The notes beneath the pieces are model-generated. The model saw nothing but the letters and a program-made list of their open reading frames with translations, had not been told where the DNA came from and did no database searches. Made by a program: the position numbers and the translations under genes. 64,000 bases of DNA. Origin: Bolinopsis microptera (taxonomy: Eukaryota; Ctenophora; Tentaculata; Lobata; Bolinopsidae). Shown here piece by piece: positions 1 through 64,000 of this stretch. Location of the stretch: NCBI RefSeq assembly GCF_026151205.1, contig NC_087072.1:11818169-11882168 (forward strand). Reading direction: 5' to 3'. Positions within the stretch are counted from its first letter, which is position 1; every line of letters begins with the position of its first letter.

Positions 1-469
1 CCGATCAGTGAGCCCCTACCTCCCTGACCCCACCAGACTCAGGGACTGGACTAAAGAGGGCCCCAAAATCTACTGAGCAACTTATTCCTGGTACTCCAGA
101 CAACGCACCGATATTCATGTGACAAAGAGAGCACTTGTTAGATGATCACCCCCACCAAGGAAAGGTCCATTTTTATCTAGGCTTACCAAATGTTGTGGAG
201 GTCCTTGATTGTAGCCAGATAGGAGCCGATAACGAAATCGCCATGGACAACAATTAACTGATAACGTTAAGTTAACTGATAACGAGGACTAAAACAAACT
301 GTGACTTATTATTGTAATAACTTTGTAGTATAACGTATTTGTTTTTATTTTATGGTTAATTATGACTAGAATAGTTAATAATTATAAAAGTGTATTCTTG
401 TTTTGTTAACTTAGATAATAACTTTTAAATATTGACAGTTTAATGTGTGTATAACTTTGTACCCTTATC

Positions 470-1100
470 AAGTAGCAGAGTAGTTCAGTGCATTCTAAAT
501 ACCTCCCTCTGCAAGCAATCCCTCCCTCCGCAAGCAACCCTCCCTTATCAAGTAGCAGAGTAGCTCAGTGTCAGTGCATTCTAAATACCTCCCTCTGCAA
601 GCAATCCCTCCCTTATCAAGTAGCAGAGTAGTTCAGTGTCAGTGCATTCTATCTCCCTCCCTCTGCAAGCAATCCCTCCCTCCGCAAGCAACCCTTCATT
701 ATCAAGTAGCAGAGTGGCTCAGTACATTCTAACTCCCTCCCTCTGCAAGCAATCCCTCCCTCTGCAAGCAATCCCTCCCTTATCAAGTAGCAGAGTAGCT
801 CAGTGCATTCTATCTCCGTCCCTCTGCAAGCAATCCCTCCCTCCGCAAGCAACCCTTCATTATCAAGTAGCAGAGTAGTTCAGTGTCAGTGCATTCTATC
901 TCCCTCCCTCTGCAAGCAATCCCTCCCTCCGCAAGCAACCCTTCATTATCAAGTCGCAGAGTGGCTCAGTACATTCTAACTCCCTCCCTCTGCAAGCAAT
1001 CCCTCCCTCCGCAAGCAATCCCTCCCTTATCAAGTAGCAGAGTAGCTCAGTGCATTCTAACTCCCTCCCTCCGCAAGCAACCTCCCTCCGCAAGACTGCC
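470..1100. repeat. Satellite-like tandem array (PyCAAGCAAPyCCTCCCT type)
   Basis: The array is built from two alternating blocks. One is a pyrimidine-rich block containing CCTCCCTCYGCAAGCAAYCC. The other is a block reading roughly TTATCAAGTAGCAGAGTAGC followed by TCAGTGCATTCTA. Blocks recur every 60-125 bases with small differences (CTGC versus CCGC, optional CAGTGT insertion). Open frames on both strands are by-products of the repeat and are not genes. The pyrimidine block recurs elsewhere in this window, including inside a coding exon. Confidence 0.9.
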
Positions 1101-1489
1101 CAGTTTAGCAGGCTTGTCACATGTCAGTTAGCTGGCACGCTGGGGTGGGCGCCTCACGACTGGCCGCGTGTCTCTCCCTTCTTAGTGGGCTGAGTCTTGC
1201 AAACCTAATTGAAAGGTTAAATCCTATAATTGATAAACGGCGGTGTTGATCCTTCAAAATACGGGCTGCTGTTGTATGGGGGAGATACTGTAGGAGATAT
1301 AATATAGTACTAATAATAGTATACTAATAATAGTAGAGTAAAGATGACACGTCAACCCCCTGCAGGTGAGGAAGTGAGAAAGATAATCTGAGGGTAAAAC
1401 TTTGGATTTCCGGGGATTGTGTGAAAGAGGAAATTTAAAAAGTACTTCTGAATTTCGAAAAATTTTGAAATGAAATGTTAGTTGTATGA

Positions 1490-1747
1490 TAGGTGAATTG
1501 TATAGTATATATGTGAATTGTATAGTATATATAGTGTATTGTACAGTATATATAGTGTATAGTGTGTATACACATGTATAGTATATAGTGTGTATGGTGT
1601 GTATAGTATACACATGTATAGTGTGTAGTATACTGTGTGTATGGTATACACATGTATAGTGTATAGTATACACATGTATAGTGTATAGTGTGTATACACT
1701 GCACATGTATAGTGTGCACTAGTAGTATATTGTATATTGTATAGTGT
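1490..1747. repeat. TATAGTGTATACACATG minisatellite
   Basis: Degenerate TA-rich tandem repeat of units such as GTATAGTGTATAGTGTGTATACACATGT read in pieces. A short stretch of the same units appears again near 5328-5375, after the 424-bp tandem duplication. Long minus-strand open frames rich in Tyr, His, Thr and Ile are artefacts of the repeat. Confidence 0.85.
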
Positions 1748-2076
1748 ATTTGACCAAAACCCATAATCATGGGTAGAGTGTACCGCTGCCAGTGTCTCTC
1801 TTTTCCAAACAAAAGGAAATGATATAAATTTGAGGAACAGTCCGCTAATGCAAATTGATACCGAGAATGAAATCGGTCGCTCGCTTTTTCAAATCAATAA
1901 GCTTTATTACAATTCGTGAGCCGTGATCGAATGGAAAAAGCGAGCGACCGATTTCATTCTCGGTATCAATTTGCATTAGCGGACTGTCCCTCAAATTTAT
2001 ATCATTTCCTTTTGTTTGGAAAAGAGAGACACTGGCAGCGGTACACTCTACCCATGATTATGGGTTTTGGTCAAAT
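1748..2076. repeat. Long palindrome (foldback element), copy 1
   Basis: Two 143-bp arms, 1748-1890 and 1934-2076, are near-perfect reverse complements around a 43-bp loop. The outer ends read ATTTGACCAAAACCC and GGGTTTTGGTCAAAT. No coding sequence is seen. It may be a foldback or MITE-type transposon, but no target-site duplication was identified because the copy is embedded in a larger tandem duplication. Confidence 0.9.
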
Positions 2077-3108
2077 ATCATCTCTTTTTGATTATAATGT
2101 CAGGATAATTTACACAGCTAGTCGAAACTTCATAAACAAGGAGGTAATTTCGACGATTTCGAAATTCTGCCTTTGAAAACGTTTCCTTGTGTTTAGTTAG
2201 GTATATCTGTCGATAACAGACTGAATATGGCACTTTTTACTCATTCAAGTTGGCATTAAATTCATATATAATGCCATTTAAATATCGTGGAAAGCAGAAT
2301 ATATTCGAAATCACGAATGAGCAAAATTCTCACCTTTCGCACGTGCAAACTTTGAGCGGACGTTGCGTGCGCATACAATATTGAATCACCGTAAATTTTT
2401 GCATAGTGGTATTTAATATATAGTTTGATAAGCATGCAAAGTTTCAGAAGATTTCAAAAAGAACTTGGATCACAACGGGACTCCAAAGTTGATAAAAATC
2501 GTGAAAATCAAAATTTTTTAGTGATTTTAGCTATTTTAAATCAATTTGGGCGTGTCCCCACGTGTGCAACTTTTCGATTTTTAACTTTAAAACTAGCCTA
2601 TAACACAATTTACACCTTTAAGAAGCAAAATTGAGCTCCACAACCCAAGGGATGGCCCAACACCAGAGAATACTAATTCACAACTTTTGTGTTTTTATAA
2701 AATTATTCTTCAAAAAATCACTAACTTCAATAGCAAATATCTTTATGAAGGAGTAAGGTAGGAAACTTTTCCGGTAGATTTTCAGAATGCTTGAACAATT
2801 ATCTAAGGTGAAAATGTCCTCAGATTTTGAATAAAATTACTCCTTAATGGTTTAAAATCGATTTGAAAAGTTGTTATTTTGTCAAAAATCAAGTTTTAAA
2901 AACACTTAAATTGATGACGTCATCAAGTGATGATGATGATGATAAATTATTTTTCAATATAAAGTAAACTAAAGTATAAACGATTATCTTTAAAACCTGT
3001 GGTTCGAAATGACTGTATCTTTTGTACTTTTGAATCTACGGACACTTAAATGTAGGCTACAATTGACTGCAAAAAGCGTCTATACATATTATTATTATAT
3101 ATATATAT

Positions 3109-3442
3109 ATTTGACTAAAACCCATAATCATGGGTAGAGTGTACCGCTGCCAGTGTCTATCTTTTCCAAACAAAAGGAAATGATATTAATTTGAGGAACC
3201 GTCCGCTAATGCAAATTGAAACCGAGAATGAAATCGGTCGCTCGCTTTTCCCATTTATTCACAGCTTACGAATTGTAATATAATAAAGCTTATTAAATGG
3301 GAAAAGCGAGCGACCGATTTCATTCTCGGTTTCAATTTGCATTAGCGGACGGTTCCTCAAATTAATATCATTTCCTTTTGTTTGGAAAAGATAGACACTG
3401 GCAGCGGTACACTCTACCCATGATTATGGGTTTTAGTCAAAT
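3109..3442. repeat. Long palindrome (foldback element), copy 2 with inverted loop
   Basis: Arms 3109-3257 and 3294-3442 (149 bp each) match copy 1. The loop (3258-3293) resembles the reverse complement of the loop of copy 1: both contain AAGCTTTATTA and ACAATTCGT in opposite orientation. This is the pattern expected if recombination between the arms flipped the loop in one copy. Confidence 0.85.
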
Positions 3443-4478
3443 ATCATCTCTTTTTGATTATAATGTCAGGATAATTTACACAGTCGAAACTTCATTAATA
3501 AGGAGGTAATTTCAACGATTTCGAAATTCTGCCTTTGAAAACGTTTCCTTGTGTTTAGGTAGGTATATCTGTCGATAACCGACTGAATATGGCACTTTTT
3601 ACTCATTCAAGTTGGCATTAAATTCATATATAATAATGCCATTTAAATATCGTGGAAAGCAGAATATATTCGAAATCACGAATGAGCAAAATTCTCACCT
3701 TTCGCACGTGCAATCTTTGAGCGGACGTTGCATGCGCATAAAATATTGAATCACCGTAAAATTTTGCATAGTGGTATTTAATATATAGTTTGATAAGCAT
3801 GCAAAGTTTCAGAAGATTTCAAAAAGAACTTGGATCCCAAGGGGACTCCAAAGTTGATAAAAATCGTGAAAATCAAAATTTTTAGTGATTTTAGCTATTT
3901 TAAATCAATTTGGGCGTGTCCCCACGTGTGCAACTTTTCGATTTTTAACTTTAAAACTAGCCTATAACACAATTTACACCTTTAAGAAGCAAAATTGAGC
4001 TCCACAACCCAAGGGATGGCCCAACACCAGAGAATACTAATTCACAACTTTTGTGTTTTTATAAAATTATTCTTTAAAAAAGCACTAACTTCAAAAGCAA
4101 ATATCTTAATGAAGGAGCAAGGTAGGAAACTTTTCCGGTAGATTTTTGGAATGCTTGAACAATTATCTAAGGTGATAATGTCCTCAGATTTTGAATATAA
4201 TTACTCCTTAATGTGGTAAAATCGATTTGAAAAGTTGTTACTTTGTCAAAAATCAAGTTTTAAAAACACTTAATTTGATGACGTCATCAAGTGATGATGA
4301 TGACGTTAAATTATTTTTCAATACAATGTAAACTGAAGTTTAAACGATTATCTTTAAAACCTGTGGTTCGAGATGACTGTATCGTTTATACTTTTGGATC
4401 TACGGACACTTAAATGTAGGCTACAATTGACTGCCAATTGACTGCCAAAGCGTCTATATTATATAATATATATATATG

Positions 4479-5327
4479 CTTCACGACAATCTGTTGTAAA
4501 ACAGGGGTTCCAGAAAACCCACTTGCCGATACTGCTGAAACATGAAATTTTTTTTACAGTCGATTTGGACAAGGTCTAGACGCCCTGCAAAGTTTCAGAT
4601 CTCTAACTCAATTTTAACACGGTTTTTAAGGCACCTGAATATGGCGATTTTGGGTTTTTTACCTAATTTCGTATAACATGCTGGCGCGTATTTTGCGCAA
4701 ATTTCTTAAAAACCTCCACATAACTATTTCTTATTCCTGTCATCTTTAACATTGAATTAGAATGTTTTTAACTTTAATATACCTGCTGAACTACTTTCGA
4801 TGAGTCTTAATGCCTGGAAAACAATAAAGGGGATATAATAGTATAGGGGGTAAATAGTATTGTGAATATAAGGGCGACGGTAATGCTTGCCAGCATTGTG
4901 ATCTTCACGACAATCTGTTGTAAAACAGGGGTTCCAGAAAACCCACTTCCCGATACTCCTGAAACATGAAATTTTTTTCACTGTCGATTTGGACAAGGTC
5001 TAGACGCCCTGCAAAGTTTCAGATCTCTAACTCAATTTTAACATGGTTTTTAAGGCACCTGAATATGGCGATTTTGGGTTTTTTACCTAATTTCGTATAA
5101 CATGCTGGCGCGAATTTTGCGAAAATTTCTTAAAAACCTCCATATAACTATTTCTTATTCCTGTCATCTTTAACATTGAATTAGAATGATTTGAACTTAA
5201 ATGTATCTGCTGAACTACTTTCGAAAGAGTTTTAATACCTGGAAAACAATAAAGGGGATATAATAGTATAGGGGGTAAATAGTATTGTGAATATAAGGGC
5301 GACGGTAATGCTTGCCAGCATTGTGAT
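4479..5327. repeat. Tandem duplication, period 424 bp
   Basis: Unit 1 is 4479-4902 and unit 2 is 4903-5327. Both start CTTCACGACAATCTGTTGTA and end CTTGCCAGCATTGTGAT. Similarity is high with a few substitutions. No gene or transposon signature was recognised inside the unit. Confidence 0.9.
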
Positions 5328-5649
5328 AATAGTGTATATTGCGTATAGTATACACATGTATACTGTATAGTGTATACTTCGCCCATTTTGGGGTATAATT
5401 TACTGGGCTTTGACTGGTTGAAAGTCGAAAACCCGCGAGCCACAGAGGCACAGATAATTTGTATCTGCGAGGAAATTTTAAACGTTCTGGATGTGGGACC
5501 ATCAGTCTTCTGATGTGTCGCTATGACATCAGTACGATATTATTACTACATGGTAAAATTAGCACGTCAAATTTGCTCTTGCCAGGCAGTACGCTGAATT
5601 TAAAGGAACAATGTAAAGTAGTCTCTTCTTATTATTATTATATGTTTAA

Positions 5650-6215
5650 ACTCCTGTAACCCCCTCAACACTCCCTGGTAACCTCTGGTAACCCCTGGTA
5701 ACCACCGCAACACACTCCCTGGTAACCCCCTCAACACTCCCTGGTAACCCCTGGTAACCACTTCAACACTCCCTGGTAACCCTGGGTAACCCCTGGTAAC
5801 CCCTGGCCCTGGTAACCACCTCAACACTCCCTGGTAACCCCATCAACACTCCCTGGTAACCCCTGGTAACCCCTGGTAACCCCCTCAACACTCCCTGGTA
5901 ACCCCCTCAATACTCCCTGGTAACCCCTGGTAACCCCCTCTACACTCCCTGGTAACCCTGGAAACCCCTGGTAACCCCCTCAATACTCCCTGGTAACCCC
6001 CTCAACACTCCCTGGTAACCCTGGTAACCCCTGGTAACCCCCTCAACACTCCCTGGTAACCCCTGGTAACCCCCTCAATACTCCCTGGTAACCCCTGGTA
6101 ACCCCCTCAACACTCCCTGGTAACCATGGTAACCCCCTCAACACTCCCTGGTAACCCTGGTAACCCCCTCAACACTCCCTGGTAACCCTGGAAACCCCAT
6201 GGTAACCCCTGTGCC
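5650..6215. repeat. CTGGTAACC minisatellite
   Basis: Tandem array of CCCTGGTAACCCCTCAACACT-like and CCCCTGGTAACC-like units with irregular order. GGTAACC is also the core of the GTTAC-type minisatellites near 60.7 and 63.5 kb. Noncoding. Confidence 0.9.
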
Positions 6216-6394
6216 CTGGGTTCTGAAATACCACATACTGAACACAAACTTGACAGTTGAAATATTTAATAACCGAGCCAGAGAACTTTATCAAAAACTG
6301 TTAATTGTAAATCACATCGAACTGGGCGGTGAAAAACATTGTTAAAATATACTGAGTCATGATAAAAGGATAGTATTTTAGTAATATGGGATAT

Positions 6395-6414
6395 GGGGGG
6401 GGGGGGGGGGGGGG
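6395..6414. repeat. G20 homopolymer
   Basis: Uninterrupted run of G on the plus strand. Similar G or C runs of 13-25 bases occur at 8445-8463, 14287-14305, 17646-17665, 20764-20780, 39232-39256, 39699-39711, 40207-40221 and 40585-40603. Confidence 0.95.
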
Positions 6415-6914
6415 TACCAGTTTGTGAAAATGTAGAATAGTACCGCTGAGGTTTGGGAGGCAGCATCCCTGCATCATAGGAGGTCCCCTACATCTTGAAC
6501 CTGCTCTCCAGTACTGCATATTGTTCCTTCATCAACTAACATTTAACGCTAAATTACACATGGTCATATATTGCCCGCTGGATCAATGAAAGTCATCAAA
6601 TCGTATTTCCCAGGAAATTTGGAATACTCATGTTATGTGTAACTAATAATTTCCCAGGAGAATCGTGTCAGTAACCAGAGTTCGGACAAATCATGGCATC
6701 CTAAAAATGAAGCGTCATCTATACTACTATCATACTTATTTTATTTCGGTTTATCCAAGCTGTGAACTGTCATATGGTTATATTGTAACAGGCCACATCT
6801 CGATATGTTCCCAGTACTGAATAACGAAAAATACTGAATAATAGAAAAGTGAAATGAGTACCTGAAGTGCCAGAATGGTTGCAACCACGTGACTACCTCA
6901 CTGTTCTATAAGGG

Positions 6915-7073
6915 TCCTCCGCAAGCAACCCTCCCTCAGGCAGGGTCCTCCGCAAGCAACCCTCCCTCAGGCAGGGTCCTCCGCAAGCAACCCTCCCTCA
7001 GGCAGGGTCCTCCGCAAGCAACCCTCCCTCAGGCAGGGTCCTCCGCAAGCAACTCTCCCTCAGGCAGGGTCCT
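6915..7073. repeat. 31-bp minisatellite with CCGCAAGCAACCCTCCCTC core
   Basis: About five tandem copies of a 31-bp unit containing GGTCCTCCGCAAGCAACCCT followed by CCCTCAGGCA. The core is the same as in the array at 470-1100 and at single sites near 8757, 9966 and 10141. Confidence 0.9.
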
Positions 7074-7109
7074 AGCTTCTGTTCATACAATCATCCTAAA
7101 ATACTGTTT

Positions 7110-8750
7110 TAACGTTATTTCCTGCGTTATTGAGATAATATTTAGTGTAAAATAACTAATTGTTATACAATCCAGAGTAGCGGGCACTGTGTTAAAGGCA
7201 CAGTATTGAAATAGGGAAGTTATGGAAATTGAACTGACACGTGCAATTAAGCGCGTCGATAAGAAAGCAATGTAACCATTACCACCATTTCATTACGCGA
7301 CGTTTCACTGTAAGAGTGTTTTCATTTTCTATACATGTTTGAAGGACAGTAAAAACTCTACAGAAAGTGAGCACAGTTCACTCATTTCAGTCGTGTGATA
7401 TTTCCCGTTTAAGCGCACTTTCTCTGCCAGTGCCCCACTTCCAGAGGATCAGTAGTCAATCCACCGCGAGTATATAAATTATACTAACACCTTCAACAAT
7501 GTGCTCTTAAATAAGGGTCTGTCTGTGTGTCTGCATATCACTCCCAGACTCGCGAGAACGCGGTATTTCACTATTTACGGTATTTAAAGGAGAGACATAT
7601 CATAAATTTCTAAATTAAGATATTGACATCGACGTCATAATGAGACCTTGAATTGATATCAGACAGACCACCACTAGTAGTAGCCAGTAGTAACCACTAG
7701 TAGCCAGTAGTAATAGGGCCCTGTTAAGATTTACCAGGACTACAGGGCTGCTCTGCTTTATGGAAGTGAAGTAGTCGGTACAAGACTAAGAAGCCAGGAC
7801 TACAGGGCTGCACTGCTTAATGGAAGTGAAGTAGTCGGTACAAGACTAAGGAGCTGATAAGAAGTTAGGGCACACAATTATAAGAAATTAGATAAAATAT
7901 AAAAATTCGAAATGGCCATGTGATTGTGACAAGCACGCACGTTTATTAATTCTAAACTTGCTCGACCCATTCTCACAGAAGATACCAGAAGGAAGACGCA
8001 GCTATTAAGGATGTTTAGGAAGATGACCTGGGTGATTGGTAAAATTTACAACTTTGATAGTAGGCAAAAATTTCAACTTTGCTTCTCTCGACCTTGTTTG
8101 GTCTGTAACTTCGTCATCTATTGTTTAATTATAAAATCTTCTTGTATGGATTATCAATAATGTTCAGTAAAAAAATCAGCCAAAAAACTTTTAAAATGAC
8201 TGAAATATCGGTATTACTGATTACAGTGACAGACTTCTCAAAATTGAAAAAACTTTCCAAAAAGAAATTTTTTTTTCGAAAGTGCGTACTCTCAAAAAAT
8301 TTTTCGATGCATCAAATCTTATTATATATTATATTGTTTTATTATATATTATATTTTTTTTATCTATACTTTTATAATATGAAGTCAAATCCCGAATCTC
8401 GGCAAAAAAGGTTTTGGTGTATTCCCCGTTAATGGGTGGCAAGTCCCCCCCCCCCCCCCCCCCAGCCCGCCAGTTTACTGACTCACATATTATCACTGAC
8501 GGAGAGGAAGGGGGTTTCTAAATGATTACGCTAGTGTAATTTTAACACAATAGCTATGTGTAAAACTGATTACGCCAGTGTAATTTTAACACAATAGCTA
8601 TGTGTGAAACTGATTACGGAGGGGTGTTAAAATTTGCTAAAAAGTGATTTTGTCATAATATGTGAAGTGTGAACAACCCCTAACTTGTTAGAGAACGATA
8701 TAATATTTGATAGTTAAGCGCTTTAAATGTCACTCCGTGTTGTAGCTATC
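7110..8750. other. Intergenic stretch with small tandem duplications
   Basis: No gene is supported. It contains a 61-bp tandem duplication at about 7733-7853 (units starting GCCAGGACTACAGGGCTG), a 44-bp tandem duplication at about 8525-8615 (units starting TGATTACGCYAGTGTAAT) and a C19 run at 8445. The stretch around 8260-8340 (GCATCAAATCTTATT) resembles one around 58650-58710 and is probably an old dispersed repeat. Confidence 0.7.
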
Positions 8751-9395
8751 ACGTGTCCTCCGCAAGCAACCCTCACGTAAATACAAACTATAAAATTAAA
8801 ACTATAACTATAGGTAGACTACCAATAACTTTAGGTTCACTTTCCAACAGACCCACTTGCACTCAGCGTTGCGGAATTAGTTCTCCTTTCCAATTTCATG
8901 GCAGTATTTCTGGCTATTAATAGTTTACCCACGCAGATGCTAGAGTGTTTCAGTCGAATAAGACGCAATGTATCATATTGTAAAAGCAATAAATTAAAGA
9001 ACTCAATTTCTAGGTCTAAACACAACATAGAAAAGTAAAAACATTAAGATCCCCTTTTTCTAATTTTGACTATCAGACCTCGGAGTGGGCTTGGTAAAGA
9101 AGTCGTAATAGCTGCGCTTAGCAACAACAATATAAAGGGTTTTTAAATTGTGTAAAACTTAGAAAAATAAATATTGTCGAATCCGCTCAAACACTTAAAA
9201 CAATGTTTTTGTCAAGACTTTTAACGCAAACGAACCAAAACTTTACTTTCTCAAACGATAACTCGAACCTCGAGTACTTTTTACTGGTTGTTCTATACAT
9301 TTGTTAGCTGCTAGTGGTTGTAATTTTACAGTTATTTAATGAGGTTTTTGTATCATACATGGCAGATTAAGACGGAAAGTGTTTTACCCACCAGA

Positions 9396-12300
9396 TCAAC
9401 TTCGATCAGCAGATTTGTCAGAACACTCAGGCAGCTCCATATTTCGTGGAATCCTAAAAATGATATGGTCCTTTGTTGTCAACAACACTTCCCCTTTAGT
9501 TAAGATCTGATTCTTACTGAGAACCCCGATACTTTTGATTGGTTGGATACGTTTAGGGGGGCTAGTTTTAGAGTCTGAGGAGCGTTTTAAGGAGCTACTG
9601 GGTCCGTTTAGAGGCAACAATCGCACAGTAGGTATGTTAGCTGCTGAAACTCTGGGCACTGCTGCGAAGGAGTCGTGCTGCACACCTGCTTTCACTATCT
9701 CAGGTGGTTTTAGTGGGGATCTGGGTAATGAGAGAGGTTTGGAGAGTTCTTGCTTAAGCAGACCTGATTCTTGGGGTCCTGACAATTCCTTCTTCAAAAC
9801 AGGATCCTCGGTTCCCCCGTTTGTTGATTTTCTTTTAGGATATATTACAGATTTACCGTCACGAATCTTACGCCAGGACATCCCATCGTTGGGTAATATC
9901 TCACTAGAATCTGATATTATCTGTGCGACTAACGTTTTCCGCTTACCCGATCCTGCTTTCAATGAGGGATGGTTGCTTGCGGAGGATCCTGCTTTCAATT
10001 TGAGTCCTCCTGAAACATGAACTGTCTTAGTCTCCACCGGCCTCGTCTCGCACTCTTGAGCAGGTTTGACAGGCTCAGGACTGGTAGACTCGTTCTTAAC
10101 GTTCCCCTCACACGTTGCAGCTAATGTCGGTAATGAAGATGAGGGAGGGTTGCTTGCGGGGGCATTTTGCTTGTTTTTAGAATGGTTCAGCCTTGCTCGT
10201 CTTCTCTTTGGGGGACCAGAAGGTGATGGTTCGGGCGAAGCTTCAGAACTCTCTTCAGATTTAATTTTGGATTTGAAATATCTGTCAGACCTGTATCGTC
10301 GGTTCCACTGACTACCAAACGCACTCAACATCTTTTGGGGAATGAAATAATACAAGCCTGCATAATCCTTAATCATAGAAACATGTTTCATCCTATAAGT
10401 TTTACTCTCGTAGGAAAGGTAACCATCAACACCAAATATGGAAAAGCTGACATCAGCCTTCTCTTCTAAACACTCGATAGTGTCGGTTTCTTCAATGCTG
10501 TGCCGTTCCATGAATTGCCACTTCAACCGTGATCCAACACCCCTATCCAATCTTTGCATGTTCGTAAATTTGTTGTACATTACTTTTCTTGTTTCTTTAT
10601 CCATGGTATGTTGCTCCTGATTAGACAGATTTTATTAGGAACAAATAAACTCAGTACAGTAATTAAATAGAGAGAAAAAAAAAACTGAACTAAAAAGCCG
10701 GGCACACACTTTATATGGTCAACTACCATCATATTGCTACACTAACCTCGAAATCGAACTTTTCTCTCATCTCATAAACCGCCAGGGTTCTCAGAATATC
10801 CCCGCCTTTAATGACGGAACGTTTTGCAAACACGTCGCTAGATTGGAATACTTTAATGGACCCTTCGTTCTCCATTCTTATTATACGAAGGTAAGTTCCC
10901 GGTTTTAAACGAGAAACATTGTCCTGTAACAATGATCTGTCAATACAAACCATTGGGATCGTCCTGTTAACGTGGGATTGCCTGTGAAGTAAGGAGCGTT
11001 TTAGTGAAATCTAGAGTTGCAATATTCCATCAATTTCTTTACCCATGAAAATGTAATTTTCTGATTTACAAATCACATATTATATGGTCAGTGCGTAATG
11101 TTCAAGACCAAGGCACTCAAAATTTCTCTCGCTGGTTTTGGAAAATACCTGAATATCCCTGATTTATCTACGACACGGATGACACAGGCGTCGGTGCAGT
11201 GCATGTCCCTTCTGAATATAGATATCAAGTTGTCGTTAATCTTGGTAGAGGATATTTCCAACATGCTCTTACGATGGCAGGGTCCCCGGCCCTTGGAACT
11301 TGGTTCCTCTTTAAGCCATGTGTTCAAGGGTTTTGTATCTTTTCGCGTCATGGTGTTCAGTTTCTGACAGGATATTTGAGGCTGTTCTGGTCTACGGGGT
11401 CCTGAGAAAATTGACTTCAGTCATTAATAGGAGGTAAAAGAAGGGTAGTAATAAATAATCAGCAGATCGAACATTGATGGGATTCGAATACAGCACCCTA
11501 GTTCCTAGGAAACCGCTTTCGTTTTCGCTGGCGCAAAAGCGTTCTATAATTTCACTGGCGGGTAAGTCGCGCAAACATATTGCTGCGAAGTAATGTGTTT
11601 TCTATAAGAAATGCGCTCTAAATTAACAAAGCCAACTTTTTTATCACTCTACGGCGCGCAGCAGGGCGCGTTACACGCACTGACAGTATATTCGTGCCAG
11701 CCAGTTGCGGATCCAGTGTCAGTGATAATTCTAGTTAACTTACCATATCACATAATAGAGTCTATCAGATCATTTAAAATATTCAAATAAAAAGTAGTAT
11801 CTCACCGACAGGCTGAATATCGTCAGCACTGTTTAGCTGTGAATCATTTTCATACGTGTTCAGCAGATTCTCCACGTGGCCTGCCAAAAGTAATGTTATC
11901 AACACTGTTTACCTAACCGCATTAAATTAAGATTTACCTGCCTGCAACGTTGTAACGATTTTCCTCCACAAAGTTAAAATCATCGATTACATCGGTTTCT
12001 CTATTCGATACGGACTTCGTAAAGTCATCAGTTATGGTGACGAAGTCAGGCACATTTAGTTGTAGTAATTGAAATTACTATTTGGCCATGGTGACTTAGT
12101 GACTGCAGCTATGATAATTTCGCTCAAAAGGACAGGGTAAGGGGAGGGGGAGGGGAGTCAGATCCGAACAATTGTTATGTCACGGGATCAATGTTAATTA
12201 ATAATACCAAGATAAACAAACTGCGTCATTTAACACAGTACATAGAACACTGCACAGTACACAGTGCACAGTACACAGTACACAGTACACAGTACACAGT

Positions 12301-14213
12301 ACACAGTACACAGAACACTGCACAGTACACAGTGTACAGTACACAGTACACAGTGCACAGTACACAGTACACAGTACACAGTACACAGAACACTGCACAG
12401 TACACAGTGCACAGTACATAGTGCACAGTGCACAGTACATAGAACACTGCACAGTACACACTGCACAGTACATGGTACACAGTGCACAGTACACAGTACA
12501 TAGAACACTGTACAGTACACAGTACACAGTGCACAGTACACAGTACACAGTACACAGTACACAGAACACTGCACAGTACACAGTGTACAGTACACAGTGC
12601 ACAGTACATAGTGCACAGTGCACAGTACATAGAACACTGCACAGTACACAGTGCACAGTACATGGTACACAGTGCACAGTACACAGTACATAGAACACTG
12701 TACAGTACACAGTACACAGTGCACAGTACACAGTACACAGTACACAGAACACTGCACAGTACACAGTGTACAGTACACAGTACACAGTGCACAGTACACA
12801 GTACACAGTACACAGTACACAGAACACTGCACAGTACACAGTGCACAGTACATAGTGCACAGTGCACAGTACATAGAACACTGCACAGTACACACTGCAC
12901 AGTACATGGTACACAGTGCACAGTACACAGTACATAGAACACTGTACAGTACACAGTACACAGTGCACAGTACACAGTACACAGTACACAGTACACAGAA
13001 CACTGCACAGTACACAGTGTACAGTACACAGTGCACAGTACATAGTGCACAGTGCACAGTACATAGAACACTGCACAGTACACAGTGCACAGTACATGGT
13101 ACACAGTGCACAGTACACAGTACATAGAACACTGCACAGTACACAGTGTACAGTGTACAGTGCACAGTACACAGTGTACAGTACACAGTACACATAGTGG
13201 TTAGTTATACAATTATTAATGCTACTGGTCAGCAGTGAAACTAGTTAGTTCCAATTAAGAGTCTTCATTGTTATAAACTATTTTACAACTATTTTACAAC
13301 TATTTTACAACAAGTCTACACCCAGGCTCCATAATATGAAGGAATTGTTTCAATTCTTAATGAAAAGTTCGAATAGACAATATTTCAAGATATCAAGAAC
13401 AAGTAGGTCCTGAGGTTTGTAGGTCCATGATCGCTAATCTTGGTACAATAAGAGAATCTGTTTTCTGACGAGTTTGCTTAAGAATAATTATCGGAATTTG
13501 TATTTTAAAAATCAAAAGGTCAAGAATTATCCCTGATAGGACAGGAACTGAGAGTGCCCTTTTTCCCACGGTTTGTCACATCTTGTTGATACTGTCATAT
13601 ATTGTCATATATTCGTATATTGTCATATCATATTGTCGTATATTGTCAAATCTTGTCGTTTATTGTCGAATCTTGTCATGTATTTTCTTGTATTGTCGTA
13701 TATTGGCATAATATCACTATCGAAACATTCGCAGACCCTAATTTGCCTTAATTTTGCAGAAATGTGATTAAATACTTTTAAAATAAAACTTACTGTTAAT
13801 TTTGTCCCAGAAAACTTCGTTAATGGTGTTCTTCAAATCATTGATTGCAGGAGCCGAGTTCCCCTTTATTTCATCCTCAGCGATATTAGTTACATCTTCA
13901 CTTTCACTAGGATCATCCCCCGATTCAACACCTTCTGATATTGTGAGTTCTCCTTCATAGCTAAAAACATCTTCGTCTCCCTTACTGTGTACTGAAACAT
14001 CTTTCTCCTCAATCATTTCAACTTTCTCGCTTAAAACAGAATTTTCTCCAACTGAAGGAATGTTTTCTGTTTGATTTGCTTCATCTCGATCATCGGAAAT
14101 TTCATTAGTTTTATCGTATTTCAGAAATTCTGTTATCTTTTCTCTTTGTTTCAGGAGCTTGGTTATGTCCGGGACAACTCTAGCTTTGCCTTGATGAACC
14201 CCTGCCATCATCC
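9396..14213 (-). CDS. Multi-exon nuclear-type protein with OB-fold-like region (partial model)
   Basis: Minus-strand gene pieced together from open frames, splice sites and phase. Exons: 13794-14213 (first ATG at 14211; perfect GTAAGT donor), a possible exon about 11945-12060, 11806-11880, 11149-11401, about 10739-10983, and terminal 9396-10619. The last four junctions keep phase. The first exon encodes an acidic segment. Exons 11149-11401 and 10739-10983 together give a segment with hydrophobic-strand spacing (ACVIRVVDKSG, then RLKPGTYLRIIRM) like an OB fold; a weak resemblance to the POT1 OB2 fold is only a hypothesis. The terminal exon has a conserved-looking start (to about DGYLSYESKTYRMKHVSMIK) and then a Ser/Pro/Lys-rich, probably disordered tail with basic clusters. 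Two stretches of the tail (GSSASNHPS, APASNPPSS) are encoded by a repeat found as minisatellites nearby. Links between the first exon and the rest are unproven; there could be two genes. Confidence 0.5.
12236..13197. repeat. CACAGTACA-type minisatellite with higher-order structure
   Basis: About 960 bp composed of 7-8 base blocks ACAGTAC, ACAGTGC and variants (ACAGAACACTG, ACATAGAACACTG, ACATGGTAC). The variants recur in an ordered pattern, so blocks of some hundreds of bases are repeated, for example 12430-12700 against 12865-13140. The unit lengths keep several frames open on both strands, producing long Cys-, Tyr-, Val- or His/Thr-rich phantom ORFs. It lies in an intron-sized gap of the OB-like gene. 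Confidence 0.95.
13200..13770. other. Intronic or intergenic sequence, no gene seen
   Basis: AT-rich. It contains a degenerate TATTGTCATATATTGTCG repeat at about 13595-13710. No exon with convincing splice sites was found. Confidence 0.5.
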
Positions 14214-14649
14214 CTGCAAAGATAATACATAAGTTAATACAAAGTCTAATGTGAAACAGATGGTTTAAAAGTGTTCATAACAAACAGGGGGGGGGGGGGG
14301 GGGGGTACTCGAGAGAACCCGGTTTTCAGGGCAATTTCTATAAAAAAAGGGTAAAGGATACTTAAACTTATAAGACTACAAAAGAGTGACAGAGCTTGGC
14401 AAGATTTTTGAAGAAAAGCTTTTCTGCCGTTTCATTGACCAAAATTTCACAGTTTGGGCTGAATTTTTGACCAGTGACCAATCAGTGAAGTCATTGTGAG
14501 TGACACAAGTCACCATCGAGGTACTGGAAGCTGTATATCCGGAGAAAACTTTGATAAAAGTAAAATTTTGAAAATGTCCTACTGGTAGGCCATTTTCAGA
14601 TTTCAGCTTTCAGCTTTCCACAACCCAAATTTCACTGTTTTGACTGAAT

Positions 14650-15620
14650 TTTTCTTGTATGATCATCTAGCAAGGTCACCGAGGATGGCACAAGACACAA
14701 TTGAGGTACTAAAAGTTAGATTACAAAAGAAAGCTTTGATAAACAGAAAATCGCCAGAATAAAAAGAGACATTAACATACAGCATGAATAAGAGAGGGCC
14801 TCGAACTGACCCCTGAGGAAAACCAGATAAAACATGTTTAACCTCAGACCATTGTCCTTCTACACAAACTCTCATGGTCATGGTCCTGTCTGTCAGAAAA
14901 TCTTTATTAAAATCTAAAACCTTTCTTTTGACACCAAAGCCTTCCAATTTAGACTGAAGTCTAAAGTGGGGGACTTTGTTGAAAGCCTTACTAAAATCAA
15001 AGTATAAAAGATCAACCGGGGCACCTTTATCTAAAATGTCAAGAATATCATCGAATTTCTCTAAAAGATTAGAAAAACACGATTTACCCTTAACAAATCC
15101 ATGATGATACTTCGAAATTCGATGTTCTAGAAAATCTAATACATGTAAAAATAAAGTAAAGTAAAGTATTTAAATTTATGACATCACATCATCACACATG
15201 TCTACAAAATATTATCGCACTATGCGAAAAAATAAATATTTCCCCACCAACATTAATTATTTATCAAAAACACTATTTTAAAAAATGTATCAAAACATTA
15301 TCCTATTTTTAAAACCTAATCAAACTTCCCAGTGGAATAAAGATTTATAAAACGATTCTTTGCCACACAAGGATGAAACCAAAGATAATCGTTATGTTTC
15401 TCTTTATTACTGTCATAACTGGCTCCCTCAATTCTTACTAAAACTTGTGCTCTCACCAACTTTTCATACACTTTGCACAAAATACAAATTAATGAAACTG
15501 GTCTATAATTTAAGGGGTCGGGTTTTAATACCCTTTTTAAACAATGCTACAACAGATGCAGATTTCCACGCTAGCGATTTCAACAACTTTGGATGAACAC
15601 CATCCGGACCAGAACTCTCT
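14650..15620 (-). pseudogene. LINE (CR1/L2/jockey-type) reverse transcriptase fragment
   Basis: Reading the minus strand from about 15600 to 14760 gives the RT order SGPDGVHP, LNYRPVSLIC, CKVYEKLVRA, then (after an interruption) HVLDFLEHRISKYHHGFVKG, DLLYFDFSKAFDKVPH and SGFPQGSVRGPLLFMLYVN. These are RT motifs 0 to B/C of non-LTR retrotransposons. The frame carries stops, the YxDD motif and both ends are missing, and about 290 bp of unrelated sequence (about 15147-15437) splits motifs KLVRA and HVLDFLE. It is a dead, truncated element. Confidence 0.85.
15147..15437. mobile_element. Small insertion inside the LINE fragment
   Basis: This AT-rich segment interrupts the RT frame between KLVRA and HVLDFLE. 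Its edge (about 15147-15205: AAAGTAAAGTA, then GACATCACATCATCACACATG-like bases) resembles about 28775-28828, so it is probably a dispersed element. Exact ends and duplication were not resolved. Confidence 0.4.
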
Positions 15621-16038
15621 AAATGTTAAGCATTAAAAGTTGCTTCTTTATATCGGAACTGCTGACTTCCATAGCATTAATATATCATCAATATCATCAA
15701 AACTCATTACCTTAATTCCCAAAAATTTGGGCGACAAAAAATTTGAGCGGGCCTCTCGCCCAAATTTTTTGCAGACCAAATTAATTGCATAAATCTTTTC
15801 CGTCAGCTAAATTTTTTGCTAACCAAACTTTTGGCATTTGGCCTGTGGCCCTGAAATCTATAGAAAAATGGCTTTTTCTTCATATCCAAGTGAAATCATA
15901 TTTGAAATTTTAGTTTTCTAATCTGTCATTCATGGCTTGACCAAGTAAAAAGGCTTATATTTTAAATGAATATAAATAACTGGAATAGCTAACAGCTACT
16001 AATAAAGCAAATGGCTAGAGGTACGGATAGCTAGAGAT

Positions 16039-16560
16039 TTAAACAAGATCTGCAAATGGATAATCATCCACCGTAAAGTCTGATCTACAAGCATCAGTTA
16101 TACCCGACTTCTCAAAGCCTTTCCTTATGTCATCTGGCCTCCCTTTTAAATATACAAAAAGTTCGTTGATCCAACGAGCGTGTACTTCACGGATCACTGT
16201 CAAGCGGGTATCAATTTTCACATTGTCTGATGAAACTCCTCCATTGAGCTGACACACTATGTTTTTCGCGTACCAATCTTCGTACTTATTGCGCATGAAT
16301 TTCTTAGCCAGTCCATTGATAGATATGTCCAGGGGCTGTAGATGATGGGTCATATTAGCTGGAACTTTCTGTAGGATGCAGTTGTTGGCTGTCATCAGAT
16401 CTTTTAGTGTCTGTGTGTGTTGGGCCCGAAACACATCTGATATCAGTAGCGCTTTCTGCTCAGGGTTGTTGATGGAGGCTCGAACTGATTCTATGTGGGG
16501 AAGAAGGATTTTCTCAAAGAACTGGACACTGGTCAAACCTTTCGACCATCTGGTGAGGCG
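16039..16560 (-). pseudogene. Pogo/jerky-type DDE transposase, C-terminal fragment
   Basis: The 165-residue frame has the DDE superfamily signature of Tigger/jerky transposases: KALLISDVFRAQHT (second catalytic Asp region; the usual N-x-x-x-H becomes F-R-A-Q-H), then LQKVPANMTHHLQPLDISIN, matching the family's lPpntTxxLQPLD motif, and KKFMRNKYEDWY. The DNA-binding CENP-B-like N-terminal half and first catalytic Asp are not found upstream in frame. It therefore looks inactive. It lies within the TIR-bounded element 15710-18142. Confidence 0.75.
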
Positions 16561-17406
16561 TCATAGTGATAATTGTATGTGAAAGCCCAGCTCAAGATTT
16601 ATGCGAGATTGCGAGCCGGACTCATCGCACAAAATTTGTAAATAAATGAGGAAACAGAAAAAGTTTAACTTAAAAGTTGAGGGAATTAGGAACTTAACAT
16701 GTATTTTATACTCTTAACGTGTATTTTATCACTTGTTTATAGCGTGAAAACTTCGACGTAACGCGCGCGAGATTTTTGCCAGATTTTTGCGAGTTTCGTT
16801 TAAATCTCATAGCTAGGCTCACAATATCGTGAGATTCTCCGCGAGATTTCGGCACCCTCTTTCAGCACTACATATTCGGTCGCGCGCTTGCATTTTCATC
16901 GCTTTTCAGCGTGTTTATTCACTGTACTGTCTAAGTCTTAAAGGATACTAGTTGTTATAAGATCAAGATTCACAGTGGTTACTATAGTTACCATGGTTAC
17001 CATTAAAGGAGGTACTATTCCTGGCTATATTCTTTCTCAGAATATACTTGATACTGCCATAGGCATAGTGAATATTTCTTCATTAAAAGTTTGAGAAAGG
17101 GTCTCTTCAACTGGAGAACTGACTTATTAATCCTAGCAGGTAATTAACTCTGGATCCTCATCACATTGATTCCATTCTAAATTCTAGCCATAAACAAAAC
17201 AAACATTACCAGATAACTCCGTTTACAATAATTTGACATGTTCCAGTGTGAACGAGGCCTTCCCCGGACAAATCCTTAAATGCCGGTCTTCTCAGTCTCT
17301 TAGTTCTCTAGATGAAGTACGAACAGTATAATCTATCGGATAACGTATGTTACAAGGTGCTCTGATGATAATTTTAGTAAAATAATTAATAATTGCCAAA
17401 AGAATG

Positions 17407-17482
17407 ACCGCTGACGAGACTCGAACCAGAGTCAACTGCTTGACGAGCGCGCCCTCAACCATCGTGCTACGTGAGGCTTACC
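17407..17482 (-). repeat. tRNA-like segment (SINE head)
   Basis: On the minus strand an A-box-like TAGCACGATGG and a B-box-like GGTTCGAGTCT are spaced as in a tRNA gene, but the cloverleaf is imperfect. It is more likely a SINE promoter than a functional tRNA. Confidence 0.4.
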
Positions 17483-18213
17483 ATAATTACAATATGTAAC
17501 ATAATATAATTCATGAAAATACGCACGTAAATTTTTCGTTATTTATGGGTCCAATAACAGTGACATACTTTTCGCTTACAAAGGGACTCTCGAAATCTTT
17601 TTAAATAGAAAATAATTTGTGGGGCAAGAAATCTTGCAGGCTGGAGGGGGGGGGGGGGGGGGGGGTGGGGAGTACATTTCGTGAAAATCGCACTTCTAGT
17701 GTCAAAATCCAATCTCATCGCACTTTTTTTAGAATCTTGATAGGGGTGTGAAAGGGGTATGATAAGATATGCTGAGTGTAAGTAGACTAAACTATCTGAT
17801 TGAGAGACTAAATATCACTATTGTTTATCTATCATTTTGTACTGTGCCATCATCACTGTATTTTTTAGTAGTTACTGGGCAGATCGTTAATTTCATAATG
17901 TGAAACAACTCAGACTACCACCTACATCTTAAAATTTAAAGCAAAATGACTGGAATAATAAGGAATAATAATGAACTAAGGCAAATATCTAACTGAAATT
18001 TTAGTGGAAAATCGTTCATTTTTCGAAGAATTTGTGCCCAAATTTTCGGTCGCCCAAATGAGTTTAAATTTTTTGCCCAAATTTTTCGGGCTCAAATAAA
18101 TTGTGCTCAATATAATGGCACACAAATTTTTGGGAACTAAGGTATCATGGCGTAAATTCTCAGTTTTAGGGAGAGGGTCAGGTGGCTCACATACAAAAAC
18201 AGAGCTAAATGCA

Positions 18214-18560
18214 CTTTTTTTTTTTTTTTTTAATGTTGGGGCACCCACTTTACCTCCCTATTGGGAGGCTACGTCCGTCAGTTAGTGACTAACGTCTATT
18301 GGGGTTCCTCTGGTTGTAGGTGTCAGTAGGTTTGGGTCACTTGGCATGGGCTAGTGATCCCGCCCCTCCAGAGGATAAAGCCTGGTGAGCGACGTTTCCC
18401 GTAAGGGAAACTGTCATAATGCTCGTTCACGGGAGAACACCACCCATGCCTGGATGTTCTCCCGGGTACTCGATAGAACAGGCTGCCCCCTGTCATTCTA
18501 GTGGGCTGACAGGAACCTACCAGGCATGCCTGAGCCTATGATGTAATTCTCCCATATCTT
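18214..18560 (-). mobile_element. Retroposed sequence with poly(A)-like tail (minus strand)
   Basis: A T16 tract at about 18216-18231 looks like a poly(A) tail on the minus strand. Behind it is a GC-rich stretch with stable hairpins: GTTTCCCGTAAGGGAAAC, and a pair GGGAGAACA / TGTTCTCCC. This suggests the 3' end of a LINE or a SINE; the family was not recognised. Just beyond, 18760-18860 holds a 50-bp tandem duplication (units starting GCTGGCAGTTTGTCTGATTG). Confidence 0.45.
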
Positions 18561-19501
18561 TGTTGTTTTAGTGTTATATCTTTGTCTTTGCGCGGCTCAA
18601 TTTCCGCGCTATACTAAAGTGCTGATTCACGAATTTACATGCGATATTTGAATTTTGAGTAGACCCTTTTTTGTCGCAATTTGGCAATTTCTTTGTTCAC
18701 GTAATTATTGCTAATTTTACGTTTGCTGGTAATAATCTAAGTGCTATATCTCCAATAGCTGGCAGTTTGTCTGATTGTTAGATCCCCTCTAACTGGTAGC
18801 GGCCCTAAGGCTGGCAGTTTGTCTGATTGTTAGATCCCCTCTAACTGGTAGCGGCCCAAAGGCGGCATGTGAGTGAATGAGTGAGTAAAAAAGTGAGGTG
18901 TAGGAGAAGTGGGGAAGAAAACATGAATATGAAAGTATGGTACACTGTTGCCAGCTGACTCACCAGCAACAATGCAAGTCCAACAAGAAAGAAGGAGAGA
19001 CACTGTCCGTTATCTGGGTGTGCCACCACCGACAGTGCTCCCACTTCTGTGGGGCCGAGGGTGTTGGCTCCAAGAACCAGCCGTGAGCGAACAGCGCCTG
19101 ACCCCCTCTATGGTTAACTTTAGAATAACAGGACTATGCTTTTCTCCAGGCCAATCCGTTCAGTAACCATCTGACCCAGCACCACCTCTGATGGAAGATG
19201 TGGTTCGGATTTGACTTCGCTAGGATTTGTCAGTTTTTCTGTAGACACTAATGCTCCCTCGAGGAAAGACATGAGCCCCGGCGAAGCTGACCAAAAACGT
19301 GGCAGGGATTCTCACCCTACAGCTAAATGCACTTGCAAGTACTCAGTCGAACTATCTGTATGTGTACCATCTCCTCTATCTAAAGAAGCTACACTTAATT
19401 TAACTTGACGTTTATTTCGAAAATAGGAGTAAAAAATTTACAATTCTGCTTCAGATTAGACATAATTTTCTTTTCATAGTTAACTTTAGCTTTAATTTCT
19501 G

Positions 19502-20010
19502 CTACTTCAAAAGTATGTTGCTTGCTACTTGCATAACTAAATTAACATCAGATGTATCAAGATTTTTCTCTGCACTGCCTTTAAGGGCTATTTTGAGTGA
19601 ATTTGTCAGAGCTGGTGCGAGCAGCTTGAGCTCCTCTTTAAGGATAGCCCTAACAGCTCTGTTCACAACAGTGTCGGTTGAGGTGTTGGGTACCACAAAC
19701 GAATACAGGCACTTCCAGTTGATAAGAAATTTAAGCATTTCCTCGTTTAAACCTGTCAAGCCAACACAACTGAGATGCCAATAAAGTTCACAGGATTCAC
19801 ACTACTGACAGATGATCTGCAATAAAATCTTCACACTGGCAATATCTCTCATCAGACTTTGGAATAGTGTTGGTAGCTGAATCTGCCTTTGGGGGACTTG
19901 TCTTTACTCCACATTTGATTCGTGCCGACACCCTTTCGGGTCCATTCTTTGTCACCATCCTTGAACTCAAATTATTTATTATATGGTAGTGTTGAAAGTA
20001 CAGGGTGGGC
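19502..20010 (-). pseudogene. LINE ORF1 fragment with PHD finger, copy 1
   Basis: The minus strand encodes, across one frame break near 19798, YCQCEDFIADHLSV, CESCELYWHLSCVGLTG and a stretch ending LINWKC, giving the Cys4-His-Cys spacing of a PHD finger, followed by a helical charged segment (AILKEELKLLAPALTNSLK). A second copy lies at 29830-30235. PHD-bearing ORF1 proteins are known in some animal LINEs. The copy is frameshifted and lacks the downstream domain. Confidence 0.65.
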
Positions 20011-20019
20011 CAAAAGTGG

Positions 20020-21730
20020 TGCAAACGTTGGCACTAATAGCTCAGTCACTGAGTGCCCGATTGAAATAATTCTTTCTTGTATGACTTACTACTACCACTT
20101 GCACTGGTTCAAGGAATTTGTCAAATCGAAAAATATTCGTGTTCCTTTTTTTTAAAAAGAGGGTTTATTTTTGCATTTATTTGATAGTTTGGATAGTCAG
20201 ATTGGACTACATTTTTTTGAATTGTGTTTGGCCATTTGAATTACGTTTGTCCTGAAAAAATTAGAGTTATAGCTTCTCAGATGACTGAGATACGAAGCAT
20301 AACGAGTTTATTTATTACGTGTGATCAGGTGATTGGTTTACCTAATCACGTGATTAGGTAACCCCGTTAAACACCCCGTTAAACATTATGGGGATTGTTA
20401 AGGATGCCCAATTAAGGTGTCGTGTCACGTCACATAATTACCCAGTCAATTTTGTTAACGAGATACACACAAATGCTTGATAACTTTGTCATTTCTAATC
20501 CGTTTTGCATCGTTTTTTTTTCAGATTACATTTAATAATCTACCGTCTCTCAAAAATTAGGCGTCCAGCATGTTGAGAGAACAATATCGGGAAACCATAG
20601 CCATAGCTGACGTAATTGTCCCTCTACCACAATCACCCTCCCCTCCCCAGATCGTGTTCAGACTTGCATCAGGTCCTGCTACCCAGCCAGTTCTAAGGGC
20701 TCAATAGTCCACTGGACAGACGGCTCTCGTAGCTTGACTTAATGCTTGTCTCTCTCTCTCTCTCCCCCCCCCCCCCCCCCTTTTTCTTCTTTGTTGATTG
20801 TGGAAGGGACAACCACGTTACCTACTCAGTTTCCTTTTATTTCTCATTCACATGATTCAGTGACCTCCCCATCCCTCTATATCTTTAACACGCGACCTCC
20901 CAGGACCATAGTATACCATACCAGACATTTCTTTAACTCCTCGTACAGCAAGGTAATACAACACGAAGAAGTAAAGAAATAGAGAGAAGAATACGACAGC
21001 CACGGACCTCTACAAAAGACTAACAGAAGGAACATCCCGGTTTGATCTTTCTGAACTATGCATCTTATATCGGTATAGTATTGATATCTATTTATTTCAT
21101 ATTGTTATTTTTTATCTTTGCTAGTTAATCAGGTTTTTGGGTACCAGGCCATCCTGGTTACCCTGCTATGGGCCGTTCCCCTGGCTTCTGCAGGTCTAGT
21201 TTACCCATATATATATATATAGGGAAACATATTCAAACAATATATAGGTGTTTTAATATTGAATGGGCGTGGTCTAAAATATTCGAATTTTCAAGTCTTG
21301 GCGACGGAATCCTCGAAAAAATAGGTACAGTATGCCATATTATATGCAAAGCAACAACTGTCAAATATAAAACACGGTGAAGGTATAAGACCCAACGTTT
21401 TCACACTGAATTTTGTAAAAACTATTACAATAAATGCAATAAAACGGTGGAAAATTTAAATAAAACTAGGGTAGAAGAAACCCTTTACAATATACGAATT
21501 GGTCAATCAAAAATAGAGTTCAACACATTTAAAAGGTCACACTACAACAAGCACTCCCTGAACTTTTAAGAAGTACTAGGAGAGTTGATTAGGTTAAGGT
21601 TCAAATCATTTACATTTGTTGCAGCGGGTGTAAGAGTTTTGGAACCTCTGTAACCCTATTGTTTCTTCTTCTCGATATGATTTAAACCCTCGATCTTCCC
21701 TAAAACTGTATCTGACACTTTCCAAAAATG
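20020..21730. other. Repeat-rich intergenic sequence, no gene
   Basis: It contains a 24-bp perfect palindrome centred on CACGTG (20338-20361), a CT/C17 run (20746-20780), a TA run (21209-21222) and the segment GGTACCAGGCCATCCTGGTT at 21140, probably a LINE 3' end because it sits just before the TA run. ATATTCAAACAATATA at 21229 recurs at 22312 and 23308. Confidence 0.5.
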
Positions 21731-21737
21731 GCCTGTG

Positions 21738-22115
21738 TCTAAATTCCTCTAGATTAGTTTTAAATCGATAACAGACACTGAATTTCTAACTTTCTAACAA
21801 AAGATGGCGATTTATTTCAAAAGCTGATAACACGCTCTGATGAAAAATTATTTGACAACGATTTATATATTTCTATCAATATTTGAAAAAATCAATGTAC
21901 ATACATTCAATTAAATTAAGTGATGTAATTGGCAGAGCATGTTAATAATAAATGTTAGTATTTACTCATTTGTAGATACTTGATCTATTGACAGGGCCCC
22001 TTCTCATACATAGGAAAAGTTGGATGCCTTACAGATTACAACACTTCCAGAGAAACAAGTTAGAGGAGATTTAATTGAAGCCTACAAAATTGTGAATTGA
22101 TCGGTCGAGTATGGA
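21738..22115 (+). repeat. LINE-derived inverted-repeat arm, left (carries two empty sites)
   Basis: This 378-bp segment is repeated in inverted orientation at 30701-32504. Its 3' part encodes a LINE RT C-terminal motif (LPEKQVRGDLIEAYKIVN). It lacks the 1154-bp and 271-bp insertions present in the right copy and shows the uninterrupted sites CAGCT and GTCTGTTA (read on the complementary strand), so it documents the pre-insertion state. Confidence 0.85.
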
Positions 22116-22439
22116 AACCTCTGTAACCCTAGACAGATATTGTACAGGTTCTGAGCAAATCAAAGTGCAGTCTGCGTCTGACAAATGACATCACACAACA
22201 GTATCTTTAGCCTTTATTAAGGCTGATCTTTTCTGAAAGATGTTTCAGGAATTGTGAAGCCTCAAACGCATTTCCTCCTGTAGTACACCAAAGGCGTGAA
22301 AGTTATAAAAAGTATTCAAACAATATACACATAATATCACAATTACACTATATACAAATTAAAATGAAACCGTCAAAGATGCAGTACATATTCCCCTTTA
22401 CTTCTAAAATATTGATTGAACCACTTGAAAATTACATTT

Positions 22440-22700
22440 GGCCTTGTGGCTCTAAATTTGAGTCTAGACTCCCAAAAAAATCACTGTTGTTGTAAAGATT
22501 TCAAATCGAAGACGCTTCCTGATATATCTCACCGCATCAGAATATTTTTGACCTGTGGCTGTGTGATATTCCATCTTACTGGCCAGCTTCTTCACCAGTC
22601 TTTCCGCTTCATTACCCATTCCACCAGATGTTGAGAAAACTAACAGAGTGACGCTTCCTTTCTCCACTTCGAGAACCCTTGCGTTGTAAAACCGTTTTTC
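22440..22700 (-). pseudogene. PHD-RT element, C-terminal fragment A
   Basis: The minus strand reads VEKGSVTLLVFSTSGGMGNE and then YSDAVRYIRKRLRFEIFTT, collinear with residues about 1036-1096 of the intact element at 23607-26966 (VEKGTFTPLIYSTNGG, then IRFSILRSTLIA). It is the tail of the endonuclease domain of a related element, truncated at the N-terminal side. Confidence 0.75.
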
Positions 22701-22739
22701 TCATTTTAGTGGGACTGGCATTGATGGGATCGATTTGAC

Positions 22740-23265
22740 CTTTACATAAAAATATGGCGTGAAAGTAGCCCTAGGAGTGAAAGTAGCCTTTTCCACATTA
22801 AGGATTCGGTCATTGTACTCACGTTTTTGTTTTTCTCTTGACGGATGCGATGTTACTCGTTAAATTTCTTCGAAGTAACGCGCCGCTTTCTTCTCGAAAT
22901 ATTGGCCCGATGTTTGCCCGAGGCAAGTACTACGAAGTAGCGCGCGCCAGGCTAGTCCATTAAAAATGGTCAATATTTCTTGTGAGGAAGGTACATCTGC
23001 AAAATACTCTTGTCACGGTTGGACTGGGCTTGAGGGTGAAGTATCCTTACATCTGTGTACAACAGCACCCAGAAAAATCTCGCTCTGATGTTCAGTCTAG
23101 CTTCATTTAGTCTATCTGTTCCATTGGATCAATTTAGTGTGTGAACGTACAGAAGCTGAGGTTCCTGATTCTGTTTCAACATCTAGGCAAACAGCGGTTA
23201 GGTTAGGAGTTCCACTATTTGCTATTGTATCTCGAAGTGAATTTATATTTGTACATCTGGATGAT
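22740..23265 (-). pseudogene. PHD-RT element, C-terminal fragment B, split by a repeat
   Basis: From 23260 downward the minus strand encodes ARLNIRARFFWVLLYTDVRI and LHPQAQSNRDKS, matching the FFDVCVTHPNSPTYDKKD region of the intact element. After about 130 bp of unrelated repeat (22838-22971) it continues YNDRILNVEKATFTP, matching YNNRIIQVEKGTFTP. Stops and frame shifts mark it as dead. Confidence 0.65.
22838..22971 (-). repeat. Dispersed 120-bp GC-rich repeat, copy 1
   Basis: Reverse-complement match to 56521-56638 and 58182-58295. Shared blocks include GGCGCGCGCTACTTCGAAG, GCTACTTCGTAGCACTTGCC and TTTAGACGAGTAACATCCGT. It interrupts PHD-RT fragment B. Confidence 0.75.
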
Positions 23266-23267
23266 CT

Positions 23268-23606
23268 TCTTTTTTTTTTATTTTATTTTTTTTATAAGGA
23301 GAAAAGAATATTCAAACAATATACACATAATATAGCAATGGCCAATTGGCTGACTATAAGGTCATGGCCTGAACAAACAATTTTATTTTAAAATAGTCAA
23401 GTGATGCTAAAGCAGAGCACAAATGTGTAATAAGTTAATAGATTAAAAAACTGATTCATGTGATGCATTCACAGAGCACAGATAAAAATACTGATTCAAT
23501 GATTAAAATTATAGCTATGAGTGTCAATAAATTACTGTGTCGTAAAAAAAGGAACGATGTACACGTGGTCTGAAATACCAATATCTCAATATCAAAAGGA
23601 TAGTGT
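23268..23606 (-). other. 3' untranslated region and A-rich tail of the PHD-RT element
   Basis: Downstream of the intact ORF on the minus strand lies AT-rich sequence ending in ATATTCAAACAATATACACA and then an A-rich tail (plus-strand T runs at 23270-23297). The same ATATTCAAACAATATA block also follows fragment A near 22312 and occurs at 21229, so it is probably the family's 3' end. Confidence 0.5.
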
Positions 23607-26600
23607 CTAGAAACATTCATAGTCCATGGTGGCAGGTATCAAGTTAAACGAAGTTACACTGACTGGCAATGTATACGATTGTCGTCTCCCTCTCTCACCC
23701 CTGACCGCTATCAGGGTGCTCCTGAGGATTGAGAATCTAATCCTGGTGCGCATATAACACATAATAGCCGCATAGTCTTCTCCTCTCTTCTGGGATAGTT
23801 TTTCAGCGAGTCTCTTGTGGTATCTTGTGGCTTGTGGACCCCATCCGCCATTTGTTGAGTATATAAGTGGAGTAAAGGTGCCTTTTTCCACCTGGATGAT
23901 TCTGTTGTTGTACTTTTTCATTTTCCTCATTTCATGAACTTTATAGATCTGTTCCATATCTTTTTTGTCATATGTGGGTGAGTTGGGGTGGGTAACACAG
24001 ACATCAAAGAATGTTCGTTCAAATGTGCTCCAGAGACCTCGTGAGGATACATCAGGTGCAGCTCTATCAGCATTGGTACCAACAATTTCTTCATTATCAA
24101 GGGGTATCAATGCTGGCTCAGTCACTACATCTCTGCATACTTCACGCTGCAGCTCTGCATTTAGATCGCGGATGTTGTTGTGTCTCATAGAAACATAGCC
24201 ACCTTTCTTGCATATAAGTGTGTGATTCACATTATTTCTCTCTCCACAAGCACAGTGAAATGGGGTGTTAGGGATCTCCCAACCATAACGCAAGTACAGA
24301 GCATCACGGAACTCAATCTTGTTCAGGGAGTAGCCAAATCTCTTCAATGGAAGTGCAGTAAGCCAACATCCTGAACCTTTCTCTTTGATGAACTGGAGAG
24401 ATCTCTTTAGGTTGGGATCTCTTACACTGTCCTCTATTGATTTGCTAACCGTAAATAAGTGTTTCTCCTTGATTGCCTTGAGACTTTTTATAGTGTCATT
24501 TTGAATTGACATGTTGTAATATTCAAGGGTGTTTTGCTGGTTGATAATCAGGTCTGTGAGGTCTTTTGTGATGGTGACTGAGGCTGTGAATTCTCTATTG
24601 CAGTTTTCAACTGGGTTGGAGATACCTAGGCCACCATGTCTGACTGGCAATGCAAATATGGAGCGGTCCAAGTCTGATACGTTCTTACCCAAGATTGCTG
24701 GAATAAAATCTGTTCTGATGCAATCCTCCAATGGTTGAAACAAGTGACTTATACCCGGGATGGTCCTCTGAATGAACGTCCACCGGTGACAAATTCCCTT
24801 AGTATATGCAGTCAAAGCAGCTTGGGGCTCCTCAACAGCAATTGATGACAACAGCTTGATGTCCTGACACCATTTATGGACTTTATCTGAGACATATTTG
24901 TTCTTAAAAACTTCGCTGCCAATTGCTGCACCCAAATGGCGTTCTCCTTCAGACCCGATTTTAATACCAGTGCCTGAGAATACTTTCTGCGCAAGATCTA
25001 GGTCCTCGGTTTTCTTCACAATCAGGACGGTCTTACTGGCTTTTGGGTAATATCCATACTTTGGTCCTTGCTCCAACAGCGTATCCCACCATATCTTAAT
25101 ACCTTCAATCTTTCCACCAGCACTACTGTCGTCTGCATACCAAGACTGTTTGCAAACACTGGGCTTGGAGGCTGTGGCTAGGTCATCTACTAGAGGCTTG
25201 ATCCCTAACGCATAGAATGCCATTGCTGCTACATCTCCCTGAGTTGAACCTTCCTCAGACTTAAGTTGGTAGTGGTCCTCGGTAGTATTAATGATCAGGT
25301 CTGCTGGCTTTTGGTAGTGGTTCTTTAGATACTGATAGAGCGGAGGACAGATCTCATGAACATTGTGAAGGGCTGCTTCTCTATTAAGACGATTGAACGC
25401 ATTATCAGCGTCAACCTGTAGTATTGCTTCAGTGTCACTGTCTTCCCAGATCTGTCTCATTGCATGAATGGAAGCCTCTATTCCTGATTTGAGCCCTGCA
25501 CAGGTCTGCAGTGGGCCAGCAGCATATTGTATATCAGTTTTGAAAGACATTATAACTGCTTTTCCAATGATTCTGCGCAATATCTCGCCGATTCCAATTG
25601 GTCTTACACCAGGTTTCCCGTTCTTATCCTGGCCTTTATCAAGAGGGATTAATCTGCATGCAGTGAACTCTTTCAGACAGCAATGATGGATATCTTCTCT
25701 ACAAAGGCGCCTTGCAACAATTGCTATAGACTCAGCAAGTGTCACTGATGCTTTGCCAAATGATTTGCTGCAGATGATATGCTTCCACAAATCTGAGTCC
25801 GTTAGTGTTGGGCCGCCTGATCCATCCAAATATAAACAAGCCCTCTTGACAGTCTCTGCGTCAATCCTCTCAAATATCACTTCCTGAGGTGGAGGAGTAC
25901 TGTGAGGGTGCAGAACAACTGGATCTGCTTTAACAGCTGGAGGGTGTTTCTCCCCAAGGACCTGTTTAATGTTTGCTGTTAGGCTGTGAACTCCTAAGGT
26001 GTCATTGGAACTGTCAACATATTTGGTGGCTTGTTTAACTTTCCCAAGAAGCATTAGTCGGCAGAAACTCTTCTTCCTGGATTCCTCGCTGATTTTTTGT
26101 TGCTGCACCAAGGCTTTCTGAATACTCCTGCACTCCATCATTAGATCGTCAAGTTCTCCATTTTTCCATTTAACCAAACGCTTGGTGAGATATGTTACAT
26201 GGTCTCTTGCTTTTGACTTGCTTGACGGTTTTTGCAACATGATTGGCAAGAAGATATGAACCAGTGCGAACGATAGCCTTTCCCACTTGGTAGCATCTGC
26301 AAATAAGAGGATGAGCCGAGTCAGTTCTTTTATAAAGTCGCTACCTGATTTACCTCTGGGAACTAGGAAAAGATTCTTTCTCCATGTCACCATCTCTTGA
26401 TAAACAGCTTGGACTTTCTCAGCTATCAACTCTTCATCAACCATTGAGCCCCAATTAATTTTGTTTGCTTTCACTGCTTGACAAGTATCACAAAACCATA
26501 TCTCTTCATTATCCATCTCAGCGTACTCGGTTTCACTGATAAACAAACAAGGTGCATGGAACCATTCTTCACAGCCATCACAACCCAATGCCTTATCCGA

Positions 26601-26966
26601 ATCCCCCACAACACTCCTACACACGGGACAGTTATAACAGATATCATTTTCCTCGTCAGGAGCATCAATGATCTGCTGGTTCTCTACATTATCCCTACAT
26701 TTCTGACAAACCCACCGTTCACTGTCCACTGGTGCAGACTTGCCAAGACATTTAGGATGGAAAAATGTCTTACAGGAATCACATTGAATGCTACAAGGTT
26801 CTGATATAAGATCTTTGGGACAGATTCCACATAACAGAGAAACAACAGGTGTAACATAAGCAATACCTTCAGAAGACAGGTGTTGAGATATCTCCGGATC
26901 ACAGGTGTCTGGTAGCTGTACACTCTCTGTTTCTGCTGTCTTGTCTTCACCGCTGTTTGTTATCAT
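23607..26966 (-). CDS. Non-LTR retrotransposon polyprotein: PHD-PHD-RT-endonuclease
   Basis: One uninterrupted frame; it is open from 26996, but that first codon is TTG, so the first ATG at 26966 (1119 residues) is the likely start. Residue numbers below count from 26996. Two PHD fingers: C56-C100 (CGIC, CDSC, FFHPKC, WVCQKC) and C120-C172 (GCDGCEEWFHAPC, WFCDTC). Reverse transcriptase: GVRPIGIGEILRRIIGKA (464-480), motif A LQVDADNAFNRLNR (D529/D531), motif B EGSTQGDVAAMAFY (582-595), motif C WYADDSSAGG (YADD 620-623), then HLGAAIGS (687-694). C-terminal CACGERNNVNHTLIC (915-929, C-x-C-x7-H-x3-C) and a restriction-like endonuclease region with DRAAPD (977-982), FFDVCVTHP (996-1004) and FTPLIYSTNGG (1041-1051). 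RT plus CCHC plus REL is the architecture of the R2/NeSL-type early LINE clades. Active-site residues are all present, so the element may be recently active. Confidence 0.9.
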   Translation of the reverse strand: MITNSGEDKTAETESVQLPDTCDPEISQHLSSEGIAYVTPVVSLLCGICPKDLISEPCSIQCDSCKTFFHPKCLGKSAPVDSERWVCQKCRDNVENQQIIDAPDEENDICYNCPVCRSVVGDSDKALGCDGCEEWFHAPCLFISETEYAEMDNEEIWFCDTCQAVKANKINWGSMVDEELIAEKVQAVYQEMVTWRKNLFLVPRGKSGSDFIKELTRLILLFADATKWERLSFALVHIFLPIMLQKPSSKSKARDHVTYLTKRLVKWKNGELDDLMMECRSIQKALVQQQKISEESRKKSFCRLMLLGKVKQATKYVDSSNDTLGVHSLTANIKQVLGEKHPPAVKADPVVLHPHSTPPPQEVIFERIDAETVKRACLYLDGSGGPTLTDSDLWKHIICSKSFGKASVTLAESIAIVARRLCREDIHHCCLKEFTACRLIPLDKGQDKNGKPGVRPIGIGEILRRIIGKAVIMSFKTDIQYAAGPLQTCAGLKSGIEASIHAMRQIWEDSDTEAILQVDADNAFNRLNREAALHNVHEICPPLYQYLKNHYQKPADLIINTTEDHYQLKSEEGSTQGDVAAMAFYALGIKPLVDDLATASKPSVCKQSWYADDSSAGGKIEGIKIWWDTLLEQGPKYGYYPKASKTVLIVKKTEDLDLAQKVFSGTGIKIGSEGERHLGAAIGSEVFKNKYVSDKVHKWCQDIKLLSSIAVEEPQAALTAYTKGICHRWTFIQRTIPGISHLFQPLEDCIRTDFIPAILGKNVSDLDRSIFALPVRHGGLGISNPVENCNREFTASVTITKDLTDLIINQQNTLEYYNMSIQNDTIKSLKAIKEKHLFTVSKSIEDSVRDPNLKRSLQFIKEKGSGCWLTALPLKRFGYSLNKIEFRDALYLRYGWEIPNTPFHCACGERNNVNHTLICKKGGYVSMRHNNIRDLNAELQREVCRDVVTEPALIPLDNEEIVGTNADRAAPDVSSRGLWSTFERTFFDVCVTHPNSPTYDKKDMEQIYKVHEMRKMKKYNNRIIQVEKGTFTPLIYSTNGGWGPQATRYHKRLAEKLSQKRGEDYAAIMCYMRTRIRFSILRSTLIAVRGERGRRQSYTLPVSVTSFNLIPATMDYECF

Positions 26967-26999
26967 CGTAGCGGACTTTCCATTGTCATACCTCAATAA

Positions 27000-27240
27000 A
27001 TGTAATAGATTTGTAGTGTTGTAATTAGTTTAAAACTAATTTTAATTTCTTCTTCGTAGGGGGCTGTGGTCAATATCACTAATGGTAAGATCGTGACCAC
27101 TGTAAGATAGAGCATTGGAGCCCTGTGCTTACCCCGGTAAAATTAATAAATCAAGGAAAAAAAATGTTTAGCTTTTGTTTTTTTTGCATTTAGTAAATCG
27201 TTTAGTTGCTTGTATAAAGCCGATGATCCTTGGTAGTGAG
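27000..27240. other. Noncoding sequence upstream of the PHD-RT ORF
   Basis: It contains a GC-rich block (CTGTGGTCAATATCACTAAT, then TAAGATAGAGCATTGGAGCC and CTTACCCCGGTAA) followed by an A-rich end at about 27160. This looks like the 3' end of another plus-strand retroelement or the 5' UTR of the PHD-RT element; I cannot decide. Confidence 0.35.
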
Positions 27241-27242
27241 AA

Positions 27243-28107
27243 TTAGTCCACTATGTCTGTCATGCTAAGATAAAAGGAGTCAAAGTATCCTCCTCGTTGG
27301 TAAGACCATTTCGGGCACTGGCCAATATAGTGGTTCATTGTCTCCTCCTCCGTGAGACAGTGTGGACAAATTTTGAGGACCGTTGTCGGCTTGAACTTAT
27401 TAATGTGGTAGTTTAGTTCACAATTTCCAGTAAGGAATTGTGTTGCTGTTCTTATGCTCTCTTTGCCAAGTTTCGGGATTGATCTGGCGAACTTATGTCT
27501 CCATACTCGTTTGAAGTGAGTGTTGGGCAACGATCTCCATCTTTCCCTCATTTTCCGATGACTTATACTCCGCAGCGCTCCCTTCCACATTATACCTTTG
27601 GTATTGGTAGTTGCGCATGAGCGGAGTCCAAATTATCGGAGCCTTTTTTGGCAAGAGAGTCTGCCTTTTCGTTACCATCATAGCCTTTAAGAGCTGGAAT
27701 CCATCGTAGTAGGACTTGATTGTCTGTTGCTAGTAGGTTCAGCTCACTTATTGCCCTGCTGGTGCTTTTTGATTTGACTTTGATATTGCTCATTGCCATT
27801 ATTGTCACCTGGCTATCGCAGATTATGATGATTTTTCTACTTTTGGTTCCAGATTCCCGTAGTATTTTGGCTGCTGTGCCTATGGAAAATGTCCTATCTC
27901 GGCCTGGAAGACGGTTGAGTTGGTTCCTAGGTGGTAGGACTCCTCGCGTGGAGGGGTGTCGTTATCGACAATGTACACTCCTGCTCCAACTTGTTCATTC
28001 ATTTTGGAGCCGTCTGTGTAGCATTGTATGGTGTTGGCGTCATTCTCAATTTCCTCGTACTCTGAGAGTCGTGGAATTTCTGTGGTAAAACCAATGTAAA
28101 GAACCAC
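27243..28107 (-). pseudogene. LINE RNase H domain and zinc-knuckle fragment
   Basis: Three overlapping minus-strand frames read successive parts of one protein: CYTDGSKMNEQVGAGVYIV with LGTNSTVFQAEI (RNase H first Asp and Glu), LLRWIPALKGYDGNEKADSL (HxG..GNExAD motif with His replaced by Leu) and CPHCLTEEETMNHYIGQCPK (C-terminal CCHC). This order (RNase H, then CCHC) is typical of the I/R1/Tad group of LINEs. Frameshifts and loss of the RT upstream mark it as dead. Confidence 0.8.
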
Positions 28108-28356
28108 AGATAGTTTTAAATTTACGTTGTCGTATAACTATAAACAAGTAAATCCTGTTTTTAAGAATGCGCGGCGTTGGCGGCCAGTTATTGACTTATA
28201 CATAAAATTGAATTTTAAATAGAAATGTGAATATATTAAAATTTAAAACTAAATATTATTATATTATGATTGTAAAATAAAGGATAAAATTTAAATTTGT
28301 TTCACACAAATTTGTTTCACAATTGACAATTAAATGTCAATATTCAGTGATATAGT

Positions 28357-28900
28357 TTATTGGTCTTGTCCTTCAGAATCGAGTTTGATGGCCTTTAGTA
28401 ACTGTTCGTAGAGTTTTGTATGGGTGATTAGGTTCAAGGTTGCCCTTATATGATCTATGATCAGTTGGCATAAAAATTGGTACGAAAATTTGTCTAAAAC
28501 TTTAATATTATATGAAATAAATAACCTAAATGTGTTGATTGACAATGTCAACCCATCAAGATCGTTGCTCTGCGAAGCAAGAATGCTAGTTTGCGCGGCG
28601 CGTCGAAGCGGCGAAGTCTTCCAAATAAATGAGCTATAGAAATGTTCTTTTTCGTAGGTTTGTAATATAACTTGATTCACGATGTCAATCATTCGCAGCT
28701 CGGCGAGGCCTAGTGGTACGTGCATCTCGCCGATCTACCGAAGAGAAAAATTATTTGATGTACGGCCCAGTAGTAAAAGTAAAATAAAGTAAAGTACAAT
28801 TTATAACATAACATCATCACATGTGCATATGATATGTTTGTAGCGAGATGCGTTACTGTGCCTCGCTAGATCGGCGAGATGCGCTACTGTGCCGCGCCGA
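28357..28900. repeat. Dispersed hairpin-bearing repeat (TCGGCGAGATGC family)
   Basis: Near 28697-28738 the plus strand has GCTCGGCGAGGC and GCATCTCGCCGATC, which pair. At 28846-28912 is the inverted form CGGCGAGATGCGCTACTGTG with GCCGAGCTGCGA. A third copy lies at 56652-56694. The 122-residue minus-strand frame at 28357-28725 has no recognised homologue and may be a by-product. Confidence 0.45.
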
Positions 28901-29382
28901 GCTGCGATGAATTGATGATGAATTAACACGACAATGGGGGTCACGACGAGATACAAGGGCCAATCAATCGTGCTTTCCAATAAATTTGTAAAATTCACAC
29001 TTAGTCTAAAGCAACTTTTGAAGCAAAATGTATCAAAATCGGAGACCAAAATAACATGCAACTTATAAAATTTAGAAAGCGTTTGATTGACGTTTGCCTT
29101 CAAATATCACATATGACGTCCACGTCAGCTAGATTTCGGCCAATTTTTTTTCTTCCCCTGCCAGAAACTGTTAGCATTGAGCGACCCCTTTGTAGGTTTA
29201 TAACCTTTTAAGACGCGCGCACCGAGTTGGACTTGTCGACGGTCCTGAAACAATAATATGTGAAACAAATATTTTCGGATTTTTTTCCCTTTGAATCAAT
29301 AAAGTTAAATGATTTGTTGTAAATACTGAGATCAAACTACTTTTCTTTGCTTCCTCCTGCCTCTTCTTCCTCTCCTTTATGG

Positions 29383-30235
29383 CTAAAAACGAATATCTCT
29401 GTCTGCCTTGCAGAGGTCCAAGTTGATCCAATAAGTTGACTTTTTACAGCCCTTACCATGGTCAGCGTAGAAATTTACTGACTCTTCATCACGTGTCTGG
29501 ATGATGAGCGGACGACGGTGATCTGGCTTGTCAGCATCAAGCTTGCCAGAGCGATGGCAGCTTATCATGTCGTCCTTCTTAATCTTTAGGGTCTCCATGC
29601 AGAACTTGGAGTCGTCCTCTTGACGTTGCTTAGTGGTAGTCTTTTTGCTCTCTGGAACCTTGAGCACACACAGATTGAGTTTTCGTTTGTTTCGCTCAAA
29701 TGTATCAGTGTGCATCTTCATTTGTACTTCCGAAATAACAGTTTCAGAAGCTTGTTCACGACTCATGTCATCAAGAACCTTCTTCTGGGTTTGTGCTGTT
29801 ACCTCAGAATAGCTAGACGAACAGCTTTATCAACTGTTTTTCTCTGCGCTGCCTTTGAGGGATTCTTTGAGAGAGTTTGTCAGAGATGGTGTAATAAGCT
29901 TGATCTCTTCTTTGAGGATAGCCCTGATTGCTCTGTTTTCAACAGAGTCGGGTGAGGTGTTGGGTACCACGAAACAATACGGACACTTCCAGTTGATAAG
30001 AAGTTGAAGCATTTCCTCCTTTAAACCTGTCAAGCCGACACAACTGAGATGCCAGTAAAGTTTACAGGATTCACACTCTACTGAAAGCTGCTACGGAATT
30101 TAATCTTCGCACTGACAATATTTCTCTTCAGACTTTGGAACATTGATGGTAGAATCCTCCTTTGGGGGGCTCATCTTCACTTTGCTTCGTGTCGACGCCC
30201 TTTCGGGTACATTCTTTGGCTTCATCCCTGAACTC
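29383..30235 (-). pseudogene. LINE ORF1 with PHD finger and RRM-like domain, copy 2
   Basis: The minus strand first gives a decayed PHD finger (KYCQCED, two stops, VECESCKLYWHLSCVGLTG, LINWKCPYC), then a helical linker (AILKEEIKLITPSLTNSLKE), then a 127-residue frame with RNKRKLNLCVLKVPESKK, DDMISCHRSGKLDADKPDHR and RRPLIIQTRDEESVNFYA. The last part matches the pattern of LINE ORF1 RNA-binding domains (NLxVxgVPEs, hRxGk, RPiiv). It is collinear with the fragment at 19502-20010. Stops make it a pseudogene. Confidence 0.7.
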
Positions 30236-30384
30236 AAATTATTTGTTATATAGTAGTGTTGAAAGTATTAAAACATTGCTATCAATATTTTAAAACTTTA
30301 ACCAACAAATATTATATATTAAAGTCACTATTGTGACGGTACATTAGAACTAGACGGAAACAAAGTGTGAAGGGCCTGAACGGA

Positions 30385-30650
30385 ACCCCTCGGTTTCAGT
30401 TCCTTATATACAAGTTTCAAAACACATGATCTACTCCATTATTATAGGGGCAGGGATGAGGTTGTATGAGACTTCTAATAGATGAATCTCATGTTTGGTG
30501 TCCACCTTCTTTCCTCTGTACCCTCGTAGAGCAATAAGAGTTGTTCTCAACATTGCAAATCTTATCCTTGTCCTCGCATACCTTACTACATCGCAGTGTC
30601 TGTAATCCTTCCTTTTTCTTGCTATGAGGTCTGCTACTCTACTTTATCAA
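30385..30650 (-). pseudogene. PHD-RT element, C-terminal fragment C
   Basis: The minus strand reads VADLIARKRKDYRHCDVVRY, ARTRIRFAMLRTTLIALRGY and SYNLIPAPI, collinear with the last 65 residues of the intact element (RTRIRFSILRSTLIAVRGE, SFNLIPATMDYE). It is 5'-truncated and lies next to the LINE-derived inverted-repeat arm starting at 30701. Confidence 0.75.
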
Positions 30651-30984
30651 TATTATTAGATATTTTATGTCCTTATCTACTTGGATTGAAAATATCTTTT
30701 CCATACTCGACTGATCAATTCACAATTTTGTAGGCTTCAATTAAATCTCCTCTAACTCGTTTCTCTGGAAGTGTTGTAATCTGTAAGGCATCTAACTTTT
30801 CCTATGTATGAGAAGGGGCCCTGTCAATAAATCAAGTATCTACAAATGAGGAAATACTAACATTTATTATTAACGTGCTCTGCCAATTACATTTTTAATT
30901 GAATGTATACATTGTTTTTTCAAATATTGATAGAAATATATAAATTGTTGTCAAATAATTTTTCATCAGAGCGTGTTATCAGCT

Positions 30985-32138
30985 CACAGTGGGGCTCCAT
31001 GCTGACATTTAGCCTAAAAACGAGTTTTCCTAATGTTTTAGATTGTTGTAAATTCTGATAGAGAATAAATAACCGGATTCAATGCTTTTTAAATTAGCTC
31101 AATATCTCGGTTGGGTCAAAATTTACAACCATTTGAAAAGCGCGCCTGAAAATAACCTGCCTGCACATGCCCAGAAACTCAATTTCACTGCCATTTTTGA
31201 GTCAGGCTGAGGTTCCTTTTGTTTTCAATGTTTTTCAACTTTTGATTGATTGAACATGGATATAAGCATTCTTAGTACTGTTTAAGAAGAAAAAACCATG
31301 ATTTCGGTCAATTTTGGATTTTTGGTAGCTAAAATTAGAATATTTTTCAAAAATAGGCCTTAAAATTTCATTCGCTGACCACAAATGGGTGGTAAAGTTA
31401 TAAATGGCCCCATATGGCCCGGGTTTCATTATGTTTTCTATGTTTTCCCATAATTTTTCTAGCAGAACCCAGAAAATTTGGCTTCGGAACGCTTCGGAAA
31501 AAAAATTATGACCCATTTTTGGTACTAGCCTGAGGTGAAAAATCGCGTCAAAATAGCGCGAAAAATGAAAACTGATAGATTAAAAACTGATTTTTTCATT
31601 TATTTCATAGCTTTTTGGTGAACACTTCGATATTTTATGCTAATACCAGCAAAGTTCAATTGGAATAAGCAATATTTGGATGGAAAAATAGTGCATATGA
31701 GCCAAAAATAGCCAAAATCTGGCAATTTGAGCTCGGAAAATCCAGGGGCAACTCTGATTTCATAGGATTTTTCTTATGTTTTTGTCATATTGCATAGTTT
31801 TTATGGTTCTTCTTTCTGAAATACCCTTAAACAATCACATCAGCATGATTGATGACCATTTCCATACGAAAAAGCAGAAAAATGGGACAGAAACCGCTTA
31901 AAATTCGATGAAATCTTAAAACTGCTAGTCAAAAAAGATGCTTTTTGTGTGACAGAAAGTGCCAAATTTTCGAAAAAATTGATTTTTTGCCCAAAAAAGT
32001 AGTGAAAGTTGTCCAATTTCACTGAAATAAGTCATAATTGACGATTTAATCCAAATTGACACCACCAAGATGTGGCCAGAGGCATAAAAGGGCAAAAAAA
32101 CCAAATGTCAGCATGCCCTTTACGCGAGCCCCACTGTG
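30985..32138. mobile_element. Transib/RAG-like DNA element, non-autonomous, CACAGTG termini
   Basis: 1154-bp insertion. Its ends are inverted repeats CACAGTGGGGCTC, followed on both sides by CATGCTGACATTT; at the right end an extra GCGTAAAGGG separates the two blocks. It is flanked by CAGCT (30980-30984 and 32139-32143), present once in the uninterrupted copy at about 21.8 kb, so the target duplication is 5 bp. A CACWRTG terminal heptamer and 5-bp duplication are the published hallmarks of Transib and RAG-type transposons. The interior is AT-rich with only short frames (93 and 60 residues) that show no transposase-like motif, so it would be mobilised in trans. The family assignment is by termini and duplication length only. 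Confidence 0.75.
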
Positions 32139-32196
32139 CAGCTTTTGGAATAAATCGACATCTTTTGTTAGAAAGTTAGAAATTCAGTGTCTGTTA

Positions 32197-32467
32197 CAGT
32201 GGCGTAACGTTGTCTGTTGGCGCCCCCGGCCGAAAAGGCGCCCCCTCCCCTTTTGGTGCCCCTCCCTAAAATTGAACAAATCAGGTGATTTTAGAGGATA
32301 CGCCGGTAAAATCTCTAAAAAATGTGAATCTAGATCAAAACGCGCAGTTTTGCTAGTACTTTAGTTAAGTTTTCGAAGTTGTCCCCCATTCAAACGACGA
32401 TTTGGCGCCCCCCTAAGACGGCGTCCCCTGCACAGCGGGGTCAGCGGGGCCCTTTGTTACGCCACTG
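32197..32467. mobile_element. hAT-type MITE with 8-bp target duplication
   Basis: 271 bp bounded by inverted repeats CAGTGGCGTAAC / GTTACGCCACTG. Flanks are GTCTGTTA at 32189-32196 and 32468-32475, present once in the inverted copy near 21.76 kb. CAGTGGCG-type ends and 8-bp duplications are characteristic of hAT elements. No coding capacity. Confidence 0.9.
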
Positions 32468-32509
32468 GTCTGTTATCGATTTAAAACTAATCTAGAGGAA
32501 TTTAGAAAG

Positions 32510-35500
32510 CTTATATTTATAGTTATAGTGAATGGAAATCTAGCGTCCGCCAAAACGAAACAACGGGCGCAATTCTTGTTAATCGACCAATTCGTACATT
32601 GTACAGGATTTCTTTCTACCCTGTTTTAAAAAATTTTCTATTGTTTTATTACAGACATTGTATTAGTTTTTATTTTTCGGGGGTGTCCAACATTATAGCT
32701 GGACAACATTTTTGAACATTTAAAATATAATTTGGAACATTACAGTAACGTTATTCAAATCTCAATCTGAAAAAGTATGTTTCAAAGCTTTGTGTTTTGA
32801 TCATATGATCGTGGGTGTATAGTGATTTTGATTGCATGATTTTGATTGGGCAGTGATGGTGAGTGGAAAATGTTGGGAGTACCAGCCAGTTACTCTGTAA
32901 AATGAACAGCCCACTGAGGAGTGAGTGAGTGCAAAAGCGAGAACAGCAGAAAAGGTGGCACTAAACAGCACACTCAGAAAAGACACAGAAACTAAGCTGT
33001 GTGCGGTAAGTTAGCCAGTGTCTGAGAGCCGGTGTTGCCCGGCAGGAGGCCTCCAAATGAGGTACCGTGGTGAACTGTGGAGGCAAAGTAAGAGTGCAAG
33101 GCAGCTCTAACTGATGATGTTAGTTGACCATTGCCATATTATGTGTAGATTGTGTGAGTAATTTGATTTTTAGAAGCAACAAGTTCAATATTTGCCTAAA
33201 AATCCGTGTGTTGCCAAGAGAAAGGGAATAAATATCTCTTGAATTTTGAAAATTTAAAAAATTAACATGGTCCATTTCCGTTACCTATGTTTTGTGCTCT
33301 GCCAATTGCATCACTTGATTTAATTGAATGTATACATACATATATATACAATATATATATTGTTTGAATGACCTTTTTATTGAAAAAAATAAAAATCAAC
33401 AGTTTTATGTAATTTATGTAAATAAGTTATTTTATGACAATTACTATGTTAAAATTTGTTTGTTCTCAATGACGGAGGCTGTGAAATGTTTACAGTTCTG
33501 ATAATGAAGAATGTCTAAAACTAGTGATGATGTTTATGTTATTATTCTAAAAATCTATACAATCCTCTAACGGTTTCCCGATCATGCAGCTAAGTTAACC
33601 AAAATGATCTTACATGCATGTGCAATGTTACATAAATAAAACGGAATCCGTAGCTCACTCTCTTTTTGACAGGGCTATAATATATCCCATAAATGTGTAT
33701 TTAACTGGCCCTATTTGGCCTCTCTAGCTCTGTCAGGAACTGCAGGCTCTTTTAAAATTAACCTTTTCATCCACCTCCTTACTTTGATTTTCTAACACAG
33801 TAACATGTTTTAGTCCATCAAATTGTCATGTGAATGAGAAGCTTCAAACTTTAATGTGTTTGTTTTTTTAAGAGAAAACGGCTGGTAGTTTGAGTACTGG
33901 CAAAACCTATGTTACAATAAGCTGATAATTTTAGGCCATGTCTATTCCCCTGGGTGCCATTATAAGTGCTTTGTCCCTGTTCGATCCTACCCCTTTTAAA
34001 TCATTGTTTTTGTCATGTCTGTCAAGCTTGATTTTAAGCGTGTCCATCCTTGTTGATAGATAATTAATTGTATAACTTTGAAGTTTAACCTTTCACTCTG
34101 TCCAGATAACATGAATCAGTTGCTGCATTCAAGGGTGCGTTTAAAAGAAACAATAAGATATACAGTATGGTGGTGTTCATAGAAAACTTGTGGATGCTAG
34201 GACGATGACAAAGTTTAAGTTGTGACGATTCCCTTGCATAGTTTCAGATTTTCACACAAGTGTTCTCCATCTTTGTATCATACAGGTATGTACATTGTAG
34301 AATAAAATAAAATAGAATAGAATAGAATTTATCAAAAATGAGATGGCTTTCTGCTGCTGATAAGCTTTGTACACTTGTATCACATGTGAGGAATTTTTTT
34401 ACAGCCACCTAGACTGGTTTTGACTTAATAGGCTAGAGCAGTACCAAAAGAACAGGATTCTTACAGGACGCATCATGCGACACACGAAAAGCACAATTGT
34501 ATGTATCTAAATGATCGAATATTCAATTTCCTATTTAAAATTTCAATTACCCCGCTCATTGATATCATGACTACAACTATTGACCGTGAAAATAGTAATA
34601 GGGGATACCGCCAGCCAGGATCAAGCATTACGTTATTTCAGTCATGCAAAATTACATTGACATAATGTTTCAATATTCGAAATAACCTTTTTCTAAAGAG
34701 CTTATAGTATCTAGAAGGAACTTCTTCTGAATAAAAGCGTATCTTCGCAAGATGACCTTTTATTCATTTCAGAAACAAAGTTGAAACTAACTGGTCTTAT
34801 ACAAACCAAAGAGATAGTCTGAGATCAACGTTTACTTCATATGTACTACCTGGACTATCCTGAGCACCTTCAAGCTAACAGCTGGTGGCCCTATTCGACA
34901 TCATTCAAAGCCGAATATCTGGTTATGTACCCTGAAGACAAGCGTCAATTGTAATTTATTATTTAGTACAAATTACAATTTCTCTAACAGCATGGCAGTA
35001 CCTATAATCGAATAACTAGATGGTACCTCAATGGTGAACTTTTAACTGGACTAAACTGTGAACATTATTAATCCCCAGTAAGGTATGATGTGGGGTGTTG
35101 ATTGTTAAATGTTGTTAATGTGTATAATGTATATTTGCTATATTTGTATCTTGTGTGTTTAATGATCTCCCACAAGGGCAGTGTTATACAAATATCTAAA
35201 ATAATGCAGGAAAATGGGCTACAATAATCTGCAACACTCAGGTCTGTTACTTCCTAAAATATCTAAGCATGAATTGAAAATTTTTTACATCAAATTCAAA
35301 GTGTCTTTCTCATTACTTCTTTTGTAGCTCAATTACAATTACATTATATTATTGGCAGTGTATTACAGATGTAGGACACAGCAAAAGTTGTCACCTTGTA
35401 GTATGCACTATGCAGGGGCGACATTTCTACTTGACATGATAATGCGATGTTATAGTAACTCCAAAAGTGAGGGTTTCCTTTTTCCGAGGAAAATTCGCCC

Positions 35501-35540
35501 AAATTGGGAGACCTTACCCAAGGATTCCGAATTTTTTGGG
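32510..35540. other. Intergenic sequence, no gene recognised
   Basis: AT-rich. It contains a stretch around 32860-33120 with moderate GC and no open frame, a short third match to the LINE-derived arm near 33295-33340 (CTCTGCCAATTGCATCACTT), a TA run at about 33340-33360 and an A-rich repeat (AATAAAATAAAATAGAATAG) near 34305. No splice-bounded exon was convincing. Confidence 0.55.
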
Positions 35541-35559
35541 TTTTATCATGTATTTTAAC

Positions 35560-35895
35560 GACCAGGTAGCGCAGTTGGTTAGAACGCCAGCTTTGCAATC
35601 GTGAGGTTGCGAGTTCGAATCCCACTGTCTGCCTGGTCGTAGGGTGAGCGTCGTTGATGTTCAGCTAAGGATCCTGAGTGGTCTATGCCCCCGGTCTACT
35701 CAGCCGAATACTCGAGAAATCGGATGTGAGGGTTAAATGAGGAGCTGCCCATTGCAGCAAAGTCTCGGGCGAAGAAAGTATGGTGCACACAACCTTAACC
35801 GTCACTGGCCAAATGAATCCTTCGGCTTCCTGTAATTCGCTGGTTACACTTGTGTAACAATGTGGCTGTTGGAATACTCCGAAGTAAAATAAGTG
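35560..35895 (+). mobile_element. tRNA-Ala-like SINE, full-length copy
   Basis: The first 79 bases fold like a tRNA: acceptor arms GACCAGG and CCTGGTC, A box TAGCGCAGTTGG, anticodon-loop-like CTTTGCAA (TGC) and B box GAGTTCGAATCCC. A 250-bp unrelated body follows, ending GTAAAATAAGTG. The same body occurs reversed at 55450-55655. The anticodon stem is poor, so this is a SINE rather than a working tRNA gene. Confidence 0.75.
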
Positions 35896-36748
35896 AGAGA
35901 TAAAAATTGAATAGTTGGCAATTTTTACTGATATTTTATTCTCCGGGCTATTTTTTGATTTAGCGATGTTATCTTTCTTAAAGGCCCCATAGCCTCTAGC
36001 CAAAAATAGCCAAAACTTGAGATATCATCGTAACAAAAATCACTGCTGTGAAAAGCCCATGAGATTAAGAGCTTGTGGGCCGAGGCCACGCCCTTAAATA
36101 TATTCGCGAGTTTGAAAGACTGAAGCAGTAAGCATATTATAATATATCAGGATATATTAAGTCATCCAAATTAGCCTCTGTGAACACTTCTTTGTTAATT
36201 GTTTCTCAGAAGAATTTAATATTGATCAAAGTAGCAGACTTGTAGAAAAGCGCGATTGGCACATTTATATAATATATATTTTGTATGAATTAGTAACATA
36301 CCATAAAATGCGTATTTTTCAAATTATTGGCAAAAATCTGATTTTTGGATTGATATTTTAAGTTGCAGATAGATCCAACATTTTGACAATATGCCAATAT
36401 TTATGATTATGGTTACCTGCTCTATTATCTAGATTCTGCTCTATTATCTAGATTCTAGAGGTATTCTAGAGGCCCCGATGAAATGTGATATATCTAGTGG
36501 TCCCTATTAGAGCTAGCCTTACCTCAACAGTCTACACATACCTCAACACCTCAATACATTTATTATTCATCGGTCATCCTGATTAAAATTCGGAAATTTC
36601 ACATTGGTGCTGATGATTTAACTCATGCGATGCTTGACTGTTAACGACTAAGATTGCGTGATCCGTTTGCAGTTCATCAAAATGTAAAACGAAAGCTTTC
36701 TAGCTCGATTGGACTATTGTAGCTTCATCTACAATAGCAGTCCGGTAT

Positions 36749-37087
36749 GGGGTCATCTACATAAGACGTCCGGCAAATAGAGAGAGGGGGTGGTTTCTGA
36801 AAATCCCATTTATTTCAACTCTTTGACACTAATTACTCTGTAAGTTAAGATCCCTGTATTTTGAACGAAAAGTCGATTCCCAGAGCAGCTCATGAGAGCC
36901 GAGACCCAACTCGCATATTCTCCTACTATACTGCCTTTTATACTTCATGTCTCCAGCCAGTCTGACGACAATACGGACGTCCGGGGGAGGGGGAGGGATG
37001 GTTTTGAAAGTTCGGACAAACCCGGACAGGGGGAGGGGGTGGTATGAAAATCTGCGATTTTGGCGGAAGTACTAAGTAGATGGCCCC
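36749..37087. mobile_element. Short TIR element (GGGGTCATCTAC ends)
   Basis: Left end GGGGTCATCTACATAAGAC, right end the complement of GGGGCCATCTACTTAGTAC. Both are flanked by TAT. Inner GTCCGG and CCGGAC blocks and G-rich tracts are also paired. The termini resemble those of the element at 43367-43880 (GATCATACACTTAGTACCGG), so the two may be one family. Class unresolved. Confidence 0.5.
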
Positions 37088-37276
37088 TATTACATCTGAT
37101 TATCCAAGTTAATTGGTTTTCTCATTTAAATATGGTGTTTGCATCTTTAGACTTCGTGTCTCTTTCTACCACATATTTACTGAGCAATAACATAACCATA
37201 ATAATGGGTCCAGTAATAAAGGGTTATTTTCGGAGCAGCGTAAAATAAAAACAAGCTGAAGGTTAGCTTATTCTGG

Positions 37277-37736
37277 TCACAGCATCGTCAACAGATAGTC
37301 TCGCTTAAAATAGTAAACAACATCACCTCCTCGGTCAATGACTGTTTGTAATGTAGCTAAATCATTGAATTTAAAAATCTTGTATCTAAGAAATTATCTG
37401 CTTAAACCACCGAGACACATTTTTACCAGCGCTGAAAAACACTACCCTCTTAAAAAAGTTCGCACCGTTCCTCATAAGTCATAACTCTGACTACTTCTTA
37501 ATTGATACTCTTGGATCCAATCAGTATTATTTGGGAACAATGGACGATCTCTTACTCTACCTCAAATATTTCAGGATACTGTCCGAAGTTGTCTGCCTTA
37601 TCAGTACCGAACGGTGGAACTGCACGATACCACACACGTCGTAACTTTCAGCCGCGTGGGACAACCTCGCAACAAGAGCATTTTGTACTAGCAATATTTC
37701 TGGTGCCTCTCGTACAAAAACACATCCATCAGGCAT
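37277..37736 (-). CDS. Small divergent gene, 94 residues, function unknown
   Basis: Two exons on the minus strand: 37561-37736 (ATG at 37736, donor AG|GTAGAGTAAG) and 37277-37385 (acceptor TTTCTTAG, stop TGA). Phase 2 is kept across the 175-base intron. The protein has no signal peptide, membrane segment or repeat. It reads like a compact folded domain (ILLVQNALVARLSHAAESYD, DVCGIVQFHRSVLIRQTTSD, LATLQTVIDRGGDVVYYFKR). I do not recognise the family. Its ATG is only 88 bases from that of the hnRNP K-like gene on the other strand, so the two likely share a bidirectional promoter. No strong poly(A) signal was seen. Support is open frame plus matching splice sites; an additional exon is possible. 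Confidence 0.5.
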
Positions 37737-37824
37737 TTAGTGCGCGCGGCTCAAAACTTCGTAGGCGAAACGTTTGGCTATTCGAGTCGTCAGTTTAAAC
37801 TAACCAAATATTTATAGAAAGGAT
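37737..37824. promoter_or_regulatory. Probable bidirectional promoter
   Basis: The 88 bases between the divergent start codons include the GC-rich GCGCGCGGCTCAAAACTTCG and no TATA box in a useful position. Inferred from the head-to-head layout only; transcription starts may lie within the flanking exons. Confidence 0.35.
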
Positions 37825-40800
37825 ATGGAGGAAAACAAGAGAAGTTTGGACGAGAATGTTGTATCGGACGGAGCAAAGAAGAAAGCGAGATCAGCTACTC
37901 AAGTACTCATACGGCTCTTGGTTCCCAACAAGGTATGTTAACAGTAACTGTATTTAACGTTGATTATTATGTCTCTACTATCTGTCCGCTTAAGAGTCAT
38001 TACTTTTAATCTAATAACACTCTGCTGCAGGTAGTCGGTGGACTGATCGGTAAAGGTGGTGAGAATATCCAGAACCTTCGCTCCGCTTGTCCTGACGTTA
38101 GCTATTTTCTAATTTGTCGTCGACCTTCTAACCTAACCCTTAACTTAGAGCCCTTTCACACTATTGGATCATTTCCTGACCCATCCTATAATTTCCTAAC
38201 CATAAATTACCGAACCCCATATCCCAATATTGAGAGGTCGAGTGCTGATCTAACCCATTCCCTCCCGCAAGGCCACCATCAAGGTAAAAGAAACCCCTGA
38301 ATGTCCCCATGCTGAGGAGAGGTAATTCCTGCTTCCCAATTCAGCTACCATTATTTTCCCTTTACATCTTTCTTTCCCTTTACAAATTTCGTTTCCCTTA
38401 ATTTTTGCAGCAATACATTTTGCCCGACAACAAGAAAATACACCCTATACAGGCGTATACACTTTGCAAAAATCTGTAATAGCTATAATCTAGGTTATAT
38501 ACTAGAAGTGCCAAGTTTGTAATTTTAACTAATGTTACTCAGGGTGGTCCATGTGGAGTGCGAGGTTAACGACATTTACGCTATTTTCTCTCAACTCATC
38601 CCTCAAATATTTGATGTAAGTTAGTAATTGGCAGTTTTTGATTACTTCAATCAAATTAAGATTAAAATTATTTTCAATTAAAAATAATTTTGATAAGTTA
38701 AGGGAGTTAATAAGTGCATTGCAAATTCTGTGTTATAAAAACTAACATAATGTACGGTTAGGAGAGGGGCTTTAAATTTACTAAAATAAAGATTGGTTGT
38801 AATCGGTTTTCGCTTGCATTCCACATCTCATATTCCTTGATATCATCTAATCTATCTATGAACACTCAAATTTGTATGAACCGACCTATATGAATTTTTC
38901 AGGGATTGACAAAGCAAGGCTATGATAACGTTAAAGAACCAGAAGTGTGTGTCCTCTTTTCTGGGGTCACTATGGGAAGCATCATTGGAAAAGGCGGAAA
39001 AGTTATCAGCGGATTGAGAACCAGTTCTGGGGCATTTATAAAAGCTTTTCCGAACAAACTCCAAAACTCAGACGAAAGGGTTTTGTTGCTTAAGGGTGAA
39101 GTTGACAAGATCATTGAATGTCTAACTCAAATCTACAGTTAGTTTTAAAAAATTGTTCTTTCATTTTCTGTTCAGCTACTCTTAAATTCAGCTTTTATCG
39201 TTGCAGTGCCGACTATACTGGACAGTGAGTAGGGGGGGGGGGGGGGGGGGGGGGGGTCCAAGGGGAACTTTGGGGAACTTTGGGAAAGTCCCCCAAGATT
39301 TCTGAAGTTCCCCAAAAAAAAGTTCCCCAAAACTCCCCAAAGTTCCCCAAAATTCCCCAAAATTATTCAAAATTATTCAAAATTATTCAAAATTATTCAA
39401 AATTTCTCTAATATACATTAATACCCATTGATGTTAACATGTATGTTATTATAAGGTATAATCTTAACTTACTTGTTGATACTTGCAGCATGATAATTTT
39501 TTTGGCATGATAATTTTTTTGGGGAACTTTGGGGAGCTTTGGGGAATTTTGGGGAACTTTCTGAAGTTCCCCAAAAAAAAGTTCCCCAAAATTATTTGTT
39601 TCATTGATAATTTTTTGGGGAACTTTGGGAAAGTCCCCCAGGTTTCCTGAAGTTCCCCAAAAAAAAGTTCCCCAAAACTCCCCAAAGTTCCCCTTGGACC
39701 CCCCCCCCCCCTGAGTATGCCTTGTTTGTTTACCCTTCCTGATTCTGGGTATTTACTTTCTCTTTTGAACGAGTTTTGTGCAATGCTCAATCTCGTTTTG
39801 ACACTTAGTGTTTCAGATACAGTAGAAATGGACACTGGTCCCTACAAGCAGTACAACCCCGTAGACGGAGCCAGTATTCCACGAGAACCAGGCACGGGAG
39901 GATATCAGGACGGTGGTGATTCTTTCGACTCTGGTCGGAGATCCAACAACAACCGAGGATCTCATGGTTCCAACAGACAGATGGGATCTGGTTTTGCGCC
40001 TCCGCCTCCCTTCAGGAAGCCTGCTCCAGATTTCTACTCCGCTCCCTTCAAATCGAGAGGAGACCCTTACGGTTACAGTCATCACGGAGCTGCACAGTAC
40101 GACTTCCCTCAGACAACTGCTCCTCCCACTGCTTATCCTACACCGGAGGCGGGCGGTTTTGGGTAAGTACAAATATAAACTGTGCTGTTGTCCTGTTAAC
40201 GGGGCAGGGGGGGGGGGGGGGTCTTCATGTTAACTCAGTCTTACCCCCTTCTTGTATTATTGTCTCTAATCAGCTTATTAACTATGAAACGTTTTCAGAG
40301 GCGGTGATGATGGTCACGGAGTGGGTACTCTGTTAGCAAGCTTCATCTCCAAATACCCCTTCACCATCTTCCAAGGTACAGATGGGGACGCACACACAGT
40401 CAAGGAGGTCACACTCGAGAACACCTTGACAGGCTGCGTTATCGGTGATAAAGGTTCCAGAATCAGAGACGTCAGAAATTCATCTGGAGCCAGGATACGC
40501 ATAGGTAGGTTTATTTAATCTATCTCCCAAATTTGGTGAATCGTACATTTTAAAATTGGATACTTCTAATTTGTTTAAGTTCGTGGGGGGGGGGGGGGGG
40601 GGGTCGACCACTGTCCACTGACCATGGTTTCCCCGGTATTGCTTACTACGACTCCTCTTCTTAATTTTGAGCACGTATCTTATATTCATTTTTATTCAAA
40701 TTGAATAAAATTCACAATTTTTGAAATACGTCAAATTATCAACCCCCTTTTCACTTACCTTTTCAAGGGGTGTTTCGGCTGCCACTCCCAACTTCTTACA

Positions 40801-41100
40801 TAAACATTTATAATGCATCATTCAAAACTCGTCATGTACTAATATGTTGCAGCTGATTTCGACTCGGCGGGAGCTGGAGAACGCCTGATAACGATAGAAG
40901 GTAACAACATTCAAGCTCACCTTGCTGAGTACATGCTACAGTGCTGTGTCCAGAGCTTCTCAGGACATGCTACAGAATCAGCGCGAGCACCGCCGCAAAG
41001 GAAGAAGCTCCAAGCTAACCCTGCAGCTGCCCCCAACTCCTTCAGCACGTGGGGCGCTGAACAGCCCGAACAGACTACTCCAGCCTCAACTGGCTGGTAG
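37825..41100 (+). CDS. HNRNPK: hnRNP K-like protein, three KH domains
   Basis: Eight exons: 37825-37932, 38031-38096, 38272-38321, 38543-38615, 38903-39137, 39817-40162, 40299-40504, 40853-41100. All GT-AG introns keep phase and give 443 residues (human hnRNP K 463). KH1 has VGGLIGKGGENIQNLRSACP (GKGG 43-46), KH2 GSIIGKGGKVISGLRTSSGA (GKGG 128-131), and the C-terminal KH3 TGCVIGDKGSRIRDVRNSSG (GDKG 341-344). Between KH2 and KH3 is a Gly/Pro/Tyr/Arg-rich linker, as in hnRNP K. An N-terminal KKKAR could serve in nuclear import. Such proteins bind C-rich single-stranded RNA or DNA in transcription, splicing and translation. Intron 5 carries a G25-bearing foldback repeat and introns 6 and 7 further G runs. 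The three-KH order and length argue for hnRNP K/PCBP; PCBP is the alternative. Confidence 0.9.
39232..39711. repeat. Foldback element of GGGGAACTTT blocks in hnRNP K intron 5
   Basis: It begins with G25 then TCCAAGGGGAACTTTGGGGA, and ends with the complement, CAAAGTTCCCCTTGGA followed by a C run. Inner blocks (GGGAAAGTCCCCC, CCCCAAAAAAAAGTTCCCC) are also repeated and inverted, so the RNA could form long hairpins. Between the arms is an (AAAATTATTC)n stretch. Confidence 0.85.
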
Positions 41101-41930
41101 ACCTACACTGGGTTGGTCCTGTTTGTTTGTTTTTTCGTTTTTCTTTTTACTACTAAAGCTGGTGTTATATTTGCTGCTCACGTTTAAAGTCGTGACCATG
41201 ATTCTCGTTCACCAATTTGACGAAATTTAAAAGGGTAACAAATTTTGAGATCCCAAGAATCGATAAATTTGATGGTATTTGCTTGATATATTTCCTTTCT
41301 AAAGAAGTTTCGAATATAGCAGCGACGAATGCTCTGCAAATTTGGTTAAAGTTCTGCATCTTAATGCTGAGTGTTTTATACAGTAAAATCTCGATTAACC
41401 GGGCTCGATTTTTTCGTTCGATATTATATCCCGTCTTCCCAAACACACGCTTCCTGATAGGCCCTGTTAATTGAGGGTGTACTTTATTCTAGAAAGGGGG
41501 AAAACTTAACTTATAGAAATTCGGTTACAACTTTGGAAAAGTTTTCGAAATAGAGAAAACAAAAACTTTACACTCTTGATTAAAATTGAGCTTGCAAATT
41601 CTCTCCTAACTTTCTTTTAATTTCGTTGGTTATTTATCGAATCAGAATATTCAATATGAGATTGACAGTTTACAGTGTTGTTTTTTATCATTAGGCGTTA
41701 AAAATCGAAATTATTACTTTTCAGCGCTAAATTTATCATTTTGTCACAAAAATGAATTTCAATGCTCAAGTCTACAATACCATTTAAAAGTTCTTCTTAA
41801 TCATGAAATTCAGGGTTAAACATTTGATGAAATTACAATACAGCTCGATGGCAATTTAAATTTTACAACATCATCCATAATTCTTATGAAACGACAAGTA
41901 ATTAAAAAATCAATTTATTTTAGCGATTTA
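41100..41930. other. Intergenic sequence between KH genes
   Basis: AT-rich, presumably the hnRNP K 3' UTR plus upstream sequence of the next gene. No poly(A) signal in a clear position and no open frame of note. Confidence 0.5.
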
Positions 41931-41934
41931 ACAC

Positions 41935-43209
41935 ATGATGGCAGAAGCAGCAACTTCGCGAGGTCGAGGTAGGGGTCGTGGTGCCCCTCGCGGAGGTCGT
42001 GGTGGTTACGGTCAGAAACGACCTGCTGAATCCTTCGACTACGAGGACTATGGTTCCGGAGGTGGGTACACCAAGAAGAGGAAGATAATGGACGATGTGT
42101 ACAGATTCCTGGTGAGAGAGGATCTGGTGAGAGCTGTCATTGGGAAGGGTGGAGATCACATCAGGATGATAAAGGAGGAAGCTAAAGCAGCAGGAATTGA
42201 AACCAAGGTGTCTATCTACGCTCAGGGGTCAAATGGCGCCCCCCTGATGGAAGGTGCTGTGGACAGAGTCATGAGTGTGCAGTCCACCGGGGACGGATTA
42301 GAAATGGCGCTCACAAACCTCCTGCCATCAGTGCAAATCCACCACAACCACAAATCTTTCAGAGGTGGTCGCGGAGGGGGTGGAGCACCGGGTCAGAAGA
42401 GTCAGAAGTTAGAACTCCGTCTACTGGTGCCAGCTCATTGTTGCAGTGGTATCATCGGTAAAGGTGGCTCTGTTATTAAGCGAATCAAAGAAGAGACTAA
42501 CTCCTACATCCAGGTTTACACTCTTCCCATGCCGGGCTCAGAGGAACATTGCGTCAGAATACAAAACTTTGAAGCTCCTGACCTGATTGCGACCGCTGTC
42601 AAAGTGTTTGAATCAATCGCAGATATAAAAGGAAAGAACCCGATAATCATGTACGATCCAATATACTTTGAGCATGGAGAATACGGTGATACCGGTAGTT
42701 ATATTGACACAGAGTGGTATCAGGAAGCACTACGATCAGGGGTTGCTAAACCCACTCCATTCAAACAGATACGAGGATCATCAAGAGCCGCCCACACTGC
42801 TCCTGCTGCCCCACATGCTGCTTACACTGGATATGAGGAGGAGTATGAGTATGGGTATGAGCATGAAGGGTACGGTTATGGGTACGATGAAGGTTACGGT
42901 TACGCTGAAGAGGAGTACGGTTATGAAGACTACTACGCATACGCTCCCCCAGCACCCGCGCCAAGAGCACGAGCACGTGGTGCCCCACGTGCACGCTCTC
43001 GAGCTGCTCCTCCTTCCAGAGGTTACGGAGCCCCCTCATCAGCCCCCAGAGGTTATCCTCCTCGTGGTAGAGGTGCCCCCAGAGGAGCTGCCCCCAGGGG
43101 TGCTCCTAGAGGTTACTCAAGAGGAGCACCACGAGCACGTGGAGCTCCCCGCGGTAGAGGAGGTCCTCCTCCAGCTGCTTCCTACGCTCCTGAGGAGGCC
43201 GTCGAATAG
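41935..43209 (+). CDS. Two-KH RGG/YG-rich RNA-binding protein, paralogue 1
   Basis: Single-exon frame of 424 residues; ATGATG at 41935, 12 bases after an acceptor-like TTTATTTTAG, suggesting a spliced 5' leader. N-terminal RGRGRGRGAPRGGRGG, then KKRKIMDD (NLS-like). KH1 has DLVRAVIGKGGDHIRMIKEE (GKGG 70-73) with an extended variable loop; KH2 has CCSGIIGKGGSVIKRIKEET (GKGG 175-178). After KH2 come a conserved tail (DIKGKNPIIMYDPIYFEHGE), a Glu/Tyr/Gly block, and an Arg-Gly-Ala-Pro-rich C-terminus, likely disordered and phase-separating. The KH domains are of the hnRNP K/PCBP type, but only two are present and the architecture is not a standard vertebrate one. It is followed by a closely related tandem copy. 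Confidence 0.9.
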   Translation: MMAEAATSRGRGRGRGAPRGGRGGYGQKRPAESFDYEDYGSGGGYTKKRKIMDDVYRFLVREDLVRAVIGKGGDHIRMIKEEAKAAGIETKVSIYAQGSNGAPLMEGAVDRVMSVQSTGDGLEMALTNLLPSVQIHHNHKSFRGGRGGGGAPGQKSQKLELRLLVPAHCCSGIIGKGGSVIKRIKEETNSYIQVYTLPMPGSEEHCVRIQNFEAPDLIATAVKVFESIADIKGKNPIIMYDPIYFEHGEYGDTGSYIDTEWYQEALRSGVAKPTPFKQIRGSSRAAHTAPAAPHAAYTGYEEEYEYGYEHEGYGYGYDEGYGYAEEEYGYEDYYAYAPPAPAPRARARGAPRARSRAAPPSRGYGAPSSAPRGYPPRGRGAPRGAAPRGAPRGYSRGAPRARGAPRGRGGPPPAASYAPEEAVE

Positions 43210-43366
43210 ACACTTGCTTATATTGATTTTAAACATCATGATCATCTTTGACAGAAAGCCATTTATTTCCCCTACAAGTATGTTTTCTATTGTGAGCGGA
43301 CTATTTAAACAATCTCCCATTCTTCTTACGAAGATGACGTATATATACTTCTAACTGAGATGACTC

Positions 43367-43880
43367 CGGGGGGGATCATACACTTAGTACCGGACATGAC
43401 GTTGGTGGGTGGGTCATTTTTTCATTCTAACAACACTGTTAGTACATGGTACTAACTGGTGGGTCTACTGCCCATTTTCCAGAAAAACAGTTAGTACATG
43501 GTACTAAAGGGGGTGTCTAACCCCAAAAAAACCCATTTTACCTCAAATTTCAATTTTGGGAATGGGTTTTGAGGTTTTTTTAGTTTTTTTTTGGTTTTTT
43601 TAATTTTTAAAATTTTTAAAAGTCTTCCTTTAAAGTTTAAATGAGCTCTTTAAAAAAAAGCAATTTCTGGGTGGGTATCTTATTCTATATACCAAAAAAC
43701 AGTTAGTACCACGATTTTTCGACAGTTAGTACCGCAAAAGGCGGCAAAAGGGGTGGGTGTCTTACGTATTATCCAAAAAAACAGTTAGTACCGCAAAGGG
43801 GGTGGGTGGGTCTAGTGAAAAATATCCAAAACTACACTTAGTCGACGTGATGTCCGGCACTTGGTACCTGATCCCCCCCC
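43367..43880. mobile_element. TIR element between the KH paralogues, 8-bp duplication
   Basis: 514 bp with long imperfect inverted ends: GGGGGGGATCATACACTTAG at the left, complement of GGGGGGGGATCAGGTACC at the right, continuing into paired CCGGACAT / ATGTCCGG blocks. Flanks are GATGACTC (43359-43366 and 43881-43888). The interior holds several CAGTTAGTACCG subrepeats and A-rich tracts and no coding frame. Superfamily unknown. Confidence 0.7.
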
Positions 43881-44206
43881 GATGACTCGAATATCAAATT
43901 TGTAAGGAGCTCCGAAAATTGTTTATCGGACGTGCTAAGGTGTGCGTGTTGCCCAAAGCTCTCTAACATCTTTACATGTTAATTTATATCTGATTTAATA
44001 ATTCATTTTTAATCCTCTATTATCATTTTCATTATGTGTTGTGTTGGTTATTTTGGTCACCCTGGCCCTGTTGCAAAAAATCGTGGTAGTAATAGTGACT
44101 ATTACGGCAAAAATTATTTATAAACGTAATTTTGAAAGGTAACTTTCCAAAAAATAATAGCTCAAAATTTACTGACTTAACACCTCAATATTTAGCTGCT
44201 GCCTTC

Positions 44207-45355
44207 ATGGCTGAAGCACCCATCAGAGGTCGGGGACGAGGTAGACCTCGCGGTGGTTTTGCACAGAAGCGCTCTGTGGAGTACGAGGATTATAGCTCTG
44301 CGGTGTACAGCAAGAAGAGGAAGATAATGGATGATGTGTACAGGTTCCTAGTAAGGGAGGACTTGGTTCGATCAGTGATAGGTAAGGGGGGAGAACACAT
44401 TAAAATTATCAAGGATGAAGCGAAGGAGCACGGTATTGAAACTAAAGTGTCTATCTACGCTCAAGGAGCAAACGGGACGCCTTTAATGGAAGGATCAGTG
44501 GACAGGGTGATGAGTGTACAGTCTACGGTTGAGGGACTTGGTATGGCGCTGGCTCATCTTTTACCATCAGTTCAGATTCATAAAAACTTCAGAACTGGTA
44601 CCCGGGGCGGTGGGTCGTTCGGCAGGGGAAGTCAGAAACTAGAGCTGAGATTGATCGTGCCATCTCACTGCTGTAGTGGGATTATAGGGAAAGGAGGGTC
44701 TGTTATCAGGAGGATTAAGGAGGAGACTAAATCTTACATTCAGGTTTACACACTTCCTCTACCACTTTCAGAGGAGTTTTGTGTCAGAATTCAAAACTTT
44801 GAAGGCCCGGACTTGGTTAATACGGCCGTTAAAATATTTGAATCGATAGCTGATATCAAAGGAAAGAATCCAATAATCATGTATGACCCAATATTCTTCA
44901 ACCACGGTGAGTACGGAGACACAGGGAGCTACATCGACACAGAGTGGTATCAGGAAGCTTTGAGATCGGGAGCAGCACAGCCTACACCCTACAAGGCCAT
45001 CAGCTCTCAAACTCAAAGCCGATACCCAGCTTACCCAGCTTACGAAGAGGCACAGTATGGGTACGAGGAGTTCGTGCCTGGGTACGGGGGGTATGGCGAG
45101 GACTATGGGTACGAATGTGGAGATCCTTATTATTACGACTATTACGAGTACCCTCCCCCGGTACCACGTGGCAGGAGCCGCGCACCCCCACGAGGGAGGG
45201 CCTATCTTAGCCGGGTCTTGTCTAGGGGCTTCAGAGGTCGGCCTAGTTATGAGGGCCGGGGATTGAAGACGGGGAGAGAGAGCTCTGTTAAAATAGAATC
45301 TATGGACTTCACCGAATCTGGAGCGGATACTGCTGGACAGTCTGCTCAAATTTGA
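44207..45355 (+). CDS. Two-KH RNA-binding protein, paralogue 2
   Basis: Single-exon frame of 382 residues from the ATG at 44207; the frame is open upstream to 44132 but has no ATG there. An acceptor-like CAATATTTAG lies 12 bases before the ATG, as in paralogue 1. Order: short RGRGRGRPRGG, KKRKIMDDVYRFLVREDLVR, KH1 with VIGKGGEHIKIIKDEAKEHG, KH2 with IIGKGGSVIRRIKEETKSY, tail DIKGKNPIIMYDPIFFNHGE and DTGSYIDTEWYQEALRSG identical or nearly so to paralogue 1. The C-terminus diverges: a YG/YE-rich segment, a short Arg-rich stretch and an acidic end without the long RGAP repeat. The pair clearly arose by local duplication. An ATTAAA occurs at about 45370. Confidence 0.9.
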   Translation: MAEAPIRGRGRGRPRGGFAQKRSVEYEDYSSAVYSKKRKIMDDVYRFLVREDLVRSVIGKGGEHIKIIKDEAKEHGIETKVSIYAQGANGTPLMEGSVDRVMSVQSTVEGLGMALAHLLPSVQIHKNFRTGTRGGGSFGRGSQKLELRLIVPSHCCSGIIGKGGSVIRRIKEETKSYIQVYTLPLPLSEEFCVRIQNFEGPDLVNTAVKIFESIADIKGKNPIIMYDPIFFNHGEYGDTGSYIDTEWYQEALRSGAAQPTPYKAISSQTQSRYPAYPAYEEAQYGYEEFVPGYGGYGEDYGYECGDPYYYDYYEYPPPVPRGRSRAPPRGRAYLSRVLSRGFRGRPSYEGRGLKTGRESSVKIESMDFTESGADTAGQSAQI

Positions 45356-45399
45356 AATCATTTTACTATCATTAAAATTACAATATTTTGCTTCGAAAT

Positions 45400-46860
45400 G
45401 TTTTCATTATTATTATTTTCCGGGGTTTTGTCGATCTGTAAATTTTTTGGCTCTTGGGATGTTATCAGACAGTTGAGAAAGTGTACTTTTAACGCAACCT
45501 CTAGGAGCCGTAACTACAGTTCGATTAAAAAGTCAAGTTTTGCATTTTAACGAAACTAAGCGTCTTCAAATCGAAAAAAACTAATTTTAAATCAGTCAAG
45601 GCTCGATTTTGACGCTATAAGTATAAATTTCTTCATCAGTGGTTCCTAAGGCAGTGTAGTACATCATATAAAATAGTGTAGTACGTCGTATAAATTCCAC
45701 ATTTCAAGCTTTCCAATTTGCCGTAGATTCCGTTTTTCGGGGTTTCCGACGTTTCTCTGGAATTGTATCTGTTTTTAAAAGAATAATCCCTATTTCGAGA
45801 TGGAAAAAAATAAAATAAAATTCGTCTAAAAAACTTTTTTCATCGACCAATGGTAAGTTTTTAGAGGCGGCGTTGAAAGTCTACTTGTTCGATCACCCCT
45901 TGATGTCGGTTATCTAGAATCTAGATATAATTTCCTTGCCCATTTTCAGGAATTCTGAAATTATCGTGCGAGCAAAAATATTGTGTTTAACAATGTAAAG
46001 ATTGCGATGAAGTTTGAAACAAATTTTAAGTTAATACAATTTCATTGACAGGTATAATAATTTATTGTTTTGTGATATATTTTCATTGATTACATGTGAA
46101 TAAATAGACTCTTTGACTCTGGCTATATAATCAATGAAGAGAAAAGCGAAAAGAAATTAAAATCCAGTAAAATTTGAATAAAATGTGTTTTCCTAAAAGA
46201 TCACGGTTCGTGTAAACTCTTGAACATAACCCAAAAAGATTTCAGAAAATACAAATCACTTTGATGATATTCGCAATCAACGTCGAAAATGTCGTCAATT
46301 ACAAATTAAGGTAAAATCGTTTAAAATTAGAAATCAAGTTGTTATCGTATTTCTCAGAAAATTCGACGAACTTTCGTGACAATTGTAAAGTCGAAGATAA
46401 TTTAAATTTGTTTTGAATTTTCATAAATTTTAATCATAACAAATTACTTTTCAGCAGAGCCCTCAACTTTTCAAATTTGCAGATATCACAGATAACAACG
46501 TTGATAGCTCAAAATGTCAAATTTTGAAACCGCCATCTTGTAACCAAATTTAAAATGCCAATTACAGAATCAAGGTTCAGGTATGTCTATTTTAATTAAA
46601 AAATTCCAATTGAATTGCTCGTAAATTCAATATATCGTAGATAATAGTGATATAGGGGTAATTTTCAAAATTAGCTTTTCCAAACTCAAATTTATGGTAA
46701 ACTTCTGTCATTGTTATTCATTTTGTAACTATGGTGGTTCGTGAAATTGGTGGCTATTCTATTTAATTTAAATATCATTCAAAAATTGCCTAAATTTTAT
46801 TTTTTTTCTTCTACTTTTTCCGGAGCGGTTAGGAACAATTTTTAGTCCTCCAAATAATGG
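45400..46860. other. AT-rich intergenic sequence
   Basis: No gene or strong repeat was recognised. Several short direct repeats (GTGTAGTACRTCRTATAAA near 45655-45690). Confidence 0.5.
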
Positions 46861-46861
46861 G

Positions 46862-47140
46862 TTGCTGTTTTTAACTCGTAACTTATTTTCAGAGCGTGTG
46901 CTAAAGTCGAACCAAGATCTATCTGGTGTTGTCTCTCTTGGACAGTGGGTGTTGTATCTCTTGGACAGTGGGTGCTGTCTCTCTTGGGTGTGGTCTCTCT
47001 TGGACAGTGGGTGTTGTCTCTCTTGGACAGTGGGTGTTGTCTCTCTTGGACTCCAGTTGCACTCTACAGCTATGCTATTTTCATCCATCACCAGCCTTTT
47101 TATTATCGGGACTGTTTTTGACAGAACTGTTCAGCTATGA
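46862..47140 (+). repeat. Minisatellite TCTCTTGGACAGTGGGTGTTG, with open frame
   Basis: Five irregular copies of the unit at 46928-47050. A frame of 92 residues runs through it after a good acceptor (AACTTATTTTCAG at about 46893) and ends at a TGA directly followed by AATAAA. It could be a terminal exon, but the protein is only the translated repeat plus a hydrophobic end, so I do not call a gene. Confidence 0.5.
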
Positions 47141-47149
47141 ATAAAATAT

Positions 47150-50100
47150 TAAACTGGAATACAGATAATGTTTAATTTGTTAATTTAATTGGGTGGCGGA
47201 ACATAATTACTGATTCTGCTGGACTGTATATTAATCTTATGTTCGTTTATTGGACTATTTATATTTGTGCCGAGTTTTCAGTGTCTGTACTTTGAAACTT
47301 AACTTTTTATTTGGTCTACTTAAAGTTTTAATACAAACTGAGAATGATTTATGTGAACAAGGATATGTTGTTGTGTGCCCCCTTATTTATCCTGAACAAC
47401 ATTATCATCGGATTGAAAACTGTGATTAAAATTCCTGATACTAACAGTAATTGTAATAACTACAACAATTGAAACGATCGGAATTGGTGAGCAACTTGAA
47501 CTAGCAACTAATCGTTTGCTCTATAGATTTAGTTTAAGCCATCTGAAGAGACTCCTAGCTTATGTTAATGACTTGTTGATAACTGTTTTCACATAAATTA
47601 AGTTGCTTTCTGATGATTTTTAAGATTACAAATTTGTTAATTCCTTGTTTCATTTGACTCCTAGAATAGTTTATAATTTTCTAAGTATACTAAGTGTAAT
47701 AGTTTACATAGCTAATTTTCTAAGTGAGCTCTCAAATAGTTTCCCTTGAAGCCTAGTATTCTTCCAAGTTCAAAAATTAAGTTTAAGTCACCTTCTCCAG
47801 TTCCCCTTAAAAGTTCTGATACATGAACTGTAGTATACACTATGCAAATTACACTTCTTATTTGTTCAGTACATGTTCTACTTACGTGTTATTTTTATCG
47901 TGGCAGGTCTTTAAATTTAAACTAAGATCAACCTGAATGTTAGTAGTTATTGTCTGCTGAGTCTTGTTATGGGCGATGTAACTCAATAGCACAAGAAATA
48001 CTGTCTGTACCAAGATCGTGTCGCAACTGCACGTCATTTTGTCGGTAGAAGAGTTGTTATAAGAAGGTTATAAAATTACAGCCCAGTTATAGGTTCGTTA
48101 TTAGGTGGGAAATACCTTCTTTATTCAACCAATTAAGAAGCAATACACAGTCTTGTAGTCTTCCATTGGAAATCTGAGGGACTATGATTCTTTCTAAATG
48201 CACCACGGAGAATATACTTTGTCTCTATAATTCTGTAGTCATCGCTCCGTATATATAAAACGGTAACTAATTGCGGAACATGCATATTTATGCGTAATTC
48301 TTCAAATTTATTCGGATTATGTGAATGCAATAATTAAATGATAAATTTTAAAAACCGATATTATAAAAGATTGTAAGTATTCGCATACTAGAAGTTTAAT
48401 TTGTGGGAAGGAAAAGCTATGGCTTTTTAATTTGCCTTATCTTGTTGTAATACTTAAACTGACGCTAAAACTCTTATCAGAGTTGTTTATACTTTTCTTA
48501 GAATGGCATATCCTGGAAATAACACTCCGTGAGAAATTTCACAGCCTATAAAATGTGCCTATCTGTAATAATATATATATAATGATATAGAATACCGTTA
48601 ATATTCACACTTCATCCTGTTACTACCACTTTAACCGTTACATATCGTGTTTAACCCTGACCAAGTCTCAATTGGCATGTTGCACGTAACTGGTGCATGA
48701 CCTGTTACTATAACTACGTACGAACATTTTTGTATTCCATGTGAGTATGTTTATATTCAGTGTGTACTTCACTCCACATTCATAAATATAATGATAGTCT
48801 CCCATGAGGAAGGGGCACACGTGTTTTTACAAAATAGTTACTATTTCTCAACAAAACACGTGAGGCTAAACCTTAATGTGATTTGTTGTGAAATAGTAAA
48901 TCCAACATGCCTGCCTCGTTCCCTTCAGAGATACGGATGTCAACTTAATACCGGTCTCTATCTTCACTTGCATCCGCTTCTGGTCCATACATTTCCATCC
49001 TACACGGACTCATTCTTTCATTATGTGGATTATCTTACATTTTTTTCATGTCTCTACCACAATTTCTCGCCTCCACTCTCATTCATCATTTCAAATCTCC
49101 ATCATTTGTCTGCTGTTCAGGTCTATCTTTGATCTGTTTATGCTACATGTCTTCAAGTCTCAATTTTTTTCTCTCATTGTGTTTTTTTGCGGTTCATATG
49201 TCTCAATGGCTGTTTCTGTGTCTCAATATGACTTAGTGTGAATCGATCTTGATTTATCCTTCTCAATCTTAGTCAATGTCTCTATTTTCGGTTCTATATG
49301 TCTCAATTGTGTGCCTCAATCTATATGCCTCAATCTATATGTCTCAATCTATGGTACATGTACTCCAATCTTGGGTCCATATGATTTATTGTCTTTATCT
49401 TCGGTAACTGTGTCTCAGTATTAAGTTCCTCTGCCTCAATTTTTAAAACCCAAGTCTTAATCGTGTATTCGTATGTCTCAAATCTCTGATCATTTGTTTA
49501 ATCTGTGCCAACCTTGGATTATCTTTCTCTGTCTTCGGTTCATATGTCTTCGTTCCATAAATCTCAATCTTCTATTCCCGATCTTTTCTTAATATTGACA
49601 TGAATAATGAACAGAATGTGGAGACACTATGTGAACATCTAAACAATGTTCCTCTTACCAACTAAATCTAGATATAAAGATCCAGACAAACTGCATCCAC
49701 AATTGTGAAGATCACATGATCTGCAATATTTCATTGAGTGAACAGCTTTTGCAAATATTTTGTCAATCAATTAGTCATTGTTGGTATAAAGAAAGAAGTC
49801 TGTTCATATGTAAAAGTTTTGATAATCTTCGAAACTGTTCCGTAGAAAAAATGTTTCTCAGAAGTTCAAGTAATTAAAAGTAGAAGACAGTTGTCTGAAT
49901 CTGAGAGTTCTTGTAAGGTTCTGGTTTCAAAGATAACAGACTTCATTGACGAATGTTTTGCAAACAATTAGTAATTCCCCAATTAGATCATTAATAAAAT
50001 TAAACCTTTAATTAAAACGTTGGTAATCGCCAAAAGTTTTAAGTAAGAATTTGTAAGGACCCATACCTAATTTAGATTAAATTTTCACCTATTTAATTTA

Positions 50101-50700
50101 ATGATATAATCAGTGAACTAGCCAATTTGCTAATGATCATCTATCTGGTTAGCTGGTCAACGAAACGTTTCAAACATTAATTATCTTGAGTGAGATGGCA
50201 TGTTAACAGAGGGTAACTCTCTAGTATTTCTATAACCGGAGACATCGTACATGGCTAATTGGTATAGAATAACAATTAGTACTCATCATGATGGTATAAA
50301 ATATTGCCCTGTCGTTTATCTTAATCAAGATATAGATTATAGGGATAACCGGAGGTTATATGTATAAACCGGAGGTTGCAATATTCTCTATATAATTGCG
50401 AAGTGTTATTGTAGTATCACCATATCTATAATGTGCAGTAGTAGTAATAGTATGACAATATGTAGTATATGTAGTGTAACCAGCATGCTACTGATCACGT
50501 GCCTGATCACGTGACTGTGTCTACGCTACATGCTAATCTCCGTCTTAAGAACTTAAGAAGTGTCCGTTAATAAACTAACAATTGAGTGATGAAATATTTG
50601 ATTAGCGGATAATGAATCTCAACAACAAACTTATTCTCGGATATAGTGCAGATCTCGTGACACTAGGAATTGCACGGGATTTGTGATTATATGCTAGTGA
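47150..50700. other. Intergenic sequence, no gene recognised
   Basis: AT-rich. At about 49160-49570 there is a degenerate repeat of TATGTCTCAATCT-type units. Nothing else was supported; the short frames there are repeat translation. Confidence 0.5.
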
Positions 50701-50704
50701 GACC

Positions 50705-50759
50705 AAAATCTCTCACACACTACTTCAATTGATAATTGAAGTAGTGTGTGAGAGATTTT
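50705..50759. repeat. Perfect 26-bp inverted repeat with 3-base loop
   Basis: Arm 50705-50730, loop GAT, arm 50734-50759; every base pairs. The arm begins AAAATCTCTCACACACTACT. It lies about 60 bases upstream of the PNUTS start codon. Confidence 0.95.
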
Positions 50760-50821
50760 TATTGCTAATGACCGAACTAATGACCATATAACTAACAACT
50801 AATTGATACACTATTCCTAGC

Positions 50822-53800
50822 ATGATCTACCCTGGAATGACCCAGAACATTACTCCCAGATCTGCCGTTGACGGAATTTCTCATCTCTTGACTAGAACTG
50901 GGGAACTGAAGGTTTGTCCCGAAAATTCCAGAGACATGGTTAATGCTCTTATATTAATAATCATGATAGATTAATACCCTTCATTTATTCAACACAATGG
51001 ATTCCATTTTAAACAATCTTCTAAAACTTTCCTCCTTATTCGATTTTATTGAAACATCAGTATTCGTCACATTCCTTTTTACAGGGAGACGATGAAGCGA
51101 TATCACTGTTGGATTCTATGAAAGAAGCAACACTTCTATTCCAGAGAGCTATATACTTAGAGGTGCTGAAGATAACGGCCAGTGAGAAGACTCTGGGGAC
51201 GTACCTTTCAAAGGGTGGTTGGGACCTCCTTAACTCCTGGCTTTCAGGTAATATCGCTCACAAGTAGTACACACAAGTTTCCTACAAGTTTCCTACTTAA
51301 TAATATCTAGTTGTACGGTGTTCTCTGTGTTATAGCTCTGTTTATTTAAGTCTCCGTGTTCAGTAGTTAATCTTACTGGCATTCTAACATTCTAACACAC
51401 TAACACAACTTGTAACGCTCCATTTTAAGGCTCCATTGTAACGCCCCATATTACAGATGCTAAGAAGACGTCTAACAATGCCCTGGCAGTGGAAATACTG
51501 GAGGTTCTACAACAGGTCCCAGTAACACTAGGGCTACTGAAACAAGGCAACATGGGCAAGTTAATGAAGAGTTATAACAAGTCCGAGGATAAGGAAATCA
51601 AGAAGAAAGCTGGAGAGTTGATGGACTCGTGGATGAAGTTGGTGCCCACTGCTGGTAGTGGTAAGAAGAAGAAGGTGAATGAGGATGGCTTAACTAAGAA
51701 GGACCAACTTGTTCCAAAGAAGGCTGCCTCTAAGTCTGTTCATTTGGGTAAGCGTTTCTTTTCTTATAGCTGTTGTATTTCAAGGTTAAATGTTGGTCGT
51801 ACAGAACATATACAACTAAAAGTAAAATCACAATTTGTGCCGGTGGTATAATACCCTCTTAATACTAATATTTAATACCCTCTTAACCTCTTACCATTTA
51901 GCCGAGAGTCTGGGGTTCCTGGACGCTATAACCAGTACTAGTAAGACTACTAGGAAGATAAGGAAGAGAAGCTCTACTGATATAGACTTTAAGAGATCTA
52001 ACAGTCAGTCCGAAACCCCTGAACCTTCACCAGTAGCCAAATTTAGTAAGGTAAGCTGACAGTCATCAATTATCACGCAGCCAACATGCAATCATTTTAT
52101 TAAGTGGTTAAAATTTGAAACATTTTCAAACATTTCCGCAAACTTATTCAACAACAATAATGCTTGCGCTTGCTACCATGACAGTTGGAAATTAAAAGAA
52201 CTAAAATCGCAGGTGGACAAATTAAGTCTGACAATAGATAAGCCAGCCTCTCCTAAAGTTGACAATCCTATCAAGCCAGAGATGTTACTGACTAACTCTC
52301 CTCCCCCTCTTCCTGATAAGAGCCATGGTAATGATAAGATGTTCTGCTTCAGACGAGCCAAGAAGCGGAGAAGGTTCGTACTTTAGTCACAAATATATTT
52401 CTCTTATATAATACACGTGATAATACACGTGCTCCCTGCTCCAGTACACCAGTACACGGTGGGGTGGGGTGGGTTGGGGTGGGGTGGGGTATTTTAACAC
52501 AGGAATCTTAACTGCTTCTCCCTCTTACCTACCTGAATATTTAGAGCAACAAATAACTTAATTAATTTAAGTTAATACCATGAATATCTGTCAGGATAAG
52601 ATGGAGAGATGAGTTAGAGGAGGTACAATTCTTTGAGTGTGAGGAGAAGTCTGCGAACCACAAGTCCTTCTCAGAGAGTCTCACCAAGGAATACGATAAA
52701 GAGAGAGCAGCCGTGCTCCGGAGCAGACAACTTGAGGAAGACATGATGGTCGAAATGGTGAGTAACGTAACTGGATGGGACCAGTAAACGACACGGACGG
52801 AAGAAAATAACAAATTTACAAAAGTGCAGCATTTCGCACACAGATATATAACTGGAAAGTATAGCTAGGTGCTAAGTTCGAAAGTTATACAAGTACAGAG
52901 GACAACTTTCAAAACATGGTTTTAAGACCACCCAAAGTTGTGTCCGATTCAGTTCATCCTCAAAGAGAAGCCACCTACAGGATATGTAGTAGCCACATAC
53001 AGTATGATATATGTAGTAGCCACATACAGGATATGTAGTAGCCACATACAGTATGATATATGTAGTAGCCAACTACAGGATATGTAGTAGCCAGTAGGTG
53101 GCTTATACATACAATATGATATATGTAGTAGCCACATACAGTATGATATTATATGTAGTAGCAAAACTAACTGACAGGCTTTTAAGCTTTTAGCACACAA
53201 CCAAATTATTGAAATTATTTATTGTCAGGCCCCCTGGAAACACCCCCTGAAGTTAGATGCCAGTATGTTAACATTGGCAGAGAAGGGGGCCTCTAGTAAG
53301 GAAAAGGAGACGCAGAGAGAGCGAGAAAAGAACGTTCTAGCAGTTCTAGTGTTCGATCAGAACGCAATGGTGGAGTCTCCAAAAGAGCCTGATGCTGAGG
53401 TGAGAGCTAGTTTGTAATAATTATTCAATTTATTATTTATTTTGGTCGGCATATAATCTAATTGTTATTATTTCCGAATTATAGATTTAAAGAAAGGTAG
53501 CATATTATTATATATATGTATATTATTATATATATAGGTAACTCTAATATTGCCCGGTCATCCAACTTTTCAGAAACAAATGTAAATTAACATATTCCCT
53601 CAGGAGCTGAACTACACGTTTGTGACACCCAACATCATCCCCTTGACAGACAGTTCACAGAGTCAGCCTACTCCAGAACCAGAAACCCGAACACCAGAAC
53701 TTTCTCCTCCGCAATCAGTCCCACAAACCCCCTTCAGCGAGACACCAGGAACTCAGCAGCTACCTCCAGTACTTGCCAATATAATCCCTCAGCCTCTGCT

Positions 53801-54440
53801 GATGCCCTCCATGCCCTCTATGCCGGAGATGCTGCCCCATCCTAATCAGGATCTGCTGCCCCACCCCCAGTACAACTTGCCCGTACAGCGGTACCCAAAC
53901 CAGCAGAACCAAGTACCACCGCAGCAACCACCACAACCACCGCAGCAGCAGCAACAGCAACAGCAATACCATCCTGTCCCACCGAGCCAACCTTCCTCTT
54001 ACAATAACTACAACCCAGAAAACAACCGCAACTTTGACCCCCACAGTCGTAATGGTCGTGATAACTACAGTAAGAGAGGTGAGGGAGGCTGGAACTACAG
54101 GAAGGGAGGTCATGGAGGGAGACAGTACCGGGATTGGATAGACTCGGACCGCAGGAGGGATGAGAACCCCCGATTCCAGCACCGACCCAGGAGACCCTGC
54201 GCTTACTTTAACACAAAACAGGGCTGCAGAGAGGGCAACAATTGCAAGTTTATACACGAGACTGGGTTACACGGCTCACTCCCGGGACAGTATAATAGAC
54301 AGTGGGATGAGAGGGACAGTAGGGACGGCCGGGACAGAGGGGTCCACATCAGTAGGGACACAGAAGATAAGGACCAAAGTAAGAACTCTGATAAGACAGC
54401 AGAGTCGCTGGAGAATAAATCTCCTTCAGCAGCAACGTGA
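50822..54440 (+). CDS. PPP1R10: PNUTS: PP1 nuclear-targeting subunit (PPP1R10)
   Basis: Eight exons: 50822-50911, 51085-51247, 51457-51747, 51902-52050, 52213-52373, 52595-52757, 53229-53399, 53604-54440. All junctions keep phase; 674 residues (human about 940). Residues about 1-165 form a TFIIS N-terminal (LW) domain (GGWDLLNSWLS, LLKQGNMGKLMKSYNK, KAGELMDSWMKL). ESLGFLDAI matches the vertebrate GLGFLDAL motif. RRRIRW (I286, W288) is at the place of the PP1-docking KSVTW motif, an RVxF variant. PWKHPLKL and EREKNVLAVLVF, then PKEPDAE, match the vertebrate PW...EREKGILQELF...HEPD block. LPPVLANII follows. The linker is Pro/Gln- then Arg/Gly-rich, and the end has a CCCH finger (C595-x8-C604-x5-C610-x3-H614). 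PNUTS scaffolds PP1 with WDR82/TOX4 to dephosphorylate RNA polymerase II factors at termination. An AATAAA at 54509 follows. Confidence 0.93.
52450..52490. repeat. GGTGGGGT repeat in PNUTS intron 5
   Basis: Tandem GGGGT/GGGTT units, a G-quadruplex-capable tract, between exons 5 and 6. Confidence 0.85.
52970..53162. repeat. GTAGTAGCCACATACAG minisatellite in PNUTS intron 6
   Basis: Alternating GTAGTAGCCACATACAG and GATATGTA/TATGATATAT units, about seven copies, wholly intronic. Confidence 0.9.
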
Positions 54441-54508
54441 CGAAGTGTAGAGCACTATATCAATCATACTTGATCCAATACACTTGTTGACTTGCTAATG
54501 TGAGAGAG

Positions 54509-54514
54509 AATAAA
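54509..54514 (+). terminator. Poly(A) signal of PNUTS
   Basis: Canonical AATAAA 68 bases after the stop codon. Confidence 0.7.
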
Positions 54515-54697
54515 AGACACGGACTTTGAATTCAGTCGAGCCAATCTTTATGTACTTTTCACACGAACAGAATTATTGACATATTAGCCAGATCAAATTG
54601 GCTGGGCGTGTTTTTGTTGCATGTACGTATCCCAAGTAACACAGTATTTCAGTTTGCTATCATATAACTGTTTTATACTGTTAAAGAGTGGAAGCTT

Positions 54698-54991
54698 TTA
54701 ATTTTTACACCCGAATTCCAATTTTGATAATGTTTGATGAATCTTTGTCAGAGAATCAATTATTAATTTATGGTATTTAAGGATTTGACTTTTAATAAAA
54801 TTTAATTGTTTCAGTGTTCTGCATCTGGAGCGCTGCTCGATAAAAATAAAAATAATACATTGGGGATCATGAAACTGTAAGGAACTTACAAACGACTCCA
54901 CCATCGATAATTTGGAGATGTGCCAAAATGTGACCACGACATGAGCTATTCTTGAACTTCTGAAGTAATTTAAGAAGTCGTCAGCTCCCAC
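54698..54991 (-). other. Open frame of 97 residues, unknown
   Basis: Minus-strand frame starting MGADDFLNYFRSSRIAHVVV. No motif recognised; it could be a fragment of a retroelement or chance. No splice context was found. Confidence 0.2.
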
Positions 54992-55449
54992 ATAACATTT
55001 TATCTTATCAGTTCATTCTCATATGACACCTTGACCCAGTTTTGCGTGCTTTGTTCGATTTTTGATAAGTTGTCAAATTTGAAGCAAGCACTCTATCTTA
55101 ATCATGATGCCTTGTTCATCAATGCCATCGATACTGTCAGGTTATTATAAATGATAAATCAATGTTTAGTTAGTACTTTTCATACAAAATTATTAATATG
55201 ATCGGATTATTAATAGGTTATGCAACTGAATTCAGAGTATTGATATAATCGCATATGCTATGGCTGCGACTGATTCGGTTGAATCTCATTAATCAACAAC
55301 AAACAATCCTATAGTTTGGAGCCCATCAATCATATGAAGGATCATTGCAAGTTGAAATAGGGATAAGAAACACCGTCTTATGGTGACAGTGGTATTTAAA
55401 TAAGCCATACTTGTGCCGACATCTAGCTTACATTTTTTTAAATCAAGAC

Positions 55450-55655
55450 ACTTATTTTACTTCGGAGTATTCCAACAGCCACATTGTTACACAAGTGCAA
55501 CCAGCCAATTACAGGAAGCCGAAGGATTTGTTTTAGCCAGTGACGGTTAAGGTAGTTTGTACCCTACTTTATTCGCCCGAGACTTTGCTGAAATGGGCAG
55601 TTCCTCATTTAACCCTCACACCCGATTTCTCGAGTATTCGGCTGAGTAGACCGGC
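55450..55655 (-). mobile_element. tRNA-like SINE, 5'-truncated copy
   Basis: Reverse-complement match to the body of the SINE at 35560-35895: shared blocks GGTCTACTCAGCCGAATACT, CTCGAGAAATCGG, AACCGTCACTGGC and GGCTGTTGGAATACTCCGAA. The tRNA head is absent, as expected of truncated reverse transcription. Beyond the end (GTAAAATAAGTG) the two copies diverge. Confidence 0.85.
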
Positions 55656-56133
55656 TGAGCCAATAGAATAAATTTCATGGCATAAAATGAAGAATTACTC
55701 AAGGGTTATTCCATTTTCTCCTTAGAAAAATTCTCCATTTTAAGCCATTTAGAAATTTAAAAATGTAAAATCCCTATTTTTTACAAAATTTTGGACAGTT
55801 ACAGGACGAAATAAACAAACTTCTCGTATCTCTTATATGTTTTAAAACAAATCCCTCTCCAGGACGAAAGAAGTTTAAACCAATATTCATCTAGAATCTA
55901 AAATCTAAATATCATTTCGAACACCAAATAGACAATTTTTGCCCTTTTAGTTTTATCGTATTTCGACCTTCAACAATTTTTCAGCTCGAACACGAGGGTC
56001 CCCTTTTTTTGGTATTTTTAAAAGTTTTTCGAAGTCCGCACCTAACCCTCGATGACGATATACAATCTTGAAAACGAGGCTTCCCTCTGTAATGCGATCT
56101 CGGAGGGCAGGCCTCTCCTATTATATGAAACAC

Positions 56134-56210
56134 TTACCTGGGGACCTCAGGCTATTATGTTCATAAACATAGAGATTCGGCGGAATGACAGGCTGAGCGC
56201 GGCCCAGTAA
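56134..56210 (-). mobile_element. MITE TTACTGGG...CCAGGTAA, copy 1
   Basis: 77-bp element with near-palindromic ends TTACCTGGGG and CCCAGTAA. The core contains ATTATGTTCATAAACAT and TTCGGCGGAATGACAGGC. Three more copies follow at 58305-58380, 58452-58539 and 59637-59737. Confidence 0.75.
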
Positions 56211-56520
56211 ATGTAACACTACTACTAGCTCGGAAGCGTGGATAGGAGTTGTCTTTATATTAAAGGTGTCTTTATATTAGAGGTTCGTATCGAGTAAGTA
56301 ACAAGTAATTCAAATTTTAACGGGTGATATAGATACTCGTAAAATATTTGTTCCAACTCGGCTCGCGTCCTGGTAGGTTGTAAACCTACAATTCAAATTA
56401 AAAAACGTTTTCCTGGAAATCACTTTTCTCCATTAAATTATGTGCAGAAAATAATTTGTCCGGACCTAGTCTAGCTCTTGAGAATTTTCCTGGAACCACC
56501 ACTGACCACTTCTTTTAATT

Positions 56521-56638
56521 TGACCATTGTTAATGGTCTGGCCCGGCGCGCTACTTCGTAGCACTTGCCGTCGGGCCATTTCGAGAAGAAAGCGGCGCGC
56601 GCTACTTCGAAGAAATTTAGACGAGTAACATCCGTCAA
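56521..56638 (+). repeat. Dispersed 120-bp GC-rich repeat, copy 2
   Basis: Same family as 22838-22971 and 58182-58295; contains GCTACTTCGTAGCACTTGCC and GGCGCGCGCTACTTCGAAG and ends TTTAGACGAGTAACATCCGT. Immediately downstream (56652-56694) is a copy of the TCGGCGAGATGC hairpin repeat. Confidence 0.8.
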
Positions 56639-57044
56639 CTATTAATTAAATCGGCGAGATGCACCACTGGGCCTCGCCGAGCTGCGAAGAATTGACATCG
56701 TCAATTAACATTTGTGTCGACATTTATCTTACGGAGAATTTTGAAAGACGAAGAACCACAAACTAAAATATATAATATAAAAGCAAAAAGTTATACTTAT
56801 TGCAAGGCGCGCAGTTTGAGGAGTGCTTATTTTTGATTTTATTTGTGGAGATACAATATGCAATAATACAGTAATACAATAAATAGTTGTTCATAATCAT
56901 TGTTATTGCTGCAAATTTGTGGCGCTAACGACGCGATCCAATCAAAAATCGATAATAAGAATTTAAATTGATTTGGGTGGTCACTGGTCTGACATTTGCA
57001 CAACATGCCATATGGCATCCCCCATTTCTCCTTGTCATACGTTG

Positions 57045-57120
57045 TATGACCCGCCGCGCACGAAGTGCGCGGCTCCCCCTGTAGCGTCGAAGACGCTATA
57101 GTGTCGAAGACGCTATAGTG
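57045..57120. repeat. GC hairpin and GTCGAAGACGCTATAGT duplication
   Basis: CCGCGCAC-GAA-GTGCGCGG is an 8-bp stem with a GAA loop at about 57053-57071. Next to it GTCGAAGACGCTATAGT is directly repeated (57086-57119). A similar GAA-loop hairpin (CGCGCGC-GAA-GCGCGCG) is at 58807-58823. Confidence 0.75.
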
Positions 57121-57181
57121 AAGCGACCGTGGGGGTCACCGCGTGATACAAATTTCTCCAACGTTATTAATTCTACCTCAG

Positions 57182-60100
57182 AGGATCTAAACAGTATTTT
57201 GAATACGACAGCAAGGTCTAGACGTCTCGGAAGGAAAGAACCGAGGTACAAACGGAGAGTGTCCCGAAAATTATCCCATCAACTCAGTGTCGACAATGAC
57301 ATTTTGGTAAGTGGATAGGAAAGGTAAGGAAAGTAAAAATGTATGATGTAGGTTTATTACATATTATTATATAATAGCTTATAGCTGTATATTTAATTAT
57401 TTTAAATAACCTACGATTACAGAATACGTGCACAAAATGGTCACATTCACAAGTTATAGTGTTATAACTTTATTATATAAGCTAAGCAGGTTTGACTAGG
57501 TTGTTGTCCATTGTTAGTGGAATTCGGAGAAATTTAGTGTTTGGTGTTTAGACAAGCAACATCCGTCAAATAAAACTAGGTTGGCGCAGAATTTGTTGTT
57601 TCCGAATTTCATAAATTTGGTACCAAATTTTGCCTCAAATGTTTAAGTGTGCATTATACAAATGACAAATTCATCGTGGCCGTGATGCATGATTGGGTCG
57701 AGCTGTACGTGCAACGTTGAACGTGCAGTGTGCGTCTACTCAGTGTGCCTCTATACTCAGTGTGCCTCTACTCAGTGTGCCTTTACTCAGTGTGCCTCTA
57801 CTCAGTGTGCCTCTACTCAGTGTGACTCTACTCAGTGTGCCTCTACTCAGTGTGCCTCTACTCAGTGTGCCTCTATACTCAGTGTGCCTTTACTCAGTGT
57901 GCCTCTATACTCAGTGTGCCTTTACTCAGTGTGCCTCTACTCAGTGTGCCTTTACTCAGTGTGCCTCTACTCAGTGTGCCTCTATACTCAGTGTGCCTTT
58001 ACTCAGTGTGCCTCTACTCAGTGTGCCTTTACTCAGTGTGCCTCTACTCAGTGTGCCTTTACTCAGTGTGCCTTTACTCAGTGTGCCTCTACTCAGTGTG
58101 CCTTTACTCAGTGTGCCTTTACTCAGTGTGCCTCTACTCAGCCATTGCGCATTACCATTTACCTGCAACCTGGAGACCCCTTGACCATTGTTAATGATCT
58201 GGCCCAGCGCACGCGCTACTTCGTAGCACTTGCCATTTCGAGAAGAAAGCGGCGCGCGCTACTTCGAAGAAATTTAGACGAGTAACATCCGTCAAGGAGA
58301 CCCCTTACTGGGCGGCGATCAGCCTGTTATTCCGCCGAATCTTTATGAACATAATAGCCTGGAGTCCCCATACCAGGTAAAGTGATCCCTTATACATTGT
58401 AGCGCGACGCACTACAACATACTATAAGGCCGAGCCGCGCATCAAATAATGTTACCTGCATGGGGACCACAGGCTATTATGTTCATAAACAAATAGAGCT
58501 GATTCGCGGCGGAATGACAGACTGAGCGCCGTCCAGTAACAAACACAAAACAATGCTTTACGCAGCCACACTTCTCGCAACCTTTGTTAGATCGGCAAAA
58601 TGCAAATGCACCACTTGCACCGGGCCACGCACTTTTGAAAAATGTTTTCTTTTTGGAAAGTGTGTATTTTCAATTTTTTTCCAATGTATCAAATCTTATT
58701 GTTTGTACAATGTATACGTACCTCTTTTCACATACAACTAGTCTGTCACGTGACCAAAACAGTTTTGTTGCCCAGAACTGTCTTGACATACGTTGCATGC
58801 CACTTTTCGCGCGCGAAGCGCGCGCCGCCGAATACGCCGGGATACGAAACATGTATCAAGAACTGTCCAGGGAAGAATTAAATTACTTTATACCCGCAGG
58901 GCGTTTTCATAAGATTTTTTTCAAAATTGGAGCAAGCGATTTAGTGGGAGATATACTGTCCACAAGAGGCTAAACTTAAAATCTTCTGTCCAGGTAGCAG
59001 GAGAAGATTTGCACGATCGGGTCAAAAAGGACAAGAGTTTGGTAAAAACTTGCTCTTATCTCGGAAAAACATACGTTTCCTCCTTCAAAGGAGAAGAATT
59101 ACTGCACTGGATGGTATCTCATTGCTGGGCTGCGCACGCCCTAGAGGCTGTTTCTATTTGTCAGCTGCTGCTCACTCATAATGTTATCTGCAATAGTAAG
59201 CATGTCTTCAGTTTTGACATTTGACACGATTTACAGACAACAGATAAGTAAATTTAATCATTACTAATTGTATTATCAGTAACTCCTAAGTTGACAAAAT
59301 TGCTATTAATAAGGGCTCATATTATGGTGCACTAAAATGACAGCTCGACTGTTGTTTAATGAATAATTTAATGAACCCTCAGTATCAGACTCTAGAAATC
59401 TGATGACATTTAAGAAGTTTGCAATTTACCGGTTTCGGAATGACCAGGACGACATACCTCTGGAACCCAACTCAGACAGTATGGATGTTAGTTTAGACAT
59501 GTTGTACCGCAGGTAGCACAACATTTTATATATTTATTTTATACATTTTATATATTTATACTTTTACATGTCACAACTCTGACACTTCTATTTTCATGAA
59601 CTTATTTTACGAGCTGAACCACCAATTATAATAGTCTTACTGGGCGGCGCTCAGCCTGTCATTCCACTGAAATCCGAATCTCTATTCGGTATGTTTCGAT
59701 ATGTTTATGAACATAATAGCCTGGGGTCCCCAGATAATAATAGTCCTCCTTTTTATCCTTGTATCTACAAGTACAACGTTGTGAAGCTGTCACCCACAAA
59801 TCCCCAACTGTCGAATTGGTCAGTTAGCAAATAATATAATAGTGTACTAGCTAGTGACTAGCAGCTACTAAGGAACCTCCCACGTGTCAGGTTGTGGAGC
59901 GACTGGGTGATCAGATCACGTGTTATAGGGTGGTGGCTGTACACTAACACTCTGACGGGGGACGAGTTCCTCTCCTGGCTCACTTCTACTCAGATCTGCG
60001 CTAACACTGAGGAGGCGAGACACTTTGCTAACCAGCTTCTCCTCGTCAACTTCCTTATCAGAAGTAATGCTCCACAATCAAAACACTCATAGTCTTAATT

Positions 60101-61611
60101 CATCCCCATTTGTTCTTATCAAATTTGATCTTTTTCTATCAATTTCATTTGATTTTTGATCAACGTGCCTCCAATGCATCTAATTGCAACTCGAAATCTG
60201 TTATCAATAAGTTAAACTATCTTCTTCAGTACACCCAGAACGAAATAAAGAAGACGTTCAGCCGGAAGAGTTGACGGATGATGATAGTTGTACAATCTAT
60301 CAGATTAATGTTTGCTGCAATCAATCGGTAGGTTTCTGGACCATACCTGAAATCAAATCACACTTGGATCTTAACATACCAGACAATTTAAAAGTTGTAA
60401 CTCGATGTTTGCAAGTTGTCGTTTCAATAACAAGTTTCAAGAACCATAATACCCTGATAGTGATGTTTGCAGGTAGACACAGCGACCAAGGTGTTCCACA
60501 CCCTAGCACACGCAGTCAGACTGTGTAGTGTTCACTCAGAAGACTGCATTTACTACGGTAAATCTGATGTCAAGGAAGACGTTCTTCTAGAACAGTTCGA
60601 GGTAAGGCTCCCATGATCACTGATTGGCTAACTCTTCAGTTATACTCTTCTAATTTGTAGTTGAATAAACATTAATTGCATGATCTGATAGTGATGACGA
60701 ACAACTATAATATAGTTATTATAGTAACTATAGTAACTATAGTAACTATAGTAACTATAGTAACTATAGTAACTATAGTAACTATAGTAACTATAGTAAC
60801 TATAGTAACTATAGTAACTATAGTAACTATAGTAACTATAGTAACTATAGTAACTATAGTAACTATAGTTACTATAGTAACTATATTGGTAACCCCCCTC
60901 AGCTTGAGGAATCTAGTCCACCTCCTAGTTTGGAGAGCAGTGATAATACTGATACGAGTCTGTCTGCCTCGGAAGAAGCAAAGAGGTTCCTGCAATCTGT
61001 TTGCCGAGCTTACTATCCCAAGTTCACCTCAGCAATTGAGGATACCTATTTCTCTTACGAGGTAAAATCAACTTACAGCTGCTTGTGTGTTAATAATCAA
61101 TATATTCTACGAGTATAACTTCGCTCCAGACAGAAAATTTCTCTAACTTAATTGTGTTCTAGATTAATTCAGATTCCTGTGACCACGAGGATTTTAGTAT
61201 CCCAGACGAGATGTTCCACTCTTATCAACTATCTACATTTGACCAAGAAGACAGTATAGTAATAGAGTTGGAGGATGGTGTAAATCTGCAGGATCTAGAT
61301 GGAGATGGTAGGAGCATTCTCCGCATGGTGGAGGAGGATTCCTCTCTTGAAGTAAAAGGTAAATTCATAAATTACAATTCCAATCTACCTGAACATTTCC
61401 ATTGTATTTGACTTTTCAAGAAGGTTTAAATCTTATAAAGTTTTAAATCTTATAAACTGTTTTATTTGGATTGAAAGTAACCCTTAGAAATAACCCTATT
61501 ATTACAGAGCGCTCGAGTACTTTAGATCTGCTTCCGACTCCCAGAGACTCTAGCCTCATGTTTCAAACTGCCAGACTTGAGATTAATTATGAAGATATTC
61601 CCTCACTCTGA
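57182..61611 (+). CDS. Tandem DEP-domain protein, DEPTOR-like (5' end missing)
   Basis: Nine phase-consistent exons: 57182-57306, 58994-59195, 59383-59512, 59891-60063, 60230-60327, 60473-60601, 60903-61061, 61163-61358, 61508-61611; at least 438 residues. No ATG precedes the first exon in frame, so an upstream exon is missing. The basic first exon (GRKEPRYKRRVSRKLSHQLS) leads into DEP1: LVAGEDLHDRVKKDKSLVKT, FKGEELLHWMVSHCWAAHAL, then FAIYRFRNDQDDIPLEP. This order parallels DEPTOR (VTGEQLRLRLHE ... YRFRKDDGTFPL). DEP2 is weaker: YTNTLTGDEFLSWLTSTQI with ARHFANQLLLVNFLIRS. The C-terminal half is acidic and Ser-rich (EEAKRFLQSVCRAYYPKF, then FSIPDEMFHSYQLS) and has no PDZ that I can see, unlike vertebrate DEPTOR, the mTOR inhibitor. 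Other tandem-DEP proteins (P-Rex) are alternatives. Confidence 0.75.
57725..58142. repeat. CTCAGTGTGCCTCTA minisatellite
   Basis: About 27 copies of a 15-17 base unit (CTCAGTGTGCCT + CTA, TTA or CTATA). It lies in the first detected intron of the DEP gene and gives long phantom frames on the plus strand. It is directly followed by the GC-rich dispersed repeat at 58182. Confidence 0.95.
58182..58295 (+). repeat. Dispersed 120-bp GC-rich repeat, copy 3
   Basis: Close match to 56521-56638. Ends 9 bases before the MITE at 58305. Confidence 0.8.
58305..58380 (+). mobile_element. MITE TTACTGGG...CCAGGTAA, copy 2
   Basis: 76 bp; starts TTACTGGGCGGCGATCAGCC and ends ACCAGGTAA. Faces copy 3 in inverted orientation across 70 bases. 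Confidence 0.8.
58452..58539 (-). mobile_element. MITE TTACTGGG...CCAGGTAA, copy 3
   Basis: 88 bp; inverted relative to copy 2; contains CAGGCTATTATGTTCATAAA and CGGCGGAATGACAGAC. With copy 2 it forms a large inverted repeat inside the DEP gene intron. Confidence 0.8.
59637..59737 (+). mobile_element. MITE TTACTGGG...CCAGATAA, copy 4
   Basis: 101 bp; starts TTACTGGGCGGCGCTCAGCC and ends GGTCCCCAGATAA; has a small internal duplication (TATGTTTCGATATGTTTATG). It lies in the intron between DEP-gene exons 59383-59512 and 59891-60063. Confidence 0.8.
60712..60890. repeat. CTATAGTAA 9-bp minisatellite
   Basis: About 17 perfect or near-perfect copies of CTATAGTAA (GTTACTATA on the other strand) in the DEP-gene intron between 60601 and 60903. 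Related to the GGTTACTAT arrays near 63.5 and 63.8 kb. Confidence 0.97.
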
Positions 61612-61619
61612 TATTGGAT

Positions 61620-62500
61620 ATAGTTCACGTCCCGGCTTGATGCACATTAAATAGTTTCAGAACTGTAAATGAAGAGACTTATTGAATAATAAGGATCGAG
61701 GCGCTGGAAAAAGTGTTAAGATATTATCATAGACTAATATTACTGTCGTGGTACGTACTACAAGATGAACTATCGGTTGTGATCGGGGTAAAGAAGTCTG
61801 ATTCGCGGTAATGATATGTTTTTTGTAAAAGTTGAGGTATTATAAGTTAATCGTGGTTAATATTGGCATTGGCAAGACGACAAAATCAAAATAATATGTT
61901 TATTATTTACTTTACGTTTTTAATTTCGATTGGATAATCGCGTGGAATGAAATTATTATTTGATGATAGGCGTTATCAGAATTTAAACAATGTCATAACC
62001 AAAGAGTGAGATTTTTAAATAAAATTAAATAAAAATAAATTTAAATAAATTGGTAAATCACAATGGAATTTTATTTATTCACACGGTTCCGTTAGCATTT
62101 CCAAATTTATACATTATCGATAATAATCACGAATCAAAACAACCTAAAATTACGCTTATTTAATTTGGAAACAAAATAAAAACGGTCACATAAACACCAG
62201 TAACTTCATTTTTGTGATTTATTTTAAATCAAATGAAAAGTAAATAAATAGATAAAAGAATTATTTTATATGACAACTAATCTCTGAAAACTCCCAATAA
62301 AAGTATTAAAAAACACATATAAATTAAAAATTGGTCAAATGTTACTCGTCAGTTCTCCATTCCAATTGCAATCTCTATTGATTACAGGTCAGTCATGTGT
62401 CGGTTGGTGTCATTAATTATAATATAGTTTAGAATCTTAATTTTGGAAATATTTGTCCCTTGATTCAAGAGAAAAAAGTGTTACATGGTTACATGGTTAA
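61620..62500. other. AT-rich intergenic sequence between convergent genes
   Basis: Contains the 3' flanks of the DEP gene (plus) and the small gene (minus). No gene recognised. Confidence 0.6.
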
Positions 62501-62504
62501 GTTT

Positions 62505-63136
62505 TAGCATTTTTCTAATGAGATGACGTTTAGCAGACCATACGTCTCCACAAATTTCTGTCTCAAACATGGCTTGGTGCTGAAAATGGTTAAATTTTAG
62601 GTTGTATTTGTAATTATTGTGGTTATATTTCAATGTTTACGGTACCTTATCGGACGTTATTTGACCGGACATTAAAATGAACGCTCGAAGGCATTCATTT
62701 ATGATTTAATGTATTTAATTTAACTACCTTGTCGGACTTTATTTGAATGGACATTAAAATGAACGCTAGGGTCCAATTAATGCGCGTTCAAATAAAGTCA
62801 GATAAGGTATATAGTATATACAGGAAACCAAAATAATATAATTATAAACATACTAAAACCCGTTCATGAGGGGAAGATTAGGGAAATTTCAAGTTTTGTT
62901 CTCGTTTTCTCTTTTGAATGACTCACTCAAAACGTTAAATTTAAACATAAAAGTTAAAATTAAAGAATTCCATTTCACTTATTTAAACCAGCAAAAGGTA
63001 TATCTCACCAGATGTATTGGAATTTGCGTTGGTTGAAAACCCTGTAAGCGGTGGTAACCTTGTCTGAGTTCCTGCTGTGCTCAGCTGCTCTCCTGTTCGC
63101 ATTGAACAGAGCATGACTCACAAAGTATACTGCCAT
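62505..63136 (-). CDS. Two-exon gene for a 67-residue protein, unknown
   Basis: Exon 1 is 63009-63136 (ATG in a good context, AAGATGG; donor TG|GTGAGATA), exon 2 is 62505-62580 (acceptor AACCATTTTCAG, stop TAA). Phase 2 is kept across a 428-base intron. The protein starts MAVYFVSHALFNANRRAAEH, has a basic middle (AYRVFNQRKFQYICTKPC) and ends VISLEKC, with three cysteines. No signal peptide or clear membrane helix. I do not recognise the family. The intron contains a MITE-like TACCTTATCGGAC repeat. The evidence is open frame, Kozak context and matching splice sites. Being so short, it could also be a chance model. Confidence 0.5.
62642..62813. mobile_element. MITE-like TACCTTATCGGAC repeats
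   Basis: Two direct copies of TACCTTATCGGACGTTATTT / TACCTTGTCGGACTTTATTT followed by GGACATTAAAATGAACGCT, then the inverted end GTTCAAATAAAGTCAGATAA. The second direct copy and the inverted end (about 62732-62810) form a short TIR element. It lies in the intron of the 67-residue gene. Confidence 0.6.
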
Positions 63137-63293
63137 CTTGATCTCTTCCAGTAAGTATCCACTATGTGGAGTTAGCAGTCAGTTAGGAAACAAGATGCTA
63201 GAGAGCTGTTCTTTCTATTTAACAATATATATATATATTATATATATATTTATATGAATACACGAATCAAGTTATCTCAACGCTTTGTGAGAT

Positions 63294-63723
63294 ATGATTG
63301 ACGAAGTACGTGAAAACTTACGAGTAAGTGGTTTGTTTGCTTGACCAAGCTTCCGCTTCTGAGTATCCCATTATTCTTCTGGCTAAGAAACAGATTGCTG
63401 CAGCCAACATACTTTGAGGTCCCGAACAGTGACCCTGATACCTGGAGTTACTATGGTTACTATGGTTACTATGGTTACTATGGTTACTATGGTTACTATG
63501 GTTACTATGGTTACTATGGTTACTATGGTTACTATGGTTACTATGGTTACAGTGACTCTGATACCTGGAGTTACTATGGTTACTCCAGATGTGTCTGGTT
63601 AGTAATAGTGAAATAGTCGTACTGTCCAGTAAAAAACCTGACGACCAAGGTGGAGAGATATTTGGAGATGTTGTGTGTCTCCATGTTAGTGCCGCTAATA
63701 CTGTTGTACCTTCTTACAAACAG
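63294..63723 (+). CDS. Possible 5' exons of a gene running off the right edge
   Basis: ATG at 63294 opens a 10-codon exon ending in a perfect donor (CGA|GTAAGTGG at 63323). A second candidate exon at about 63619-63723 (SSKKPDDQGGEIFGDVVCLH, then VSAANTVVPSYKQHQ) ends in CAA|GTGAGG. Their phases do not join directly, so an exon between them would be needed. Weak; head-to-head with the 67-residue gene. Confidence 0.25.
63445..63585. repeat. GGTTACTAT 9-bp minisatellite, array 1
   Basis: About 11 copies of TACTATGGT. The array is bracketed by a duplicated GATACCTGGAGTTACTATGG. A frame across it reads Tyr-Tyr-Gly repeats, but no gene support exists. Confidence 0.95.
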
Positions 63724-63749
63724 CATCAAGTGAGGCGTTACCATCTGGG

Positions 63750-63838
63750 GTGGTTACTATGGTTACTATGGTTACTATGGTTACTATGGTTACTATGGTT
63801 ACTATGGTTACCATGATTACCATGGTAACTATGGTTAC
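63750..63838. repeat. GGTTACTAT 9-bp minisatellite, array 2
   Basis: About 8 copies of GGTTACTAT ending in TTACCATGATTACCATGGTA, in reverse-complement relation to the last units. Confidence 0.95.
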
Positions 63839-64000
63839 ATAATACATAGTCATCATTTACACTTTTATCCAAATTGGACAAAAAATGGTTGAGTTACATT
63901 TCAAAGTTAAACTGGGAAGTCTGCGAGAATTCTAGATAGTCAATCTGTTAAATTATTTGATAAACGTCGACCAATTTGGTGGGCTCTAATAAATTAAATC

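Follow-up and report, generated by a model that had tools for sequence, protein, structure and literature searches.

A young non-coding transposon, very probably a Transib, with unequal two-part ends in Bolinopsis microptera

The window analysed here, a stretch of 64,000 nucleotides from Bolinopsis microptera, contains at positions 30985-32138 of its plus strand a 1,154-bp element without a transposase frame. Very probably this is a non-autonomous DNA transposon of the cut-and-paste type that inserted recently and belongs to the Transib superfamily, within it most likely to Subgroup I, the one closer to RAG1L. Membership of the window element in Transib is well supported: 5-bp duplications, CACAGTG ends and a relative (the C3 element) with related ends and a Transib/RAG1-core transposase were all found. 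The likely assignment to Subgroup I, an already known type, is based on asymmetric ends and a CTT1 tail, the marks given by Tao et al. 2022; unequal pairs of ends were found in five families, and CTT1 in the transposases of the C3 and C2 elements.

The element is flanked by the target site duplication CAGCT (30980-30984 and 32139-32143, plus strand), and 5 was the sole fitting length when lengths of 2 to 10 were tried. Termini of the CACWRTG type that characterizes the Transib superfamily were found at both ends, where CACAGTG occupies 30985-30991 on the plus strand and 32132-32138 on the minus strand. The ends and the flanking CAGCT read as an earlier note on this DNA had claimed; its coordinates, 30980-32143, are the correct span when both duplications are included, the element proper being 30985-32138. 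The same note had pointed to an uninterrupted inverted copy near 21.8 kb with a single CAGCT, and it was located: positions 21769-22117 (minus strand) carry both flanks without the element, matching 30698-30984 at 94.6% and 32139-32196 at 96.6%. The two flank matches overlap by exactly 5 bp, and these positions (21822-21826, minus strand) read CAGCT, the empty target site. When the window flanks were fused with a single CAGCT and compared with the reverse complement of 21.6-22.0 kb, the alignment (169/182 aligned, 9 gap positions) spanned the junction. Since the inverted flank copy is empty and has CAGCT once, the insertion of the element postdates the duplication of its flanks. The longest stretch without a stop in the element is 114 codons, and tblastn with the Transib proteins of the same genome as queries gave no transposase match in the window copy at E 0.01, which bears out the claim that it has no transposase.

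The window holds other elements and frames. A second element, of 271 bp (32197-32467), has the ends CAGTGGCGTAACG and TTACGCCACTG, which we take to be hAT-like, and an 8-bp duplication, GTCTGTTA, at 32189-32196 and 32468-32475; in the inverted copy near 21.77 kb, the corresponding site lacks this element as well. On the minus strand, the 1,140-codon open frame at 23607-27029 has stretches resembling a PHD finger and a reverse transcriptase and is presumably a retroelement, and 16039-16560 is an open frame that in our judgement resembles a fragment of a DDE-type (pogo/Tigger-like) transposase. Two adjacent, similar open frames on the plus strand (41932-43209 and 44099-45355) have GKGG motifs and RG-rich tails; we assume the motifs to be KH-like and the frames perhaps to be two genes for RNA-binding proteins in tandem.

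A search of the genome (G000, 264.65 Mb) with the window element as query returned at least 34 match rows. They include at least 10 further near-full copies of the window family, family A (L001-L010), whose identity with the window element is 98.7-99.6%, one more copy at 91% identity, and two copies (L012 and L013) split by other inserted DNA. These last two were considered as long autonomous forms and rejected, the extra length being other inserted DNA with no transposase match. The window element and L001-L010 differ pairwise by a mean of 0.60% (range 0.17-0.95%), which indicates that transposition was recent. A sister family, B, has its short end in common with the window family and, on the other side, about 570 bp, at 92-94% identity.

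Target site duplications were scored at the 21 loci with both ends (the window, L001-L018, L024 and L029), leaving out one-ended or rearranged loci (L019, L020, L023, L025-L028) and transposase remnants. The 5-bp length held over the copies: the duplication was exact in 19 of the 21 loci, none showed an exact 3-, 4- or 8-bp duplication, and for 18 of the 19 all other lengths tried, between 2 and 10, failed to fit, L029 being the one that fits at 5 and also at 2 bp. The two loci lacking an exact duplication are L006, with one mismatch (AGCCG/ACCCG), and L011, with a damaged end. The duplication of L012 is weak evidence because this copy sits within a repeat array where CTGTG recurs, and L015 and L016 count as one insertion event because their flanks are identical; on contigs C5 and C13, respectively, they are the same family-B insertion in a duplicated genomic segment. 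Between unrelated flanks of matching base composition, an exact 5-bp duplication is expected by chance at about 0.0012 per locus. Seventeen duplications have 57.6% G+C (49/85 bases) versus 39.0% in the window (p 3.8e-4), and G+C-rich duplications are reported for ProtoRAG and Transib in the text of PMC8289069.

The ends of the element are bipartite and unequal. At one end, the heptamer is followed by the 6-bp spacer GGGCTC (30992-30997, plus strand) and the inner box CATGCTGACATTT (30998-31010, plus strand), which starts 13 bp from the end; at the other, the same box (32103-32115, minus strand) starts 23 bp from the end, behind the 16-bp spacer GGGCTCGCGTAAAGGG (32116-32131, read on the minus strand). 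The earlier note had described these as RSS-heptamer ends. The heptamer is indeed CACAGTG, but it is only part of the end, and the second, unequally spaced box had been overlooked. Five families were examined for the offset between the boxes of their two ends, and the best match was at +10 bp in families A, B, C3 and C2 and at +9 in C6. Out of 20,000 shuffles, the match between the ends was reached at any offset from 0 to 12 by 0 for A, 78 for B, 0 for C3, 0 for C2 and 5 for C6. Between the two ends of its own family the inner box is identical at 13/13 positions in A, C3 and C2 and at 10/13 in B, and it varies by family, being CATGCTAGCATAG in C3 and CATGATAGTTTAG in C2. A box that is the same at both ends within a family and different among families is the pattern that a protein-binding site kept in step would show. 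In the C3 and C6 elements, the 5′ side of the gene carries the long-spacer end. As the five families are related, the layout does not have five independent origins. One narrow search of the literature on Transib TIRs with helical-turn spacing found no relevant report.

The genome also encodes transposases of the expected kind. The Pfam RAG1 model was over its cut-off at 2 places in G000, one of them within the C3 element, and had no match in any control genome. The complete C3 element (G000:C3 4782663-4786589; 3,927 bp) has CACAGTG ends and the duplication TATCT, and contains two exons, open from stop to stop over 374 and 406 codons, that, joined across a GT-AG intron inferred by eye, give a product of 740 residues. 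This product scored 46.7 bits against Pfam RAG1 (cut-off 25), and in phmmer comparisons with solved structures it matched HzTransib (6pqn) at E 8.4e-23, amphioxus RAG1L at 3.9e-12 and RAG1 at 2e-8. It has FDG at 289, MDRK at 391 and EACNK at 658, which we take to be the DDE positions of the RAG1/Transib family. Its tail, CKHCDMRGHSRRWC at residue 707, matches Cx2Cx3GHx4C, the CTT1 motif, as does the tail of the C2 protein, CEECKIKGHSYRYC; in the tail of the C6 protein, read from the translation, the final cysteine of the motif is not in place. For the alpha11-alpha12 segment, the phmmer alignment, a sequence alignment alone, leaves 61 residues between two matched stretches in the C3 protein versus 23 in HzTransib. 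Pfam reported no RAG1 zinc-finger N-terminal domain in the C3 product. The RAG2 model (PF03089) had no match in G000 and none in 14 control genomes either, so this search has no positive control.

A tblastn-like search of the genome with the C3 protein returned 53 match rows, many of them short or with stops. The C6 element (C6:5380107-5384454; 608-4955 of L029) is bounded by CACAGTG over 4,348 bp, has the duplication TGGTG, and has a partner on C9 (L043) with matched DNA pieces about 90-93% identical. Its open frame of 387 residues had no Pfam match at 0.1, the RAG1 model included; it is called Transib because the C3 and C2 proteins match it (at E 8e-28 and 1e-30, respectively), and is a third, more divergent lineage. 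At another locus, L023 (G000:C2 19697500-19704500, about 2925-6757), a Transib copy has its long-spacer end fused with the interior of its own transposase gene, and ATATG flanks the whole on both sides. It looks like a product of self-insertion that was later itself inserted.

The ends of the window family were compared with those of the autonomous elements, excluding the heptamer. Against C3 they match at 12/19 and 17/29 positions, and 100 and 66 of 200,000 shuffles did as well; against C2 the match is weaker (2,013 and 6,169 of 200,000). The long end of family B is near chance against both C3 and C2 (12,368 and 8,203 of 200,000). Between the interior of the window element and the autonomous elements no match was convincing (24 bp at E 0.010 was the best by blastn), and the window element therefore did not arise from them by simple deletion. 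A search for the window family's own autonomous partner with the 26-bp short end, allowing up to 3 mismatches, gave 21 places and did not find it. When L025, L026 and L027 from this search were extended, no full element emerged, and the single transposase fragment seen adjoins a family-B end: in L027, the family-B short end is followed by about 101 shared bases and then by a fragment whose 59 residues are 46% identical with the C2 frame (E 3.9e-8), in keeping with a Transib source of family B. Transposase pieces also occur close to a family-B-like long end on contig C146, but this end is oriented away from them and was discarded. The window element was probably moved by a Transib transposase encoded elsewhere in the genome, for which the C3 protein and an undetected closer relative are both candidates. 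The trans-acting gene that the earlier note had predicted is present in the genome, as the Transib/RAG1-type transposase of the C3 element.

Duplications are 2-3 bp long in CACTA, 4 bp in Chapaev and 8 bp in hAT elements. On this ground, together with the coding relatives, CACTA, Chapaev and hAT were all rejected: 19 of 21 loci have 5-bp duplications, and the elements with the closest ends in the genome encode Transib/RAG1-type transposases. That the window element is of CMC type (CACTA or Chapaev), with CAC ends by coincidence, is thus highly improbable, even though its ends start with CAC and Chapaev is grouped with Transib as a distant relative in the account of PMC4411706. We also regard as unlikely, if somewhat less remote, a non-autonomous derivative of a RAGL transposon carrying RAG1L and RAG2L. 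The C3 transposase has the Cx2Cx3GHx4C tail described for RAG1L (PMC7204232), and its alignment to amphioxus RAG1L covers residues 247-696. However, the same tail is described in Subgroup I Transibs (Tao et al., PMC9435367), HzTransib outscores RAG1L for the C3 product (8.4e-23 vs 3.9e-12), that product has no RAG1 zinc-finger N-terminal domain by Pfam, and one gene is seen in the complete C3 element. The genome gave no RAG2 match, in a search silent in all control genomes too. Of the label "Transib/RAG-like" in the earlier note, the Transib part stands; in the strict sense of a RAG1L-RAG2L transposon, RAG-like is unsupported, since no RAG2-like partner was found in that search.

A plausible, though not a probable, account keeps the element in Transib and changes its source: a MITE-like family moved by a quite different, undetected Transib lineage, with C3, C2 and C6 as bystanders. 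The interior unrelated to the autonomous elements, the inner box and spacer sequences unlike those of C3, the near-chance match of the family-B long end and the many Transib fragments in the genome all speak for it. Against it, C3 is the closest of the three to the window-family ends and has the same 6/16 layout. The Transib classification is unchanged either way.

For the Transib reading, the following course is proposed. A Transib transposase from elsewhere would bind the inner boxes and heptamers of both ends, and one short-spacer (6 bp) end would be paired with one long-spacer (16 bp) end in synapsis. A nick at the heptamer border would then be followed by cutting of the flank through the hairpin route, and the free ends would be joined to the target with a 5-bp stagger, the repair of which would leave the duplication; nick, hairpin and staggered joining are steps taken from the RAG/Transib family. 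Because the 10-bp difference between spacers is about one turn of B-DNA, both inner boxes may present the same helical face to the protein, like the 12/23 spacers in V(D)J recombination. More tentatively, and with some doubt, the Transibs of this genome might follow an RSS-like pairing rule without RAG2, in which a 6-bp-spacer end works only with a 16-bp-spacer end and the inner box is a nonamer-like binding site co-evolving with the transposase. Such a rule predicts a box identical within a family and different between families, which is the pattern seen.

Several known systems resemble the window element. All Subgroup I Transibs are described as having asymmetric ends and CTT1 (Tao et al. 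2022, PMC9435367); unequal end pairs, CTT1 in the related transposases and 5-bp duplications are shared, a likeness by text description that leaves the 6/16 layout aside, and the difference is that the window element itself is non-coding. Asymmetry of the 12/23 type is listed for Drosophila Transib 5 and Anopheles Transibs 2, N1, N2 and N3 (PMC8355894). Non-coding Transibs with unequal spacers are therefore already known from Anopheles N1-N3 as described there; theirs are 12/23-type spacers with nonamer-like boxes, whereas the window element has 6/16 and another inner box. HzTransib (6pqn and other solved structures) shares the transposase family, but its ends, like most Transib ends, are called symmetric in PMC8289069. 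ProtoRAG and other RAGL transposons, as presented in PMC8289069 and PMC7204232, have CAC-starting ends, 5-bp duplications, the tail motif and unequal bipartite ends (27/31 bp in ProtoRAG, 4/13 in AanRAGL); they carry a RAG2L gene, whereas none was found here in a search without positive control. The V(D)J 12/23 RSS shares the CACAGTG heptamer, the two-part signal and spacers whose lengths differ by about one helical turn, and differs in its spacers (12/23 vs 6/16) and in that its nonamer, ACAAAAACC, is unlike CATGCTGACATTT.

As a transposon family by itself, the window element is ordinary; the one-turn spacing across five families is a neat example. Transib is the accepted source of RAG1, the enzyme that cuts antibody genes. 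The origin of the unequal 12/23 signals is debated, one paper holding that the asymmetry was brought by vertebrate RAG2 and another that it was already present in Transib. If the pairing rule were true, the 12/23 rule's logic of spacings one turn apart in length would be older than RAG2. A single genome that combines five related families, all offset by a constant helical turn, with a transposase frame that is open and a non-coding family that is young offers natural substrates for testing a RAG2-less preference for unequal pairs.
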